DNA from: Cognaticolwellia sediminilitoris
GTDB lineage: Bacteria > Pseudomonadota > Gammaproteobacteria > Enterobacterales > Alteromonadaceae
Direction of reading: 5' to 3'
Assembly (NCBI GenBank): GCA_002104535.1
Contig: NBOG01000001.1
Coordinates: 404,867 to 468,866, forward strand
DNA: 64,000 bases
Made by a program: the position numbers and the translations under genes. Shown here in pieces: positions 1-64,000 of this stretch (position 1 is the stretch's first letter; every line of letters begins with the position of its first letter). The notes beneath the pieces were generated by a model. It ran no database searches. It saw only the letters and a list, made by a program, of their open reading frames with translations, and was not told where the DNA came from.

Positions 1-1398
1 AACGACGATTCTCGCTATTTAGCTCGTCTTCAACATATAGGTACTTTTTCTCAACGTTTTAGAGCACATATTGACTACACGACCATCAGTGATGATAACT
101 ATCTAGTTGATTTAGGCAGTAGCCAATTTAACGCCAACGACGCATACCTCTATCAAATAGGTGAACTCGCCTATTTCGCCGAGAACTGGCAGGCGACGTT
201 AAAAATGCAAGATTTTGAGCTTTTAGGTAATCATCAATCCAGCTACAAAACCTTACCGCAATTAGAAATACGTCGTCAGGATAACGTGGCTAATTTTGAT
301 GGGATTTTTGATATTTATTCTGAATTTTCAAGTTTTGATAGTGAAGATGAAACACAACCAACGGCTGAAAGGTATCATGTAGAAGCGGGTTTATTGTACC
401 CTATGGTCACACCGGCTTGGTTTTTAAATTCTGAAGTTAAGTTACTTCAAACTAATTATCGGCAAAAAAATATTAGCAGCGATAGTCTATTAGAAAGAAA
501 TGTCAGTAGAACATTACCTAAAATTAGATTGCACGGTGGGGTAAATTTCGATCGTGACTTCGCTTTATTTAATAAAGATTACAATCAAACTCTTGAGCCA
601 CAATTACAATATTTGTATATACCACAGAAAAACCAAAACAATATTGGCATATATGACACAACCAACTTACAGGACGACTATAACGGTTTATTTCGCGATC
701 GTCGTTTCAGTGGTATTGATAGAATAGCTCAAGCAAACCAAATTTCTTGGGGTGTCACCAGTCGCCTGTTAACTGAAGAAAACAATGAAGTGTTTCGTTT
801 TAGTTTAGGGCGTATAGTTTATTTAAACGACAGTAGTATTGATGATACCGATCAAACCGTTTTAGTAGATAAATCTGCACTTGCCGCTGATGTATTTGTG
901 CATTTAAGTCGCAACTGGCAATTTAGTTCTGATATTCAATATAACACTGATTCAGGTGTCACAAATAAAAGCCAAACTACGCTAGATTATTTATTTTCCA
1001 ATAATCAGACAATTCAATTGAACCATCGATATGCTCGTGATGTCTCAGGAGAGTCATTAGAACAAATGTCATTAGCAACTAATGTTAAGATTGCTCAGCG
1101 TTGGCAACTTGTCGGTCGATTTACTCAAGATTTACAAGGTAAGCGCAGTATCGAAAGTTACGCCGGACTTGAATATAGTAGTTGCTGTTGGGGTATTCGT
1201 TTTACCTATCATCGCAATATTAATTCAAAAATTGACGAAGCGGGTAACTTAAACGAAAATCGTGATGCATTTGAAAGCAGTTTTAATATTCAATTTGTAT
1301 ATAATGGTATAAATAGCAAAAAATCTTCCAACAGTGTTGGAGATATGTTTAATTCAAGTATATTCGGCTATAAACGCCCTTACTTCCTCAATAACTAA
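1..1398 (+). CDS. lptD: LPS-assembly protein LptD, 3' part
   Basis: This is the C-terminal 465 residues of LptD, the outer-membrane beta-barrel that with LptE inserts lipopolysaccharide into the outer leaflet. The frame is open from base 1, so the gene starts upstream of the window and the ATG at 205 is internal. The sequence is rich in alternating aromatic and polar strands typical of a barrel. It carries the adjacent cysteine pair (SSCCWG) near the C-terminus that in E. coli LptD takes part in the essential disulphides. The gene is followed 20 nt later by surA, whose chaperone product helps assemble LptD, as in E. coli. The identification rests on the barrel character, the Cys-Cys pair and the operon order. 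Confidence 0.93.
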   Translation, partial: NDDSRYLARLQHIGTFSQRFRAHIDYTTISDDNYLVDLGSSQFNANDAYLYQIGELAYFAENWQATLKMQDFELLGNHQSSYKTLPQLEIRRQDNVANFDGIFDIYSEFSSFDSEDETQPTAERYHVEAGLLYPMVTPAWFLNSEVKLLQTNYRQKNISSDSLLERNVSRTLPKIRLHGGVNFDRDFALFNKDYNQTLEPQLQYLYIPQKNQNNIGIYDTTNLQDDYNGLFRDRRFSGIDRIAQANQISWGVTSRLLTEENNEVFRFSLGRIVYLNDSSIDDTDQTVLVDKSALAADVFVHLSRNWQFSSDIQYNTDSGVTNKSQTTLDYLFSNNQTIQLNHRYARDVSGESLEQMSLATNVKIAQRWQLVGRFTQDLQGKRSIESYAGLEYSSCCWGIRFTYHRNINSKIDEAGNLNENRDAFESSFNIQFVYNGINSKKSSNSVGDMFNSSIFGYKRPYFLNN

Positions 1399-1418
1399 TT
1401 AAAAGAAATTTACGTTAC

Positions 1419-2720
1419 ATGAAAAATTCATTGAAATTATTACTTCTTAGCTCGGTGTTTATTTTAAGCTCATTTGGGCAAACTCAAGCAGTTGAAGTTG
1501 AGCTAGATCGCGTAGCCGCAGTTGTAAACAGTGGTGTTGTATTAGAATCCGAGGTAAAAGATTTAATTAAATCAATTACTTTACAAGCGAAAAAGAATAA
1601 CCAAACATTACCGTCTGATCGCGCTTTACGCATTCAAGTAATGGAAAAGTTAATTAATGATTCGATTATTTTACAGCTAGGCGAGCGCATGGGTGTACAA
1701 ATTAGTGATGCTCAACTTGATGAAACTTTAGCGAATATGGCAAGAGAAAATAACCAATCGCTGGAAGACTTCCGTCAATCATTGGTTTCTGATGGCCTTG
1801 ATTATGAAAAATATCGTGAAAGTGTTCGTAACGAGTTGATCTCAGGTGAAGTAAGGCGCGCAAGTTTACGTCGTCGTATTTATATATCACCTCAAGAAGT
1901 CGGTAATTTATTAGCCGTAATGAAAGAACAAACCAACGCGGATATAGAATATCGTTTAGGCCACATCCTTATAGAATTTCCTAATAATCCAAAACAAGCT
2001 GATATTTCTGCCGCTAAATCCCGTGCTGAAAAAGTATTAGAGTTGCTTAATAGTGGCAGTGATTTCACTAATATAGCGATGACATCTTCTGGTGGCGGTA
2101 ACGCTTTAGAAGGTGGTGACTTAGGTTGGAAAACAATTAATGAGATGCCAACCTTATTCTCTGAGTTAGTTGATGGCCAAGAAAAAGGCAGTATTTTTGG
2201 ACCAATTCGTACGGGTTTAGGTTTTAGTATTGTTAAATTAGTTGATGTCCGTGGCCGCCAAACTATGGAAATTGAAGAAGTTAAAGCTAGTCATATCTTA
2301 ATTGAGCCATCTATTATTCTCAGTGAAGCAAAAGCAGAAGCTATATTACAAGGTTTTCTTGAGCAACTTAATGCCGGTGAAGCTGATTTTGCTGAGCTTG
2401 CTAAAAAGCACTCCGATGGACCAACTGCAGTTAGAGGCGGTGATTTAGGCTGGGCTGAACCAACTAAATATGATCCTATCTTTGCAGAAGCTTTAGCAAG
2501 TTTAGATATTGATGAAATTCATAAACCATTCCGCTCATCATTTGGTTGGCATATAGCTAAATTAACTGGTCGTAGAACATTAGACGCCACTCAACAAATG
2601 AACGAAAACCGCGTATATCAACTGCTATACAACCGCAAGTTTGGTATGGAAGGAGCACGTTGGATAAAAGAGTTACGCGACGAAGCTTACATAGAAATTC
2701 TTCAATCGGAAAAGAAATAG
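1419..2720 (+). CDS. surA: Periplasmic peptidyl-prolyl isomerase/chaperone SurA
   Basis: SurA is the periplasmic chaperone that escorts unfolded outer-membrane proteins to the BAM complex. The 433-residue protein (E. coli 428) begins with a signal peptide that probably ends after residues 20-25 (FGQTQA). A SurA N-terminal domain with the [15 protein letters not shown] start follows. Two parvulin-type rotamase repeats lie at about residues 175-275 and 285-385, each with the characteristic GGDLGW stretch (EGGDLGWKT and RGGDLGWAE). It sits between lptD and pdxA. Its TAG stop shares a base with the GTG start of pdxA, which suggests translational coupling. Confidence 0.96.
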
Positions 2721-3703
2721 TGCTTAAAAAAATTGTAATTACTCCTGGAGAGCCCGCTGGCATCGGCCCAGACCTGATGATAAAAGTAGCTCAGCAAGAC
2801 TGGCCTATACAAATTGTTGCAGTTGCCTCTCCTGAGCTATTAATTGCTAGAGCAAAGCTGATAAATTTACCACTTGAAATTAAGCTTTATGATGCAAATG
2901 ATGAAGCAACTGCTCATAAAGCTGGTACTTTGATTGTAATACCAGTTGCTTTAGATGATATTTGCGAGCCTGGCGTGCTTAACCCTAATAATGGTCATTA
3001 TGTTGTTGAAACACTGCGTATCGCTAGCGAAAAAAATATCTCTGGCGAATTTGACGCAGTCGTTACTGGCCCAGTTCATAAAGGCTTGATCAATCAAGCT
3101 GGCATTGCTTTTAGTGGTCATACAGAATATTTTGCTAATCAAGCTAATTGCTCTGATGTCGTGATGATGTTAGCAACTGAAGGTTTACGCGTGGCATTAG
3201 TGACCACTCACATCCCTTTAGCGTATGTATCTAAAGCAATAACACACGAAAGATTGCAAAAAGTCGCTCGGATTTTACATCGTGATTTAATCAAGAAGTT
3301 TGGTATTGCCGACCCTAGAATTTATGTTTGCGGCATCAATCCTCATGCTGGAGAAGATGGCCATTTAGGTCGTGAAGAAATTGACGTTATGATACCAGCC
3401 CTTGAAGAATTGCGCTCGGAAGGCATGAACTTAATCGGTCCTTTACCTGCAGACACAATTTTTCAAGCTAAATACCTAGATAATGCAGACGCTATTTTAA
3501 GCATGTTCCATGACCAAGGTTTACCGGTACTTAAATTCAAGGGCTTTGGTTCTTCGGTTAATATTACCTTAGGATTACCGTTTATAAGAACATCTGTTGA
3601 TCACGGTACCGCTTTAGATTTAGCCGGAACTGACAAAGCAGATGTGGGTAGCTTTTATGAAGCCATCAACACAGCAATAACTTTGGCTAATAACCAAGCA
3701 TAA
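2720..3703 (+). CDS. pdxA: 4-hydroxythreonine-4-phosphate dehydrogenase
   Basis: PdxA oxidises 4-phosphohydroxy-L-threonine with NAD in pyridoxal phosphate synthesis. The product loses CO2 to give 3-amino-2-oxopropyl phosphate, which PdxJ uses. The ORF stays open upstream to an ATG at 2660, but PdxA proteins begin with [16 protein letters not shown]. The GTG at 2720 gives exactly that start, a length of 327 residues (E. coli 329) and a one-base overlap with the surA stop. Metal-ligand histidines can be seen in [15 protein letters not shown] and [10 protein letters not shown]. The earlier ATG would lie inside surA and add a basic tail foreign to the family. Confidence 0.95.
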
Positions 3704-3719
3704 AATTTGAGCAAAAATT

Positions 3720-4541
3720 ATGAGTAAGAACTCCCATTTAGGTCATCAAGCCAAAAAACGCTTTGGTCAAAATTTTTTACATAACGACGCTATCATCAGT
3801 AATATTGTTGATGCGATTAACCCGGAACCTAATGAAAACCTGATTGAAATTGGTCCAGGTTTAGGCGCCTTAACCGAGCCCGTAATTGAGCGTACTGGTC
3901 ACTTAAGCGTAGTTGAACTAGATAGAGATCTCGCACATAGATTACGTCATCACCCTTTTTTAGCGCCAAAGTTAACCATTTACGAAGAAGATGCTTTAAA
4001 GTTCGACTTTGGGCAATTAGCCAGTGACGAAAAACCTTTACGCATTTTTGGTAATTTACCTTACAACATTTCAACACCGCTGATTTTTCATTTACTGACG
4101 TTTAAAGACAAAGTAAGAGATATGCACTTTATGCTGCAAAAAGAAGTAGTGCAACGAATGGCGTCTGGTGAAAACTGTAAAGCTTACGGTCGGTTATCAA
4201 TCATGACTCAATACCAATGCCAAGTAATACCGGTAATGGAAATTGGCCCAGAAGCTTTTAAACCTGCGCCAAAAGTCGATTCAGCAATTGTTAGACTAAT
4301 ACCTCATAAAACCATTAAAAACCCAGTGAAAGACATAAACTCACTGAATAAAGTTTGTTTAGCTGCTTTTAATCAGCGCCGTAAAACAATACGAAATAGC
4401 TTCAAAAAATTGATTTCTGCTGAACAGCTAACAGAGTTAGGTATTGACCCAGGACTACGACCAGAAAATTTATCGCTGGCAAACTTTGTAATGTTAGCTA
4501 ATTTTGTTACAGACAACCCGACAGAACTTGAAGATGAATGA
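3720..4541 (+). CDS. rsmA: 16S rRNA dimethyladenosine transferase RsmA (KsgA)
   Basis: RsmA dimethylates two adjacent adenosines in helix 45 of 16S rRNA (A1518 and A1519 in E. coli numbering), a late checkpoint in 30S assembly. The 273-residue protein shows the early KRFGQNFL motif, the SAM-binding loop [13 protein letters not shown] and the catalytic NLPYNIS motif at about residues 114-120. It lies 16 nt after pdxA, and its stop overlaps the start of apaG by 8 nt. This order is conserved in Enterobacteria and Alteromonadales. Confidence 0.97.
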
Positions 4542-4926
4542 TAATAATGTAGTAACGACAACCGATATTGAGGTATCAGTTGTCGTACAATATATTGCTC
4601 AACAGTCTATTGACGCTGAACATCAACATGTTTTTAGTTACACCATAACCATTGCCAACAATAGCCTTGAAACAGTACAACTGTTAAGCCGTTACTGGTT
4701 AATTACTGACGCAAATGGCGATTCAAATACCGTTGCTGGTGAAGGTGTAATAGGTCAACAACCCTTTATTAAAACCAATGAAAGTTTCACTTATACCAGT
4801 GGCTGTATATTGAAATCACCTTTAGGTAATATGCAGGGACATTACCAAATGCAAACAAGCTCCGGTAAGTTAGTACAGGTTGAAATCCCCTTGTTTCGAC
4901 TAGCCAAGCCCAACATTTTAAATTAG
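4534..4926 (+). CDS. apaG: ApaG, Fn3-like protein
   Basis: ApaG is a small beta-sandwich protein encoded between rsmA and apaH. In Salmonella it is linked to cobalt resistance and Mg efflux, but its biochemical role is not settled. The first ATG of the frame is at 4504, inside rsmA. The ATG at 4534 gives 130 residues (E. coli 125) and an 8-nt overlap with the rsmA stop, so it is preferred. The family's glycine-rich loop is visible as GEGVIGQQP at about residue 68, as is the typical YTSGC segment. It is followed 9 nt later by apaH. Confidence 0.9.
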
Positions 4927-4935
4927 CGCATATTT

Positions 4936-5754
4936 ATGGCTATTTATTTCGTCGGTGACATTCAAGGCTGCTACGGGGAATTAGATGCTTTATTAACACG
5001 GGTAGGTTTCTCAACTAACAGCGATAAGCTTTATGTCGCTGGGGATCTGGTCGCTCGTGGGCCCAACTCGCTTGAAACTTTACGTCTTATTAAATCATTA
5101 GGTAACAGTGCTAAAATAGTATTAGGCAATCACGACTTACATTTACTTGCCGTATATTACGGTATTAAAAAAGTAAAAGAACAAGATCAACTTGCTGCAT
5201 TATTATCGGCTAACGATGTTTCTTCTTTAATGGACTGGTTAATTCAGCAACCTCTTATCCAAAAATTGCCCGATGAAGAAACCTATATGAGCCACGCGGG
5301 TTTATCACCTCAGTGGACACCTGAACTAGCCGTCGAACAAGCTAAAATAGCACACCAACATCTTACATCTGCTACGAGCCAGTATTGGTTAAGTAATATG
5401 TACGGTGAACAGCCATCGAGTTGGCAAAATGCTGATGACGAACTTAAGAAATACAGATTTACGATCAACTCCCTTACACGTATGCGATATTGTTATGCGG
5501 ACGGTAGTCTTAATTTTACTTGCAAAGAAAACCTAGAGAATGCACCAAAAAATTTATCGCCTTGGTTTGAGTTTCAGCATATAAAGGGCAATACTCAATG
5601 GATATTCGGTCATTGGGCTGCTCTGATGGGACACTGCTTAGTTAAAAACGTATACGCGCTTGATACTGGATGTGTTTGGGGAGAGCATCTCACCATGTTG
5701 AGATGGCATGATAAGCAACTTTTTATTGAACAAGCACATAAAAAGCTAAGATAA
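4936..5754 (+). CDS. apaH: Symmetrical bis(5'-nucleosyl)-tetraphosphatase
   Basis: ApaH splits diadenosine tetraphosphate into two ADP and also removes Np4-type RNA caps in E. coli. The 272-residue protein is a metallophosphatase of the PPP family, with the motifs GDIQGCYGEL, GDLVARGPNS and GNHDLHLL in order within the first 75 residues. A late FGHWAALMG and DTGCVWG complete the metal site. It is the last gene of the lptD-apaH operon. Confidence 0.96.
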   Translation: MAIYFVGDIQGCYGELDALLTRVGFSTNSDKLYVAGDLVARGPNSLETLRLIKSLGNSAKIVLGNHDLHLLAVYYGIKKVKEQDQLAALLSANDVSSLMDWLIQQPLIQKLPDEETYMSHAGLSPQWTPELAVEQAKIAHQHLTSATSQYWLSNMYGEQPSSWQNADDELKKYRFTINSLTRMRYCYADGSLNFTCKENLENAPKNLSPWFEFQHIKGNTQWIFGHWAALMGHCLVKNVYALDTGCVWGEHLTMLRWHDKQLFIEQAHKKLR

Positions 5755-5921
5755 AGTATCACTTAGGTTTCAAAAGTCGCTCAGCTTGCATATACTAGCG
5801 ATAAGACTTATCGGCATTCCTTGTAGTCTAATAATAATTAATGATTACTCGCAATTAATAAGAGTGCTTATTACTTACTTCGTAATCAACAAATGATTTA
5901 ATTTATATATTGGTGGGATCT
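5755..5921 (+). promoter_or_regulatory. apaH-chemoreceptor spacer with two palindromes
   Basis: This 167-nt spacer holds a 7-bp inverted repeat with a 1-nt centre at 5799-5813 (CGATAAG/CTTATCG). A second 7-bp inverted repeat with a 4-nt loop lies at 5856-5873 (TAATAAG/CTTATTA). Neither is followed by a T-run, so they look more like operators or RNA hairpins than terminators. A good ribosome binding site (GGTGGGA) lies just before the chemoreceptor ATG at 5922. Confidence 0.35.
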
Positions 5922-7940
5922 ATGAAATTAACTGTAGCAATGAAAATAATCGGTGGCTTCACGATTATTTCACTTTTACTTATTTTAACCAGCGTAATAT
6001 CATGGAATAGCCTCAATACTATTGGTAATGCCACACAGCAACAAAATGAGCTTGCTATACCAACGTTAAAAGGTAGCAACAGATTAGCAAACGACCTCAC
6101 GAGTATCGGGAATTTAACCCTACGCGCATATTACCAAACTGAACTTACCCCACTGGCAAAAAACAGAACGGCATTTGATGCTGGTAAAGTTAGTTTCCGC
6201 TCACAATTAGCCGATTTAAAAAACACGGTTAAAGATGAAATTAATCTGATTAACAATCTTCGTAAAGTTGATTCTGTTTATGAAGCTTTAGAAAGCGAAA
6301 TTGATAGTGTTATCAATAATCGTAAACTTGCCATTGAACAACATTTGACACTAATTGATAAAATTGATGTTATTGAAGAGAAAGCAGACGATACCGCAAC
6401 AATTTTATTAGACTTAGCAGATCATGACCTCGCAACAACTAAATTACAGCGTGCTGTCAGCTTAGGCGAGCGCCTAGAAACTTTATTAAATAGCATTGTA
6501 AGTTCATCGTTCGAGTATCGTGAAATTAAAGATCAACAATCTGCTGACCTAGTTTCAAATGAAATTGAAAATGCTTTTAGTGACATTAAAGATTCAGTGG
6601 ATGATGTGGTAACTGAATTAAACCTTCAGGGCATGTCTGATATCTCTGAAGAGTTAACCTCAAGTTTCTCAGAGCTACGTACCTATATTAGCGGTAACGA
6701 TAATATTTTTGCTAATAAAAATAACCAACTCAATGCCATGGCTGCAGCTACAGCTAGTTTACAGTCAGCAGAAACAGGTATAAAAAACACCAATGCAATA
6801 CTAGACAAACAAGTTGAACTGGCAAATAAAACAACGGTTGAAACCGGTGCATTAGTGAAGACATCTGTAACTGATGGTTCATTTAATACCTTAGTGATCA
6901 CTTCAATTTCAATCTTTTTCGCCATCATTATTACTTGGGTCACATTAACTTCCATTACTCGCCCATTGAGCCGTGTTAACGAAATGCTTAACGTTGTTGC
7001 TTCAGGTGATTTATCTCGCAAGTTAGACGAAAGTGGCAATGACGAGTTCGCGCAACTTTCTCGTAATTGTAATTTGCTTATCGAAAGTTTACGTACTCTG
7101 ATCCAAAGTATTGTTAGTCGTTCAACTCAACTAGCAACAGCGGCAGAGCAAACGTCTGCGGTAACAGCGCAAAGTACTACCGCTATTCAAGAACAACGCA
7201 CTCAGGTAGAACAAGCAGCCTCAGCAACAACTGAAATGAGTAGTACCGCACAAAGTGTACTTTCAAGTGCAAACGATGCCTTAGGTGAAATCAAACAAGC
7301 AGATGACGAAGCTGAACGAGTTAAAGTTATCTCAGGTCGCAACCGTCAAACTATTGAGTTATTAGCTAATGAAGTTGAATCAGCTTCACAAGTTATTAAT
7401 AAGTTACAACAAGATAGTTCGTCAATTGGTGGTATTCTTGATGTTATCAGAGGCATAGCAGAGCAAACTAACCTATTAGCACTAAACGCTGCAATTGAAG
7501 CTGCTCGTGCAGGAGAGCAAGGTAGAGGCTTCGCTGTAGTAGCAGATGAAGTAAGAACCTTAGCGAGTAGAACGCAAGAATCGACTCAAGAAATTCAAAA
7601 CATGATTGAGGTTCTACAAGGCGGTGCTGAAAAAGCAGTGGCTGTTATGGATACGGGTAAAAAACAAGCAACTAACTGTGTGGATCAAAGTATTGAGGCT
7701 GAAAAAGCACTTGATACTATTACCCATGCTGTTCATGAAGCTTTCGACCGAAGTTCACAAATTGCAACTGCGGCAGAAGAGCAAAGTGTAGTAGCTCATG
7801 AAATCAGTGAAAACTTAGAGTCAATTGTTGCCATTGCCGAACAAACAACAGCGGGCTCATTGCAAACAGCTGAGTCGAGTAGCGAAGTTGCTCGTTTAGC
7901 TGAAGAGCTACAACAATCTGTACAAGAATTTAAACTTTAG
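5922..7940 (+). CDS. Methyl-accepting chemotaxis protein
   Basis: This is an inner-membrane chemoreceptor of about 672 residues. It has a first membrane segment at about residues 7-29, a long helical periplasmic sensor domain to about residue 320 and a second membrane segment (LVITSISIFFAIIITWVTL). A HAMP linker and the cytoplasmic signalling hairpin follow, with the conserved tip IAEQTNLLALNAAIEAARAG at about residue 515. The C-terminus (QEFKL) lacks a CheR/CheB-binding NWETF-type pentapeptide. The ligand cannot be deduced. The frame begins with a TTG at 5910, but the ATG at 5922 is preceded by a purine-rich ribosome binding site and is preferred. No other chemotaxis genes are adjacent. Confidence 0.9.
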   Translation: MKLTVAMKIIGGFTIISLLLILTSVISWNSLNTIGNATQQQNELAIPTLKGSNRLANDLTSIGNLTLRAYYQTELTPLAKNRTAFDAGKVSFRSQLADLKNTVKDEINLINNLRKVDSVYEALESEIDSVINNRKLAIEQHLTLIDKIDVIEEKADDTATILLDLADHDLATTKLQRAVSLGERLETLLNSIVSSSFEYREIKDQQSADLVSNEIENAFSDIKDSVDDVVTELNLQGMSDISEELTSSFSELRTYISGNDNIFANKNNQLNAMAAATASLQSAETGIKNTNAILDKQVELANKTTVETGALVKTSVTDGSFNTLVITSISIFFAIIITWVTLTSITRPLSRVNEMLNVVASGDLSRKLDESGNDEFAQLSRNCNLLIESLRTLIQSIVSRSTQLATAAEQTSAVTAQSTTAIQEQRTQVEQAASATTEMSSTAQSVLSSANDALGEIKQADDEAERVKVISGRNRQTIELLANEVESASQVINKLQQDSSSIGGILDVIRGIAEQTNLLALNAAIEAARAGEQGRGFAVVADEVRTLASRTQESTQEIQNMIEVLQGGAEKAVAVMDTGKKQATNCVDQSIEAEKALDTITHAVHEAFDRSSQIATAAEEQSVVAHEISENLESIVAIAEQTTAGSLQTAESSSEVARLAEELQQSVQEFKL

Positions 7941-7970
7941 TCTCATGTAGGCTAAAGCTTAAGTCACAAA

Positions 7971-7997
7971 AAAGAGCGCTGCTGCGCTCTTTTTTTT
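7971..7997. terminator. Bidirectional rho-independent terminator
   Basis: A 7-bp stem AGAGCGC (7973-7979) pairs with GCGCTCT (7984-7990) around a TGCT loop. It has T-runs on the right and A-runs on the left, so it can stop both the chemoreceptor transcript and the convergent folA transcript. Confidence 0.88.
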
Positions 7998-8022
7998 ATG
8001 CTTTAATAATAGCGATTTGCTC

Positions 8023-8511
8023 TCAAGCTTTTTCGTAAACGGTAAAATCTAATGAGTATTTGTTTTTCTCGTCACTAGGCCTGTGTTCACTTACCGTTTT
8101 CTTCCAAACCTTTAAATCATAGTCAGGAAAGTAAGTATCACCATCGATGTCTGCATCAATGTGTGTAATATAAAGTCGTTGCGCTGCTGGCAAACAATGT
8201 TGATATATCGCGCCACCGCCAATCACCATCACTTCCTCGCTATCGTTAACTAATTTCAATGCCGCGTCGACAGAGTTAACAACGTCAACTCCCTGAGCTT
8301 GAAAGCTTAAGTCACGAGAAATAACAATGTTTTTGCGCCCAGGTAACGCACGGCCAATAGATTGATATGTTTTACGTCCCATGATGATGGGTTTACCCAA
8401 CGTAGTTTTTTTAAAGTAAGCTAAATCCGCTGGCAAGTGCCATGGCATATCGTTATCTTTACCGATAACACGATTTTTGGCATGTGCCACTATCATTGAA
8501 AGTATAGTCAT
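8023..8511 (-). CDS. folA: Dihydrofolate reductase
   Basis: FolA reduces dihydrofolate to tetrahydrofolate with NADPH, and is the target of trimethoprim. The 162-residue protein matches the usual chromosomal enzyme length (E. coli 159). It shows the substrate/Met20-loop motif NDMPWHLPADL, the cofactor motif GRKTYQSIGRALPGR and the late VIGGGAIY glycine motif. It is a single-gene unit, convergent with the chemoreceptor and sharing its terminator. Confidence 0.97.
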   Translation of the reverse strand: MTILSMIVAHAKNRVIGKDNDMPWHLPADLAYFKKTTLGKPIIMGRKTYQSIGRALPGRKNIVISRDLSFQAQGVDVVNSVDAALKLVNDSEEVMVIGGGAIYQHCLPAAQRLYITHIDADIDGDTYFPDYDLKVWKKTVSEHRPSDEKNKYSLDFTVYEKA

Positions 8512-8637
8512 AAGAGTTACATCAGTTACAAAGCGCTAAATTTTAAAATATTATACGTGATTATTAATAACAAAAAAGGTGCGATTGTTGTTAAACAAAT
8601 GCACCTTTAAAATTATTAATTGTTGAATTAGAGGACG

Positions 8638-9810
<1,173 letters not shown>

Positions 9811-9920
9811 TTAAAACACTCCAAAATTTTATTTTCTGCTGTGTATTATAAATGATTTATCTGAATTAGTTTCGAACATTGTCATTTTTTATACAATTTG
9901 AAACGAATAGCTATAAATCA

Positions 9921-10079
9921 TACCCATTGCATTAATTAACTGGTCTACTTATACGTAGGAAATACCACCAAATATCAGGCACTTATTTTAACAACTAGTT
10001 TCTCTAGTTATTAAATAATAACGCAATTTTGGGTTATTTCCACCAGTTGAAACCATCAGATAACTAGTGTGATTGGTAT
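9921..10079. repeat. MITE-like element with imperfect terminal inverted repeats
   Basis: The 159-bp stretch between obgE and rpmA has ends that match as inverted repeats at about 18 of 25 positions: ATACCCATTGCATTAATTAA on the left, and ATACCAATCACACTAGTTAT reading in from the right. Further inside, GGAAATA occurs near both ends in opposite orientation, so the whole unit could fold into one long hairpin. No ORF is present. A TA dinucleotide flanks both ends if the element proper starts at CC, which would fit a Tc1/IS630-type MITE; this last point is inference. Confidence 0.45.
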
Positions 10080-10086
10080 TAGCTGC

Positions 10087-10117
10087 AAAAAAAAACCCTG
10101 CGTAACAGCAGGGTTTT
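10087..10117 (-). terminator. rpmA rho-independent terminator
   Basis: On the minus strand AAAACCCTGC and GCAGGGTTTT form a 10-bp stem with a 6-nt loop (plus-strand arms 10092-10101 and 10108-10117), followed by a run of T. It lies 17 nt beyond the rpmA stop. Confidence 0.9.
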
Positions 10118-10133
10118 ATAAGTTTGCGTATTA

Positions 10134-10391
10134 CTACTCAGCGATAATGCTTACAAACTTGCGGTTTTTAGGACCTTTAACTTCAAATTGTACTTTACCA
10201 TCAGATAAAGCAAATAGAGTGTGGTCTTTACCGATACCCATGTTGTCACCAGCGTGGAAACGAGTACCACGTTGACGAACAATAATGTTACCCGCTAAAA
10301 CAGCTTCGCCGCCAAAACGTTTAACACCTAGGCGTTTAGCTTCTGAATCACGACCGTTACGTGTACTACCCGCAGCTTTCTTATGTGCCAT
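10134..10391 (-). CDS. rpmA: 50S ribosomal protein L27
   Basis: L27 reaches into the peptidyl transferase centre of the 50S subunit with its N-terminus. The 85-residue protein begins [16 protein letters not shown] and continues [16 protein letters not shown], the standard bacterial L27 pattern without the cleaved leader found in Firmicutes. It lies 16 nt downstream of rplU in the same operon, with a terminator just beyond. Confidence 0.98.
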
Positions 10392-10407
10392 TGTAAATCG
10401 CTCCTAA

Positions 10408-10719
10408 TTAGCCGTTAATGCCAGTAATTTTCACTTCAGTGAACCATTGACGATGGCCCGCTTGCTTGCGTGAATGCTTACGACGTTTAAATTTAACAAT
10501 TTTAACTTTGTCAGCGCGACCTTGGTTTACAACCTCAGCCACAACTTTACCACCAGCAATGTAAGGCGCGCCTACATTGATGCTCTCGCCATCGGCGATC
10601 ATTAAAACGTTTTCGAATTCTACTGCAGCACCAATCTCAAGTTCGATTTTCTCTAAACGAACCGTTTGGCCTTCAGTTACACGATGCTGTTTACCACCGC
10701 TTTGGAATACCGCGTACAT
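10408..10719 (-). CDS. rplU: 50S ribosomal protein L21
   Basis: L21 is a 23S rRNA-binding protein of the large subunit. The frame is open to an ATG at 10743. The ATG at 10719 gives the canonical start [14 protein letters not shown], the canonical length of 103 residues and a GGAG ribosome site 7-8 nt upstream, so it is used here. The C-terminal [14 protein letters not shown] motif is typical. It is the first gene of the rplU-rpmA operon and is driven by the promoter at 10782-10810. Confidence 0.97.
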
Positions 10720-10781
10720 AGCTACTCCGTACTGCGTCATCATCTATGGACGACGCTTAAATTTAAAATTATAGGGCGCGA

Positions 10782-10810
10782 ATTCTACGCGAAGAAATCG
10801 GAGAGGGCAA
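10782..10810 (-). promoter_or_regulatory. Sigma-70 promoter of rplU-rpmA
   Basis: On the minus strand TTGCCC (-35; 10810-10805) and TAGAAT (-10; 10787-10782) are separated by exactly 17 nt. The predicted start is near 10775, about 55 nt upstream of the rplU ATG. A GC-rich stretch (GCGCCC) follows the -10 box, as in promoters under stringent control. Confidence 0.75.
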
Positions 10811-10961
10811 GCATAAAAGCAACGAAATAGTATTATTTTTACTAAAGTATAAACTTGTTGCTTTGAAAACTTCTATCGTCATGAATTTCGTGTAAAATTA
10901 ACTCTTACGTATTACGTTCATTCTATCACTAAAGTGCATTTAAGGTAACTCGTTACGCTAT

Positions 10962-11933
10962 ATGAATATCAAAAATATCCAAGCTTTGGCTCAACAAGAC
11001 ATGACAGCGGTCAACGACCTTATCTTTTCGAAACTTCACTCTGATGTGGCCTTAATAAATCAATTAGGTGTTTATATTGTTAATGGTGGCGGTAAACGCA
11101 TGCGTCCGCTTTTAACAGTACTAGCAGCTAGAGCAATAGGTTATCAAGGGAAAGAGCATTTACAGCTAGCCGCAATCGTTGAGTTTATTCATACATCAAC
11201 ATTACTGCATGATGATGTGGTTGATGAATCGAATATGCGTCGCGGTAGGGAAACAGCCAATGCGATGTTTGGTAATAGCGCCAGCGTATTAGTCGGTGAT
11301 TTTTTATATTCTCGGTCATTTCAAATGATGAGTGAGTTAAATAACTTAAAAATTATGGATATTTTATCTGATGCTACAAATATCATTGCAGAAGGTGAAG
11401 TATTGCAATTGATGAATTGTAATGACCCTGACACCACTGAAGAAAGTTATATGCAGGTTATTTACTGTAAAACAGCGAAGTTATTTGAAGCTGCCACTCG
11501 CCTCGCGGCAGTAATTGCCAAACAAGATGAAGCCACCGAACTCGCGATGTTGAACTACGGTAAACATTTAGGTACCGCTTTTCAACTTGTTGATGACATT
11601 ATGGACTACACTGCTGACGCGCAAGAAATGGGCAAAAATGTTGGCGATGACCTAGCTGAAGGCAAACCTACTCTGCCGCTACTGTATGCAATGGCGCATG
11701 GTAATGAGCAACAAAAAACCATGATCCGCAATGCCATCGAACATGGTGACGGCATGGAGCATTTAGATGACATTCTTTCGGCCATGAAACAAACCGGCTC
11801 TTTGGTTTATACCCAGAAAAAAGCAGAGCAAGAAGCAGATAAAGCGATTAATGCTATTGCGATGTTACCTGAATCTGAACACAAACAAGCGTTGATTTCA
11901 TTAGCGCATATTGCAGCTAACCGCAGCCACTAA
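10962..11933 (+). CDS. ispB: Octaprenyl diphosphate synthase
   Basis: IspB extends farnesyl diphosphate with isopentenyl diphosphate to the polyprenyl chain of ubiquinone and menaquinone. The 323-residue protein (E. coli 323) has both aspartate-rich motifs of trans-prenyltransferases, LLHDDVVDES (first) and QLVDDIMDYT (second), and the GGKRMRP motif near residue 43. It is divergent from rplU, as in E. coli. The exact chain length of the product (C40 or another) cannot be read from the sequence. Confidence 0.95.
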   Translation: MNIKNIQALAQQDMTAVNDLIFSKLHSDVALINQLGVYIVNGGGKRMRPLLTVLAARAIGYQGKEHLQLAAIVEFIHTSTLLHDDVVDESNMRRGRETANAMFGNSASVLVGDFLYSRSFQMMSELNNLKIMDILSDATNIIAEGEVLQLMNCNDPDTTEESYMQVIYCKTAKLFEAATRLAAVIAKQDEATELAMLNYGKHLGTAFQLVDDIMDYTADAQEMGKNVGDDLAEGKPTLPLLYAMAHGNEQQKTMIRNAIEHGDGMEHLDDILSAMKQTGSLVYTQKKAEQEADKAINAIAMLPESEHKQALISLAHIAANRSH

Positions 11934-11941
11934 ACGCGATA

Positions 11942-11972
11942 GTAACCGTTAACTTAGTTGATTAACGGTTAC
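11942..11972 (+). terminator. Inverted repeat after ispB, probable terminator
   Basis: A perfect 11-bp inverted repeat, GTAACCGTTAA (11942-11952) and TTAACGGTTAC (11962-11972), starts 8 nt after the ispB stop. The following TTAAATTT is only a weak T-run, so it may be a terminator or a transcript-stabilising hairpin. Confidence 0.55.
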
Positions 11973-12078
11973 TTAAATTTATCTTTAGTCTTTACTTTTA
12001 CGCTTTAAAAACAAAAACATAGTCATAGCGAGTAAATTTTTAAAGCTGAGTTTGCTGTTCGCATTAATGTGAAAAATT

Positions 12079-13173
12079 ATGTCAACTGACCTCAAAAACA
12101 AAAGTCTGCAAATAACCTCCAAAGATTTTGGCACACTCAAATGTGGCCAAAATGTACAACTCTTCACCTTAGAAAACACCCATGGTGTGCAAGTTAAAAT
12201 AACCAACTATGGCGGAATTATTGTTGCCTTAGAAACGCCTGATAAAGACGGCGGTTTAAGCGATATAGTTCTTGGCTATGATGATATTACTGGTTATGAG
12301 AGTGACCCCTATTACCTCGGCGCAATTATCGGACGCTTTGCTGGTCGAATAGATCAAGGGATGTTGGTGATTGATGATATAACCTATCAGCTACAAATAA
12401 ACAATCTCGACAATCAACTCCACGGCGGCTTACAGGCGCTAAACAAACAGCTATGGCAAGCAACCATGGTAAGTTCTGAAAAAAGCGTTAGTTTAATCCT
12501 CGAGCACAAAAGTCCTGATGGTGACAATGGTTTCCCTGGCAATGTTAACTTTAAAGTTAAATATAGCCTGAACAACCAAAACGAATTAATACTTGAGTAT
12601 TTTGCAAGTACGGACAAAACCACGATAGTAAATTTAACCCAGCATAGTTATTTTAATTTAGCCGGCCATGATACCGGTAATGTCTTTCAGCAAAAAATTC
12701 AAATTAACGCCGAGCAATTTTTACCGATGGATCAACGTATCTATCCAACCGGTGATATATGCCCAGTGATCAATACCGCTCATGATTTTCGGCAATCAAC
12801 CCCGATTGGAAAAAACATTCTCAGCAACGATGAGCAAGTGATGATTGCCAAGGGGTTTGATAATTATTGGCTTACAAGCCCTACCGCTATATCAGGCGAA
12901 ACTTTTGCGGCGCAAGCAATAGAGCCTAACTCAGGTCGCCGATTAACGCTTTATTCTGATCAACCTTGTCTGGTGCTATACACAGGTAACTATCTTGATG
13001 GTAGCCAAGTAGGCAAAAGTAATTATCATTACCAACAATACGGTGCATTTTGCCTCGAACCCCAGCAATTTGCCAACTCAAACTCAGGTGCTGATATCAG
13101 CAATACCCTACTTCGCCCTGAAAAACCTTTTTATAGCCAGTCTCGCTACGTTTTTGACGTGATAGACACATAA
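12079..13173 (+). CDS. galM: Aldose 1-epimerase (galactose mutarotase)
   Basis: GalM interconverts the alpha and beta anomers of aldohexoses. The 364-residue protein shows the early ITNYGGIIVALETPD, the catalytic-histidine segment LTQHSYFNLAG at about residue 190 and the catalytic glutamate in FCLEPQQF near the C-terminus. No signal peptide is seen, so it should be cytoplasmic. No galactose operon surrounds it. Directly after it come the structured repeat block and a terminator. Confidence 0.9.
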   Translation: MSTDLKNKSLQITSKDFGTLKCGQNVQLFTLENTHGVQVKITNYGGIIVALETPDKDGGLSDIVLGYDDITGYESDPYYLGAIIGRFAGRIDQGMLVIDDITYQLQINNLDNQLHGGLQALNKQLWQATMVSSEKSVSLILEHKSPDGDNGFPGNVNFKVKYSLNNQNELILEYFASTDKTTIVNLTQHSYFNLAGHDTGNVFQQKIQINAEQFLPMDQRIYPTGDICPVINTAHDFRQSTPIGKNILSNDEQVMIAKGFDNYWLTSPTAISGETFAAQAIEPNSGRRLTLYSDQPCLVLYTGNYLDGSQVGKSNYHYQQYGAFCLEPQQFANSNSGADISNTLLRPEKPFYSQSRYVFDVIDT

Positions 13174-13188
13174 ACGCTCTTACACATC

Positions 13189-13420
13189 CATTCGTCCACG
13201 TTATTGCCTACATGGATGTAGGTACTTAGATTATGTCTGGAACAAATAATCTGTGCCTACATGGATGTAGGTACTTAGGTTATGTCTGGAACAAATAACC
13301 TGACCGTTCGTCGACGTGCAAGGATGCACTAATGCCGAGAAGCCATGTTCTTACATGGATGTAAGCCATTAGGGTAATGCAGGAGCTATTACCGAGATGG
13401 CTAGGAACGGCCTGAACATA
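13189..13420. repeat. Structured 3'-UTR repeat block, copy A
   Basis: The block lies between galM and the terminator at 13421. It contains a 48-bp unit in tandem (13206-13253 and 13255-13302). Each unit holds two hairpins: CCTACAT/ATGTAGG and a second whose arms are AGATTAT/ATAATCT in unit 1 but AGGTTAT/ATAACCT in unit 2, a compensated change. A third hairpin, GTGCA/TGCAC, follows near 13315-13330. The same sequence family recurs at 59289-59605, again between a stop codon and a terminator. Both blocks end in CCTGAACAT just before the terminator A-run. No credible protein is encoded. Confidence 0.8.
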
Positions 13421-13446
13421 AAAAGGGTAAACATCGCTGTTTACCC
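13421..13446 (-). terminator. argR terminator, possibly bidirectional
   Basis: GGGTAAACA (13425-13433) pairs with TGTTTACCC (13438-13446) around a 4-nt loop. On the minus strand it is followed by TTTTT, fitting termination of argR. The plus-strand side has only a weak T-run. Confidence 0.85.
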
Positions 13447-13493
13447 TATAATATTTGTAACGTTCAAATTGCTATTGCAGCTATTTTCAATAC

Positions 13494-13976
13494 TTAGTTC
13501 GTCGTTGAAACACCTAATAATAAACAAATATCTCTGGTGATTTCGCCAATACGGTTAACATCGGTCGGCGCAATAAATATCGTATCATCACCCGCTAAAG
13601 TGCCTAAAATACCTGTCGACTCTCCCATACTATCTAACATTCTAGAAATTAATGGTGCGCCGCCAATACCGGTTTTTAAAATTATTTGCATATTATTGTG
13701 CTTAACACTGATCACAACCGATTGTATTGCTTGTTTTGACTTAGGCACGGCTAACTCATCAGGTAAAATATACACCACCTGATCACTGGCATTACGCATT
13801 TTTACTGCGCCAAGCTTCGATAACAAGCGAGAAATTTTCGCTTGCGACATATTCTTGAAACCTTGCTCACTTAATGCTTCAGCGAGTTGACTTTGCGAAC
13901 CATAACATTGCTCTTTTAATAAGGATTTAAAGGCAAGTATCAATTCTGCTTCATTCTTTTTACGGCTTGTTGTCAT
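13494..13976 (-). CDS. argR: Arginine repressor ArgR
   Basis: ArgR is the hexameric arginine-dependent repressor of arginine biosynthesis. The 160-residue protein has an N-terminal winged helix (QSQLAEALSEQGFKNMSQAKISRLLSK read as two segments) and a C-terminal arginine-binding/oligomerisation domain. That domain carries GIGGAPLISRML and the characteristic GTLAGDDTIFIAP. It does not lie next to mdh, its usual gammaproteobacterial neighbour. It follows the malonyltransferase-like gene by 84 nt with no obvious terminator between, so read-through is possible. An ArgR gene in the same window as cyanophycin (Asp-Arg polymer) genes is suggestive, but no clear ARG box was found by eye near cphA. Confidence 0.95.
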   Translation of the reverse strand: MTTSRKKNEAELILAFKSLLKEQCYGSQSQLAEALSEQGFKNMSQAKISRLLSKLGAVKMRNASDQVVYILPDELAVPKSKQAIQSVVISVKHNNMQIILKTGIGGAPLISRMLDSMGESTGILGTLAGDDTIFIAPTDVNRIGEITRDICLLLGVSTTN

Positions 13977-14060
13977 TAGTTAGCTCAATACAAAAATTCT
14001 ATAGTCTATTGTATAAAATAAATAAATTTTCAGCCATTTTATTTTACCACAGCTTAGTGT

Positions 14061-15128
14061 TTATTTTAAAACCTGATCACGTTGCTCTGTCAATCCCATA
14101 GCAAGGATATAAGGATCGAGCTTTTGTTGAGCAATAAAATTGGCCTTACTCTTTAAATTCATCCATTGATGACTAATCAAGCTCTGTGCCACAGCACCGC
14201 CTAACGTAGCCCCAGGGCCTAAAATAATCAGTTTATCTGGCGCAAATTCTTTTATAGCAACTTCAATCGCTTTAGAGAAGTTATAAGGTTCAACCACTTG
14301 AGTATCAAGGGTGTAATTATACAATTGCTCAACATCACAACTGTATGGCTGCCAAACTTGCCCTAAACCGTCAATTAATGGGATTTCTGGGGCATTAAAC
14401 AGCTCTGCCGACATTAGCGACATAGCTTTTTTAGAAACATCTTTAAGTAACGGGGTATGAAAAGCCGCGTGGTTAAATAAGTTCATCGGATAACGGTCTT
14501 GCACTACTGGCAGTAAAGCTTCAAGAGCTTTTAAGCCCGCTTTATTGCCGCCAAAAACTATATAACCGCCTAAGTTAATTGAAACATGCACTTCACAGCC
14601 ATTTTGTTGATTAGCCTGCGCTAACCATTGCATCACCTGCTGCTCTTTTTCGCCATCTATTTGCCAGTCGTCATTAATAATAGGATAAATCATCTGACCG
14701 CCGACCAAGCCGTCGGTCATCATTGAACCCATGGTATTGATCAAGGTGATAGCATTTTCAGGGTTTAACGCGCCTGCAACAGCCAAGGCGATATACCAGC
14801 CCATTGAGTTACCCGTTACACCGACAATATCAAAAGCTGATTTATTAATCGCTTGGTAATCTGACAAAGCACAAGCATAAATCAGCGCTGAAGCATTTTC
14901 GCCCGCCGTATGAACGCGCATACTGTAGTTTTCCATGCCATCAAGCTCAGACACTTTCATTTGTCCTTGGCTGTCACGATAATCATCAATCAAAGACACT
15001 ATTTCGGTTTTATCGCTATGTAAGCGCTGCAAATAACCCAATTCTTCCTTATTGTAAGTACCACGACCAGGGCAAATAACCACGACGCGTTGCCTTTTAC
15101 TATTCATTTTATTATCGACAGTGCTCAT
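14061..15128 (-). CDS. FabD-like ACP S-malonyltransferase family protein
   Basis: This 355-residue protein belongs to the malonyl/acyl transferase fold. The nucleophile elbow is GNSMG (Ser about 108), where FabD usually has GHSLG. A later NHAAFHTPLL supplies the candidate catalytic histidine, and there is a VICPGRGTY opening in place of FPGQGSQ. The frame also has an ATG at 15134. The ATG at 15128 overlaps the upstream stop as ATGA and is 8 nt from AAGGAG, so it is preferred. The tight overlap with the fused E1 dehydrogenase gene implies one operon and a shared pathway. The acyl group it moves is unknown; loading of an acyl starter or extender for fatty acid or polyketide-like synthesis is inference. 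Confidence 0.7.
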   Translation of the reverse strand: MSTVDNKMNSKRQRVVVICPGRGTYNKEELGYLQRLHSDKTEIVSLIDDYRDSQGQMKVSELDGMENYSMRVHTAGENASALIYACALSDYQAINKSAFDIVGVTGNSMGWYIALAVAGALNPENAITLINTMGSMMTDGLVGGQMIYPIINDDWQIDGEKEQQVMQWLAQANQQNGCEVHVSINLGGYIVFGGNKAGLKALEALLPVVQDRYPMNLFNHAAFHTPLLKDVSKKAMSLMSAELFNAPEIPLIDGLGQVWQPYSCDVEQLYNYTLDTQVVEPYNFSKAIEVAIKEFAPDKLIILGPGATLGGAVAQSLISHQWMNLKSKANFIAQQKLDPYILAMGLTEQRDQVLK

Positions 15129-17329
15129 TGGCATAACTCCTTAGCAGCGGCAACAATATTTTCCACCGATGGTAATACCTCATAAGCGGCAGCTCCCAGT
15201 GGAATAAAACTATCACTTGCTGTCACACGTTTTATCTTACGATGTTCATCAGCTTGCTCATGAATTAATGTCACTAACGCTTCACTGATGGAACCCGTTT
15301 GACGACATTCATCAACGATAAGCACACTGTCACATGCATTCACTTGTGCCAAAATACCGCTTTCATCTAGGGGCGCTAACCAACGTAAATCAACAACGCG
15401 TGCCTCTATGCCTTGCTCGGCTAACTTAGCCTGTGCTTGGCGTGACAAATAATTGCCGTTACCGTAGGTCAAAATACACAGCTGTTTTCCCTTGCCGGCA
15501 ACTTTAACGCCAAGATCTATCGTGTCATCTGATAACGCAGGTGCTTGATATTCAAAAGTCCATAAGCCATCACCTTCTTGGTGTAAATCTTTGGTCATGT
15601 ATAACGCAATAGGCTCTAAAAAAATCACCATACGTTGTTGCTCTTGCGCTAAACGCACACTTGCTCGCATCATTTCAACCGCGTCCGCTCCGTTAGATGG
15701 ACAGGCGATAATCAAACCTGGAATATCCCGAAAAACCGCAAAGGAGTTATCATTATGGAAATGGCCACCAAACCCTTTTTGATAAGCTAAACCCGCGATA
15801 CGGATGACCATTGGGTTAGTAAACTGTCCATTAGAGAAAAATGGTAAGGTTGCTGCTTCACCGCGAATTTGATCTTCAGCGTTATGAACATAGGCCAAAA
15901 ATTGAATTTCTGGGATCGGTAAAAAACCGTTGTGTGCCAAGCCAATGGCCGCGCCCAAAATGGTTTGTTCATCAAGTAAGGTATTTACCACTCGGCTTTT
16001 ACCAAAACGTTCACATAACTTAGCCGTGACGTTATAAACACCACCTTTTTTACCAATATCTTCACCACACATAACTATGCTTGGATATTCAGCCATTAAG
16101 TCCATCAAAGTCCAATTCAGCAATTTTGCTAAATGCTGTTTTTTCGCTAAGTTGTGTTTTTCATGCTTAAAAATTTCGCCACGCGCCTCATCATTAACCG
16201 TCACGGTATTTCGCGGCTTAGTTATTGACGGAATAATACTTGCCATGATTTCGTCAGCGCTGGTTAGCTTTTCTTTGCTAGCGGCATTATCAGCAATAAC
16301 CGCAATTCGTTTTTCAAGGTTTTGATAAATATCAATTAACTGTTCTGAATCGAGAATATTATTCTCTAAAATAATGCGCGCTGTGTGTAATAGCGGATCT
16401 TGAAACTCAGTTGCAGTGATGTCAGCCATCTCGCGATAAACAAACTCAGCATCCGAGCCAGCATGACCGAGTAATCTAACAGTGCGAACATGTAAAAATA
16501 CCGGTTTACGTAATTCTCGAGCAATTCGTTCAGCTTCTTTTGCCGTTTTGTAGGTATCTAAAATATTCAAACCATCACAATAAAGGTAGGTTAGCCCTAC
16601 TCTATTTTGATAATTGGCGGCAATCCAACCTTCAGGCGTAGCAGTTGAGATACCGATGCCGTTATCTTCACAGACAAAAACTATCGGCATAGGAATCGAT
16701 TGGTAAGCTGCCCAAGAAGTACTGTTAATTGCGCCCTGGGTAGTTGAATGGTTAGAAGATGCATCGCCAAAATTACAAATAATGACGCCGTCATCTGGAA
16801 TTTCACCTTGATGACCTAAACGCTTAGCAAGTGGAATACTATAGGCTGCGCCGATAGCTTTAGGTAAGTGCGAAGCGATGGTACTGGTTTGTGGCGGAAT
16901 AGAAAGTGCTTTACTGCCCAACACTTTGTGGCGACCACCAGAAATAGGATCATCCTTCGACGCGGCAAAAGACAATAACATATCGTATAAAGGCGTTTGT
17001 CCTGGTACCTGCTTACTACGCTGGATCATGAATGCGCCACTACGATAATGTAAAAATGCCATATCGGTTGGGCGAAAGGCTTTAGCATAAGCGGCATTGC
17101 CTTCATGGCCAGAGCTGCCTATGGTATAAAAACTCTGGCCTTTTTTCTGCATAACACGTGACTGCAAGTCCAGATGGCGACTCATCACTTGCGTTTCAAA
17201 AAGATCAATCACCTCAGCGTCACTCAAGCCAACATCTTCAGGGCTTAATGTGCAACTTGATTGCGGTAAGGTTTTAGCTCGGACGAAATTGATAAAGTTA
17301 TCTTTTACCAATTGATTACGATCAGACAT
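15125..17329 (-). CDS. 2-oxoacid dehydrogenase E1, fused alpha-beta
   Basis: This is a thiamine diphosphate E1 component with alpha and beta halves in one chain of about 734 residues. The N-terminal half resembles E1-alpha of branched-chain 2-oxoacid dehydrogenase, with HYRSGAFMIQR and the cofactor motif GDASSNHSTTQG ending in CEDNGIGIS. From about residue 395 an E1-beta half starts (LLNWTLMDLMAEYP, CGEDIGKKGGVYNVT, GFLPIPEIQF), with the transketolase C-terminal domain at the end. Two ATGs stand together at 17332 and 17329; the latter is 5 nt from GGAG and is chosen. No E2 or E3 gene is nearby, so either it uses a distant E2 or the acyl group goes elsewhere. The overlap with a FabD-like gene is unusual for a catabolic complex. 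The substrate is not certain. Confidence 0.8.
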   Translation of the reverse strand: MSDRNQLVKDNFINFVRAKTLPQSSCTLSPEDVGLSDAEVIDLFETQVMSRHLDLQSRVMQKKGQSFYTIGSSGHEGNAAYAKAFRPTDMAFLHYRSGAFMIQRSKQVPGQTPLYDMLLSFAASKDDPISGGRHKVLGSKALSIPPQTSTIASHLPKAIGAAYSIPLAKRLGHQGEIPDDGVIICNFGDASSNHSTTQGAINSTSWAAYQSIPMPIVFVCEDNGIGISTATPEGWIAANYQNRVGLTYLYCDGLNILDTYKTAKEAERIARELRKPVFLHVRTVRLLGHAGSDAEFVYREMADITATEFQDPLLHTARIILENNILDSEQLIDIYQNLEKRIAVIADNAASKEKLTSADEIMASIIPSITKPRNTVTVNDEARGEIFKHEKHNLAKKQHLAKLLNWTLMDLMAEYPSIVMCGEDIGKKGGVYNVTAKLCERFGKSRVVNTLLDEQTILGAAIGLAHNGFLPIPEIQFLAYVHNAEDQIRGEAATLPFFSNGQFTNPMVIRIAGLAYQKGFGGHFHNDNSFAVFRDIPGLIIACPSNGADAVEMMRASVRLAQEQQRMVIFLEPIALYMTKDLHQEGDGLWTFEYQAPALSDDTIDLGVKVAGKGKQLCILTYGNGNYLSRQAQAKLAEQGIEARVVDLRWLAPLDESGILAQVNACDSVLIVDECRQTGSISEALVTLIHEQADEHRKIKRVTASDSFIPLGAAAYEVLPSVENIVAAAKELCQ

Positions 17330-17435
17330 CATATCTCCACAGGAAATTTTTCTAACAGTGTTGGTTTAACAAAGCATTGCGGCAATTTATTGCTTAAATA
17401 AATCTATTAACTGATTTATACAACATGAAAAACGG

Positions 17436-17467
17436 GCAAAAATAAGGCGTATTTAAACGCCTTATTT
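17436..17467 (-). terminator. gcdH terminator
   Basis: On the minus strand AAATAAGGCGT and ACGCCTTATTT form an 11-bp stem (plus-strand arms 17440-17450 and 17457-17467) followed by TTTTTG. It lies about 10 nt past the gcdH stop and separates gcdH from the E1 gene downstream. Confidence 0.87.
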
Positions 17468-17477
17468 TATTTCAAGA

Positions 17478-18671
17478 TTAATAAAATGCTTGAATGCCGG
17501 TTTGCGCTCGACCTAAAATCAAGGCATGAACATCATGAGTACCTTCATAGGTATTCACCGCTTCAAGGTTCATCATATGACGGATGATATGAAACTCATC
17601 AGCAATACCATTACCACCATGCATGTCTCGCGCAATGCGTGCAATCTCTAGGGCTTTACCACATGAGTTACGTTTTATAAGCGATATTGCTTCTGGCGCT
17701 AACTGGCCTGAATCCATTAATCTACCTACCTGCAAACAAGCAAATAAACCAGTGGTAATGTCTGTTTGCATATCGGCTAATTTTTTCTGAATTAACTGAG
17801 TTGCCGCTAAAGGACGACCAAATTGTTCACGATCAAGCGTATATTGACGAGCGCCATGCCAACAGAATTCTGCCGCACCTAAAGCGCCCCATGCGATACC
17901 GTAACGAGCTTTATTCAAACAGCCAAATGGCCCAGACAACCCTTTCACGTTAGGTAAAAGGTTTTCGCTTGGTACAAAAACATTATCCATTACGATTTCA
18001 CCCGTAATAGAAGCACGTAATGAAAATTTACCTTCAATTTTCGGGGCACTTAAACCTTCCATGCCTTTCTCTAAAATGAAGCCACGTATTACGCCATCAA
18101 GTTTTGCCCAAACGACAAAAATATCGGCGACAGGTGAATTAGTGATCCACATTTTATTCCCTGTCATGCGGTAACCACCTTCTACTGCAGTAGCGTGGGT
18201 CGACAAACTTGCTGGATCTGAGCCAGAGTTAGGCTCGGTTAAACCAAAACAGCCGATATATTCACCCGTAGCAAGCTTAGGTAAATACTTCATGCGTTGT
18301 TCTTCATTACCGTAGGCGTAAATTGGGTGCATAACGAGTGACGATTGCACACTCATGGCACTTCGATAACCACTATCTACACGTTCAACTTCACGCGCGA
18401 CTAAACCGTAAGTAACATAGTTAACCTCAGCACAGCCGTATTTTTCAGGTAAGGTTGCGCCTAGCAAGCCTAAAGCGCCGAGTTCACGCATAATTTCAAC
18501 ATCAAACACTTCGTTGCGATTAGCTTCTAATACACGAGGCATAAGTTTTTCCTGACAGTACTGGTGTGCACTATCACGAACCATACGCTCTTCTTCAGAC
18601 AATAATGACTCGAGTAAAAGTGGATCTTGCCAATTAAACGATGGGCGGTTTGAGCTGCTTGAATTAGACAT
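17478..18671 (-). CDS. gcdH: Glutaryl-CoA dehydrogenase
   Basis: GcdH oxidises and decarboxylates glutaryl-CoA to crotonyl-CoA in lysine and tryptophan breakdown. The 397-residue protein has the acyl-CoA dehydrogenase FAD segments [14 protein letters not shown] and [10 protein letters not shown]. It also has the GCDH-type [15 protein letters not shown] and the catalytic glutamate in [10 protein letters not shown] near the C-terminus. These fit GCDH better than other acyl-CoA dehydrogenases. It is divergent from a LysR-type gene with a 129-nt shared upstream region, the usual GcdR-gcdH arrangement. Its own terminator makes it a single-gene unit. Confidence 0.93.
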
Positions 18672-18770
18672 GAAATTACCTGTTTGTTATGTATGAATAT
18701 TTTATTGCAAAAATAATAAGCAAATATTAGCCAAAGTTAAAACATTCTTTTCCTTTAACTGATATAGTTT

Positions 18771-18784
18771 TTACCTATAGGTAA
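18771..18784. promoter_or_regulatory. Palindromic operator candidate between gcdH and lysR-type gene
   Basis: TTACCTATAGGTAA is a perfect 14-bp palindrome. It begins 100 nt upstream of the gcdH ATG and ends 16 nt before the LysR-type ATG. A LysR regulator at this place would both repress itself and activate gcdH; binding is inferred from position and symmetry only. Confidence 0.4.
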
Positions 18785-18800
18785 TTCAACAAAGACAGCT

Positions 18801-19631
18801 ATGGATTTAAAATCACTCAACTATTTTATTTCGGTATATGAATTAAAAAGCTTCAGCGCTGCAGCTAAGGCCTGCTTTATTGCCCAGCCGTCAATATCGG
18901 CAGCAATAGCGCAACTAGAGCACCAACTAAAAGTGCAACTTTTTATTCGTCACGCCCGCGGGGTAACACCTTCTGAGCAAGGTGATAAACTCTTTCCTCT
19001 AGCGAAACAGCTGCTAGGTCAAGCGGGAGCGATCAAGAATGTTTTTTCAGAAAAAACCAGTAAACAGCCTTTTAACTTGGGCGTTACTCGAGGCTTAGGT
19101 GTTGAACGTATGAGCTTACTACTGAAAGATTTTACGGCGGCAAATCCTTTTGTTGAACTGACTTTAGTGCCACATACAGAAAAAGTCGATGCCCGCATTA
19201 TCTTAAAAGATGAGCTACATGAGAACGAACAATATATTGATATGTGGCAAGAAGACTACTTATTAGCGCTGCCCTATGATCACATTTTAGCGCTGAAAGA
19301 TACGGTGACATTAAAGCAGTTAGATGGCTTACCTTTTATTCAGCGTACCCCTTGCAGTGCTTGGAACCATTTACAAGACACCTTAGCCATTGCCGGAATT
19401 AGCCTTGATGTGCGAGCGAAGATAACCACCATCGATTATGCTTTAGGCTTAGTTCACGCCGGTTTAGGTTGTGCTTTTTTGCCGGCACATAGTGAAATAA
19501 TTCAACGTAGCGATATCGTATTTCGCCCCATCGTAGGACTGCAACTTACTCGTGAAATAGTTTTAGCTTATACTGAATCATCAAAAGCCATAACGAACTT
19601 AAAGCGTTTAGTCCGCAAACATGCGCACTAG
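18801..19631 (+). CDS. LysR-family regulator, probable regulator of gcdH
   Basis: This LysR-type regulator has an N-terminal winged helix at residues 1-60 (SLNYFISVYELKSFSAAAKA, then QPSISAAIAQLEHQL) and an effector-binding domain after it. At 276 residues it is somewhat short for the family (about 290-310). The effector domain keeps the usual LALPYDHILA and GLGCAFLPAH segments. Divergent placement next to gcdH suggests control of glutarate/lysine breakdown, possibly sensing glutarate or a CoA ester. This is inferred from context. Confidence 0.85.
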   Translation: MDLKSLNYFISVYELKSFSAAAKACFIAQPSISAAIAQLEHQLKVQLFIRHARGVTPSEQGDKLFPLAKQLLGQAGAIKNVFSEKTSKQPFNLGVTRGLGVERMSLLLKDFTAANPFVELTLVPHTEKVDARIILKDELHENEQYIDMWQEDYLLALPYDHILALKDTVTLKQLDGLPFIQRTPCSAWNHLQDTLAIAGISLDVRAKITTIDYALGLVHAGLGCAFLPAHSEIIQRSDIVFRPIVGLQLTREIVLAYTESSKAITNLKRLVRKHAH

Positions 19632-19725
19632 AGTATTGAACACAATGAATACTTTCTATGTCAATATCGATGTCTTATGATACCAAAATTATATCCGCCA
19701 TTTTATCAAAGATAATCAATTAAAT

Positions 19726-20808
19726 ATGAGTCAACTTCTATCCGATAAATTATTGCCGTCTGTACTACTAGAATTTGGTTATGCCATTAGAGATTGCAAT
19801 ATTTCCCTGCTTGGCAATGGTTTGATTAATAATACTTACTTAGTAAGAACTGACGATATAAGCTTTGTTTTACAACGTATTAATCAACAAGTATTTAAGC
19901 AGCCTTTAGCTGTCATTAACAATGCCGACTTGATCAGTAACCATTTAAGCATAAAACACCAGCAGCAGCGTTATCCATTAAAACCGATTTGGCAATTGAG
20001 CAGCCAAGACAATAAAAGCTATGTCAAAGTACAAGGCCACTATTGGCGCAGTCTGAATTACATTCCAAATTGCTATACATTAGAAGCAATGACAAATACC
20101 GAACAGGCAAAGCAAGTTGCAGGGGCATTTGCACAATTTACTGGCGCGCTAAATGATTTTAACAGCGAACAGTTAACAGAGATCATTCCGCAATTTCATG
20201 ATTTATCTATGCGTGTAAATCAGCTTAATAATGCAATTAGTAACACTGAAGAACCTTTGCTTTTAGCTGCACAGGAAAGTATAGACTTCATTTTGTCTCA
20301 GCAAGCTTTCATCACAGAAGTTGCGGATATTACCGCGAATCTACCAAAGCGAGTCACCCACAACGACACCAAAATTAACAATCTACTTTTTAGTCATGAG
20401 ACTAACCAACCGATCGCCGTTATTGATTTAGACACCTGCATGCCGGGTTATATCATGCATGACTTTGGCGATATGGTGCGTAGTTGTTGTCCTTCGATCG
20501 CAGAAGACAGTGAGAAAATTGACGACATGTCTATTGATATTGATCTATTAAAGACACTAAGCCAAGCTTACATTGCAGGCTTTAATGGTGATTTAAGTGA
20601 TATTGAACAAGCCAGTTTATTAGTCGGCATTAAGTTAATGCCCTTTATGCTTGGTATTCGCTTTTTAACTGACTTTTTAATGGCAGATAAGTATTTTAAA
20701 GTTAATTATCCAAACCATAATTTAGTCCGGACAAAAAACCAATTACATTTGTATAAGTTGTTTTGCCAGCAAGAATGTTTATTAACTGAAATAGTACTGA
20801 AAAGTTAA
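19726..20808 (+). CDS. APH-fold phosphotransferase, N-acetylhexosamine-kinase-like
   Basis: This 360-residue protein has the aminoglycoside phosphotransferase/choline kinase fold. A catalytic loop HNDTKINNLL lies at about residue 211 and the metal-binding IDLDTCMPG at about residue 234, with GNGLINNTYLV as the nucleotide-binding start. The combination HNDTKINN plus DLDT resembles the N-acetylhexosamine 1-kinase (NahK) type more than antibiotic kinases. The substrate is therefore probably a sugar, but no sugar operon surrounds it. It stands alone, with a weak dyad but no convincing terminator after it. Confidence 0.65.
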   Translation: MSQLLSDKLLPSVLLEFGYAIRDCNISLLGNGLINNTYLVRTDDISFVLQRINQQVFKQPLAVINNADLISNHLSIKHQQQRYPLKPIWQLSSQDNKSYVKVQGHYWRSLNYIPNCYTLEAMTNTEQAKQVAGAFAQFTGALNDFNSEQLTEIIPQFHDLSMRVNQLNNAISNTEEPLLLAAQESIDFILSQQAFITEVADITANLPKRVTHNDTKINNLLFSHETNQPIAVIDLDTCMPGYIMHDFGDMVRSCCPSIAEDSEKIDDMSIDIDLLKTLSQAYIAGFNGDLSDIEQASLLVGIKLMPFMLGIRFLTDFLMADKYFKVNYPNHNLVRTKNQLHLYKLFCQQECLLTEIVLKS

Positions 20809-20963
20809 ATCAGACAGGCGTTCGATTGAGCATAAACAAGTCATTGTTCCGTTACAAATATAAAAAGGCACCTTAAATACAAGTCAGTTAACTAAGGCGG
20901 TTCTATAGTTTTTTTATGTGGAAGATATCAATTCGTTAGCGGACTTCGGTTTTGTGCTAAGCC

Positions 20964-21053
20964 CGACATAAAGATTTTTGTCGATTGAACCAGGCAAAAA
21001 ATTGTTGGCTAAAATGTTGAACGGAGTGAAAACAGCCAACTGTTTTTGTCTGG
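20964..21053. repeat. Intergenic hairpin-rich element
   Basis: A near-perfect 20-bp inverted repeat has arms at 20990-21010 (CCAGGCAAAAAATTGTTGGC) and 21034-21053. A smaller one precedes it, CGACA/TGTCG at 20964-20983. The surrounding frame (20914-21156, minus) is open for 80 codons, but the secondary structure suggests a non-coding repeat element. Confidence 0.4.
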
Positions 21054-21079
21054 CTTGAAACCCCTTCTTAGGCTTGTTG

Positions 21080-21325
21080 CTACCTAATAATAACCCCGTC
21101 TTCATTTCTAAGTACAACAGGTTTGGTATGTTTATTGATATACTCTGAACGAACAACTAAAAAGTAGAATACGAAATAACCTAGCCAAGAAACAAAGAAA
21201 GAAGATAAAAACCAGAAGAATTTAGTATAGCCTTCTGCTTTCTTTGAAACTAAAGCTAGTATCCACGGAAGTATATTAAATAAAATAAAACCAATAGTAA
21301 TGAATGATAACCAAAAAACGTCCAT
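21080..21325 (-). CDS. Small two-helix membrane protein, function unknown
   Basis: This 81-residue protein has two hydrophobic segments at about residues 4-26 (WLSFITIGFILFNILPWILA) and 36-58. A lysine-rich turn lies between them and the tail is polar. The layout recalls small superinfection-immunity-type membrane proteins, but the resemblance is weak and the protein is not recognised. An AAGGAG ribosome site lies about 11 nt upstream of the ATG, which supports translation. Expression is likely independent, since the neighbours lie in other directions or beyond a terminator. Confidence 0.6.
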   Translation of the reverse strand: MDVFWLSFITIGFILFNILPWILALVSKKAEGYTKFFWFLSSFFVSWLGYFVFYFLVVRSEYINKHTKPVVLRNEDGVIIR

Positions 21326-21801
21326 TTAAAATTTAACTCCTTTTGTTTGAGGGAAATATATATGCCTAACTGCTCATTAGTGCGAATTTCGAATTAAACC
21401 GTCGATGATTTCTGATTAATTCGGTCGCGAACAATATTTTTTATAATATTTTTTATAATATTTTAGTAACTTACCAGCAAGTTTGATTTCATTCAACTTC
21501 AGCTTTGAATTTACATAACGTGAACTGCGGGGTCAGGTTCATTGAAATGTCCGCAATGTCGGATCTCCTATCATAAGCATGACGGAAGTAAAGGCCTGCA
21601 ATAGGCTCAAAGCAGAAGTTCTCAGCACTTTTAATTAATAGTCTAAATCATTGGAATAATGTAAACCCTAAATAAGAAAAACCATCAGAGTATGAAGTCT
21701 GATGGTTTTATTTAGATCCACGTTAGGTGATCAGCTTGTCTTTAGGAAGATGCCTCTGCCCATTGATATGTGAAGCTATAATATTATCAAATGGTTGCCA
21801 A
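21326..21801. other. Gene-free stretch with AT tandem repeat, GGGGTCAGGT motif and terminator
   Basis: No protein is seen here. A 12-bp AT-rich unit (AATATTTTTTAT) repeats about 2.7 times from 21433. At 21529-21546 lies GGGGTCAGGTTCATTGAA, which shares its core with the repeats around 53650-54315. The btuB terminator is at 21677-21710. Confidence 0.5.
21677..21710. terminator. btuB terminator
   Basis: ACCATCAGA (21681-21689) pairs with TCTGATGGT (21698-21706), flanked by an A-run on the left and a short T-run on the right. It can end btuB on the minus strand and would work in either direction. Confidence 0.8.
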
Positions 21802-23649
21802 TTAATTGTGGTAAGTAATACCGAAATATGCCGAACGCTCTTGGCTATTGTAACCACTCACTGTTTGATAATCTTTGTCGAATAAGTTCGTTACTCGTGA
21901 TGAAATACTGACATTGTCAGATACCGAGTAATTTAAACCTAAATTAATCAATTGATACGCAGGCAAATCAACAATGCCAAGACCATAAACAGAATCGGTT
22001 CTTGCGCCAACAAATTGATATTCAGCATAAATGTTTGCGCCACTTAACGATGTTGTAAATTTGTAGTTAAACTTTTCTTTCGCGCGACGTATTAACTGCT
22101 CGCCAGTAGTTTTATTTTCAGCATCGGTATATGACATATTTACGTCATGTACGCCGCCAAACTTTTCAACATTAAAGGCTAATTCCACACCATTAATTTT
22201 AGCTGCTTCAATATTTTCAGATTGTGAACCACCCCAAACAATTAGATCATCAATATTTGAGTGATAAATATTAAAGCTAGTATTTATGTCAGCAATTTTA
22301 GATTCAAAAAACATTTCTACTGATTCTGAGTATTCAGAGACTAAATCAGGGTTGCCACCAAACGGGTAATATAAGTCGTTAAATGTCGGTGCTTTGAAAC
22401 CTGTACCGTAATTAACTACTAAACGACTATCCGTATCAAACTTGTAGCCTAAACCTAAGTTATAAGTATTTTCTGAATCAATACTTTCAACATTATCGTG
22501 TCGCAAGGTTGCTTCATAAGTCCACGCATCTTTGCTATATAAACCATGGGCAAAAACACCGGTAACATTTCTTTTTTCGATATTAAAAGTTGAGCCTACA
22601 TCAAAAGGAGTACTACTTTTAGAAACGTCGTCTTGGTAATGATCAACACCTAAATTTAATTGAAGATCAGAATTGATTTCACTGCTATTTACTAGCGAGT
22701 ATTGATTACGACGAGTTTCAAAAATCCCTTGTGAAACGCCATCTCGTAAACTATCAATACTGTCGCGGTTTTGTCCAACCGAGAACACGGTATGATTGTT
22801 TATACCGTCAAAATCGCTCTGATAATTTGCTCGCACTAACCATGCGTGATTTTTAAAGTCAGAGCCATTGTAGTAACCGTCGTATTCGTTATCACCACTG
22901 TCGCTAGTCAACAACCACGCTAATGAAAAGTCAGCACTCACTTTCTGTTGGCCACGAATAGCTATAGAGGTAAAGTCAAAGCCATCATCGTCAGTTTCAA
23001 AGCCTTCTTGAACATCAAAGCCATCACTTTTTTCTTTGCTAACAGTGATACTTGTTTGACCATCGCCATGGCTAAAGCCAGCACCGGCTTTGTATTTTTG
23101 GTAGTTATCACTGCCAAAACTCGCGCCGACAAATAATTCGCCATCAGATAATTGACGAGTAAATATTTGAATAACGCCGCCGATAGCATCTGAGCCCCAC
23201 AACGCCGCACGAGGGCCTTGTACGATTTCAATACGTTCGATCATTTCTGGTGAAATGGTATTTAAACTCGTGCTGCCAGCCGTTGCCGAACTAACACGTA
23301 CACCATCAACCAACACTAAGGTGTGGCTAGAATTAGTACCACGCATAAAAATTGCGCCCGTTTGCCCTTTACCGCCATTACTCGCGATATCAATACTTGG
23401 TACGGTTGCTAATAAATCTAATAATGAAATAGGATTGGCAAGCTCAATATCAGCACGAGTTATAACAACTTGGCTAGTTAAGGCATCATCAATATTTAAC
23501 TGTGAACGCGTTGCCGTCACAGTTAGTACTTCAATGTCTGCCGCCTCACTTTCAGTATTTGCAGAAGCAATAAAAGTTGTCGACATAGCGCCGATTACGG
23601 CAAGTGATAATAATGATTTTTTGAAAATACTTGGTTGCTTAATGTTCAT
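21802..23649 (-). CDS. btuB: TonB-dependent vitamin B12 receptor BtuB
   Basis: BtuB imports cobalamin through the outer membrane with TonB energy. The 615-residue protein has a signal peptide (cleavage near ASANTESEA) and a TonB box region (IEVLTVTATR). The plug domain carries VLVDGVRVS and IERIEIVQGPRAALWGSDAI, and a 22-strand-type barrel ends in aromatic residues (AYFGITYHN). Length matches E. coli BtuB (614). The cobalamin aptamers in its leader confirm the substrate class. A GAGG ribosome site lies 6 nt before the ATG, just after a GGAGGGCTCC palindrome. No other B12 uptake gene is adjacent. Confidence 0.95.
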   Translation of the reverse strand: MNIKQPSIFKKSLLSLAVIGAMSTTFIASANTESEAADIEVLTVTATRSQLNIDDALTSQVVITRADIELANPISLLDLLATVPSIDIASNGGKGQTGAIFMRGTNSSHTLVLVDGVRVSSATAGSTSLNTISPEMIERIEIVQGPRAALWGSDAIGGVIQIFTRQLSDGELFVGASFGSDNYQKYKAGAGFSHGDGQTSITVSKEKSDGFDVQEGFETDDDGFDFTSIAIRGQQKVSADFSLAWLLTSDSGDNEYDGYYNGSDFKNHAWLVRANYQSDFDGINNHTVFSVGQNRDSIDSLRDGVSQGIFETRRNQYSLVNSSEINSDLQLNLGVDHYQDDVSKSSTPFDVGSTFNIEKRNVTGVFAHGLYSKDAWTYEATLRHDNVESIDSENTYNLGLGYKFDTDSRLVVNYGTGFKAPTFNDLYYPFGGNPDLVSEYSESVEMFFESKIADINTSFNIYHSNIDDLIVWGGSQSENIEAAKINGVELAFNVEKFGGVHDVNMSYTDAENKTTGEQLIRRAKEKFNYKFTTSLSGANIYAEYQFVGARTDSVYGLGIVDLPAYQLINLGLNYSVSDNVSISSRVTNLFDKDYQTVSGYNSQERSAYFGITYHN

Positions 23650-23710
23650 ATGACCTCATTAATGGAGCCCTCCGCACCATAGTGTTAACTGCGTTTAAGC
23701 GCAGTGAAAT

Positions 23711-23841
23711 TAAGTAAATTCAAGTGTTCGGACTTAAGCAGTAAAACTGCAAATACCGTTGCGGGGGCAGTGAAGAAATCACATCTTCTTCCCTCAAATT
23801 TACTATATTAAACAGGCATTAAATAACCCTAGTGCCTGTCA
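23711..23841 (-). ncRNA. Second, compact cobalamin riboswitch aptamer (proximal to btuB)
   Basis: Read on the minus strand, GGGAA (23793-23789) is followed by the hairpin GAAGA/TCTTC and then by CTGCCCCCGCAACGGTA. A small hairpin GCAG/CTGC (23750-23738) follows, then the 3' core AAGTCCGAACAC (23735-23724). The outer stem AGTAAATT (23804-23797) pairs with AATTTACT (23720-23713). These are the conserved parts of the cobalamin riboswitch, but the peripheral helices between the CGCAAC segment and the 3' core are missing, so it is a short form. A hairpin CAGGCA/TGCCTG stands just upstream. Downstream, ACTGCG/CGCAGT (ending about 23690) and GGAGGGCTCC could form the expression platform near the btuB ribosome site. 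Confidence 0.7.
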
Positions 23842-23991
23842 CTTATTAAAGATATTTTCTAGTCATAAACACAGTAAATAACGCCATGTCATATTTTGCC
23901 TACAAGCTAGTAATAGCTTGGCAAAGCGCATTAATGCTCAAATTAACATCATAACTAGAGAGCCTAATAATCATTAGGCAAATATTTGTGT

Positions 23992-24083
23992 AACATCGAG
24001 GGTTTTAGCGTTTTGGGGAGAGCTATTCAACTTATGGAGAAAAAGATTGAATATTGAAAGCTCGAGTAACCCGCTCGATGTTG
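23992..24083 (-). promoter_or_regulatory. Leader with two mutually exclusive pairings
   Basis: Just after the distal aptamer the RNA can form a local hairpin TCGAG/CTCGA (24078-24062). Alternatively AACATCGAG (24083-24075) can pair with CTCGATGTT (24000-23992). The two overlap at TCGAG and cannot coexist, which is the layout expected of an expression platform. Inside the longer fold TATTCAA/TTGAATA also pair, and a TCTTTTTCTCC run lies in the loop. Confidence 0.45.
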
Positions 24084-24262
24084 CAATTAATGTTCAATTC
24101 ACCTGGTATCCTGACTTACAGCATCTAGACATGTCCCTTCCCAAACCGTTTTATAAGGTTTAGTGGTTAACATATCGCTCTGTTTACAGTTGCGGGTACA
24201 GTTGTGGACTCTCACCACATTCCCAGCTTTACTTAATTTTATCAGCGTTTAAATTAACCGCG
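24083..24262 (-). ncRNA. First, full-length cobalamin riboswitch aptamer (distal)
   Basis: On the minus strand the conserved elements occur in order. GGGAATGTGGTGAGAGTCC starts at 24224. It is followed by CCCGCAACTGTAA (24196-24184), then CCACT...GGGAAGG, and then AAGTCAGGATACC (24117-24105). An outer stem forms between GTTAATTT near 24258 and GAATTGAAC near 24090. This is the standard large cobalamin aptamer with its peripheral helices. It lies about 430 nt before the btuB ATG, far more than usual, because a second aptamer intervenes. Confidence 0.92.
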
Positions 24263-24497
24263 AAACGATAAAACTTTGTAAAATTGAATGAAACATTATT
24301 AATTTTCTGGCGAGATTATCGTCAGCTAGCGCGAAATAGCAAGGTTTATTTTTATCTCTACAAATGTCAGTGTTACTTAGACGGAAGATAAAGTGCGTAA
24401 ATACAAACATGCTAGTGAAAAATGTAATTATTTTCCCAACTTTTTGTTAAGGTAATACTTAATTATCTCGGTATAAATAATCCAACAAGGAAAAAGC

Positions 24498-24647
24498 ATG
24501 TTTCCAGCACCAGAAACTAAACTAACTCCTTATATTATTTGCCTTAACTTAAATATCACCCTAGATGTTTACGGGATAAATTCAACGATAAAAGTTATGC
24601 AAACTTTCACAGAACTTATGCAACTAGAGCCAACTTTCCTATGTTAA
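24498..24647 (+). CDS. 49-residue ORF coupled to the hybrid kinase
   Basis: A short reading frame (MFPAPETKLTPYIICLNLNI...) starts at an ATG with a good AAGGA ribosome site 6 nt upstream. It ends at a TAA (24645-24647) 4 nt inside the next gene. The kinase ATG at 24641 has no clear ribosome site of its own, so translation of the short ORF may feed ribosomes into the kinase. No family is recognised and no hydrophobic or leader-peptide codon run is obvious. It could be a regulatory leader ORF or a small protein. Confidence 0.45.
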   Translation: MFPAPETKLTPYIICLNLNITLDVYGINSTIKVMQTFTELMQLEPTFLC

Positions 24648-27600
24648 ATATTTCCACTCTGAGTAACGATTTCGCTGTTCAGTTAATCAATGACAATAGC
24701 TTCTCGCTCATTGCGGCAATGGTGTTAATCTCAATATTATTAATGTTATCGACAGTGCTGTTGCCTAAATTAATTAGTCCGCAAAAAATGGCGGCGTTTA
24801 TGGCGTCAAAAACATTCCCCACTATTGTGCACTCGCTTTCTATATTGAATATCGCCATTGTCTTTAGTGTTATCTACTTAACATTACAAAACAGTGAAAA
24901 AGTTACCCAAACCAATGTACAAAAAGATCTCGAGTTCGTTGTCGAAACGACTAAAAACAGACTCGATGATTGGTTTAATGATCAACATAATTTTTTAATC
25001 CAATTATCGACCAATACTCAGCTTATCAGCAACACCGAAAATTTACTTTTAGCACCAACTTTGCAATCAGCATTTACGACGTCAAAGTCACTTGAAGACA
25101 TTCGTCAATATTGGCTAAAAAGCAACCTTAAAAGCCAAGACTTCTACATCATTAATCCCAACTACTTTAATATTGCGGCCAGCCAAGACAATAACTTAGG
25201 TCAAAAAAACCTCATTGCTAAGCAACATCCAAAACTTATTGCCCAAGCACTGGCCGGAACAAGTGTTTTTATTCCACCAACAAAGCATTTAAATGCGCAT
25301 ACCAGTGACAAAAACACACCGGCCGTTGAGCAGTACAGTATGTTCATGGTTACACCTTTGATGAATGAAAATAAGCAAGTTATTGCAGCGATACTATTAA
25401 GCATTAAAACCACAGGAAAAATATCGGATATTCTTCAGCAAGGTCGTATGGGCGCATCAGGAGAAAGCTATTTAGTCAGCCACTCAGGAAAAATGTTATC
25501 AAAAAGTAGGTTTGAAAACCCAACACCTGACATTAGCCAACAGGCAAACTATAGCGACAACTTGCCATTAACCTATATGGCAACTCATCTTGTTAATCAT
25601 GCTCAGCAAAGTGATATCAGCTTAGAAAAAAGCAACCCAACTTTCAGTAACGTTCAAGGTTATAAAGATTACCGCGGCGTTAACGTTTATGGCGCTTGGT
25701 TATGGGACACACAACATGGTTTTGGTCTGGTTACCGAAGTTGATGTTAATGAAGCGATGTTACAGGTAAGTTCTTTGCGTAATAAGCTAATTATAATTGC
25801 GGTGATCACCTTGTTGCTGACCTTTACCTCTAACATATTTACCATCGCTGTTGGTAAACGTTCAACGAAATATATGCACCGCTCTAAAGCTGAATTAGAA
25901 AGTCTTGTTGCACAACGCACAGCAGAATTACAACAACGAGAACATGCTATGTGGGAGTTGTATGAACATGCACCAGTCGCATATGCGACTTTAAATTGCC
26001 GTGGATATTTCATCAAACACAACACTGCTTTCGCTGAAATGTTTAGACGACCACGCGAAACATTCACCGCTTTAAATTGGCAAGATTTTGTCGAACCTGC
26101 ACATTATGTCCACCAAATATTTCAAACTAAATCTGACCTTGTTGAATGCGAAGTACCGGTTAAAATCAGTCAATCTAACACCATTGATACCATGCTATCT
26201 GCACTTCCTGTTTATACCAACGAAGGAAAATTGGCTGAAGTTCGGTTAACGTTAATTGATATTACTCAGAAAAATGCTGCTAAAACTCAATTTTCTGCCT
26301 TAATGGAGTCTGCACCAGACGCCATTTTGATGCTAAATCAGCATGCAGAGCACACTATCGTTAATTCACAATTGTTAGCTATGTTTGGCTATGAAAAGTC
26401 AGAACTTATTGGTGAGAAAATTGAGTTAATCTTGCCAGAAGAGGCTCGCTTACATGTTTTTAATGACTTATTAAATGCTGACAATGCAGAAAAACAATTG
26501 CTAGAGTTTGTTGGTAAGCGAAAAAATGGCAGCGAGTTTTCTGCTGAAGTCACTGTCAGTGCAGTAACACTTCATAACGAACATTTTATTGTCGCAATTA
26601 TTCGAGACATAACTGACCGCAAGTTAAAAAGTGCGGCATTAGAAGAACATATCCTTTTCCAACAAGCTTTGGCTGATACTATCCCCTATCCCATTTTTGT
26701 CAAAGACCCGAGCTCTAAATTTACTAACGTAAACAAAGCTTACGAACAAACTTTTAACGTTAAAAGAGAAGACATTATCGGTAAAACCGTACTCGACCTT
26801 GAATACCTTCCCTTAGAAGATCGAATTTCCTATCAAGCAGAAGACACTAAAGTTATTGATACGACAGGTATGGTGAAAAAAGAAATCTCGCTTGTTTATG
26901 CTGATGGTTTAGAACATACAACCATGTATTGGGTCAAAGGATTTGCCAAAGCAGATGGCAGTATCGGCGGTTTACTAGGGACTTTTGTTGATATTACCGA
27001 GCAAAAAGTCGCTGAACAAACCTTAGCTCATGCAAAGTCATTAGCTGAAGATGCGGTTAAAGCTAAATCTAACTTTTTAGCGACAATGTCGCATGAAATT
27101 CGCACGCCAATGAACGCGATAATTGGAATGTCAGCCTTAGCGTTAAAAACACATTTATCTCCTGAACAACAAAACTATATCGTCAAGGTCAATAACGCCG
27201 CAGAATCTTTGTTAGGTATTGTTAATGATATTTTGGATTTTTCAAAAATTGAAGCAAATAAACTCGACATTGAATCAATCCCATTTTCACTCAATGATAC
27301 GCTCGACAATCTAAATAACATGCTGGTGGAGCAGCTTGCTAAAAAACAAACGGCGCTAATTTTTGAAGTGCCGAATAACGTACCCACTGAACTCATAGGT
27401 GACCCATTACGTTTAAACCAAATATTAACTAACCTTGGCAGTAACGCGGCAAAGTTCACCGACAAAGGTGAGATCAGAGTACAAGTAAAATGTATCAATA
27501 AAGCGAGCAATGCTGTCACTTTACAGTTTTCGATTTGTGATACGGGTATTGGGATAAGCAAAGATCAACAGCAGGGATTGTTTCAGTCATTTAGCCAAGC

Positions 27601-28858
27601 TGATGCCTCAACCACAAGAAAGTATGGAGGTACCGGACTAGGCTTAGCCATTTGTAAGCGCCTAGTGGAATTATTAGGCGGTGAAATTTGGCTAGAAAGC
27701 GAAGAAAATAACGGCAGTAAATTTCATTTCACTGTTACTTATCAACGCCAGATGACGCAAGAGTCGCCAGAAAAAATGCCACAAATCAAAGTACCGGCTG
27801 ACTCAAACAGTGCTTTGCTTTCTGAGCATGAAAAAGAGCAACAAGCGCGTTCAGCTATTGAGGCACTGAAAGGAACAAAAGTATTACTGGTTGAAGATAA
27901 TCAAATAAACCAAGAGTTAGCTGCCGAATTACTGGAAAGCCATGGTATTGAAGTGGTCATTGCCAATAATGGCCAAGAGGCAATTGAGCGACTTAACGAC
28001 GCGCACTTTGATGGTGTGTTAATGGACTGTCAAATGCCCATTAAAGACGGCTACACCACAACTCAAGAACTCAGATTAGATCCAAGGTTTACTGATCTGC
28101 CTATTATCGCCATGACAGCAAATATGATGTCAGGCGATCGTGAAAAAGCTTTACGTGCTGGTATGAACGAGCACATTGGCAAGCCTATTAATACCCATGA
28201 GTTATTTGTTAAGTTGTCGCAATGGCTAACACCAAACAAGCTTGCAGACACGACAGTACTGTCATTATCTGATGAAAAAAATGAGATAATTTTTCCAGAA
28301 TTAAAAGGCATCGATACAGCAGTTGGTCTAGCAATTACACAAAATAATCGCCGGCTTTATCACCGTTTATTATTAAAATTTAAAAAGCACAATGCGCAGG
28401 CGATTGAACCGATAACAGCGGCAGTAAATAAACAAGACTTTGTCGCTGTAGAACAGTTAGCACATACCTTAAAAGGTGTGGCCGGCAATATTGGTGCAAC
28501 AAAACTTTCTGAACTTTGCCAAACACTGGAAAGCAGTGCGATAGAAAAAAGTGTATCCCAACAACTACTGATACAGTGCCAAGATGAACTTAACCTTATT
28601 CAATCAAGCTTAATATCATTGCAAGGCGAACAAGTAACAACAAACAGCTTCGATATTTCCTCCTGCAAAGCGTTACTCGCTCAATTAAGCGCAGATATAG
28701 ATAATTATGATGTTACTGCCATCGATACGCTCAATAGCTTACTGACCATGACACAACAGCAAAGTTATTATCAAAAACTACAAGAGATAATGGTAAAAGT
28801 TGAAGTGTATGAATTTGACGATGCTGCCGCACTTGTTAAAGAAATTAACATTGAATAG
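24641..28858 (+). CDS. Hybrid sensor histidine kinase with PAS, REC and Hpt domains
   Basis: This is a 1405-residue membrane hybrid kinase. It has two membrane segments at about residues 22-43 and 62-84, a Cache-like periplasmic sensor to about 370 and a further membrane segment at about 381-403. A coiled coil and three PAS domains lie between 445 and 800. A HisKA box with [19 protein letters not shown] (His about 817) and an HATPase with [20 protein letters not shown] follow. The receiver domain has its phospho-Asp in GVLMDCQMP (about 1128). A C-terminal Hpt domain (HTLKGVAGN, His about 1274) completes the phosphorelay. The architecture resembles BarA/ArcB-type relay kinases. No cognate output regulator is adjacent. 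The nearest downstream gene is an XRE-type membrane regulator 236 nt away. The ligand is unknown. Confidence 0.9.
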
Positions 28859-29007
28859 TGTGCATTAAATTTATCATGAAAAAGTCACTTAATTTGCTAC
28901 TAGTTTTAATATTTAAAAGAGCAAAACAGGATGACATCACTTAAATTTAATATAAGCGGTGCCATAAAAAACATTAAAAACTCACCATAAGCGATTGATT
29001 TTAAATA

Positions 29008-29044
29008 ACTGTCATAAGAATGTCAGGAAAAAGTCGTACCAACA
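29008..29044 (+). promoter_or_regulatory. Conserved upstream module of XRE gene 1
   Basis: ACTGTC, then 7 nt, TGTCAGG, 6 nt and TCGTACCAACA match the module upstream of the second XRE gene at 53736-53773 with the same internal spacing apart from one indel. The distance from TCGTA to the ATG is 61 nt here and 62 nt there. A shared promoter or operator is inferred. Confidence 0.5.
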
Positions 29045-29094
29045 TCAGGGTATGTAATGCATAGTTTAATACGAACAGCAAAAAGGAGAATACA

Positions 29095-29562
29095 ATGACC
29101 GTTCGCAAATTAAGACTTAAACGAGCATGGTCTCAGGAGCAATTAGCCGAGTTCAGCGGTTTAAATATCAGAACCATCCAACGTATTGAACGAGGTCAAA
29201 AAGCAGGATTAGAGTCATTAAAATCACTTGCCGCTGTTTTCGAAGTTGAACTTAATGAATTACAGATGGAAGACGATATGAAAAACTCAGATATAGATAG
29301 TGAAGAAGAAAATCGCGTAATTGAGCATGTTAGAGATATTAAAGGTTTTTATAGCCATTTAATAAACTATACCGTGGTAATGCTTGGCCTGTTTTTAGTG
29401 AACTTTTTAACTAGTCCTGGATATTACTGGGCTTTTTGGGCTGCACTTGGTTGGGGAATTGGCGTGGTATCACACGGGCTAAGTGTTTTTGAAGTCTATA
29501 GTTTTTTTGGTCCTGATTGGGAAAAACGACAAATAGAGAAAAGATTGGGAAAAAAACTTTAA
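29095..29562 (+). CDS. XRE-type regulator with C-terminal 2TM domain
   Basis: This 155-residue protein has an N-terminal helix-turn-helix (RKLRLKRAWSQEQLAEFSGL, then IRTIQRIERGQ) at residues 3-60. A polar linker and two membrane helices follow at about residues 98-113 (LINYTVVMLGLFLVNFL) and 120-140 (YYWAFWAALGWGIGVVSHGL). The second part fits the 2TM domain often attached to such regulators, so it is a membrane-tethered DNA-binding protein. The start has a strong AAGGAG ribosome site. A paralogous gene lies at 53824-54294 and shares both HTH sequence and upstream DNA. Its target genes are unknown; autoregulation is plausible. Confidence 0.85.
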   Translation: MTVRKLRLKRAWSQEQLAEFSGLNIRTIQRIERGQKAGLESLKSLAAVFEVELNELQMEDDMKNSDIDSEEENRVIEHVRDIKGFYSHLINYTVVMLGLFLVNFLTSPGYYWAFWAALGWGIGVVSHGLSVFEVYSFFGPDWEKRQIEKRLGKKL

Positions 29563-29584
29563 TATTATCGAGCAATTAGCTTGT

Positions 29585-29612
29585 CTGTCGGTTAATAAAG
29601 GTCAACCGACAG
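29585..29612. terminator. Hairpin between XRE gene 1 and rluA-like gene
   Basis: CTGTCGGTT (29585-29593) pairs with AACCGACAG (29604-29612) in a 9-bp stem that abuts the stop codon of the convergent pseudouridine synthase gene. There is no good T-run on either strand. The TGTCGG/CCGACA arms also occur upstream of the second XRE gene (53749-53773), so it may be a protein site rather than a terminator. Confidence 0.45.
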
Positions 29613-31286
29613 TTAAAAATCAGCAGGTATTTCAAACGCTAGCGGGGTTTTATTTATAGGGTGAGTCAGCGACAAGTACTCTGCATGTAAATGTAATCGG
29701 TCTGCTTTTAAGCCATAATGATCATCACCCACAATCGGCATATTTAAACCCAGTTTATGAGCGCAATGCACCCTAAGTTGATGCGTTCGTCCGGTTTTAG
29801 GAAATAACTGTAACCGAGTGGTATTATTTTTTCGCTCAAGTACTTGCCACGTAGTAAGCGCCGGTTTGCCGTGCTGATAACAAACCATTTGCCGAGGTTT
29901 GTCATCAAAATCTAACCGCAAAGGTAACTCGATAGTACCGCTGTCAGCTATAACATTGCCAGTTACCAAAGCCACATAGCGTTTTTCAATAGTGCGTTCA
30001 ATAAATTGTTTTTGCAGGGCTTTATGCGCTCGCTTATTTAACGCAATAACTAATAGCCCTGAAGTGGACATATCTAAACGATGAACGATCAGTGGTCCCG
30101 AAGCTTGTGGAAATTGGGTTTTAATTCGCAGATAAACAGAATCTTCAATATTTTTACCCGGCACTGACAAAAACTCTGCCGGTTTATTAACCACCAACAT
30201 ATCGCTATCTTGATAAACAATAGTTAAGTCTTTACCCTCAGCAGGATTGACCAACAGCGGGTTTTCTTCAACAATTAAGCCCTTAAGCATATGCGTTAAA
30301 ATGGGCTGACACTTGCTATAACAAGACGGATAATAGTTTTTATGTTGTCTAATCGCCGACTTTGGCGGCGCTCCCCACCAAAATTCAGCCATCGCAATCG
30401 GCTGTAAATTTTGCTGATAAGCATATTGTAATAATTTCGGGGCCGCGCAATCACCAGCACCAGCGGGTGGTGTGTGCTCAGGTAATTCAGCAAAAATAGC
30501 ATTGAGATCTTTAGTATCACCTTGAGCATTAAGGAAATCGTACTGAGCAAAAAGCTTTTTTTGTAGATTTTTAGAACGTGATTTACGTAGCTTTCTTAAC
30601 TTGGCAATTTCATCAGTCATTTTAGTTAAGGTTTGCTGTAATAAATCTAATTTAATTTGCCATTGCTGCTTGAGTGCTTGCAGCTGTTTTTTCTCTTGAA
30701 TGCTCTGCCCGGCTAGTTCTACTTTCAATTGTTCATAATCACTTGGGCTTAGCTTGCCAATAGCTTCACTTCTTTGTAGTTTTCTTTGTAAACGGTTAGT
30801 CACAATTTTGCTTTGTTGAGCTAACAACTCTTGCTGGTAATCGTCGTTAGCTTGGTTAACTTCATCGCTAATATCACTAAGTTGTTGGCTATTTTCTAAC
30901 TGTTCAATTTCCGCATTAATGTTGTTGATAATCCGATTTTCCGTAAGGAAAGCAGAGTCTTGTAGTTGCATATCAGAAACGGCAGGTACAAACTTAATAT
31001 CAGTATTTTCATGATCTAATTGTCCCGAAAATGCCGCTAAATAACCGAGTTGCTGCTGACTATTTCGCACCACTAAAACACCAAACATCTTACCTGTATT
31101 CGCCTCATCTTCTTGAGCTTGTGACTCAACAGGCAACAGTTCGTCTAGTTGTTGTTGCAATTGCTCTACTGCAGCAATAGCGATTGATGATGGTTGATAA
31201 TAAAAAGGAAAAGTAAATTTCTCTGGAAGTTTGATCTGGTCAACAGGCTGAGAGAATAATGTAAAGCAAGGTTCAAGGTTTGGCAT
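29613..31286 (-). CDS. RluA-family pseudouridine synthase with long N-terminal extension
   Basis: The C-terminal 200 residues are an RluA-type pseudouridine synthase. They show VVNKPAEFLSVPG, the catalytic aspartate in HRLDMSTSGLLVIA, and GRTHQLRVHCAHKLG. In front lies an extension of about 340 residues with a predicted coiled coil rich in Gln, Leu and Lys (about residues 115-245), then a segment GDCAAPKLLQYAYQQNLQPI preceding the catalytic domain. E. coli RluA has only 219 residues. Long forms of this kind are found in marine gammaproteobacteria. The RNA target cannot be assigned. The gene is followed by the hairpin at 29585. Confidence 0.88.
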   Translation of the reverse strand: MPNLEPCFTLFSQPVDQIKLPEKFTFPFYYQPSSIAIAAVEQLQQQLDELLPVESQAQEDEANTGKMFGVLVVRNSQQQLGYLAAFSGQLDHENTDIKFVPAVSDMQLQDSAFLTENRIINNINAEIEQLENSQQLSDISDEVNQANDDYQQELLAQQSKIVTNRLQRKLQRSEAIGKLSPSDYEQLKVELAGQSIQEKKQLQALKQQWQIKLDLLQQTLTKMTDEIAKLRKLRKSRSKNLQKKLFAQYDFLNAQGDTKDLNAIFAELPEHTPPAGAGDCAAPKLLQYAYQQNLQPIAMAEFWWGAPPKSAIRQHKNYYPSCYSKCQPILTHMLKGLIVEENPLLVNPAEGKDLTIVYQDSDMLVVNKPAEFLSVPGKNIEDSVYLRIKTQFPQASGPLIVHRLDMSTSGLLVIALNKRAHKALQKQFIERTIEKRYVALVTGNVIADSGTIELPLRLDFDDKPRQMVCYQHGKPALTTWQVLERKNNTTRLQLFPKTGRTHQLRVHCAHKLGLNMPIVGDDHYGLKADRLHLHAEYLSLTHPINKTPLAFEIPADF

Positions 31287-31403
31287 AGTAATCGGGTGAT
31301 AAAAACTTCAACGAGATAATAACGAGTGATAATATCATATCCCGCAGCGTTAAAATCACACTTTAAGTTTTATTCAATAAACTTTGCCAGTTTCGCCCTT
31401 ATG

Positions 31404-32801
31404 CTATTTTGGAAGATAAAGTGATACTTCTACACCAGTATCAGCAATATTATTTTGCAGTTTAATTTGTCCATTATGAGCAAACATTATTTGTCGGCAC
31501 AGGGCTAATCCTATACCACTCCCTGTTGATTTGGTGGTATAAAAAGGTACAAATATATTATCAAAATTTGCGATCCCACTACCTCGATCAGTAATAATAA
31601 TTTTTTGGTATTGCCGTTCTTGCACAGTTGAAATGTTTATTATCTTATCGTCAACTCCCGACATAGCGTCAATCGCATTTTTAAATAAATTGATAAAAAC
31701 TTGTTCAAGTTGTTTTTTATCAACCTTCACTTCAATATCAATGCCTTGATTGATTTTGAATTGGCATTGAGGAAATAGTAACGTTAGCTTACTGATAATA
31801 TCTTTAAGATTAACCGAAGTGAAAATAGGTTGCGGTAAATGCGCTAGCTGACTATAAGTTGAAATAAACTCGCTTAAGGTATCAGCACGCTCATTAATGA
31901 TATTGATACCTTCGAGTAAGCTTTTAGAGTCTACTGTTGTGCTTTTCTCTAAGCTGCTTTTCAGTTTATTCTCTATCGACTGACTAATGGTTGAAATAGG
32001 AGTGAGTGAATTATTAATTTCGTGACTAAGCACTCGTAATAAACTTTGCCAAGCGTTGCGCTCTTTTTCCATCAATAAACGCTCGGCATTAGTTAACAAA
32101 TACAACTGGTGCGACTTTCCGTCACTTAAAAACTTCTCTTTATATAAAAAAAACTCACCATTTAATAAGCAATTACCTGAATTATTTATCTTGGTTAATA
32201 ATTCAGGTGATTGCTTAAACTCAACAATGCCAGGTAAAGCATTTTGCAACTGCCCGCCAAGCGGCAGTGAATTTAATGCAGTGCCTTGATACTTTTCTGC
32301 TCCAATCAATAATAGTTTTTGTGCAGAATTATTAGCCATCACAATATTACCATCAGTATCGGTAGCTAAGACCATTGCGTCCATTTGCTCAACGATTAAC
32401 TCAAGTAAAACTCTTGATTCTTTTGCAGCTATTTTATGCTGCTCTAAGGTATCTGATAAATTATTAATCAATAGCAATAGCTCTTGAAAAGCAGGAGTAC
32501 TTTTCAACCGACCGCGCAATGAATAATCACCATCAATCATAGATTCAATCAAGTTAGCTAGGGTTCTCACTTGATATTGACTGTATTTTTTATTGGCAAC
32601 TAGGACATAACTACACAGTAGACTTAGGCAAATGATAAAAAATGCAATCAAATAACCCGATGTTTCTGTTTGCATAAGTGCTACGACAGTAAGCAACATA
32701 CAAGGTATACATATGACTAATATCAACTTGTCTTGATGAGCTAAGTGATATTGGAGCCATTTATCTTGGCATCGACGGTATATACCTTTAATCCAATTCA
32801 T
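31404..32801 (-). CDS. NtrY-like sensor histidine kinase
   Basis: This 465-residue membrane kinase has two close hydrophobic segments at about residues 25-43 and 47-68. A PAS-like domain of about 110 residues follows, with AMVLATDTDGNIVMANNSAQ. The phosphoacceptor box is LRVLSHEINNSLTPIST (His about 262), and the ATPase domain has NLFKNAIDAM and GSGIGLALCRQIM. The SHEINNSLTP box is typical of NtrY/NtrB-type kinases that pair with sigma-54 activators. Its start overlaps the end of the NtrC-like regulator gene by 14 nt, so the two are co-translated. It has almost no periplasmic loop, suggesting that it senses within or near the membrane. Confidence 0.88.
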   Translation of the reverse strand: MNWIKGIYRRCQDKWLQYHLAHQDKLILVICIPCMLLTVVALMQTETSGYLIAFFIICLSLLCSYVLVANKKYSQYQVRTLANLIESMIDGDYSLRGRLKSTPAFQELLLLINNLSDTLEQHKIAAKESRVLLELIVEQMDAMVLATDTDGNIVMANNSAQKLLLIGAEKYQGTALNSLPLGGQLQNALPGIVEFKQSPELLTKINNSGNCLLNGEFFLYKEKFLSDGKSHQLYLLTNAERLLMEKERNAWQSLLRVLSHEINNSLTPISTISQSIENKLKSSLEKSTTVDSKSLLEGINIINERADTLSEFISTYSQLAHLPQPIFTSVNLKDIISKLTLLFPQCQFKINQGIDIEVKVDKKQLEQVFINLFKNAIDAMSGVDDKIINISTVQERQYQKIIITDRGSGIANFDNIFVPFYTTKSTGSGIGLALCRQIMFAHNGQIKLQNNIADTGVEVSLYLPK

Positions 32802-34176
32802 ATTTACTCATACGACGATAATATCCACTGCGACTGAGCCCTAAGGATTTAGCTGTTTCAGTGGCGTTATTGTTATAGTGCTTTAATCGACTAATGATGG
32901 CTTTTTTCTCAATCTCCTCTAAAGATAACAACGATTGTTCAACAGAGTCGGTAAGTTTTGAATGTATGCCCGCAGCCGTGATTAAATTAATCATATCTGC
33001 TTCGATTACTTCACCATTGCACGTAAAGAGTGCTCGCTCCATCATGTGGCTTAATTCTCTGATGTTTCCTGGCCAATGGTATTGTTGTAACTTTATCAGC
33101 GCTGAAGCTGAAAGTTTTGGACAATTTTTATGATATTTACGACTAAAAGCACTGAGAAAGTAATTTGCAAGCTCTGGAATATCTTCAATACGTTCAGCCA
33201 ATGATGGCACACGTAGCTCAATAGTATTGAGTCTAAAATAAAGGTCTTGTCGGAAGTTTTTCTTTTCTATTTCCGCTAATAAATTACTATTAGTGGCCGA
33301 TATTATTCGCACATCAGCATGCATTGATTTATTACTACCAACAACTTCAAACTTTTGTTCTTCTAAAACACGCAATAATTTTGCTTGTTGTGAAATGGGA
33401 ATATTAGCCAATTCGTCTAAAAACAAAGTACCATTATTAGCCATTTCAAAGCGACCAATTCGATTTTCTTTTGCATCGGTGAACGCACCTTTCTTGTGAC
33501 CGAACATTTCGCTTTCAAACAAATTTTCTGGAATAGCGCCCATATTAACAGCGACAAAAGAATGCGGGGAGCGACGTGAAACTTTATGAACATAGGCCGC
33601 CAACATACTTTTTCCGGTACCATTATCACCTGTTAACAGTATACTCATATCACTTTGGGCAAGATTGTCTAAGGTACACAACAGTTCTTTCATCACTGCC
33701 GATTTAGCGATAATTCCTTGACGGTTTTCAGGGTGTGGCTGAGCAATTAACAATTGATTTTGTTGTGATAGTCTTTCGGTTTGTTTATAAGAATTGGCTA
33801 AGGATATTTGAGTTTCAATAGCATTAAGTATTCGTTCATTTTTCCATGGTTTTTGAAGAAAATCTTTGGCGCCAGCTTGCATCGCTTCTACCGCGATATC
33901 TATAGTCGCCCAGCCGGTCATCACAATAATAGGCACTGAACTTTCTATTGCTGTGATGTGCTCAACAAGCGATATTCCCTCCTTTCCTGAAGTCGTATCG
34001 TGTTGAAAATTCATATCGAGTAATATCAAGTCGATAACTTGAGATTGGACACTTGCAATTGCTGCTTCAGGAGTGGTTACAGCAACTATTTCATAGCCGA
34101 TATCATTTAATAAATATTTCAAACCAGCAATAATATTTATATCATCATCGGCAATTAAAATTCTTTTTTTAGTCAC
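32788..34176 (-). CDS. NtrC-family sigma-54-dependent response regulator
   Basis: This 462-residue regulator has a receiver domain with phospho-Asp54 (ILLDMNF). An AAA+ domain carries Walker A GDNGTGKSML, Walker B GTLFLDEL and the arginine-finger region. A Fis-type helix-turn-helix lies at the C-terminus (ATETAKSLGLSRSGYYRRMS). The sigma-54 contact loop reads GAFTDA instead of the usual GAFTGA; the variant is known in some family members but is worth noting. The neighbouring exporter genes, and a candidate sigma-54 promoter before them, suggest that it controls the exporter. Confidence 0.92.
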   Translation of the reverse strand: MTKKRILIADDDINIIAGLKYLLNDIGYEIVAVTTPEAAIASVQSQVIDLILLDMNFQHDTTSGKEGISLVEHITAIESSVPIIVMTGWATIDIAVEAMQAGAKDFLQKPWKNERILNAIETQISLANSYKQTERLSQQNQLLIAQPHPENRQGIIAKSAVMKELLCTLDNLAQSDMSILLTGDNGTGKSMLAAYVHKVSRRSPHSFVAVNMGAIPENLFESEMFGHKKGAFTDAKENRIGRFEMANNGTLFLDELANIPISQQAKLLRVLEEQKFEVVGSNKSMHADVRIISATNSNLLAEIEKKNFRQDLYFRLNTIELRVPSLAERIEDIPELANYFLSAFSRKYHKNCPKLSASALIKLQQYHWPGNIRELSHMMERALFTCNGEVIEADMINLITAAGIHSKLTDSVEQSLLSLEEIEKKAIISRLKHYNNNATETAKSLGLSRSGYYRRMSKYELD

Positions 34177-34220
34177 TATGCTAATTCACTAATTTGTTAA
34201 CTTCGATTCAACAACTAAAG

Positions 34221-34305
34221 AACAATGACATAACCAATAAGTAATTGATATGTCATTGTTAATTTTCCTTTAAAGTGAATGATTTTCTACTTGAAAATAT
34301 TCACT
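34221..34305 (-). terminator. Two consecutive hairpins between exporter and regulator genes
   Basis: AACAATGACATA (34221-34232) and TATGTCATTGTT (34249-34260) form a perfect 12-bp stem. AGTGAAT-G-ATTTTC (34274-34287) and GAAAATATTCACT (34293-34305) form a 13-bp stem with a single bulged G. Both lie in the 154-nt gap after the permease gene and before the regulator gene. Neither is followed by a strong T-run on the minus strand. They may reduce read-through from the exporter into the regulator genes or protect mRNA ends. Confidence 0.5.
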
Positions 34306-34330
34306 ACTAAAAGTAAACCTAGCCTTCACA

Positions 34331-36754
34331 CTACTCGTAACGTAATGCTGTACTAGGCTCCATTTTAACTGCACGTTTACTAGGCATATAAATAGCAAAC
34401 ATCACCACGACGCTTAAGCCAACAACCACTGAAATAGCTTGGGTGAAGTAAAAATAGACCGGGAATATCCCTTCAGTAAAACTATGAAAAACTACTGATA
34501 TTAACGAAAATAGTAGCAGAGCTAAGCCTAAGCCAACAATTAATTGCTTAGCTCCTTGCTTTAAAAACATCTTAAGTATTGCTTGATCTGTCGCTCCAAC
34601 AGCGCGTCTAATACCAACCTCGTGCGTCCGTTGTGCTACTGAATTAGCGGTTAACCCATAAATACCTACCATCGCTAACAATAGTGCAAAAAAACCAGTG
34701 CCAAAGGTAATATTCGACATCAAGTTCATTGACTCGCGCATTTTATTTCTATTCGCACTCGCTTCTTGTACCGCATAAACTATTTCAATATTGCGATCGG
34801 TTGCAAACATTGCTTGATAGAATATTTCATCGGCGTCCTGACTATTAGGCAATACCTTATAAAGTAAAATTTGAAATGGGTCGGCAAACTGTAGTCCAGA
34901 CAAATAGATTTCATCAGCATCGCTAATTTTGCCGAACATGCTTCTTGGGTTCATACGATTACTCACTATACCGACGATAAATACTTCTTCATTTTTATCA
35001 TTAACATTAACGCTAAAGTGCTTACCTAATACTGATTCACCAGGCCAATATCTTTGTGCCATAGATTGGCTTATTATCGCTACTTTTTGTCGGTCTATTT
35101 TATCTAAATGTGTAAACTGACGACCCGCAACTAAATCAATCCCGATAGTCTCGGTATTACCAACAATTGCGACAGTATCTATTAACGGTTTATCGTCATC
35201 TGAAAGGTATTCTCTCCCATCTAGCATAACCCGAGACTCACCAATCCAATTATGGCTGATCACGCCAACCAAACTGGGATTTTGTGATAATTTCGACATC
35301 AGTGATTGTAATAAAGCAATTTGTTGTTGTGATTCAGGGTATTTATTGGCTGGAATTGTAAAGCGTACGCTCATTACATTTTGGTAATCATCGCCCATTT
35401 CTATGTTTATCAATTTATGGGCTATATAGCCTGAAATAGAACCTATAAGCATTAAAGTTGCGACTAAAAATACTTGAGCTGTCACTAAAAATCGAGATAT
35501 ACGGCCTGATTTTTTACTTTGTGCGCCTCGAGTACCGTCACGCAAAGTCGCATTAACATCTTGATGGGCAGAGCGCCAAGCCGGCAAAAAGGCCGACAAT
35601 AAAATGGTGATTAAAGTAAAAACGACTGCCATCAATAAAGTCACACCATCCATGCCGTAATGCCACCAAAAAGAGCCGCCACTTGGTAGCCATGAATGAA
35701 TCGCAACTTCGGTATAATCTAAAGCAGCCCCCACTAATAAAACAGACAGCACCCCGCCTACACTAGCAATAATAATCCCTTCCCACATTAATTGGCTGAC
35801 TAAACGATAAGTTTTAGCACCGAGCGCGGCTCTAACTGCCGTTTCTTTTTGCCGTTCAATAGATCGCGCTAATAAAAGGTTACCGACGTTAATACAGGCC
35901 AATAAGAGAATTAGCATTGAAACGGACATCAAAAATGCGAAAGCAATTCCGCCATCATTACCCGTTTGTGCCATCTGAAAGGTTAATAATTTAACCTTCT
36001 TTTCTAACTGAGGTAAATCATACAATTTTGCATAATGTTGGTAAGTTTGATTAACAGCTTGGCTCATTTCTTGTTCTGCTTGTGCTAAATTAACTCCTGA
36101 CTTAATTCTCGCAAAACCATAAAAATAACCTCTGTTATCCGCTGTAGCGTCCAAAACCTCATCTGATAAAGGCAACCAAATTTTTGAAGTATTAGGGAAA
36201 CGATATCCTTCAGGCATTACCCCGATAACGTCAGTAATTTCACCATTTAAAATAATACTTTCATTGAGAACATCGTCACTGCCTTGATATTCATTTTGCC
36301 AAATGTCATAACTGATCAAGGCAACTGGCACTGCTCCAGAAACACTGTCATTAGCATTTATCACTCGTCCGATAATTGGTAATGTACGGCTATATTCAAA
36401 AAAGCCTGCTCTGACATAACTACCGATATAATTTTTGCCTGATTGCTTAACCGTTACACGTACATCTGCATTATCATAAACCCCAAATTCCGCTAGCGAT
36501 GACAAACTGTCCTTGATTTGCAGATATTCAAAGCCTCTTAAATAACGATATTTACCATTTTCGAATACCGCAACGGCCTTAGCAGTATCACCATCTGTAA
36601 TAGGTAATGGTTTATAAACTGTCGAATATAAAAATGAAAAGGTAAATAAACTAATCGATAACCCGCCAATCAGCACACCTAAGGTCATTGCAGTAAATTT
36701 AGGCGCATTAAACAATAAGCGCAGTGCATATTTAAAATCTAGCCATGTAAACAT
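34331..36754 (-). CDS. MacB-like ABC transporter permease, two FtsX domains
   Basis: This 807-residue membrane protein has the duplicated MacB_PCD plus FtsX layout. The first membrane helix is at about residues 20-44 and is followed by a large periplasmic domain. Three helices follow from about 275, including RSIERQKETAVRAALGAK before the second of them. A fourth helix at about 415-440 starts the second half, and three helices end the protein, with NSVAQRTHEVGIRRAVGAT. Such single-chain permeases work with a separate ATPase and export peptides, lipoproteins or drugs, or transmit mechanical force. It lies 5 nt downstream of the ATPase gene. The substrate is unknown. Confidence 0.88.
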   Translation of the reverse strand: MFTWLDFKYALRLLFNAPKFTAMTLGVLIGGLSISLFTFSFLYSTVYKPLPITDGDTAKAVAVFENGKYRYLRGFEYLQIKDSLSSLAEFGVYDNADVRVTVKQSGKNYIGSYVRAGFFEYSRTLPIIGRVINANDSVSGAVPVALISYDIWQNEYQGSDDVLNESIILNGEITDVIGVMPEGYRFPNTSKIWLPLSDEVLDATADNRGYFYGFARIKSGVNLAQAEQEMSQAVNQTYQHYAKLYDLPQLEKKVKLLTFQMAQTGNDGGIAFAFLMSVSMLILLLACINVGNLLLARSIERQKETAVRAALGAKTYRLVSQLMWEGIIIASVGGVLSVLLVGAALDYTEVAIHSWLPSGGSFWWHYGMDGVTLLMAVVFTLITILLSAFLPAWRSAHQDVNATLRDGTRGAQSKKSGRISRFLVTAQVFLVATLMLIGSISGYIAHKLINIEMGDDYQNVMSVRFTIPANKYPESQQQIALLQSLMSKLSQNPSLVGVISHNWIGESRVMLDGREYLSDDDKPLIDTVAIVGNTETIGIDLVAGRQFTHLDKIDRQKVAIISQSMAQRYWPGESVLGKHFSVNVNDKNEEVFIVGIVSNRMNPRSMFGKISDADEIYLSGLQFADPFQILLYKVLPNSQDADEIFYQAMFATDRNIEIVYAVQEASANRNKMRESMNLMSNITFGTGFFALLLAMVGIYGLTANSVAQRTHEVGIRRAVGATDQAILKMFLKQGAKQLIVGLGLALLLFSLISVVFHSFTEGIFPVYFYFTQAISVVVGLSVVVMFAIYMPSKRAVKMEPSTALRYE

Positions 36755-36759
36755 GATTT

Positions 36760-37494
36760 TTACCCCACTGCGACGTCAATTGCTTGCACGTTATTAGTTG
36801 TCTGTTGCTGATTAGCACTATCTTTAATCAATCGACCATCAAACATTTCTAAACGTCGACTTGCTCTTTGTGCCGATGCAGCATCATGCGTTACCATACA
36901 AATAGTCGCGCCTTCACGATGAAGTTGTTCAAATAATTGCAGTACAGCTTCAGCATTGGTTGAATCTAAATTACCGGTTGGTTCATCGGCAAGGATAATT
37001 TTAGGATCGTTAACTAAAGCACGAGCAACAGCCACACGTTGCTGCTGGCCACCGGAGAGCTGCGACGGGAAATGATTCTTTCTATGCCCCATTTGAACTT
37101 TTTCTAACACTGCGTTCGCTTTATCTTCAATAACTTTCTTCGTTAATCCCGACTGGTAGGTTAATGGCAACATGACATTTTCAAGTACCGTTAAATCTGA
37201 AATCAAATTAAATGATTGAAATACAAATCCTATTTCCTTACTGCGTATTTCTGCTCGCTGGTTTCTTGTTAAAGTAGAAACAACTTTTCCAGCCAAGGTA
37301 TATTGACCAGTCGAAGGTGAATCCAACAGGCCTAATAAAGAAAGTAATGTCGATTTACCACAACCAGATTGACCGCTTAACGCAACATATTCCCCTTGCT
37401 CTATTGCAAGGCTAATTTCATTTATAGCTCTAGTTTCAATTTCATCAGTCAAAAAAGTTTTGCTGACTTTTTCTAAAGTGATAAGTACGCTCAT
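36760..37494 (-). CDS. MacB/LolD-type ABC transporter ATPase
   Basis: This 244-residue ATPase shows Walker [12 protein letters not shown], the Q-loop VFQSFNLI, the signature [15 protein letters not shown], Walker [14 protein letters not shown] and the switch histidine in VTHD. This set fits the LolD/MacB/FtsE subgroup. It lies between the periplasmic adaptor and permease genes of the same exporter. A C-terminal tail of about 20 residues after the core is not conserved. Confidence 0.95.
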
Positions 37495-37553
37495 TTGAAT
37501 TTCCCTTTAATAATTTTTTATTTGAACTAGTGATTGCCGAAGTTACAGCGGCA

Positions 37554-38810
37554 TTAATTAATCATCACTTGCTGGTGTTCTTGCCACGCTGAAGTGTCAG
37601 AAATGATAATTTCATCCCCAACGTTTAACCCTGTGACAACTTGAATTTTATTAACCGAGCTTTGGCCTAATTTCACCAACTTTTTGCTAGCAAATGTTCC
37701 TTCTGCGTTAAGTTTATAAAGCCCAACTTGGCTTTCACGAGGAGCATAAACAGGACGTTTGACATAAAGTGCATCTTTGATACTGCTGACTTCAATTAAG
37801 CCATCTACCGTTAAGTCTGGCCGAGCTTCTGCCGGTAATGGATCGATGATAGTGACATCAACTAATACCATTCCCACTTTTACTGCAGGGTCTATTCGGC
37901 TGATTTTTCCTTTTATTTGGCTTGTTCTAGTATCAATACTCACCAATTGACCCAGGCGAATATCTTTGGCTTGGACTTCTTGTACTTGTAACTCAGCAAA
38001 AAGAGATGCTTGATCGGCTATTAGCGCCACACTACTGCCGACTTCAGTACGTTCACCTAGTGCCAACGAGACTTGTTGAACGACACCAGATGTAGAGGCG
38101 ATTACCGCTAGTGCATTAACTTGTTCAATAACGCGTTGATAATTATTTTCCATTAAGCCCAACCTTGCTTGTTGAGCTGTTTTAGTTGCTTGCATGGTCA
38201 ATTGCATTTTTGCTACTTTTTGCTGTTGCGATAGCCAAAATTGCTTTTGCTGTTTCACTGCTAACTGGCTTTTTTGATAATCTAATGCAGAAACAGTAGC
38301 GTTACCCTGTTTCATCAGTGCGCTTTCAGCATCTAACTTTAGCTTTGCTGATAAATAATTATACTCAGCAGCTATAACCATATTTTCCACATCTAATAAT
38401 TGTGACTCTAACGCGATATAGGCGGCATAGCTTTCGGCTTTATTTGCTTCTAACTCCCATCGAGCCTTTTCCAGTTCTCTATTAAGTTCAGGATTACTGA
38501 GTTGTACTAAGACATCACCTTGATTTACTTCTGCGCCAGCTTTAACAAAAACTTGCTCTATTCGGCCAGATACTTGTGTCGAAACCCAACGAATATTTAA
38601 CGGTTTAAGTACTCCGGTGGCTCGAACATTTACTTGGAATAATCCCTGCTCTACTTTGGCTGTTACTAATTTATCATGCTCGACCATGTAAGATGCATCA
38701 CCAAAATAATGCATGACTTTCCAACTAAGTATAAAAAAAACCGCTAAAGGCGCTAAATACCAATATTTTCTCCATAGCGCTTGAGTCGGCTTTATTCTTT
38801 GTGTATCCAT
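37554..38810 (-). CDS. MacA-like periplasmic adaptor (HlyD/RND MFP family)
   Basis: This 418-residue membrane fusion protein has one N-terminal anchor (YWYLAPLAVFFILSWKVM). A lipoyl half-motif follows (VSGRIEQVFVKAGAEVNQGD), then a helical hairpin at about residues 105-225 and the second lipoyl half (ASTSGVVQQVSLALGERTEV). Beta-barrel and membrane-proximal domains complete it. It would connect the MacB-like permease with an outer-membrane channel such as TolC, which is not encoded nearby. It is the first gene of the exporter operon and is probably driven from the promoter at 38863. Confidence 0.9.
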   Translation of the reverse strand: MDTQRIKPTQALWRKYWYLAPLAVFFILSWKVMHYFGDASYMVEHDKLVTAKVEQGLFQVNVRATGVLKPLNIRWVSTQVSGRIEQVFVKAGAEVNQGDVLVQLSNPELNRELEKARWELEANKAESYAAYIALESQLLDVENMVIAAEYNYLSAKLKLDAESALMKQGNATVSALDYQKSQLAVKQQKQFWLSQQQKVAKMQLTMQATKTAQQARLGLMENNYQRVIEQVNALAVIASTSGVVQQVSLALGERTEVGSSVALIADQASLFAELQVQEVQAKDIRLGQLVSIDTRTSQIKGKISRIDPAVKVGMVLVDVTIIDPLPAEARPDLTVDGLIEVSSIKDALYVKRPVYAPRESQVGLYKLNAEGTFASKKLVKLGQSSVNKIQVVTGLNVGDEIIISDTSAWQEHQQVMIN

Positions 38811-38862
38811 AACACTTCCTAGGTAATTAATGCCCGAAATATATTTCTTATGATTTAGGTAT

Positions 38863-38878
38863 TACAAGATAAGTGCCA
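38863..38878 (-). promoter_or_regulatory. Candidate sigma-54 promoter of exporter operon
   Basis: On the minus strand TGGCAC-TTATC-TTGTA matches the sigma-54 pattern TGGCAC-N5-TTGCW, with GG and G(T/C) separated by 10 nt; the only core deviation is GT for GC at -12. It lies 53 nt upstream of the adaptor ATG. A sigma-54 activator is encoded by the same cluster, which supports the call. Confidence 0.6.
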
Positions 38879-39006
38879 ACTTACAAAAACAATCAAGACA
38901 CTGATTTATAGTGCTTTTATCCAAACATGCAAACGTAAAAGAATCATGACTGTTCCGAAATCGAGACATGTCAAAGTTTACTTTGTGCCACTCTTGAAAC
39001 AAATTG

Positions 39007-39020
39007 TTCGGGGTACCGAA
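39007..39020. promoter_or_regulatory. Dyad, candidate upstream activator site
   Basis: TTCGG-GGTA-CCGAA is an inverted repeat about 130 bp upstream of the sigma-54 promoter candidate, the usual distance for an NtrC-type enhancer. Binding by the neighbouring regulator is inference. Confidence 0.35.
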
Positions 39021-39258
39021 TTGACTTAAATTTTTTCAACTCAAAATTGTAGGTAAAGTAACAAAGGTGAAATGTCAGGCAAGTAGCTATACTGATAAGC
39101 TGAGGATATGTTTTGGTAGATAACTGAGATGCATGGGTATCAATTTGATACCGCTTGAATCATAAAAGTTAAAGCTCACCAAATATGATCAACTTTAACT
39201 AATATTAGAATACGTGAAATACTGAGCCTAGATAGGCAATTTAATAAAGGTGACTGAC

Positions 39259-40398
39259 TTAAAAGCCAAGGTTAAACATTGCCAGCACTAAGTCACCATC
39301 TTCATGAATATTATGATAAATAAAATCAAAAGTCATCGCGTTGCCAAAATCGTAACTTATAAATAAGTCGAGTTCGTCGGCTCCCTTATCGAATGCAACA
39401 TTCAATAAGCCTATAGTGACATTATCAATACCAACATAATCAATGCCTAAAGCGAGGGCTCTTTGATCGACAACGTCTGCTATTGTATGGTCAGCTATAG
39501 TATGGTCAGCGGCATTAGTAAAAAATGGACCACCTGAAAAGCCTTTAACAACAGTACCTGAAACATAATTATAAGCACCGCTAAGTTTAAAATCATTAAT
39601 ATTATAGCTAGCCTTGATACCGAATAATTCACCGCCTGAGCCAACTCTTACTGCACTCTTATTGGATTGCTTGCCGTATTGGCCACCAAAAGAAAAATCG
39701 CCTTTATCAACCATGGCTTCTAAGTAAAATAAATTATATAAGTTACTGGCATTGTAATACCAACTTTGTAATGCAACATCGTCGAAACCTTGATAAACAA
39801 CACCAACAACATTAACGCCATCGCTATTGTTAAGATCGGTAAACTCTTCTGGCTGGTATGCACCTGCGCCAGCCCATTGATCAAGATGAGCAAGATAAAC
39901 CGTGGTGTCTGTAAGGTCAGTATTAGAGACTAAAATGCCAGAAAAAGTATTCGGGATCATACGGACATCATCGGTACCAGCATGAGGAGAGTCGAATGCA
40001 AAACGGCCAATTTTTATTTCTGTCGACGCTAAATTAACTTGTGCATAAGCTTGGCCTAAAATGCTGTAGCTTTCGCCTTCAGATGAGAAAAAACCGCCAT
40101 TTGGGTCATTAAATAGTTTTTGTGTGGTATATAAACTGCCGGTCGCACTAATACCGTTCCAGCTGGCACTGCTATAGCTTAGTTCGCCACCGATAGCTGA
40201 ACCTTGAGCACTTTCAGCATTGTTTGGGTTTATGGAAATATACCCCATACGAAATAAGCCTGAAAAAACACCTTCTGATGTTTCAGAACTGACTTCTTGC
40301 GCTGGTTTTTCTGTATTTTCAAAGGCAAATGCTACCGAAAAAAGCATATTGATTAGCACAATCCAAGCAACTAATAACTGACGATGAAAAACTTTCAT
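39259..40398 (-). CDS. Outer-membrane porin, OprD-like
   Basis: This 379-residue protein starts with a signal peptide (cleavage near VAFAFENT). A beta-barrel with alternating aromatic strands follows, ending in LAMFNLGF with a terminal phenylalanine as expected for BAM substrates. The segment GRFAFDSPHAGTDDVRMIPN resembles the OprD family loop that begins the specificity region. An internal DNA duplication gives ADHTIADHTIAD at about residue 305. The substrate is unknown. It stands alone, with no terminator of clear quality. Confidence 0.65.
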   Translation of the reverse strand: MKVFHRQLLVAWIVLINMLFSVAFAFENTEKPAQEVSSETSEGVFSGLFRMGYISINPNNAESAQGSAIGGELSYSSASWNGISATGSLYTTQKLFNDPNGGFFSSEGESYSILGQAYAQVNLASTEIKIGRFAFDSPHAGTDDVRMIPNTFSGILVSNTDLTDTTVYLAHLDQWAGAGAYQPEEFTDLNNSDGVNVVGVVYQGFDDVALQSWYYNASNLYNLFYLEAMVDKGDFSFGGQYGKQSNKSAVRVGSGGELFGIKASYNINDFKLSGAYNYVSGTVVKGFSGGPFFTNAADHTIADHTIADVVDQRALALGIDYVGIDNVTIGLLNVAFDKGADELDLFISYDFGNAMTFDFIYHNIHEDGDLVLAMFNLGF

Positions 40399-40485
40399 AT
40401 TTATACTTCAAACTCTAATTGAGGGAGCGGGAATATATAGATTAAATTTGATTGGATCAATACAAATTTAATATAAAAACGTAGT

Positions 40486-40770
40486 TTATTTAATCAAGGT
40501 AACACCGGCAACTTCTACTACCGTTTTAGCCTCTACTCGCTCGATTATTTTCACTATTGTAGTTTGAATTGTCTCGTCCTTGCGAACATCGCTAGTACTG
40601 GTAAAACGCTCTTCTTGTTCATCAGCATCTGCATCTAATTTAAAACTCACAGCGACTTGTGTTGCGCATGCTTCAGTCTCACCATAATAAGATAAGGTGA
40701 TTTGAGGATATCCTTGAAAGCCACTTTTAACTTTTTTAGCAATTCGTTTGGTCGATTTATCTATATTCAT
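40486..40770 (-). CDS. Small protein of unknown function (94 aa)
   Basis: This 94-residue protein has a basic N-terminus (KSTKRIAKKVKSG), then predicted strands (YPQITLSYYGE, TQVAVSFKLDAD) and a C-terminal helix/strand (TIVKIIERVEAKTVVEVAGV). No signal peptide or membrane segment is present, and I do not recognise the family. It is divergent from a diguanylate cyclase gene 317 nt away and 87 nt from the porin start. Confidence 0.6.
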   Translation of the reverse strand: MNIDKSTKRIAKKVKSGFQGYPQITLSYYGETEACATQVAVSFKLDADADEQEERFTSTSDVRKDETIQTTIVKIIERVEAKTVVEVAGVTLIK

Positions 40771-41087
40771 TTTAATTCTCTAAATTTGATTCTTAGCTAT
40801 ATATCCGTACAAACTGTTTAACATAGTAGTAAATCAGAGTTTATATTTCTGCTTTTACCTTAAACAGTAAGTTGAATTAACACCTAAACTTTTGACTATA
40901 TTGCATTACTTTTTAATTTATAACCAATAAAGTTCACATTATTTGTTGTTTATCCTATGATTATTAAAAGATAAATACTTTAAAACGCCAGAACCTTGAA
41001 AAGTCATGTAGTATTAATAGTAATAGGTTAAATTTTGTCGCAAGGGAGTTGTAAAGCTGGGTTTAAAGTAATTTCGAATTAATATTA
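40771..41087. other. Divergent gene-free stretch, nothing specific seen
   Basis: This 317-nt AT-rich gap lies between the divergent 94-residue protein and the diguanylate cyclase. No terminator, riboswitch core or clear repeat was recognised. It must contain both promoters, but no -35/-10 pair stands out. Confidence 0.4.
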
Positions 41088-42206
41088 GTGAGCATTAACA
41101 AAGTAATGGACAATATACCTCAGCATAAAGAAGTGAAATTTGAACATTTCTTAATGAAACAGTGCCTCAATATCAGGCGTTTTTCATTATTGACTGCACT
41201 TTTAATGTATTTCGTTTTTGCTGTGATGGATGTCATTAAGTTTTCCAGCGATGTATATACCATCACCTTAACTTCTAGAATTATTTTGGTAGTATTACCT
41301 TTATTGTATTTGAATTTTATTTATTGGTTTCGTCCTCCAGAGTCAATACGCACCAATGTATTACTTATCTTAATGGTCTATTTAGGCTCTGGCTTAAATC
41401 ATTCGTTAATTGTTTACTTTTCTCAATTAAATGATCTCTATTTTTCTGATTTAGGTATCATTCTTATACTTATGTTTGGCTGTTTACTGTTCGTCCTGCC
41501 TATTAAGCCAGCGGGTATTGTTACCTCGATTGTTTTATTGGTTTTTACAGTGGTACACCTCTATTTAAATCAGCCAATAGCACAGTTAATTTTCGTGTTA
41601 ATTATTTTAGCTTTTGTCTCAGGTATTTGTTTAACGATTAACAAAATCGGTCAAAATACGCTATATCAAAATTACCTATTGATGAATCAACTCTATCACG
41701 AGTCAATTACCGACGGTTTAACACAGTTAAACAACCGAAGAGCATTTAAAGAACAAATTGATCGATTAAGTGCTATCGCAATCCGCCATCAAGTTAGTTT
41801 AGGGTTAATTCTTATTGATGCTGACTATTTTAAAGTTATTAACGATACATTTGGTCACAAGACCGGCGATGATGTCTTGAAAAAACTCGCTGATATTATT
41901 CACGCCAAGTGCCAACGTACTGAAGATATGGGCTTTAGAATAGGTGGCGACGAATTTGCGCTAATTCTTTATGGTGTAAACGAAGAAAAACTTGCCGAAA
42001 CGTGTCAAGAAATAGTAACTGAAGTGGTGTCTTTAAATTTAATTGTTAATAGTAAGAAAGTTAAAACATCAGTTTCGTTAGGCGCCATATTAAAGAGTAA
42101 AAATTCTAAAATCACCGGTGAGAGTTTAGTTGAATTGGCTGATATCTATTTATACGAAGCAAAAGAAAAAGGTAGGAATCAGTACCAGATGCAAACCTTT
42201 AAATAG
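41088..42206 (+). CDS. Membrane diguanylate cyclase (GGDEF)
   Basis: This protein makes cyclic di-GMP from two GTP. It has about 372 residues, with six predicted membrane helices between residues 33 and 185 and a GGDEF domain after about 205. The active loop FRIGGDEFALIL is intact. An RTED sits five residues before GGDEF, matching the RxxD inhibitory site for product feedback. The frame starts with GTG at 41088 and the next candidate is ATG at 41106; neither has a good ribosome site, so the start is uncertain. The signal sensed by the membrane part is unknown. Confidence 0.92.
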   Translation: MSINKVMDNIPQHKEVKFEHFLMKQCLNIRRFSLLTALLMYFVFAVMDVIKFSSDVYTITLTSRIILVVLPLLYLNFIYWFRPPESIRTNVLLILMVYLGSGLNHSLIVYFSQLNDLYFSDLGIILILMFGCLLFVLPIKPAGIVTSIVLLVFTVVHLYLNQPIAQLIFVLIILAFVSGICLTINKIGQNTLYQNYLLMNQLYHESITDGLTQLNNRRAFKEQIDRLSAIAIRHQVSLGLILIDADYFKVINDTFGHKTGDDVLKKLADIIHAKCQRTEDMGFRIGGDEFALILYGVNEEKLAETCQEIVTEVVSLNLIVNSKKVKTSVSLGAILKSKNSKITGESLVELADIYLYEAKEKGRNQYQMQTFK

Positions 42207-42245
42207 CCTGCTTAGAATACCAACACACCTACCTTTTTTTTTTGC
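42167..42245 (+). terminator. Possible long-loop terminator of the GGDEF gene
   Basis: AAAAAGGTAGG (42167-42177, inside the coding end) can pair with CCTACCTTTTT (from 42229), followed by a run of T. The loop is about 51 nt long, which is unusual, so this is a weak call. Confidence 0.3.
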
Positions 42246-42275
42246 TTTTTTGTACTTTCTAGGTTATTACCTTTA

Positions 42276-43991
42276 TCACTGGTTAAGTAATAAAGCAGTG
42301 ATTTCTTCCCGCTCAGAAAGCACCATCAGTAGTGCTAAGTCATCGGTTTGTAATTGCTCAACAATATACTTTGCGCCTTGAAAGGGGCTTGAAAATGACA
42401 AAATATTGCTTTGTTGCCAGCCAGCAGCAAGCGCGGTATCGGCAATCAGCTTCGGTACTTCTCCCAGTGTTCTACCGCGTAAATACTGTTCAACCTCCGC
42501 AGTAATTATAAAGTCTGGCTGCATTTTTATCGCCGCTTTGGTCAGAGCAATAATTTCAGCATCGGTGCGATCGCCCGCATGACTCAACATTAAAAACTTA
42601 CGTTTAGCGTGCAAGTTAGCTGTCGTTACCGCCATCGCGTCCATACTATGAACATTATGAGCAAAGTCGACAATCACCTGAGCATTATTAATAGTAAACT
42701 GATTACCCCTGCCAGGATTGTCTTCATTATTGCTAGCAAAAGTTGCTAAAGCAGCGGTGATCGCTTGATTCTCTATGTTCAAACTCTTAGCTAAAGCTAT
42801 GGCGCCTAAGGCATTGGCAATATTATGCAAAGCAGCTCCATTCAGTGTCATTGGAATATCGTTAACGGCAATGATTACAGATTCTTCATTACTATCAGCA
42901 AAAATAAGTTGCTGGTCACGCACAAAACACACGGCACCGCCCTGCTGTTTATGCTGCTGTAGCGTTGGATTATTTTCATTTAAAGAAAACCAACACTGAT
43001 TAACCGGCAATTCAGGAGCCAAAGCAACTAAGTTTTCATCATCAGCGTTAAGCACAAGTGTGCCATTGCTTACGCCATTTTCAATCAGCCCTTTTGTGAC
43101 AATAGCTTTAGCTTGTGCAAGTGCAGCAACGGTATTAATACCATATTGCCCAAGGTGATCTTCAGCAACATTAGTGATTAAAGCGGCATCAACATTATCA
43201 ATCGGCAGACCTCTGCGTAAAAGGCCACCACGCGCAACCTCTAAAATTGCGGTTTGCGTATCATGGTGCCTTAATAACATTCTTGCACCACTAGGGCCTG
43301 AATAATCGCCGTGGTCGAGGATATTTTCACCAACGCGAATAAAGTCAGTGGATGTAACACCACAACATTGTCCGGCTTGTTTAATAATTTGCGACATAAT
43401 ACGAACGCTAGTCGATTTACCATTAGTTCCGGTGACATAAGCAATAGGAATTGACTTATATTGTGACCAGTTAATGCGGTCTTTATCGGGCAGTGCTAAA
43501 ATTGGCCAACTTTGAGCTGTAGCGCCATAGCCAAGCGAAAACTCATCGTCATCGACTAAATACACAACATTTTTAGCTTTTGCCTGCGCTATTAATGCTA
43601 AAAGCTCAGGTATCACCTCTGCAGCTATCTCCACTTTTATGCGATCAACAGCTGCAGTGAAAGACTCTTGGCTCAAGGTACCAGTTAATTCATCGCAGGT
43701 TAATTGCCAAGCTGCTTCATTAACTTCACAGGCGGCATAAAGTGCATCAATAGGCGCACTAATGGCAATCGAAACACCATCTTCGAAAATACGTGAATAA
43801 ATATTTTCATTAGGCCAATTTACCGCTTTCAGTAAACGTTTCGCATAAACCGACCATATATTAACCACGATAAGTTTATCTATACCTGAAACAAAAGCAT
43901 CAATAATAGCACCCGGCTGATCTGACAATAAATTTTTGCCTGTCAGCCGACGACTATCATCGACACTCAGTTTTATATTTTCTACATTCAT
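42276..43991 (-). CDS. Second cyanophycin-synthetase-like Mur ligase
   Basis: This 571-residue protein has the Mur ligase ATP site VTGTNGKSTSVRIM at about residue 190. The segments ILEVARGGLLRRGL and NVAEDHLGQYGI follow, and the C-terminal Mur domain has NPGRGNQF and DFAHNVHSMDAM. They closely parallel the C-terminal half of the adjacent CphA (VLETARGGIARSGL, NVQEDHLGLKGI, APGRMNVF, DYAHNADGV). It lacks the ATP-grasp domain and has a shorter N-terminal region of about 170 residues. The gene begins 36 nt after cphA and is surely co-transcribed. It corresponds to the cphA-prime genes described beside cphA in other proteobacteria; its reaction is unproven. Confidence 0.85.
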   Translation of the reverse strand: MNVENIKLSVDDSRRLTGKNLLSDQPGAIIDAFVSGIDKLIVVNIWSVYAKRLLKAVNWPNENIYSRIFEDGVSIAISAPIDALYAACEVNEAAWQLTCDELTGTLSQESFTAAVDRIKVEIAAEVIPELLALIAQAKAKNVVYLVDDDEFSLGYGATAQSWPILALPDKDRINWSQYKSIPIAYVTGTNGKSTSVRIMSQIIKQAGQCCGVTSTDFIRVGENILDHGDYSGPSGARMLLRHHDTQTAILEVARGGLLRRGLPIDNVDAALITNVAEDHLGQYGINTVAALAQAKAIVTKGLIENGVSNGTLVLNADDENLVALAPELPVNQCWFSLNENNPTLQQHKQQGGAVCFVRDQQLIFADSNEESVIIAVNDIPMTLNGAALHNIANALGAIALAKSLNIENQAITAALATFASNNEDNPGRGNQFTINNAQVIVDFAHNVHSMDAMAVTTANLHAKRKFLMLSHAGDRTDAEIIALTKAAIKMQPDFIITAEVEQYLRGRTLGEVPKLIADTALAAGWQQSNILSFSSPFQGAKYIVEQLQTDDLALLMVLSEREEITALLLNQ

Positions 43992-44027
43992 AAGTGGTTA
44001 CGCTTTTTGATTTCAATACAGCTGAAA

Positions 44028-46847
44028 TTAGTCACTTTCTTCATCGTGTTCAGAAACCACACGTACACCACGCTCATCTTTAACAATGCGCATTCCCGTT
44101 TCTAAAACAAAGGTATCAGGTTCACTTGTTTCTAACATCGAGACCACGGTATCTCTTGCTGGTTTCTCTGTTTCAGGTTCAGCGCCATTATGACCGTTGA
44201 AGTGAATAATTTGCTTCCAACAACGCGTTATCGCGTCACCAAAAACCATTAATAAATCATCGGTACTGGCTAATTCAAGCCCTTTGTTGATGGCTTCAAC
44301 CTCATCTGATATGCAATGTATTTTTGCTTCGTCAACACCTTCAGCTTTTAAAGCAGCTGCTAACATTTGCGGTACTTCATCTTCACCGCGACCACGTCTA
44401 TTGTCATCTGCTTTACAAATGTAAATATCAAAATGTCCTGCAGCAGCTTTCGCAATGTTAACAATATCTTCATCACGGCGATCACCAGGGCCTGCTAAAA
44501 CGGTAATACGTTTACCATTGATTTCTAACTTACTAGCTAACTCACTCATACAACGCACACCATCAGCATTGTGAGCATAATCAAGGATCACTCTAAATGG
44601 ATGTTCATCAAAGACATTCATTCGGCCTGGCGCTTGATAAAAGGTGGTAGTAAAGGTGCGTAAACCCTGTTGAATTGCGTCTAATGGTTTGCCTAAACAA
44701 TACGCTAAACCGGCAGCGAACATGGCATTTTGAACATTATGTAGGGCTTTGCCTTCTAAAGTCGCAGGAATTAAATGTGTCCACAGTAGTGGAATATGCG
44801 TACCGTTATCAAAAATGGTGATCATGTCACCGTTGATGCCTTTTTCTAACACTACGGCACGACCGCCAGCACGAATATGTTCTCGCACTAAGCTATGGCC
44901 GGTATTCATGGTCACATAACATAAGTGTTTTGCTTTCGTGTGATCAGCCATTTTCAAACAATGCGGATCATCGGCATTAAGTACCACGCTATCTTTTGCT
45001 ACTTCAACAACAATACGTTTAACTTCAGCTAGTTGCTCAAGGGTATCAATACCTTTAAGACCTAAATGATCTTCTTGCACATTAATACATGCAGCAACAT
45101 CACTTGATAGATAACCTAAGCCTGAACGGGCAATACCGCCTCGCGCCGTTTCTAATACCGCAATATCAACAGACGGATCACGTAATACAATTTGTGATGA
45201 CACTGGGCCTGTCATATCACCTTTAACAGATAATTGACCATCAACATAAACACCATCGGTTGACGTCATACCGACAATATGTCCGGCGTTTTTTAAGATA
45301 TGGGCAAGCATCCTAGACGTTGTTGTTTTGCCGTTGGTACCCGTAATACCCGCAATCGGTATACAAGTTGGTAAAGTTGGCGGAAATAACATATCGATAA
45401 CTTTACCAGCAACATCTCTCGGTTTACCGTGGCTAGGTGCGACATGCATTCTAAAACCTGGTGCCGCATTCACTTCAACAATTCCACCACCAATATCTTT
45501 ATGAGATTTGGTAATATCAGCCGTTAAAAAGTCCACACCACCAACATCTAAGCCCACGGCTTGTACAGCACGTTCAGCCATAATTTTATTATCTGGATGC
45601 ACAACATCGGTCATATCAATAGCGGTACCGCCAGTCGATAAATTAGCAGTTGAGCGTAAATAGAATATTTCATCTTTGGGTAAGACAGTTTCTGCAGTAT
45701 ATTCTGCTTCTTCGAGTAAGCGCAGTGCTTGAGTATCTAACTCTAATTGCGTTAATACTTTTTCATGACCAACACCACGACGTGGATCTTCATTAATAAT
45801 ATCAACTAATTGACTGATATTATTTACACCATCACCAATAACGTGGCCAGGAACACGTTTAGCAACAGCGACTAATTCGCCATTAACTACCAGCATACGA
45901 TGATCTAAACCGGTCAAGAAAGACTCAACTAAAACAGCACGGCTAGTACCATGTTCACGCGCAAAAGCAAATGCGGTGATCACTTGTTCCTCTGTCGTTA
46001 AATCAATAGATACACCACGACCATGGTTTGCATTTAGTGGCTTTAATACCACAGGATAACCAATGCTTTTTGCCATTTTTACCGCTTGCACATCTGAATA
46101 AGCCATGCGCTGTTGTGGTACAGGTAAGCCCAGATCGTTTAATAAGTTGTGAGTGTCTTCTTTATCACATGAGATTTCGACAGCAATATGTTTAGTTTCA
46201 CTGGTGATAGTGGCTTGAATACGTTGTTGATACTTGCCATGGCCAAATTGCACTAAGCTATATTCGTTTAATCGTAACCAAGGAATATCACGTTTTTCAG
46301 CTGCATCAATCAGAGATTGTGTACTTGGTCCGAAGGCTTTACGTTGAGCAAAGCGTATAAAGTCTGCCATTTCTTGAGCAAAATCAAAGTCTGTTTCAAT
46401 ATCGGTTTGCAATGCTGACTTAATACTTTCCGGCATTAAGGAAATTAATAGTTTACGGGCTAGCAATGCGGCTTCTAAGCCAACATCTCGCTGTTTATAC
46501 TGGAAAACCATATTGTATTCGCCAGGTTTGCCTGTTGTGCGTGTTTTGCCAAAAGTAACTTCGGTACCGGCAACGCATTGTAGCTCAAGGGTTACATGTT
46601 CCCATATGTGAGCAATCCACGTGCCCTCATCTTCTTTTAAGCGTCTGATAAAGCCACCAGGCTCACCATAAGAACAACCGTGTTGCTCTAAACTGGGTAA
46701 TTGTGTGATCAACCCGTCGATGAATTCAGCGCCAAGTTTAACGGAAGGGTATTGCTCAAGAATGCCGATATCTACAATATGACGAATCACGGGAAAATGG
46801 GCATAAACATTAGGGCCAACATAGACGTTGGTAGAGAGCATTTTCAT
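44028..46847 (-). CDS. cphA: Cyanophycin synthetase
   Basis: CphA polymerises aspartate and arginine into cyanophycin, a nitrogen-carbon reserve granule, using ATP for each addition. The 939-residue protein has an N-terminal CphA domain to about residue 160. An ATP-grasp domain follows at about 210-480 (GYPVVLKPLNANHGRGVSID, VEVNAAPGFRMH), and a Mur ligase half begins at about residue 495 (GITGTNGKTTTSRML). Its late motifs are APGRMNVFDEHP and AGPGDRRDED. It is longer than most cyanobacterial enzymes (about 870-900) through an acidic C-terminal tail. It is the first gene of a two-gene synthesis unit; a terminator isolates it from cphB upstream. Confidence 0.96.
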   Translation of the reverse strand: MKMLSTNVYVGPNVYAHFPVIRHIVDIGILEQYPSVKLGAEFIDGLITQLPSLEQHGCSYGEPGGFIRRLKEDEGTWIAHIWEHVTLELQCVAGTEVTFGKTRTTGKPGEYNMVFQYKQRDVGLEAALLARKLLISLMPESIKSALQTDIETDFDFAQEMADFIRFAQRKAFGPSTQSLIDAAEKRDIPWLRLNEYSLVQFGHGKYQQRIQATITSETKHIAVEISCDKEDTHNLLNDLGLPVPQQRMAYSDVQAVKMAKSIGYPVVLKPLNANHGRGVSIDLTTEEQVITAFAFAREHGTSRAVLVESFLTGLDHRMLVVNGELVAVAKRVPGHVIGDGVNNISQLVDIINEDPRRGVGHEKVLTQLELDTQALRLLEEAEYTAETVLPKDEIFYLRSTANLSTGGTAIDMTDVVHPDNKIMAERAVQAVGLDVGGVDFLTADITKSHKDIGGGIVEVNAAPGFRMHVAPSHGKPRDVAGKVIDMLFPPTLPTCIPIAGITGTNGKTTTSRMLAHILKNAGHIVGMTSTDGVYVDGQLSVKGDMTGPVSSQIVLRDPSVDIAVLETARGGIARSGLGYLSSDVAACINVQEDHLGLKGIDTLEQLAEVKRIVVEVAKDSVVLNADDPHCLKMADHTKAKHLCYVTMNTGHSLVREHIRAGGRAVVLEKGINGDMITIFDNGTHIPLLWTHLIPATLEGKALHNVQNAMFAAGLAYCLGKPLDAIQQGLRTFTTTFYQAPGRMNVFDEHPFRVILDYAHNADGVRCMSELASKLEINGKRITVLAGPGDRRDEDIVNIAKAAAGHFDIYICKADDNRRGRGEDEVPQMLAAALKAEGVDEAKIHCISDEVEAINKGLELASTDDLLMVFGDAITRCWKQIIHFNGHNGAEPETEKPARDTVVSMLETSEPDTFVLETGMRIVKDERGVRVVSEHDEESD

Positions 46848-47115
46848 AGTGATTCCTTTATTATTCTAACGAGAATATTTTTATACCAATTTGATTAATT
46901 ATTTGGTTATTGTTTTAAAGTCGACTTCACTAAACGTCGGTAAGAAAAGATACCACGGTTTAATGATAGGGCATACAACTTGCGAAATTATATTGCTTAT
47001 AGCTTTAAGATAATTTTAGCGGTAAAAAACAGATCAGGACAATCTTGAAAATTCTAGCGATGATATTAAGCTGTAGCTAAGCTAAACCTTAACTTATAGC
47101 CATTATAATAAAACA
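46848..47115 (-). promoter_or_regulatory. Upstream region of cphA
   Basis: This gap of roughly 270 nt between the cphB terminator and cphA must carry the cphA promoter. A clear -35/-10 pair or an ARG box was not identified by eye. No small ORF with a ribosome site was seen. Confidence 0.4.
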
Positions 47116-47145
47116 AAAAAGCCTATCTCTTTCGAGGTAGGCTTT
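47116..47145 (-). terminator. Terminator between cphB and cphA
   Basis: AAAGCCTATCTC (47118-47129) and GAGGTAGGCTTT (47134-47145) form a 12-bp stem with one G-T pair and a TTTC loop, followed by TTTTTTG on the minus strand. It ends the iadA-cphB transcript 25 nt after cphB. Confidence 0.9.
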
Positions 47146-47169
47146 GATCTAAATAACTGCAAAGTGTTG

Positions 47170-47994
47170 TTAACTAGCCGGTGTTGCCACTCGGTCGTTG
47201 ATGCAGTAAGTAGCGCCGGCACCAAGCACATGTAACTTAAGCCCGATCAACGTAATAGCTTCGCCTCTACTCGCATCCGCCATTGAGCTATGAGATAACT
47301 CAGATGGGTCAACGACAGTAACGCTGCCATGTCCAACAACTTCTAACACCCCAGATGGGTCTATAAAAGCAGCGGTGTTTTCACAAATCCCTAGGCCTGA
47401 AGCAAAAGGGTTATATGAAATAGCCGACAACAAACGACCAAGTCGATTTCTTTGGCTAAAGTGTTGGTCAATAATAACCTTATTGATCAAGCCCATACCC
47501 GGTGCAAAGGTAACGCCTTCTTCACTAGGTAACGCGCCTGTGCGGCCACCAGCAATCATATGCTCAGGCATAATTGCAGCCCCTGCGGAAGTACCTGCAA
47601 TATGCACGCCCGCGGCATTTAGCTTACGAATACTCTGGGCTACAGGAGTGCCACCTAATATTGTCGACAAGCGTAATTGGTTACCGCCAGTAATAAAAAT
47701 ACCTGTGGCATTTTCTAATTCAGCTAAGTTCTCATCGCAATTGGCCTGTTCACGATCATTTATCGTTAACGAAACAGCGTTTTTAACGCCTAAACCTTGA
47801 AAAACTTCTTCGTAGTTTGTGCCCGTGTCATCAAGTTGAGACGCGGTCGGTATAATAACAATGTAAGCATTTTCTCCACCACAAAGTTCCACAAAGCGTT
47901 GTAGGATAACTGGATCCTTTACGCGCTCTTCTGCCCCCCCGATAGGAATTACAAATCCCCGTTGTTGACCATCAGTTGTTTTAGCTGGACACAT
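47170..47994 (-). CDS. cphB: Cyanophycinase
   Basis: CphB is a serine exopeptidase of the S51 type that cuts cyanophycin into beta-Asp-Arg dipeptides. The 274-residue protein shows the oxyanion and nucleophile motif HIAGTSAGAAIM (catalytic Ser about 140). It also has IFITGGNQLRL, KVIIDQHFSQRNRLGRL and GICENTAAF, all in the expected order. There is no signal peptide, so it acts on intracellular granules. It lies 8 nt after iadA, whose product takes the next step. Confidence 0.95.
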   Translation of the reverse strand: MCPAKTTDGQQRGFVIPIGGAEERVKDPVILQRFVELCGGENAYIVIIPTASQLDDTGTNYEEVFQGLGVKNAVSLTINDREQANCDENLAELENATGIFITGGNQLRLSTILGGTPVAQSIRKLNAAGVHIAGTSAGAAIMPEHMIAGGRTGALPSEEGVTFAPGMGLINKVIIDQHFSQRNRLGRLLSAISYNPFASGLGICENTAAFIDPSGVLEVVGHGSVTVVDPSELSHSSMADASRGEAITLIGLKLHVLGAGATYCINDRVATPAS

Positions 47995-48002
47995 ATCTAC
48001 CT

Positions 48003-49190
48003 CTATTCAAAAGTACCTTTAATAACTGTGTGATTGTTTTGCTTGTGCCAAACACCTTGCGCCATCACATCAGTAATTTCATATTTTTCATTCATCACTA
48101 ATAAATCTGCGTCAAAACCAACGGCAATCTGCCCTTTGTTTTTAAAACGTAAAAGTGTAGCGACATTGCGAGTTAGCATTGGCAAAACAGTTTCAAGGGC
48201 TATGCCTTTATTTAAGGTTGCCACCAATGTTTCACCTAATGTACTCGCGCGACCAAAATCCATATGTTGTAATTCACCTTGTAGGTCAAAACAAGGCAAG
48301 CAACCTCCACCATCCGAGCTAAGGGTTATTTGTGCTAAGGGTAATTGTCTTTCTACTGCCATCTCGATAGCATCACATGCTTCCCAGCCTGGTTGAGCTG
48401 TACCCGTAGGGAATGCGGTTAAATCTATAAAACAACCACTGGCCAATAATTTGCAACTGTCTTCAAACAAAGGCTTATTGCGATTCACATGCGTTGGGTT
48501 AAATACCCGCGCCGGTAATTCGGTATCTTTAATGGCTTGTTCTATTAGTGCTAAACGTCGTTCGCCATCACCTAAATGAAAATGAATAACGCCGGCTTTA
48601 CCGGTAAGTAATCCTGCCACATGGGCTTCACTTGCTAAACGGATAACTTCTTCAAATGTTGGCTGACTTGAGCGGTGATCACTAATGGCAAATTCGCCAA
48701 TACCAATAACCGGCTCTAAAAATGTAATATCCGATTTAGCACTACCCGTAATCGTTGTTAAAGGATAATGATAGCCACCGGTCCAACAATAAGCTGACAT
48801 GCCTTCTTCACGTAAACCATAAACGCGGCTTAATAAATTCTCAGTACTGCGAGTTGTGTCATCTGTACCTAATAAACCTACAACCGTAGTAACACCAGCA
48901 TGAGTAAAATCGGTTAATCCTACCGGAGGTACTTGAGTTGAAAAACCCGCTTCACCACCGCCACCAGTAATATGGGCATGGCTATCAATAAAACCAGGCG
49001 TCAGGGTTGCACCGTCAAAGTTAATCACTTCAACTGGCCATTGTTTGGGGGTATTTATCGTTCCAGTTCCATGCTCATAAATTGCTGCGATTTTATTACC
49101 AGCAATAAGCACATCTTTAATGCCAAGAGGCGTTGGTGCGTAAATATTTACATTACGCAATAATTTCAGCATGGTTGGGTTATTATTCAT
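48003..49190 (-). CDS. iadA: Isoaspartyl dipeptidase
   Basis: IadA hydrolyses beta-aspartyl dipeptides. Next to cyanophycinase its likely substrate is beta-Asp-Arg, giving free aspartate and arginine. The 395-residue amidohydrolase carries the zinc ligands in PGFIDSHAHITGGG, VIHFHLGDGERR and NPTHVNRN. The catalytic aspartate is in ITLSSDGGGCLP. It is the first gene of the iadA-cphB breakdown unit and is divergent from putA. Confidence 0.95.
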   Translation of the reverse strand: MNNNPTMLKLLRNVNIYAPTPLGIKDVLIAGNKIAAIYEHGTGTINTPKQWPVEVINFDGATLTPGFIDSHAHITGGGGEAGFSTQVPPVGLTDFTHAGVTTVVGLLGTDDTTRSTENLLSRVYGLREEGMSAYCWTGGYHYPLTTITGSAKSDITFLEPVIGIGEFAISDHRSSQPTFEEVIRLASEAHVAGLLTGKAGVIHFHLGDGERRLALIEQAIKDTELPARVFNPTHVNRNKPLFEDSCKLLASGCFIDLTAFPTGTAQPGWEACDAIEMAVERQLPLAQITLSSDGGGCLPCFDLQGELQHMDFGRASTLGETLVATLNKGIALETVLPMLTRNVATLLRFKNKGQIAVGFDADLLVMNEKYEITDVMAQGVWHKQNNHTVIKGTFE

Positions 49191-49732
49191 GGGCTTTATA
49201 TGACGTTGTATTTAACTTAACTTACTATTAATTAAAGATAATAAAATGTAGTAATGGTAAAGCTAAACCGACCTTGAGAACTGTGAGAAAGAGTAAGCGC
49301 TGACTATAGCACATTTGAACTTTTACCACTAACAATCAAGTTACAAAGATGTAAATAAATTCTTGTAAATAAGGTGATGTTATTAAACTACTAACTGATT
49401 AAACTTCTAACAAATCTACTTCAACTTATGAAACGGTAGATCTACTTACTGTTACTACAACTTTAGGTAGGTCAAATTTTGTGAAAAATCGCTTAAATAA
49501 AACTACTTTATCATTGATAAAAAAGTCTTCAAATAAACGCTTAAATGTAAAATTTGTTAACAGTAAATATATTATGCTGCGGGTTTAAACTTTTACGGTA
49601 TTTTAAATGGCTTAAAAGGTAAATTTAGCTAGCACATGCGGTTAAGTTTTATTTAGAATGCTCGAATTATTTCTATTGTAACTACCACTATCTAGTACCA
49701 AGCTACTATTTAGTCATTTTGAGGAAAAGCAT
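49191..49732. promoter_or_regulatory. Divergent control region iadA/putA
   Basis: This 542-nt gap holds no credible ORF. Two short palindromes stand out: GTAGATCTAC at 49436-49445 and TTATCA-T-TGATAA at 49508-49520. Promoters for both the cyanophycin breakdown genes and putA must be here. Joint control of arginine release and proline/glutamate use is a possibility, not shown. A GAGG ribosome site precedes the putA ATG. Confidence 0.4.
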
Positions 49733-52700
49733 ATGCTTTTTAATGGTTCGTTTGTCACAGACTGCCCAATTCGTCAGAAAATTCGTGAATTTTATCGTAT
49801 TGATGAAAACATAGCAGTAGATCATATTCTCCCTCTAGCTGAAGTTAATGTCAGTGCTAGAAGCCGAGCTTGGGAAAGAGCTCGAAAAATGGTATTAAAA
49901 ATTCGCCAAGACCAATCAGGTAATGGCGCGATAGATGCTTTATTAAATGAATACTCACTTTCAAGTGAAGAAGGTGTGGTATTAATGTGTTTGGCTGAAG
50001 CCTTACTTCGTGTACCCGACAAACATACACAAGATGCTTTAATTCGAGATAAAATTTCTCAAGGCCAATGGAGTAGTCATTTAGGTAGTAGTGACTCTTT
50101 ATTCGTAAATGCTTCATCTTGGGGCCTTTTAATTACTGGCACCATGGTTAACTATGCTGATAAACGCAAACAAGACAGTTTTGGTTTATTGAAGAAAACT
50201 ATCGGTCGTTTAGGCGAGCCGGTTATTCGTAAATCAATGAACTATGCCATGAAAATCATGGGCAAGCAGTTTGTTATGGGTGAAACCATCACAGCAGCCA
50301 CTGAACGAGCGGCAACCAAAGAACAGCAAGGCTACGTATACTCATACGATATGTTAGGTGAAGGTGCTCGCACCATGGCCGACGCTGAACGTTATTTAAA
50401 AGCTTACCAAGATGCGATCGAAGTCATCGGTAAAGTTGCCGTAAATACCGGTAAAAACGACCCACGTAAAGTACCAGGTATCTCAGTTAAACTTTCTGCT
50501 ATTCATCCTCGTTATGAGTTTACTCACAAAGAACGTGTCATGGCTGAAATAGTACCAAAGCTTAAAGCACTTTGTTTACAAGCAAAAAGCTACAATATTG
50601 GTTTAACTGTTGATGCTGAAGAGTCTGAGCGTTTAGACATCTCACTCGATATTATTGAAGCCGTATTTAGCGACAATGATTTAGGCGATTGGGACGGCTT
50701 TGGCATTGCCTTACAAGCTTATCAAAAGCGTGCTATTTTTGTTGTTGACTGGCTACGCGATTTAACGCTACGAGTTGACCGTAAAATGATGGTGCGTTTA
50801 GTTAAAGGTGCCTATTGGGATACCGAAATTAAAAATGCACAAAAAGATGGCCATGCTCACTTCCCAGTGTTCACCCGTAAGTCATCTACTGATGTTTCTT
50901 ACCATGCTTGTGCAAATAAGTTATTAGAATATAGAGATACCATTTACCCACAATTTGCCACGCACAATGCCTATACAGCAGCCACTATTGTTGAACTTGC
51001 TGGTGATGACAAAGAAGGTTTCGAATTCCAGTGTCTTCATGGCATGGGTGACTCGTTGTACGATCAAATTGTTGCCGGTGAACACATTCAATGTCGTATT
51101 TATGCCCCTGTTGGTCATCACGAAGACCTACTCGCATATTTAGTACGCCGTTTATTAGAAAATGGTGCTAACTCTTCTTTTGTAAATGCCATTGTTGATG
51201 AATCACAACCTGTTGAGTCGCTACTTGGCGATCCGGTTGAAAAAACTCAACGCTTAAAAGACAAATACAATAATCAAATCATCAAGCCGATTGCGCTATA
51301 CCATGAAGAAATGGGTATTGGCCGAGACAATTCTAAAGGTTTAGATTTAACTGATATTAATGTTATTACGCCGTTAAAAGCGTCGTTAGATAACTGGTTT
51401 GAATCAAACCGTATAAATGAAAGTGACATACCTGCAGGTGCTGTCGCCATTAAAAATCCGGCGAACCATAGTGAAATCATTGGCTTTCATCAACATCACA
51501 GTAAAGATGACATGCTAGCAATGATTGATGTGGCAGAAACAGCTTTTGCTACGTGGTCTACTACACCAGTGTCTGAGCGCACTGCATTATTGTGCCGAGT
51601 TGCAGATATTCTTGAACGCCATACAGACGAGCTTATCGCTCTATGTATAAAAGAAGCAGGTAAAGTGACCCAAGACGGTATTGATGAAGTCAGAGAAGCG
51701 GTTGATTTTTGTCGCTACTATGCCAACCGCGCTATTGAAATTGGCGCTGATGAACGTCTTGAAGCACGTGGTGTTATTTTATGTATTAGCCCGTGGAACT
51801 TCCCATTAGCGATATTCTTAGGCCAAGTAGCAGCAGCTATTGCTACCGGTAATACGGTATTAGCTAAACCTGCTGAGCAAACGAGTTTAATTGCTTTGCG
51901 CACTATCGAATTAATGCAATCTGTAGGTTTACCTGAAGGCGTTGTGCAAGCAGTTATTGCCCGTGGTAGCCAAGTAGGTAGCGTGATTATTCCTGATGAT
52001 CGTATTCAAACCGTTATGTTTACGGGCTCTACTGAAACCGGCACTGTTATTTCACAAACTTTAGCAGAGCGCGGTGGCGATCAAGTACCATTAATCGCTG
52101 AAACCGGTGGTCAAAACTGTATGATAGTTGACTCTACCGCTTTGCCTGAGCAAGTCGTAGACGACGTAATATCTTCAGGTTTCCAATCTGCCGGTCAACG
52201 CTGTTCAGCATTGCGCGTACTATTTTTACAAGAAGACATTGCTGACGACGTGATCACTATGCTTAAGGGTGCATTAGCTGAATTGCATATTGGCAACCCT
52301 GCACTTTTAAGTACAGATATCGGCCCTGTTATTGATCAAAAAGCACTCGACGCGCTTAATGCTCACAGTGAATACATGAAAGATAACGGCAAATTGTTAT
52401 ACCAATGCGAAATTGCGGCGGATGTAACTGAAAACGATAACTTCTTCTTCGCACCACGCCTTTATGAAATTGACGACATTAGCGTACTGAAAAAAGAAGT
52501 ATTTGGCCCATGTGTACATATAGTTCGTTTTAAAGGCAGTGAAATTGAAGCCGTTATTGATAAAATCAATGGCACTGGTTTTGGTTTAACTATGGGTATT
52601 CATACTCGTATTGAACATCGTGCTTTTGATTTAGCTAAACTGTCACGTGCCGGTAACGTTTATATTAACCGTAATACCATCGGTGCGATTGTTGGTGTTC

Positions 52701-53557
52701 AACCGTTCGGTGGACGTGGCCTATCAGGCACAGGACCAAAAGCGGGTGGACCAAACTACTTAACGCGTTTAGTGAAAGAAAAAGCCACGCCTGATCCAGA
52801 AGAATTTAACCTACTACCATGGCAAGTTGAAGCGTTAGACGGTGACGAGCAATCGGAAATCGAAGCTAACTTGTTTATGGACAAAGCTAATGCCGCAGAA
52901 AAAGGTTGGCGCTTAACTGAGCTGAACACGCGTATTTCTTGTGTTCGTCAATTGTTAGCAAAAATAGCGCATGTTGATATTGTTGATGACTTAGCCGACG
53001 ATTTAAACCGCTCGTTAACTGCAGCACGTTCACAATTAATCAGCATTGAAAAGCAACTGAAAAAGCCAACACTTTTACCGGGTCCAACGGGTGAATCTAA
53101 TGTGCTTTATTTAGAAAACCGCGGCAACATCATCTGTTTTGCTGATAAAAACGTAAGTTTTCACTTCTGGTTATTGTCGATTGTTACCGCATTGGCAACG
53201 GGTAACACCGTAGTTACTGTAGTTTCTGACTTATACTACGATGAAGCAATCGCGTTTAGAGATAAGTTTATTGCCACTGGTGAAGATGAAAACGTTTTCC
53301 AAGTAGCTAAATTGCGTCACTTAACCACCATGCTAGCGCATCCTGCCTTATCAGGCATTGTGGTAGACGGTAACTGTGACCGTAAACATTTTATCAGTGA
53401 AAAACTGGCTGAGCGCCAAGGTGCAATACTACCGGTGATCAGTTCAGAATATTTCGATAACTTGATCCAGCGCTTATTAACAGAAAAAACCATCAGTATT
53501 GATACGACTGCCTCAGGTGGTAACACATCATTAATGACCTTGGTTGAAGAAGACTAG
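49733..53557 (+). CDS. putA: Bifunctional proline dehydrogenase / P5C dehydrogenase PutA
   Basis: PutA oxidises proline to glutamate in two channelled steps, with FAD and then NAD. The 1274-residue protein has a PRODH barrel (VPGISVKLSAIHPRYE, TVDAEESERLDISLD, RLVKGAYWDTEIK) and then an aldehyde dehydrogenase domain from about 590. That domain has GVILCISPWNFPLA, ETGGQNCMIVD and the catalytic cysteine in SAGQRCSALRV. A C-terminal ALDH-like cap of about 200 residues completes the protein. It starts directly at the helical region and lacks the N-terminal ribbon-helix-helix of E. coli PutA (1320 aa). It therefore should not repress its own gene, and regulation must come from elsewhere. A perfect ribosome site supports the start. 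Confidence 0.97.
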   Translation: MLFNGSFVTDCPIRQKIREFYRIDENIAVDHILPLAEVNVSARSRAWERARKMVLKIRQDQSGNGAIDALLNEYSLSSEEGVVLMCLAEALLRVPDKHTQDALIRDKISQGQWSSHLGSSDSLFVNASSWGLLITGTMVNYADKRKQDSFGLLKKTIGRLGEPVIRKSMNYAMKIMGKQFVMGETITAATERAATKEQQGYVYSYDMLGEGARTMADAERYLKAYQDAIEVIGKVAVNTGKNDPRKVPGISVKLSAIHPRYEFTHKERVMAEIVPKLKALCLQAKSYNIGLTVDAEESERLDISLDIIEAVFSDNDLGDWDGFGIALQAYQKRAIFVVDWLRDLTLRVDRKMMVRLVKGAYWDTEIKNAQKDGHAHFPVFTRKSSTDVSYHACANKLLEYRDTIYPQFATHNAYTAATIVELAGDDKEGFEFQCLHGMGDSLYDQIVAGEHIQCRIYAPVGHHEDLLAYLVRRLLENGANSSFVNAIVDESQPVESLLGDPVEKTQRLKDKYNNQIIKPIALYHEEMGIGRDNSKGLDLTDINVITPLKASLDNWFESNRINESDIPAGAVAIKNPANHSEIIGFHQHHSKDDMLAMIDVAETAFATWSTTPVSERTALLCRVADILERHTDELIALCIKEAGKVTQDGIDEVREAVDFCRYYANRAIEIGADERLEARGVILCISPWNFPLAIFLGQVAAAIATGNTVLAKPAEQTSLIALRTIELMQSVGLPEGVVQAVIARGSQVGSVIIPDDRIQTVMFTGSTETGTVISQTLAERGGDQVPLIAETGGQNCMIVDSTALPEQVVDDVISSGFQSAGQRCSALRVLFLQEDIADDVITMLKGALAELHIGNPALLSTDIGPVIDQKALDALNAHSEYMKDNGKLLYQCEIAADVTENDNFFFAPRLYEIDDISVLKKEVFGPCVHIVRFKGSEIEAVIDKINGTGFGLTMGIHTRIEHRAFDLAKLSRAGNVYINRNTIGAIVGVQPFGGRGLSGTGPKAGGPNYLTRLVKEKATPDPEEFNLLPWQVEALDGDEQSEIEANLFMDKANAAEKGWRLTELNTRISCVRQLLAKIAHVDIVDDLADDLNRSLTAARSQLISIEKQLKKPTLLPGPTGESNVLYLENRGNIICFADKNVSFHFWLLSIVTALATGNTVVTVVSDLYYDEAIAFRDKFIATGEDENVFQVAKLRHLTTMLAHPALSGIVVDGNCDRKHFISEKLAERQGAILPVISSEYFDNLIQRLLTEKTISIDTTASGGNTSLMTLVEED

Positions 53558-53615
53558 ACACTTAGGTTAACTGGTTTAATGTAATTTAAAAAAGTTAATA
53601 AAAGTAAACTGAAAT

Positions 53616-53648
53616 AAAAACGGGCATCGAAAGGTGCCCGTTTTTTTT
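53616..53648 (+). terminator. putA rho-independent terminator
   Basis: CGGGCATC (53621-53628) and GGTGCCCG (53633-53640) form an 8-bp stem with one T-G pair, closed by a GAAA tetraloop and followed by eight T. It lies about 60 nt after the putA stop. Confidence 0.93.
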
Positions 53649-53649
53649 A

Positions 53650-53731
53650 TAGTAAATTAATGATTAATGTGTACCTGACCCCATTTAATCTAGTAAATTA
53701 ATGATTAATGTGTACCTGACCCCATTTAATC
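53650..53731. repeat. Perfect 41-bp tandem duplication
   Basis: TAGTAAATTAATGATTAATG followed by TGTACCTGACCCCATTTAATC occurs twice without change, at 53650-53690 and 53691-53731. The inner 26 bp recur in inverted orientation at 54290-54315 after the XRE gene. Confidence 0.95.
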
Positions 53732-53735
53732 AGTT

Positions 53736-53773
53736 ACTGTCGGTCAAGTGTCGGGTGAAATTCGTAACCGACA
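53736..53773 (+). promoter_or_regulatory. Conserved upstream module of XRE gene 2
   Basis: ACTGTC, 7 nt, TGTCGGG, 6 nt and TCGTAACCGACA. TGTCGG and CCGACA form an inverted repeat with 13 nt between. It aligns with 29008-29044 upstream of the first XRE gene and keeps the same distance to the ATG. Confidence 0.5.
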
Positions 53774-53823
53774 ATAAGAAAACTAATGAATACTTGTGAT
53801 TCTTAAGTACAGAGGTAAATTTA

Positions 53824-54294
53824 ATGATTCTTAAAGAACTACGTATTAGCCGTCATTTTTCGCAAGAGCAATTAGCTCGAATGTCTGGTTTAAATGTTAG
53901 AACTATCCAGCGTATTGAAAGTGGCCATAATGCTAGTTTAGAGTCTCTTAAATGTCTTGCTGCTGCACTTGATGTTGATGTATCAACCTTGAATCAGGAG
54001 AAATTTATGATAGATAAAAAATCGGATAACTGGAAGAACCTACCTATTTTAATGAAATATTGGTTTATGTTTAATTTTTTACAAACTCGACCGAGTAGGA
54101 AGTCTGCATCTCGAATTGAAGCTACCGGTCATATTAGTGGTTTTTCATTTTGTTGTTTAGGCATAATAAGTGAAGCTGCACTTGTTGGTGGATTACTAAT
54201 GCTTGCAACGGCTTATTCATATCATTTCCTGAAGTGGCAAGGTGATAAGTATGGTATTTGGTATGATGATAAATCCACTAAAGAACAATATTAA
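53824..54294 (+). CDS. XRE-type regulator with membrane domain, second copy
   Basis: This 156-residue protein has an N-terminal helix-turn-helix (LKELRISRHFSQEQLARMSG, then VRTIQRIESGHNASLESLK) closely similar to the first copy at 29095. The C-terminal part differs. It has a polar linker with KSDNWKNLP, a weakly hydrophobic segment and one clear membrane helix pair around residues 105-135 (GFSFCCLGIISEAALVGGLL). It is therefore also membrane-tethered. Its stop codon lies within the right-hand inverted repeat. Target genes are unknown. Confidence 0.82.
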   Translation: MILKELRISRHFSQEQLARMSGLNVRTIQRIESGHNASLESLKCLAAALDVDVSTLNQEKFMIDKKSDNWKNLPILMKYWFMFNFLQTRPSRKSASRIEATGHISGFSFCCLGIISEAALVGGLLMLATAYSYHFLKWQGDKYGIWYDDKSTKEQY

Positions 54295-54380
54295 ATGGGG
54301 TCAGGTACACATTAACGACTTTTCCAGCCTGCCATAACAATATCAACTGCTTAAATGAGCTGAATTTGGCCTTAGATATA

Positions 54381-54417
54381 GAAAAACCGCTTGATTACAT
54401 TAAGTAATCAAGCGGTT
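54381..54417 (-). terminator. rnpB terminator
   Basis: A perfect 15-bp stem (arms 54383-54397 and 54403-54417, AAACCGCTTGATTAC) with a 5-nt loop is followed on the minus strand by TTTTTC. It begins just beyond the 3' end of the RNase P RNA. Confidence 0.92.
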
Positions 54418-54423
54418 TCTGAA

Positions 54424-54828
54424 GTTGGTGAGTTGACGCATAAGCCGGGTTTTGTATCTCTTCCGAAGAAGAGTGACAATCATTCGTCTAGGCTATAAAT
54501 CGCTCTATAGCTCAAGCAACCTACCCGGTTTCAACGCGAGCCACGCCATATGAAACCCTATTTGGTCTTGCTCCGGGTGGAGTTTACCCTGCAATTACTG
54601 TTACCAGCAATCCGGTGCGCTCTTACCGCACCCTTTCAGCCTTACCTGTGAAGTTCCTAAGAACAACCATCGGCGGTCTTCTCTCTGCTGCACTTGTCGT
54701 GGGCTCGCGCCCCCCAGGTGTTACCTGGCACCCTGCTCATTGGAGCCCGGACTTTCCTCCCCTCTATCTGTCTACCTCTTATAAATAAGCGGCACAACGA
54801 TAAAGCAGCGATTGTCTCGTCAACTCGG
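54424..54828 (-). ncRNA. rnpB: RNase P RNA, type A
   Basis: This is the catalytic RNA of RNase P, which trims the 5' ends of tRNA precursors. On the minus strand the molecule starts near GAGTTGACGAGACAATCGC (54826). It contains GAGGGGAGGAAAGTCCGGGC and GGTGCCAGGTAACACCTGG, and ends with AACCCGGCTTATGCGTCAAC. The first and last segments pair (GAGTTGAC with GTCAACTC, 54430-54437) as helix P1. Length is about 400 nt. A promoter and a terminator frame it. Confidence 0.97.
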
Positions 54829-54833
54829 AGCGC

Positions 54834-54862
54834 ATTCTACGTGATATTAAGGGGCTTGGAAA
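54834..54862 (-). promoter_or_regulatory. rnpB promoter
   Basis: TTTCCA (-35; 54862-54857) and TAGAAT (-10; 54839-54834) are 17 nt apart on the minus strand. The predicted start, 6-7 nt after the -10 box, coincides with the 5' end of the RNA deduced from helix P1. It lies between the rsmI stop and rnpB. Confidence 0.7.
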
Positions 54863-54877
54863 GCGCAGTATTAACTA

Positions 54878-55732
54878 TTAAGCATCTTTCATTGCTAAGG
54901 CATATTCATAAAGCGCATTTTTCTTAACGCCATGAATTTCTGCGGCAATGGCGCAAGCTTTTTTCGGTTTCATTTCAGATAATAATAACTTTAATGTTGC
55001 CACCACATGCGCTGGAATATCATTTGGGTCAACTTTATTACCTTCAATGATCAGCACCATTTCACCTTTAAGTTGATTAGGATCTTCTTGCAGCCATGCC
55101 AATAAGTTCTCGGCGGTGTCTGAGTGCACAGTTTCAAAGGTTTTAGTTAACTCGCGCGCCATTACTACATAACGCTCACCACCTAAGGTTTTCACAATAT
55201 CTTCAACGGTATCGATAGCGCGGCGCGGCGCATCATAAAATACCATGGTACGAGTTTCATTGGCCAACTCGGTTAACGTAGCTTGTCTTGCACCTGATTT
55301 TGACGGTAAAAACCCTTCAAAGGTAAATCTGTCAGTAGGTAAACCGGCAACAGAAAGCGCCGCGATTGCTGCACAAGCCCCAGGAATAGGCGAAACACTT
55401 AAACCTTGTTGACGACAATGACGAACAAGATGAAATCCTGGATCGCTGATCAATGGCGTGCCTGCATCAGATACTAGTGCGACACTTTTGCCTTCCTGAA
55501 GCAAAGCAGCAATTTGCTCTTGGCGTTGACGCTCGTTATGATCATGCATCGACATGGTTTTATTTTTAATGGAAAATGCTGATAACAAACGTTGAGTATG
55601 TCGTGTATCTTCACAGGCAATAACATCAACCTGCTCGAGTATATTTCGTGCCCGTTGACTAATATCACCTAAGTTACCAATAGGTGTGGCAACAATATAT
55701 AAAGTGCTAGGCTGAATTTGAGATTCCGACAT
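54878..55732 (-). CDS. rsmI: 16S rRNA 2'-O-methyltransferase RsmI
   Basis: RsmI methylates the ribose of C1402 in 16S rRNA. The frame is open to an ATG at 55816, but the family start is (M)...[17 protein letters not shown]. The ATG at 55732 gives 284 residues (E. coli 286) and avoids overlap with lpoA, so it is used here although no strong ribosome site is seen. Motifs [32 protein letters not shown] and [10 protein letters not shown] are present. It is divergent from lpoA with only 62 nt between, as in E. coli. Confidence 0.95.
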
Positions 55733-55794
55733 AATAAAATACTTGTGTTGAGACTGAAGAGGATGAAGTTTATTATAAAGCACTATTAAAAAGT

Positions 55795-57720
55795 ATGGAT
55801 TTATTAACTTTGACACTTACTAAATGGTTTTCACCTTATAAAAGTACGTTATGTGCATTAGCAACCGTGGTTATTTTAGCCAGTTGCACATCAACCGAGC
55901 CAAGTAAAAAGCCGACGTCAGCGACAAACAAAGCTGAAGTTGTGCAAGAGCGTGAAACAAATTTAACCGCAGAGCAACTTGTCGAACAAGCATCAGCACA
56001 AATAGCTTCGAATGATAATGATGCCGCCATAACATCCCTATTAGCGGCTAGTGAGTTATTTTTAACTGAAGAAAAACCACATAAAGCGTTATGGTTAACC
56101 AAGCAGTTAACTGCGCTAATGCATTCGCCAGCACAGCAATACCAGTTGTCGATAATCGAAGCGAGAAGCTTTCTAGCGCTAGAAAAAGTATCAGAAGCTT
56201 ATTTGGCACTTGAACAATCAAACACTTTAAAAGAGCAAGCCGAACTTAGTCACTCAGTCGACTACTTTAAAACTCTCGCTAATGTGCAAACCATAAGAAA
56301 ACTTCCTATTGCTGCACTCGATGCTAACTTACGAGCATTTAGCATAAATTCGCAAGCTAGCGACAGCGATATTGAATTAATTTGGCAACAACTCTGCCAG
56401 TTATCTCCTTGGCAACATCAACAATTAATTAAAATGTCTCCGCCATTAATAAAAGGTTGGAGTAAACTGCTTACTTTTGCCAATAAGTTTGGCGATAACG
56501 ACGAAAGACTGCAACGATACTTAGTGCAGTGGCAACGTGAATTTAACAGCCACCCGGCACAATATATTGCAACAAATTTGAGTCAGCCACAGTCGCTCTT
56601 AAATAAAGAGTTAAGTAGTGATGTAAACAATTCAGTCAGCAATTTAGAAAACAATGAGTACCGCAATATTGCTGTCATTATTCCGTTATCTGGTAAGCAA
56701 GAGCGTGCAGGTGAAGCGCTACAACAAGGAATATTAGCGGCTTATAATATTAATAGCGGTAAAACTTTACATTTTATCGATTCAGCAACCGTTGATATGA
56801 CGACATTAAGTGCCAAATTTACCGAGCTAAATATCGACTATGTCATTGGGCCTTTATTAAAAGAAAATGTTGAACAATATTTAGCGCAAACCGAAATAAC
56901 CACCCCAACGTTATTACTTAACCTACCCGCGGCAGTGAATTTATTACCGCATCAAGTAGCGTTATCAATGCGACCAGAGGACGAGGCGATACAAGCAGCG
57001 ACAACGTTAAGTCGTCAACATTATAAATTTCCGATTATTTTGAGCCATCAAGACAATGCAAGTCGTCGAATTGCTCAAACCTTTAGTCAACAATGGCAAC
57101 ATATCACCGGTAAAGCGCCTGAAACGGTATTTTTTAATAGCGATGCTAAAATGCAAAATCAACTAAAAGCCAGCCTTGGTGTTGATTTAAGCCAACAACG
57201 TACCAAAGAGCTAAATAGTCGAATTAAGTACTCCATTAAAAGTGAACTACGCAATCGTCGAGATATTGATATGATTTACGTGGTTGGCTTACCACTTGAA
57301 ACTAAGCTTTTAAAACCCTATATCGATGTTAACATCAGCCCTTTTGCTGACATAATCCCGGTTTTTGCTAGCTCGCGTAGCCACAGCAGTAAAATTGATA
57401 AAAGTGATAATCGTGATTTATCCGGTTTAACCTTCACGGAAATGCCTTGGCAGTTAAATAGTAAGTTGCAAAACAAAGCATTAGCGGCACAAGCAAAGAA
57501 GCTTTGGCCTAACCGTAGTGATAGCTTACAAACTATTTTTGCTATGGGATATGATAGTTTAGCCTTGGTTGATAAAGTTTCTGCTATGCAAAATAAAACT
57601 TATGTTCGACACTATGGTCAAACTGGCATATTGCAATTAGGCGAAGATAATATTTTGACCCGAAGCTTAATTTGGGGAAAATATAGTCGCAGCAAGGTAC
57701 AAGAAATTGCTATGGACTAA
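55795..57720 (+). CDS. lpoA: Penicillin-binding protein activator LpoA
   Basis: LpoA is an outer-membrane lipoprotein that reaches through the periplasm and stimulates the transpeptidase of PBP1a. The 641-residue protein has a lipoprotein signal with lipobox ILASC (Cys31). A TPR-like helical N-terminal domain runs to about residue 270. A periplasmic-binding-protein-like C-terminal domain follows ([38 protein letters not shown]). It starts the lpoA-yraN-diaA-dolP cluster, which has the E. coli order. Its end overlaps yraN by 14 nt. Confidence 0.93.
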
Positions 57721-58081
57721 TAAAACAAACACAGTTACCACCGGCAAAAATAGTGAAAAGTTAGCCGCCAGCTATTTAAGCCAACAGGGATTAATTTTAC
57801 AGACCTGTAATTTTCAAAATCGACGTGGTGAAATAGACTTAATCATGACCGAAGCAGACACTTGGGTGTTTGTGGAAGTAAAATATCGTAAAAATAAACA
57901 CTTTGGCGGTGCTGTTGCGGCAATTTCAGTGCAAAAACAGCAAAAAATTAAGCAATGTGCGGCATTTTTCCTGCAACAGGCCGGATTAAATGAATATAAT
58001 ACCCCTTGCCGATTCGATGTTATCGCGATGCAAGGCGATATTACAAACCCAGAAATTACTTGGCTTAAAAATGCCTTTTAA
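57707..58081 (+). CDS. yraN: YraN family protein (UPF0102), endonuclease-like fold
   Basis: This 124-residue protein of the YraN family has a restriction-endonuclease-like core. Its motifs are GKNSEKLAASYLSQQG, NFQNRRGEIDLIM and VFVEVKYRKNKHFGG, where E-D and E-x-K form the putative nuclease site. The function in cells is not established. The only in-frame start before the conserved region is a TTG at 57707, with AAGG about 9 nt upstream; the nearby ATG at 57712 is out of frame. The start lies within lpoA, so coupling is likely. Confidence 0.88.
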   Translation: MLWTNKTNTVTTGKNSEKLAASYLSQQGLILQTCNFQNRRGEIDLIMTEADTWVFVEVKYRKNKHFGGAVAAISVQKQQKIKQCAAFFLQQAGLNEYNTPCRFDVIAMQGDITNPEITWLKNAF

Positions 58082-58102
58082 TTAACGCCTTTTAAGAAAT
58101 GA

Positions 58103-58714
<612 letters not shown>

Positions 58715-58715
58715 T

Positions 58716-59288
58716 ATGTCGATGAAATCCATTATCAGCACTATCAGTATTGCTATTTTGCTACAAGGCTGCATGGCAGCTGCAGTTGTTGGCGTTGTTG
58801 GTGGTGCAAGTGTCGCTACGGACAACCGTTCTTTGGGTAACCAAATAGACGACCAGAAAATTGAGCTAGACGCAAATGCAATGCTTCGTAAAAACGAAGG
58901 CCTAAATGACAACACAAATCTGCAAGTGGTTAGTGTTAATGGCAGTATGTTAGTGGTTGGTCAAGCGCCAAATAGCTATCTACGTGATCAAGCAATAAAA
59001 GCGCTGAATGAGGTCAAAGGTGTCAAACAGTTACATAACCAAATTCGTATCAGCAACACTTTAGCCTTTACGACAAAAACTAATGATGTCTGGTTAACTT
59101 CAAAAGTTAAAACGGCATTATTTGGCACCAAAAAACTGGATGCGACCAATATTAAAGTGGTTACTGAAAATGCGGAAGTTTTTTTGATGGGTCTAGTGAC
59201 TCAAGCACAAGCAACCGAAGCAGTTGAAATTGCCCGAAATGTTAACGGCGTAAATCGTGTATTTAAGATTTTTGAATATATAGATTAA
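58716..59288 (+). CDS. dolP: Outer-membrane lipoprotein DolP (YraP), two BON domains
   Basis: DolP is a lipoprotein with two BON domains that binds anionic lipids and supports envelope integrity and BAM function. The 190-residue protein has a lipobox ILLQGC (Cys about 19). The first BON domain spans about residues 48-112 (VVSVNGSMLVVGQAPNSYLR) and the second about 120-188 (VVTENAEVFLMGLVTQAQA). It starts 1 nt after the diaA stop with a GAAGG ribosome site. The structured repeat block begins directly after its stop. Confidence 0.93.
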   Translation: MSMKSIISTISIAILLQGCMAAAVVGVVGGASVATDNRSLGNQIDDQKIELDANAMLRKNEGLNDNTNLQVVSVNGSMLVVGQAPNSYLRDQAIKALNEVKGVKQLHNQIRISNTLAFTTKTNDVWLTSKVKTALFGTKKLDATNIKVVTENAEVFLMGLVTQAQATEAVEIARNVNGVNRVFKIFEYID

Positions 59289-59605
59289 ACCTGACCGTTC
59301 ATCGACGTACACGAATGTACTAATGCCTAGAAAGGCAGTTCTTACATGAATGTCGGTACTTAGGTTATGTCTGGAACTAATAATCTGACCGTTCATCCTG
59401 AACATTGTCACTCTTTCACATGACATAGATGGATTTACTAATGTCGTGAAGCCACGGATGGCTAGGAACGACCCTGTGATCGTGACATTGCCGACATGGA
59501 TGTCGGTACTTAGGTTATGTCTGGAACTAATAACCTGACCGTTCATCCTGAACATCGTCACTCTTTCACATCCCTGTGATCGTGACATACCGTTCATCCT
59601 GAACA
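59289..59605. repeat. Structured 3'-UTR repeat block, copy B
   Basis: The block fills the space between the dolP stop and its terminator. A 71-bp segment recurs 150 bp later with few changes (59351-59421 and 59501-59571), and CCCTGTGATCGTGACAT also occurs twice (59473 and 59573). Hairpins match those of copy A at 13189-13420 but with exchanged base pairs. CCGACAT/ATGTCGG stands in place of CCTACAT/ATGTAGG, and GTACA/TGTAC in place of GTGCA/TGCAC. The minus strand is open for 137 codons, but this is a consequence of the repeat and not a protein. Confidence 0.82.
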
Positions 59606-59637
59606 TAAAAAAGCAAACCTGATGGTTTGCTTTTTAC
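59606..59637 (+). terminator. Terminator after dolP repeat block
   Basis: AAGCAAACC (59611-59619) pairs with GGTTTGCTT (59624-59632) around TGAT, with A-run and T-run on the two sides. It can stop dolP and the convergent 137-residue gene. Confidence 0.9.
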
Positions 59638-59662
59638 TTTATCTCACATTTTTACAGCAATT

Positions 59663-60076
59663 CTAATTAAGGTTACTTATTACCTGCTCGCTATTGGGTA
59701 ATACCTCATGTTGCAGCCATTGCACTGCTTGCTCCCATTCGAGCTCTAAGCCAGAAAACATACGAATATTCCAATTATCATTTGCTCTAATTACATTTAT
59801 TTTGTTTATCAATCGTTTACTTTCTTCTGAATAATAAACATATGCAATAGCTTTTAAACCCGTATATGAGCCTATGGTTAATTGCGCTTCATAACTATAA
59901 GTATATTCGTTGATTAAATTGATCAACATGCCAAAGTCATTACTAAGGTGAGCTTTTAAAAAAGCATCACACTCTTCAACCATTTCAAGTGACAGTTCGA
60001 TACCTTCATCTATGGTGACTTCAACAACATTTTCCGTAAGCAATGTAAAGTAACCAAAGCTTAGCCGATGTTTCAT
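59663..60076 (-). CDS. Unknown cytoplasmic protein, possibly STAS/SpoIIAA-like
   Basis: This 137-residue protein has alternating strands and helices: FGYFTLLTENVVEVTIDEG, SLEMVEECDAFLKAHL, FGMLINLINEYTYSYE and LKAIAYVYYSEESKRL. The pattern recalls STAS/SpoIIAA-like small proteins, but I cannot confirm membership. It has no signal peptide or membrane helix. An AGAGGA ribosome site precedes the ATG, so translation is likely. It stands alone between dolP and mrcB. Confidence 0.65.
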   Translation of the reverse strand: MKHRLSFGYFTLLTENVVEVTIDEGIELSLEMVEECDAFLKAHLSNDFGMLINLINEYTYSYEAQLTIGSYTGLKAIAYVYYSEESKRLINKINVIRANDNWNIRMFSGLELEWEQAVQWLQHEVLPNSEQVISNLN

Positions 60077-60307
60077 TTCGATCCTCTGATACTGATAAAT
60101 TAATCGCTAAGAATTGATACATTTTATGCTGTAGCACATATCCATATGTAATTGTAAACCAAGTAAAAACAGTGCTATTAACCTAGAATAATCAACGGCC
60201 TTGTTTTATTCGCTACTCAATAACCATAGTGGCTTAAAAGCAGTTATTCAAACGATAATCAGTGAAAATAATTGACTCGAAGCTTAGCAATTGAATTCAC
60301 TATAAAA

Positions 60308-62671
60308 CTAATTACCAAATAATTTTTCCAGCCATGACTTCTTCTTCACTTTACTTGGGCTTTGTTCACATTCTGTTTCATAAATCATTCCGGTAGTCAC
60401 TGCCGGCAATACTTGTGACTGCTGACATTTTTCAACCACTGGCCGACCATTGTTATTATCAAAATTGACTAATTCAATACTTTCAGGAACTTGGCTCTGG
60501 CGGCTAACAGTCCCAACTTTATTCATGAAATCTGCATAGAGCACTAAAGCACCACTGCTGCCGGTTAATTGAGTTGGCTTATTATCGTCCCGACCAAGCC
60601 ATGTGGTTACCAACAATTCATTGTCATAACCAATAAACCAACTGTCTCTTTGATCATTAGTGGTACCTGTTTTACCTGCCACACTTTTACCACTTAAGCG
60701 CCAAGTTAAAGACTTTGCAGTGCCAGAAGTTGTCACTCTATTTAAGGCATAGTCGAGTAAATAAGCGGCTTGGCTTGAAATAATTTGTTGATTTAAGGCT
60801 TGAAATTGCCATAGCGTTTCACCACGGGCACTTACAACTCGCTCTATTGCATGAGATTTCTCAGCAACCCCCTGATTTGCAATAGCAATGTAAAGTTGAT
60901 TAATTTCCATCGGCGACATGTTCAATGACCCCAATAACATTGATGGCCGCGTAACAATATCTTCTTGATAACCCAACAAATGAATAGCTTGGGCTATATT
61001 ATCAAGACCCAACTGCATACCTAAATTCACCGTAGGTATATTCAAACTCGACGCCAGCGCATCAACTAAGTGTACTTGGCCTCTATATTTACCGTCATAA
61101 TTTTTCGGTTGCCAAGCCTGACTATCACCACTTGTTAATGTAATGGCTTTATCTTCGATTAAGGTGGCTAAATTATAGCGCTGATAACGCTCCAAAGCTG
61201 CCAAATAAACGGCTGGCTTAATTAGTGAACCAATCGGCCGTTTGGCATGTAAAGCACGATTAAAACCGGCATAACCGGCTTCTTTTCCACCCACTAAAGC
61301 GCGTACAACTCCGGACTTAATATCCGACACTACCATGGCAACTTCTAGCGCTGAGCCTGATTGTTTTTCTAGACTCGGTAATTTTTCGTCGATACTCGCC
61401 TGCAAAGCAAATTGCTGATTAATTGAAAAACCTGTAAATACTCGAACACCCGATTGTTGCTGATATTCTGATAAATGCCGAGAAAGTTCAGCCTTGACTA
61501 GTTGTAAATAAGCCGGAAATTTCTGCTGTTTTAAACGACGTTTTTTTCGAATAGATAATGGCGACTCCACCGCCTGTTCAAACTCATGTCGGGAAATGAT
61601 TTCATTCTGATACATTAGCCTTAACACTAAGTCTCTTCGCTTGATGGTTCGTTCAGGAAAGCGCCAAGGGTCATAATAACTTGGGCCTTTAACTTGACCT
61701 ACCATCATCGCTATTTGCTCAGCATTAAGCGATTGAATTGACTTACCAAAGTAAAAGTCAGCGGCAAGGCCGAAGCCATAAATACCATTCGCATAATGCT
61801 GACCTAAATAAACCTCGTTGATATAGGCTTCAAGTAATTGATCTTTGCTATAACGGTACTCTAAAATCAGCGCCATAATGGCTTCGTTAGCTTTACGCCA
61901 CAACGTTTTGTCGCGGGTTAAAAACATATTTTTAACCAATTGTTGCGTTAACGTACTGCCACCTTGCACGGTTCTGCCAGCCTTTAGGTTTTGGTACATC
62001 GCTCGTATAATGCCTAACGGCGAAATGCCGTAATGAAAATAAAAATCTCTGTCTTCAATTAATAATAAAGTATCGAGTAGTTTGGTTGGTACGGTTTGTA
62101 AAGCCACCAAAACTCGGTCTTCTTTGCTCTCAGGTAAAATTCTATCTAGCAATAATGGCTCTAAACGTACTTGTGTTACGCGCTCTTCATTGAGGTAAAT
62201 ATCAGTAACTTTATTAATGCGAATATCGAGAGTAATTTGCTTTGCGGGCTCAATACCGCCACCAAAATCGAAAGCACGGCGATAAATAAAGGCGCGACTT
62301 TTAGTTATGGAAAACTCACCTGGACGCTCTACCGCTGAGACTTTTTTATAACGATTTGCTAGTAAAGACTTTTCTAGGTTGGTAAGTATCAACTCACCAC
62401 CTAGCGAGTATTCTTCAATAGCACCGTAAACTTGAACCGGTACTTGCCAGCGTTGGCCTTCAAACTTATCACGTACTTTACTATCGAGATAAATGCTGTA
62501 AATAAAGAGCATAAATATCGCTATAACGCTGATTTTCACCGTAAACCAAAAAGACCAACGTAAAATACGTTTAACGCGACTACTCCCCATCTCCTCAGTA
62601 TTACTTGAGGTATTGGCTTTGTTATTTTTACTTTTTTTTGTCGCTGATTCGGCAGTTTTTTTGGCTGTCAT
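60308..62671 (-). CDS. mrcB: Bifunctional penicillin-binding protein 1b
   Basis: PBP1b polymerises and cross-links peptidoglycan. The 787-residue protein has a basic cytoplasmic tail, one membrane anchor at about residues 40-62, a UB2H-type region and a glycosyltransferase domain. That domain has IEDRDFYFHYGIS and GGSTLTQQLVKNMF. The transpeptidase domain carries SxxK in PIGSLIKPAVYL, SxN in SSLNIPTVN and KTG in AGKTGTTNDQRDSW. Class A PBPs with UB2H usually need LpoB, which was not seen here; LpoA, encoded in this window, serves PBP1a in E. coli. Confidence 0.95.
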   Translation of the reverse strand: MTAKKTAESATKKSKNNKANTSSNTEEMGSSRVKRILRWSFWFTVKISVIAIFMLFIYSIYLDSKVRDKFEGQRWQVPVQVYGAIEEYSLGGELILTNLEKSLLANRYKKVSAVERPGEFSITKSRAFIYRRAFDFGGGIEPAKQITLDIRINKVTDIYLNEERVTQVRLEPLLLDRILPESKEDRVLVALQTVPTKLLDTLLLIEDRDFYFHYGISPLGIIRAMYQNLKAGRTVQGGSTLTQQLVKNMFLTRDKTLWRKANEAIMALILEYRYSKDQLLEAYINEVYLGQHYANGIYGFGLAADFYFGKSIQSLNAEQIAMMVGQVKGPSYYDPWRFPERTIKRRDLVLRLMYQNEIISRHEFEQAVESPLSIRKKRRLKQQKFPAYLQLVKAELSRHLSEYQQQSGVRVFTGFSINQQFALQASIDEKLPSLEKQSGSALEVAMVVSDIKSGVVRALVGGKEAGYAGFNRALHAKRPIGSLIKPAVYLAALERYQRYNLATLIEDKAITLTSGDSQAWQPKNYDGKYRGQVHLVDALASSLNIPTVNLGMQLGLDNIAQAIHLLGYQEDIVTRPSMLLGSLNMSPMEINQLYIAIANQGVAEKSHAIERVVSARGETLWQFQALNQQIISSQAAYLLDYALNRVTTSGTAKSLTWRLSGKSVAGKTGTTNDQRDSWFIGYDNELLVTTWLGRDDNKPTQLTGSSGALVLYADFMNKVGTVSRQSQVPESIELVNFDNNNGRPVVEKCQQSQVLPAVTTGMIYETECEQSPSKVKKKSWLEKLFGN

Positions 62672-62832
62672 GCTGTATTTAAGTGTCTCTAGAATAAGAT
62701 ATTTAAGCGCTATAATAAGCTAGCAAAGACTATATCCCAAATGATAATTGTTAATAACAACAGTTAGGTCGTAACTGACAAACATTACCGATATAATTCT
62801 GACTTTACACGGTCAATTTCTAAAGGTTAACT

Positions 62833-63750
62833 ATGTCTGCATTTAACATGCTGGTGGTACTTGGTTCAACAGCATCGGGAAAAACTAAACTAGCGGTAGA
62901 GCTTGCTAGAATGCTCAATGGTGAAATTATTTCAGCCGATTCACGACAAGTTTACCGCGGTTTAGATATTGGCAGTGGTAAAGATCTTGACGAATACCAA
63001 GAAATTCCACATCACTTAATTGACATTGTTGACCCAGGTTATGAGTACAATATTTTTGATTTTCAGAAAGATGTAATCAACGCTTACGACAAGATTTGCC
63101 AAAAACAAAAATTGGCAATTATGGCGGGTGGCTCTGCGCTTTATGTAGACTCTATTTTAAAAGGATATAGATTAATTGAAGTGCCTGAGAATATTGAACT
63201 AAGAACCTCTTTAGCAAAGCTTTCTCATGAAGATTTAGTGGCTAAGTTACACCAATTAAAACCAAATTTACACAATACTACCGATCTTATTGAGCGCGAC
63301 CGCCTAGTACGCGCCATCGAAATTGCCCAGGGCGAACTCAATGCTAAAGATAATATTAATGATTTCCCTGAATTAAAACCTCTTATATTTGCTATAAAAT
63401 GGCCAAGAGAGGTTATTCGAGAACGTATTACACAACGCTTAAAAGAAAGAATGACACAAGGCCTAATTGAAGAAGTTGCCCAGCTACATAAACAGGGTGT
63501 TAGTTGGGAGACATTATATTTTTATGGCTTGGAATACCGTTTTATTGCCCAACATTTGCAAGGGCAATTAAGCAAAAATGACTGTTTTCAAAAACTAAAT
63601 TCAGCTATCCATCAATTTTCAAAAAAACAAGACACGTGGTTAAGGCGATTGGAGCGAAATGGCACAAAAATTCATTGGTTAGACGGTGATAAAGCGCCCT
63701 TAAATCAAGCAATGGCAATCATCGCACAATTGAATAAATCAGCGATTTAA
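62833..63750 (+). CDS. miaA: tRNA dimethylallyltransferase (MiaA), atypical form
   Basis: MiaA transfers a dimethylallyl group to A37 of tRNAs that read UNN codons. The 305-residue protein has the P-loop GSTASGKT, the substrate motif ISADSRQVYRGLDIG and RDRLVRAIEIAQGE. It differs from the usual gammaproteobacterial enzyme: GSGKDLDEYQEIPHHLIDI follows the DSRQVY motif, a form I associate with Bacteroidetes-type MiaA. The mutL-miaA-hfq context is absent and the gene stands alone. It could be a second or a horizontally acquired copy. Catalytic residues of the family appear intact. Confidence 0.82.
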   Translation: MSAFNMLVVLGSTASGKTKLAVELARMLNGEIISADSRQVYRGLDIGSGKDLDEYQEIPHHLIDIVDPGYEYNIFDFQKDVINAYDKICQKQKLAIMAGGSALYVDSILKGYRLIEVPENIELRTSLAKLSHEDLVAKLHQLKPNLHNTTDLIERDRLVRAIEIAQGELNAKDNINDFPELKPLIFAIKWPREVIRERITQRLKERMTQGLIEEVAQLHKQGVSWETLYFYGLEYRFIAQHLQGQLSKNDCFQKLNSAIHQFSKKQDTWLRRLERNGTKIHWLDGDKAPLNQAMAIIAQLNKSAI

Positions 63751-63787
63751 TTTTAAAAGTTTACTACTCGCTAAAGCCTAGCCTAGC

Positions 63788-64000
63788 CTAGCCGCAGCAT
63801 TTCTTATATTTTTTGCCACTGCCACATGAACATGGATCATTACGATTTGGCGTTTTATCAAATGTAGTAGTGATTGGCTTGTTCAATATTGTTGTCAACT
63901 CGTTGATGTTTTCATCAGCGCTACTATCAACAGTGATTTCAGCAAACAATGCGTTTTCAGCAACTAATGCTGCAACTTCTAGTTTCTTTGCTTCGCTGCT
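63788..64000 (-). CDS. SEC-C metal-binding motif protein, 3' part
   Basis: The last 70 codons of a gene that continues beyond the window. The protein ends in [20 protein letters not shown], the zinc-binding SEC-C motif also found at the end of SecA. The preceding segment ([20 protein letters not shown]) resembles the small PBPRA1643-type SEC-C proteins of marine gammaproteobacteria. The function is unknown. The start is outside the window. A short tandem CCTAG repeat lies next to its stop. Confidence 0.8.

Follow-up and report, generated by a model that had tools for sequence, protein, structure and literature searches.

The btuB leader described here carries two cobalamin aptamers in series, a full-size distal one (aptamer A) and a compact proximal one (aptamer B). 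We consider it probable that this tandem arose through the collapse of an operon, and that A and B now act as two successive OFF gates on btuB. The origin by operon collapse is well supported, and the two-gate function is the likelier reading of the sequence. The ancestral arrangement was most likely an operon under one promoter, of the form A-cobT-cobS-cobU-cobQ-B-btuB, in which A preceded cobT and B preceded btuB, the last gene. A lineage that lost the ability to finish cobalamin would then have deleted the cob genes between the aptamers, leaving promoter-A-spacer-B-btuB. A, B and btuB would now lie on a single transcript. B is predicted to be an OFF switch, in which cobalamin closes an L5-L13 kissing loop beside the Shine-Dalgarno site and blocks btuB translation; A, on the same RNA, would lower what reaches btuB at high cobalamin, and the importer would be shut by two gates.

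Two aptamers in one leader

Across the window, the whole 64,000-nucleotide stretch that was analysed, a search with 4227 families placed both aptamers in RF00174, whose gathering threshold is 31.5 bits: A with 79.0 bits (E 8.3e-18) and B with 32.9 bits (E 1.3e-4), the latter only marginally above the threshold. The initial annotation had read two aptamers in series before btuB, a full-size one at 24083-24262 and a compact one at 23711-23841. Two RF00174 matches above the gathering score on the minus strand bear this out, its positions and motifs agree with the covariance-model matches, and the pairing of a full-size with a compact form also holds, B being without the P8-P12 extension. A lone match would have spoken against the tandem; the covariance-model check returned two significant ones. 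In a narrow search of 241 bases, the RF01482 (AdoCbl) model gave B 43.3 bits (E 4.9e-7), which makes it the best-scoring model for B at a score short of the 50 bits that mark membership in RF01482. The site of B is absent from the matches of a whole-genome search with RF01482, although cmscan scores that site, and we take this absence to be a miss of that search's first-look step.

Both aptamers lie in a btuB leader of ~0.7 kb on the minus strand (Table 1). A P13 hairpin is present for each, with a clear adjoining target for B only. The MFE fold of a 607-nt leader gave a z of -3.4 against 20 shuffles, and that fold does not tell the models apart. The best match of the btuB product is the TonB-B12 receptor model TIGR01779, at 425.6 bits against a cut-off of 599.7. 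Elsewhere on the minus strand the window holds an ordinary bacterial class A RNase P RNA (54425-54827, 319.5 bits).

Table 1. Features of the btuB leader, in positions of the window
Feature	Position	Strand	Basis
Promoter-like TTGCTA-16-GATAAT, upstream of A	24315..24342	-	Consensus scan and leader alignment
Full-size aptamer A, ortholog of the aptamer in the cobT leader of congeners	24086..24277	-	RF00174, 79.0 bits; identity
P13 hairpin of A; its loop CGGGUUA complements L5 ACCCG	24062..24078	-	16 leaders
Anti-P13 strand CUCGAUGUU, complementary to AACAUCGAG (24082-24074)	23992..24000	-	16 leaders
Hairpin GCCTAATGATTATTAGGC, same place as the hairpin before cobT in several congeners	23962..23979	-	Sequence and alignment
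Possible degenerate cobT start, Met-Leu-Ile-stop	23949-23938	-	Alignment
Spacer, site of cobT-cobS-cobU-cobQ in congeners	23840..23985	-	Position by alignment
5' hairpin ahead of compact aptamer	23812..23839	-	9 pairs, 5 with both-side changes, 12 leaders
Compact aptamer B	23713..23804; Rfam bounds 23702-23835 (RF00174), 23683-23816 (RF01482)	-	Scores and covariation, 12 leaders
P13 of B, loop with GGGC complementary to L5 GCCC (23768-23765)	23662..23680	-	12 leaders
Shine-Dalgarno GAGG of btuB, 4 nt past P13	23654..23657	-	Sequence
btuB-type TonB-dependent B12 receptor, 615 aa	21802..23649	-	Pfam Plug and TonB barrel; TIGR01779

Aptamer B is not a chance match. It is common to 12 leaders of the genus, that of the window's genome included, and 97.1% of the cells of its 38-pair structure pair, compared with 35-50% when partners are slid. 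Ten pairs show changes on both sides, a number reached in 0 of 500 shuffles, a control that relatedness alone can inflate; the count omits a P7-like hairpin and the hairpin before P13, which are gappy or shifted in the alignment. The counterparts in 11 congeners score 24.8-37.7 bits with RF00174, five of them under the threshold, and the compact match is sub-threshold in two of eight operonic genomes and three of four tandems but still aligns throughout. A covarying hairpin stands directly 5' of B in 12 of 12 aligned leaders. In the same leaders the P13 of B is paired in 98.3% of cells and its kissing loop in 100%; the sole U-U mismatch, at the upper end of P13, occurs in the window's genome. 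The btuB Shine-Dalgarno reads GAGG in 11 of the 12 leaders and GGGG in the other (G008). The anatomy of B points to translation: P13 stops 4 nt short of this site in the window's genome, and in each of the 12 leaders the P13 loop is paired with L5.

Aptamer A is 70-83% identical to six cobT-leader aptamers of congeners and 76-80% identical to the three other tandem copies. Its identity to six cobB-leader aptamers is 49-61%, and derivation from these is ruled out by the comparison. The window's genome shares the promoter-like block, P13 and the anti-P13 strand with the cobT leaders. Taken alone, the promoter match is weak, because the consensus scan found 4 sites where 4.2 were expected. The block above A is present in 16 of 16 aligned leaders; because the leaders were cut at TTGCTATT, only the remainder of the block counts as independent. 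The window's genome keeps 37 of the 38 block columns that are invariant in 12 operonic genomes.

The L5-L13 kissing loop of A, with 5 pairs, is always paired in the 16 leaders, and the P13 of A is paired in 79 of 80 cells, with a single mismatch in G002. The seven-pair anti-P13 helix is paired in 97.3% of cells across the 16 leaders, compared with 15-46% when partners are slid. It shows one double change, in the window's genome, where a change in the P13 of A is compensated in the anti-P13 strand; column shuffles matched this in 110 of 500 cases, and covariation, strong against slid partners and weak against shuffles, was dropped as proof of the helix.

Candidate outputs for A were sought without success. 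The hairpin before the former cobT site has no U-tract on the minus strand and is terminator-like on the plus strand only, and no intrinsic terminator is listed on the minus strand between A and btuB. Masking of the cobT start by the freed anti-P13 strand is plausible by eye in several genomes, but the duplex energies are no better than those of shuffles (z between -1.1 and +0.65 over 12 genomes, G005, G007, G009 and the window's genome not being among them). A Rho-type stretch of C over G after A is inconsistent: the best 78-nt value of C minus G runs from 4 to 19 in 16 genomes (14 in the window's genome). Originally A presumably targeted the cobT start, which has since been lost. In alignment A1, several rows end short of cobT because the ORF caller picked upstream starts.

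The locus across the genus

For 17 genomes of the genus, the window's genome (G000) included, we extracted the sequence surrounding the aptamers and mapped its ORFs; NCBIfam names for the locus genes come from one genome, G016. All 17 have RF00174 matches. Where orthologs appeared in named records, seven of nine loci were Colwellia and two were Lysobacter, at 32-33% identity; Colwellia is thus the most likely genus. In eight genomes (G002, G003, G004, G006, G008, G014, G015 and G016) the order is A-cobT-cobS-(cobU)-cobQ-B-btuB, with cobU listed in six of the eight and the aptamers 4-5 kb apart with genes between. Four more (G001, G005, G007 and G009) have an aptamer and cob genes, with no such btuB in the sampled stretch. 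The tandem without cob genes is found in another four (G000, G010, G011 and G012), where the aptamers are 0.25-0.76 kb apart. The remaining genome, G013, has neither arrangement in its stretch.

Some of these genomes show features of their own. The G013 stretch (L050), which has no such btuB, carries an aptamer where a different TonB-type receptor (c16) begins; next comes a protein of 493 aa, and the counterpart of this protein in G007 is without a Pfam match. In G014 (L039), BtuB is very divergent (branch lengths 0.67 and 0.89 in two trees) although nothing is unusual about the leader with its compact aptamer; a different receptor may have replaced the former one downstream of an unchanged riboswitch. 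Two sub-threshold RF00174 matches of 22.8 and 17.5 bits, ~170 nt apart, lie at C1:1323170-1323499 on the minus strand of G009 and are possibly another pair, or chance.

Both cobT and cobQ are present in 12 of the 17 genomes and were not found in G000, G010, G011, G012 and G013; four of these five carry the tandem. We found cobB in eight of the 17, the window's genome not among them. Since metH is present in all 17, B12 is used, and the cell of the window's genome probably must import B12 or late precursors.

Relics of cob genes remain in the spacers of three of the four tandems (G010-G012), in the original gene order among the matches listed. By tblastn, among the matches listed, G011 retains cobT residues 3-100 followed by cobQ 454-503; G012 retains cobQ 442-503, its cobT start being found by reading of the sequence; and G010 retains cobT 2-112, cobU 150-193 and cobQ 488-501, the last at only E 0.002. 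A blastn control gave 0 matches in 80 shuffled spacers. These three genomes keep the cobT start and a fragment of its reading frame. In the window's genome the spacer, 260 nt when counted from where A ends, gave no cob relic at E<=0.01 among the matches listed, the cobT-like frame is at most three codons long, and the platform is only 65% identical to that of G011 and 54% to that of G003. With no relic and this low identity, the support for collapse in the window's genome comes from synteny, from the nearest genome and from homology of the leaders.

The tandem has more than one origin. We set the tandem group by locus anatomy, a quick tree having already been seen before the AU tests; the rpoB tree covers 15 of the 17 genomes (rpoB was not found in G015 and G016) and the BtuB tree the 12 genomes with a counterpart in the sampled stretch. 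FastTree groups the window's genome with the operonic G003 (rpoB 0.91, BtuB 0.85, two flanking proteins 0.85 and 0.98); IQ-TREE support for this grouping is modest (rpoB 62/72, BtuB 84/77). G010-G012 form a clade with support of 100/100 (rpoB) and 100/99 (BtuB). One clade of all four tandems is rejected, with AU p values of 9.2e-5 (rpoB) and 8.4e-6 (BtuB) and a minimum of 2 changes, and the cob-loss genomes with G013 added do not form one clade either (p 3.9e-5, rpoB). Since a single origin is rejected, the operon collapsed at least twice, with both aptamers surviving. Given two origins, relics and operonic relatives, loss is the simplest route, and its steps are visible in living relatives as the intact operon, the operon with relics and the finished tandem.

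Present function and competing readings

The main question for function is whether A still acts. It is conceivable, but in our judgement rather unlikely, that A is a fading relic between promoter and gene and that B alone now regulates btuB. The cobT target of A is gone, and no output for A was identified in the scans for a terminator, for pairing with the cobT start and for C over G, as such a relic would predict. The sequence comparisons speak against this reading. Among G010-G012 the spacer is only 53-75% identical, with 30-203 gapped columns, whereas A is 94-99% identical, its platform 90-93%, the promoter with the 5' UTR 90-98%, the B leader 94-98% and btuB 92-96%; the yardstick, 300 nt upstream of the promoter, is at 81-91%. 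If the core of A is defined as the 60 columns that do not vary among 12 operonic genomes, each of the four tandems has an intact core, with 60 of 60 columns kept in G000, G011 and G012 and 59 of 60 in G010, compared with 0-4 misses in operonic genomes left out singly. P13 of A keeps 19-20 of 21 columns in the tandems, compared with 21/21 or 21/22 in the left-out set. Both aptamers have also outlived two independent collapses. Survivor bias is possible, since A sits immediately downstream of the promoter and will usually be spared by any deletion that leaves btuB expressed; and because the window's genome has no close relative among those found, selection on A is not measurable in that lineage, and in this genome taken alone A may be a relic. 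The core of B, 55 columns by the same definition, keeps 50-53 of 55 in the tandems against 0-4 misses in operonic genomes left out singly, and B is thus kept slightly less strictly in the tandems than in operonic genomes. That B is transcribed apart from A, from a promoter of its own in the spacer, strikes us as distinctly doubtful. The spacer is rich in A and T, a consensus scan says little for or against a promoter, and a promoter inside the end of cobQ is conceivable in the operonic genomes; but A and B are adjacent on the same strand with no minus-strand promoter-like site listed between them, and in the eight operonic genomes the cobQ stop is only 22-88 nt from the 5' hairpin of B (22-24 nt in G002, G003 and G006).

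The remaining alternatives concern the pair as a device. Its two members share a ligand class, are adjacent and serve one gene, and glycine and TPP tandems have been read as more digital switches (in the available part of PMC2258182), which would suit a local duplication of the first aptamer into a cooperative or two-input device. We give this account very little credence: A and B differ in architecture, congeners carry a separate counterpart of each, the two counterparts being 4-5 kb apart and divided by genes, and cob relics stand in three of the four tandems among the matches listed. For G010-G012 these relics contradict a duplication, and together with the separate counterparts they lead us to reject one aptamer duplicated into two. 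As the aptamers once stood before different cistrons, the pair need not be built for steeper or two-input control. A sensor of two cofactors, with adenosylcobalamin bound by one aptamer and methyl- or hydroxocobalamin by the other, also seems improbable to us. J6/3 does differ between the two, GAUA in A and AACA in B, and B combines features found together in the Mycobacterium tuberculosis ppe2 B12 switch, whose isoform preference is unlike that of a class I switch and which is neither AdoCbl-selective nor blind to AdoCbl in the part of PMC11260477 available. Against this, class I and IIb both bind AdoCbl and only IIa prefers smaller forms, according to the same portion of that source, and the top-scoring model of B is named for AdoCbl, model scores themselves not showing selectivity. 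The same text gives the class IIb features as no P8-P12 extension, GGAA at J3/4 and UCU at J6/3. In B, 17 nt replace the model positions of the extension, with a simple hairpin there in the alignment, and by reading of the alignment J3/4 is GGAA in 12 of 12 leaders; J6/3 is AACA in the window's genome and AGCA in the other 11, and UCU is not found. B therefore resembles class IIb in two features and departs from it in J6/3, and we do not assign it to that class. The ppe2 switch likewise is without the extension, has GGAA at J3/4 and is without UCU at J6/3; unlike the present locus it is a single switch, from another phylum, coupled to an upstream ORF (PMC11260477, as far as available).

Under the preferred reading, in which B would gate btuB translation and A would act before it on the same RNA, A may work in G010-G012 by Rho-dependent termination like that of E. 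coli or through a translated upstream ORF; both are possible there because these genomes keep the cobT start and a frame fragment. Translated upstream ORFs can occur in the leaders of B12 riboswitches and alter expression (PMC11260477, in the portion available).

Known tandems and the wider family

Tandem cobalamin aptamers are known and rare, at <1% of leaders according to the accessible part of PMC2258182. The tandem AdoCbl riboswitches noted there (Barrick and Breaker 2007, citing Sudarsan 2006) likewise have two cobalamin aptamers per leader; here, by contrast, a full-size and a compact form are combined, they were formerly separate control points, and their origin by gene loss is traceable. 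The Bacillus clausii metE tandem of SAM-I and AdoCbl riboswitches in that source also places two riboswitches in series, but with two ligands and transcription termination, neither established for the present locus. In the available text of PMC11162775, the E. coli btuB riboswitch likewise acts through a cobalamin aptamer on btuB translation initiation, with Rho-dependent termination; it has one aptamer, and at the present locus a role of Rho is only a possibility. Desulfovibrio tandem THI (TPP) elements place two same-class aptamers before one operon, as here. Their origin is left open in the part of PMC545781 available, which leaves cooperativity, a shifted concentration response or a recombination remnant as explanations of same-class tandems; here relics and intact operons are found. 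In a partial, chiefly open-access coverage of the literature we found no published account of this btuB tandem locus.

Why same-class tandems exist is an old question, now directly testable with natural constructs, and the locus is also a caution that two aptamers in series need not be a device selected for steep response. In a family list of 39 genomes from 38 genera, only the window's genome had two matches <1.5 kb apart, which speaks against a wide occurrence of the tandem in the family; scoring stopped at 49 candidates per genome, and weak aptamers can therefore be missed, and the count leaves out a 118-genome search with stricter filters. The list also has pairs 7-11 kb apart; the ones studied were all eight same-strand pairs 3.5-4.9 kb apart, in eight other genera (L077-L084), and in all eight the second aptamer stands directly before a btuB homolog (38-49% identity). 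For four of these pairs the intervening genes were read: they encode an ABC importer, an adenosyltransferase and a protein like BtuF, and one of the four has cobQ in addition; with NCBIfam models on one such gene set and that cobQ, the ATPase, permease and BtuF scored under their cut-offs. A double-gated importer gene may be usual in the family. Since several genera have a leader aptamer and a second one before btuB, losing the genes between would make a tandem. Our confidence is evenly balanced on the broader proposal, that operon collapse is a route to tandem riboswitches which at least twice in Colwellia fused control points into a selected two-gate OFF switch, with tighter repression of uptake in a maker turned scavenger, and that other genera with this layout are prone to the same. 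The window's genome has one further RF00174 match, of 130 nt on a different contig, ahead of two ORFs whose sequences, by inspection, resemble a BtuD ATPase and a BtuC permease.
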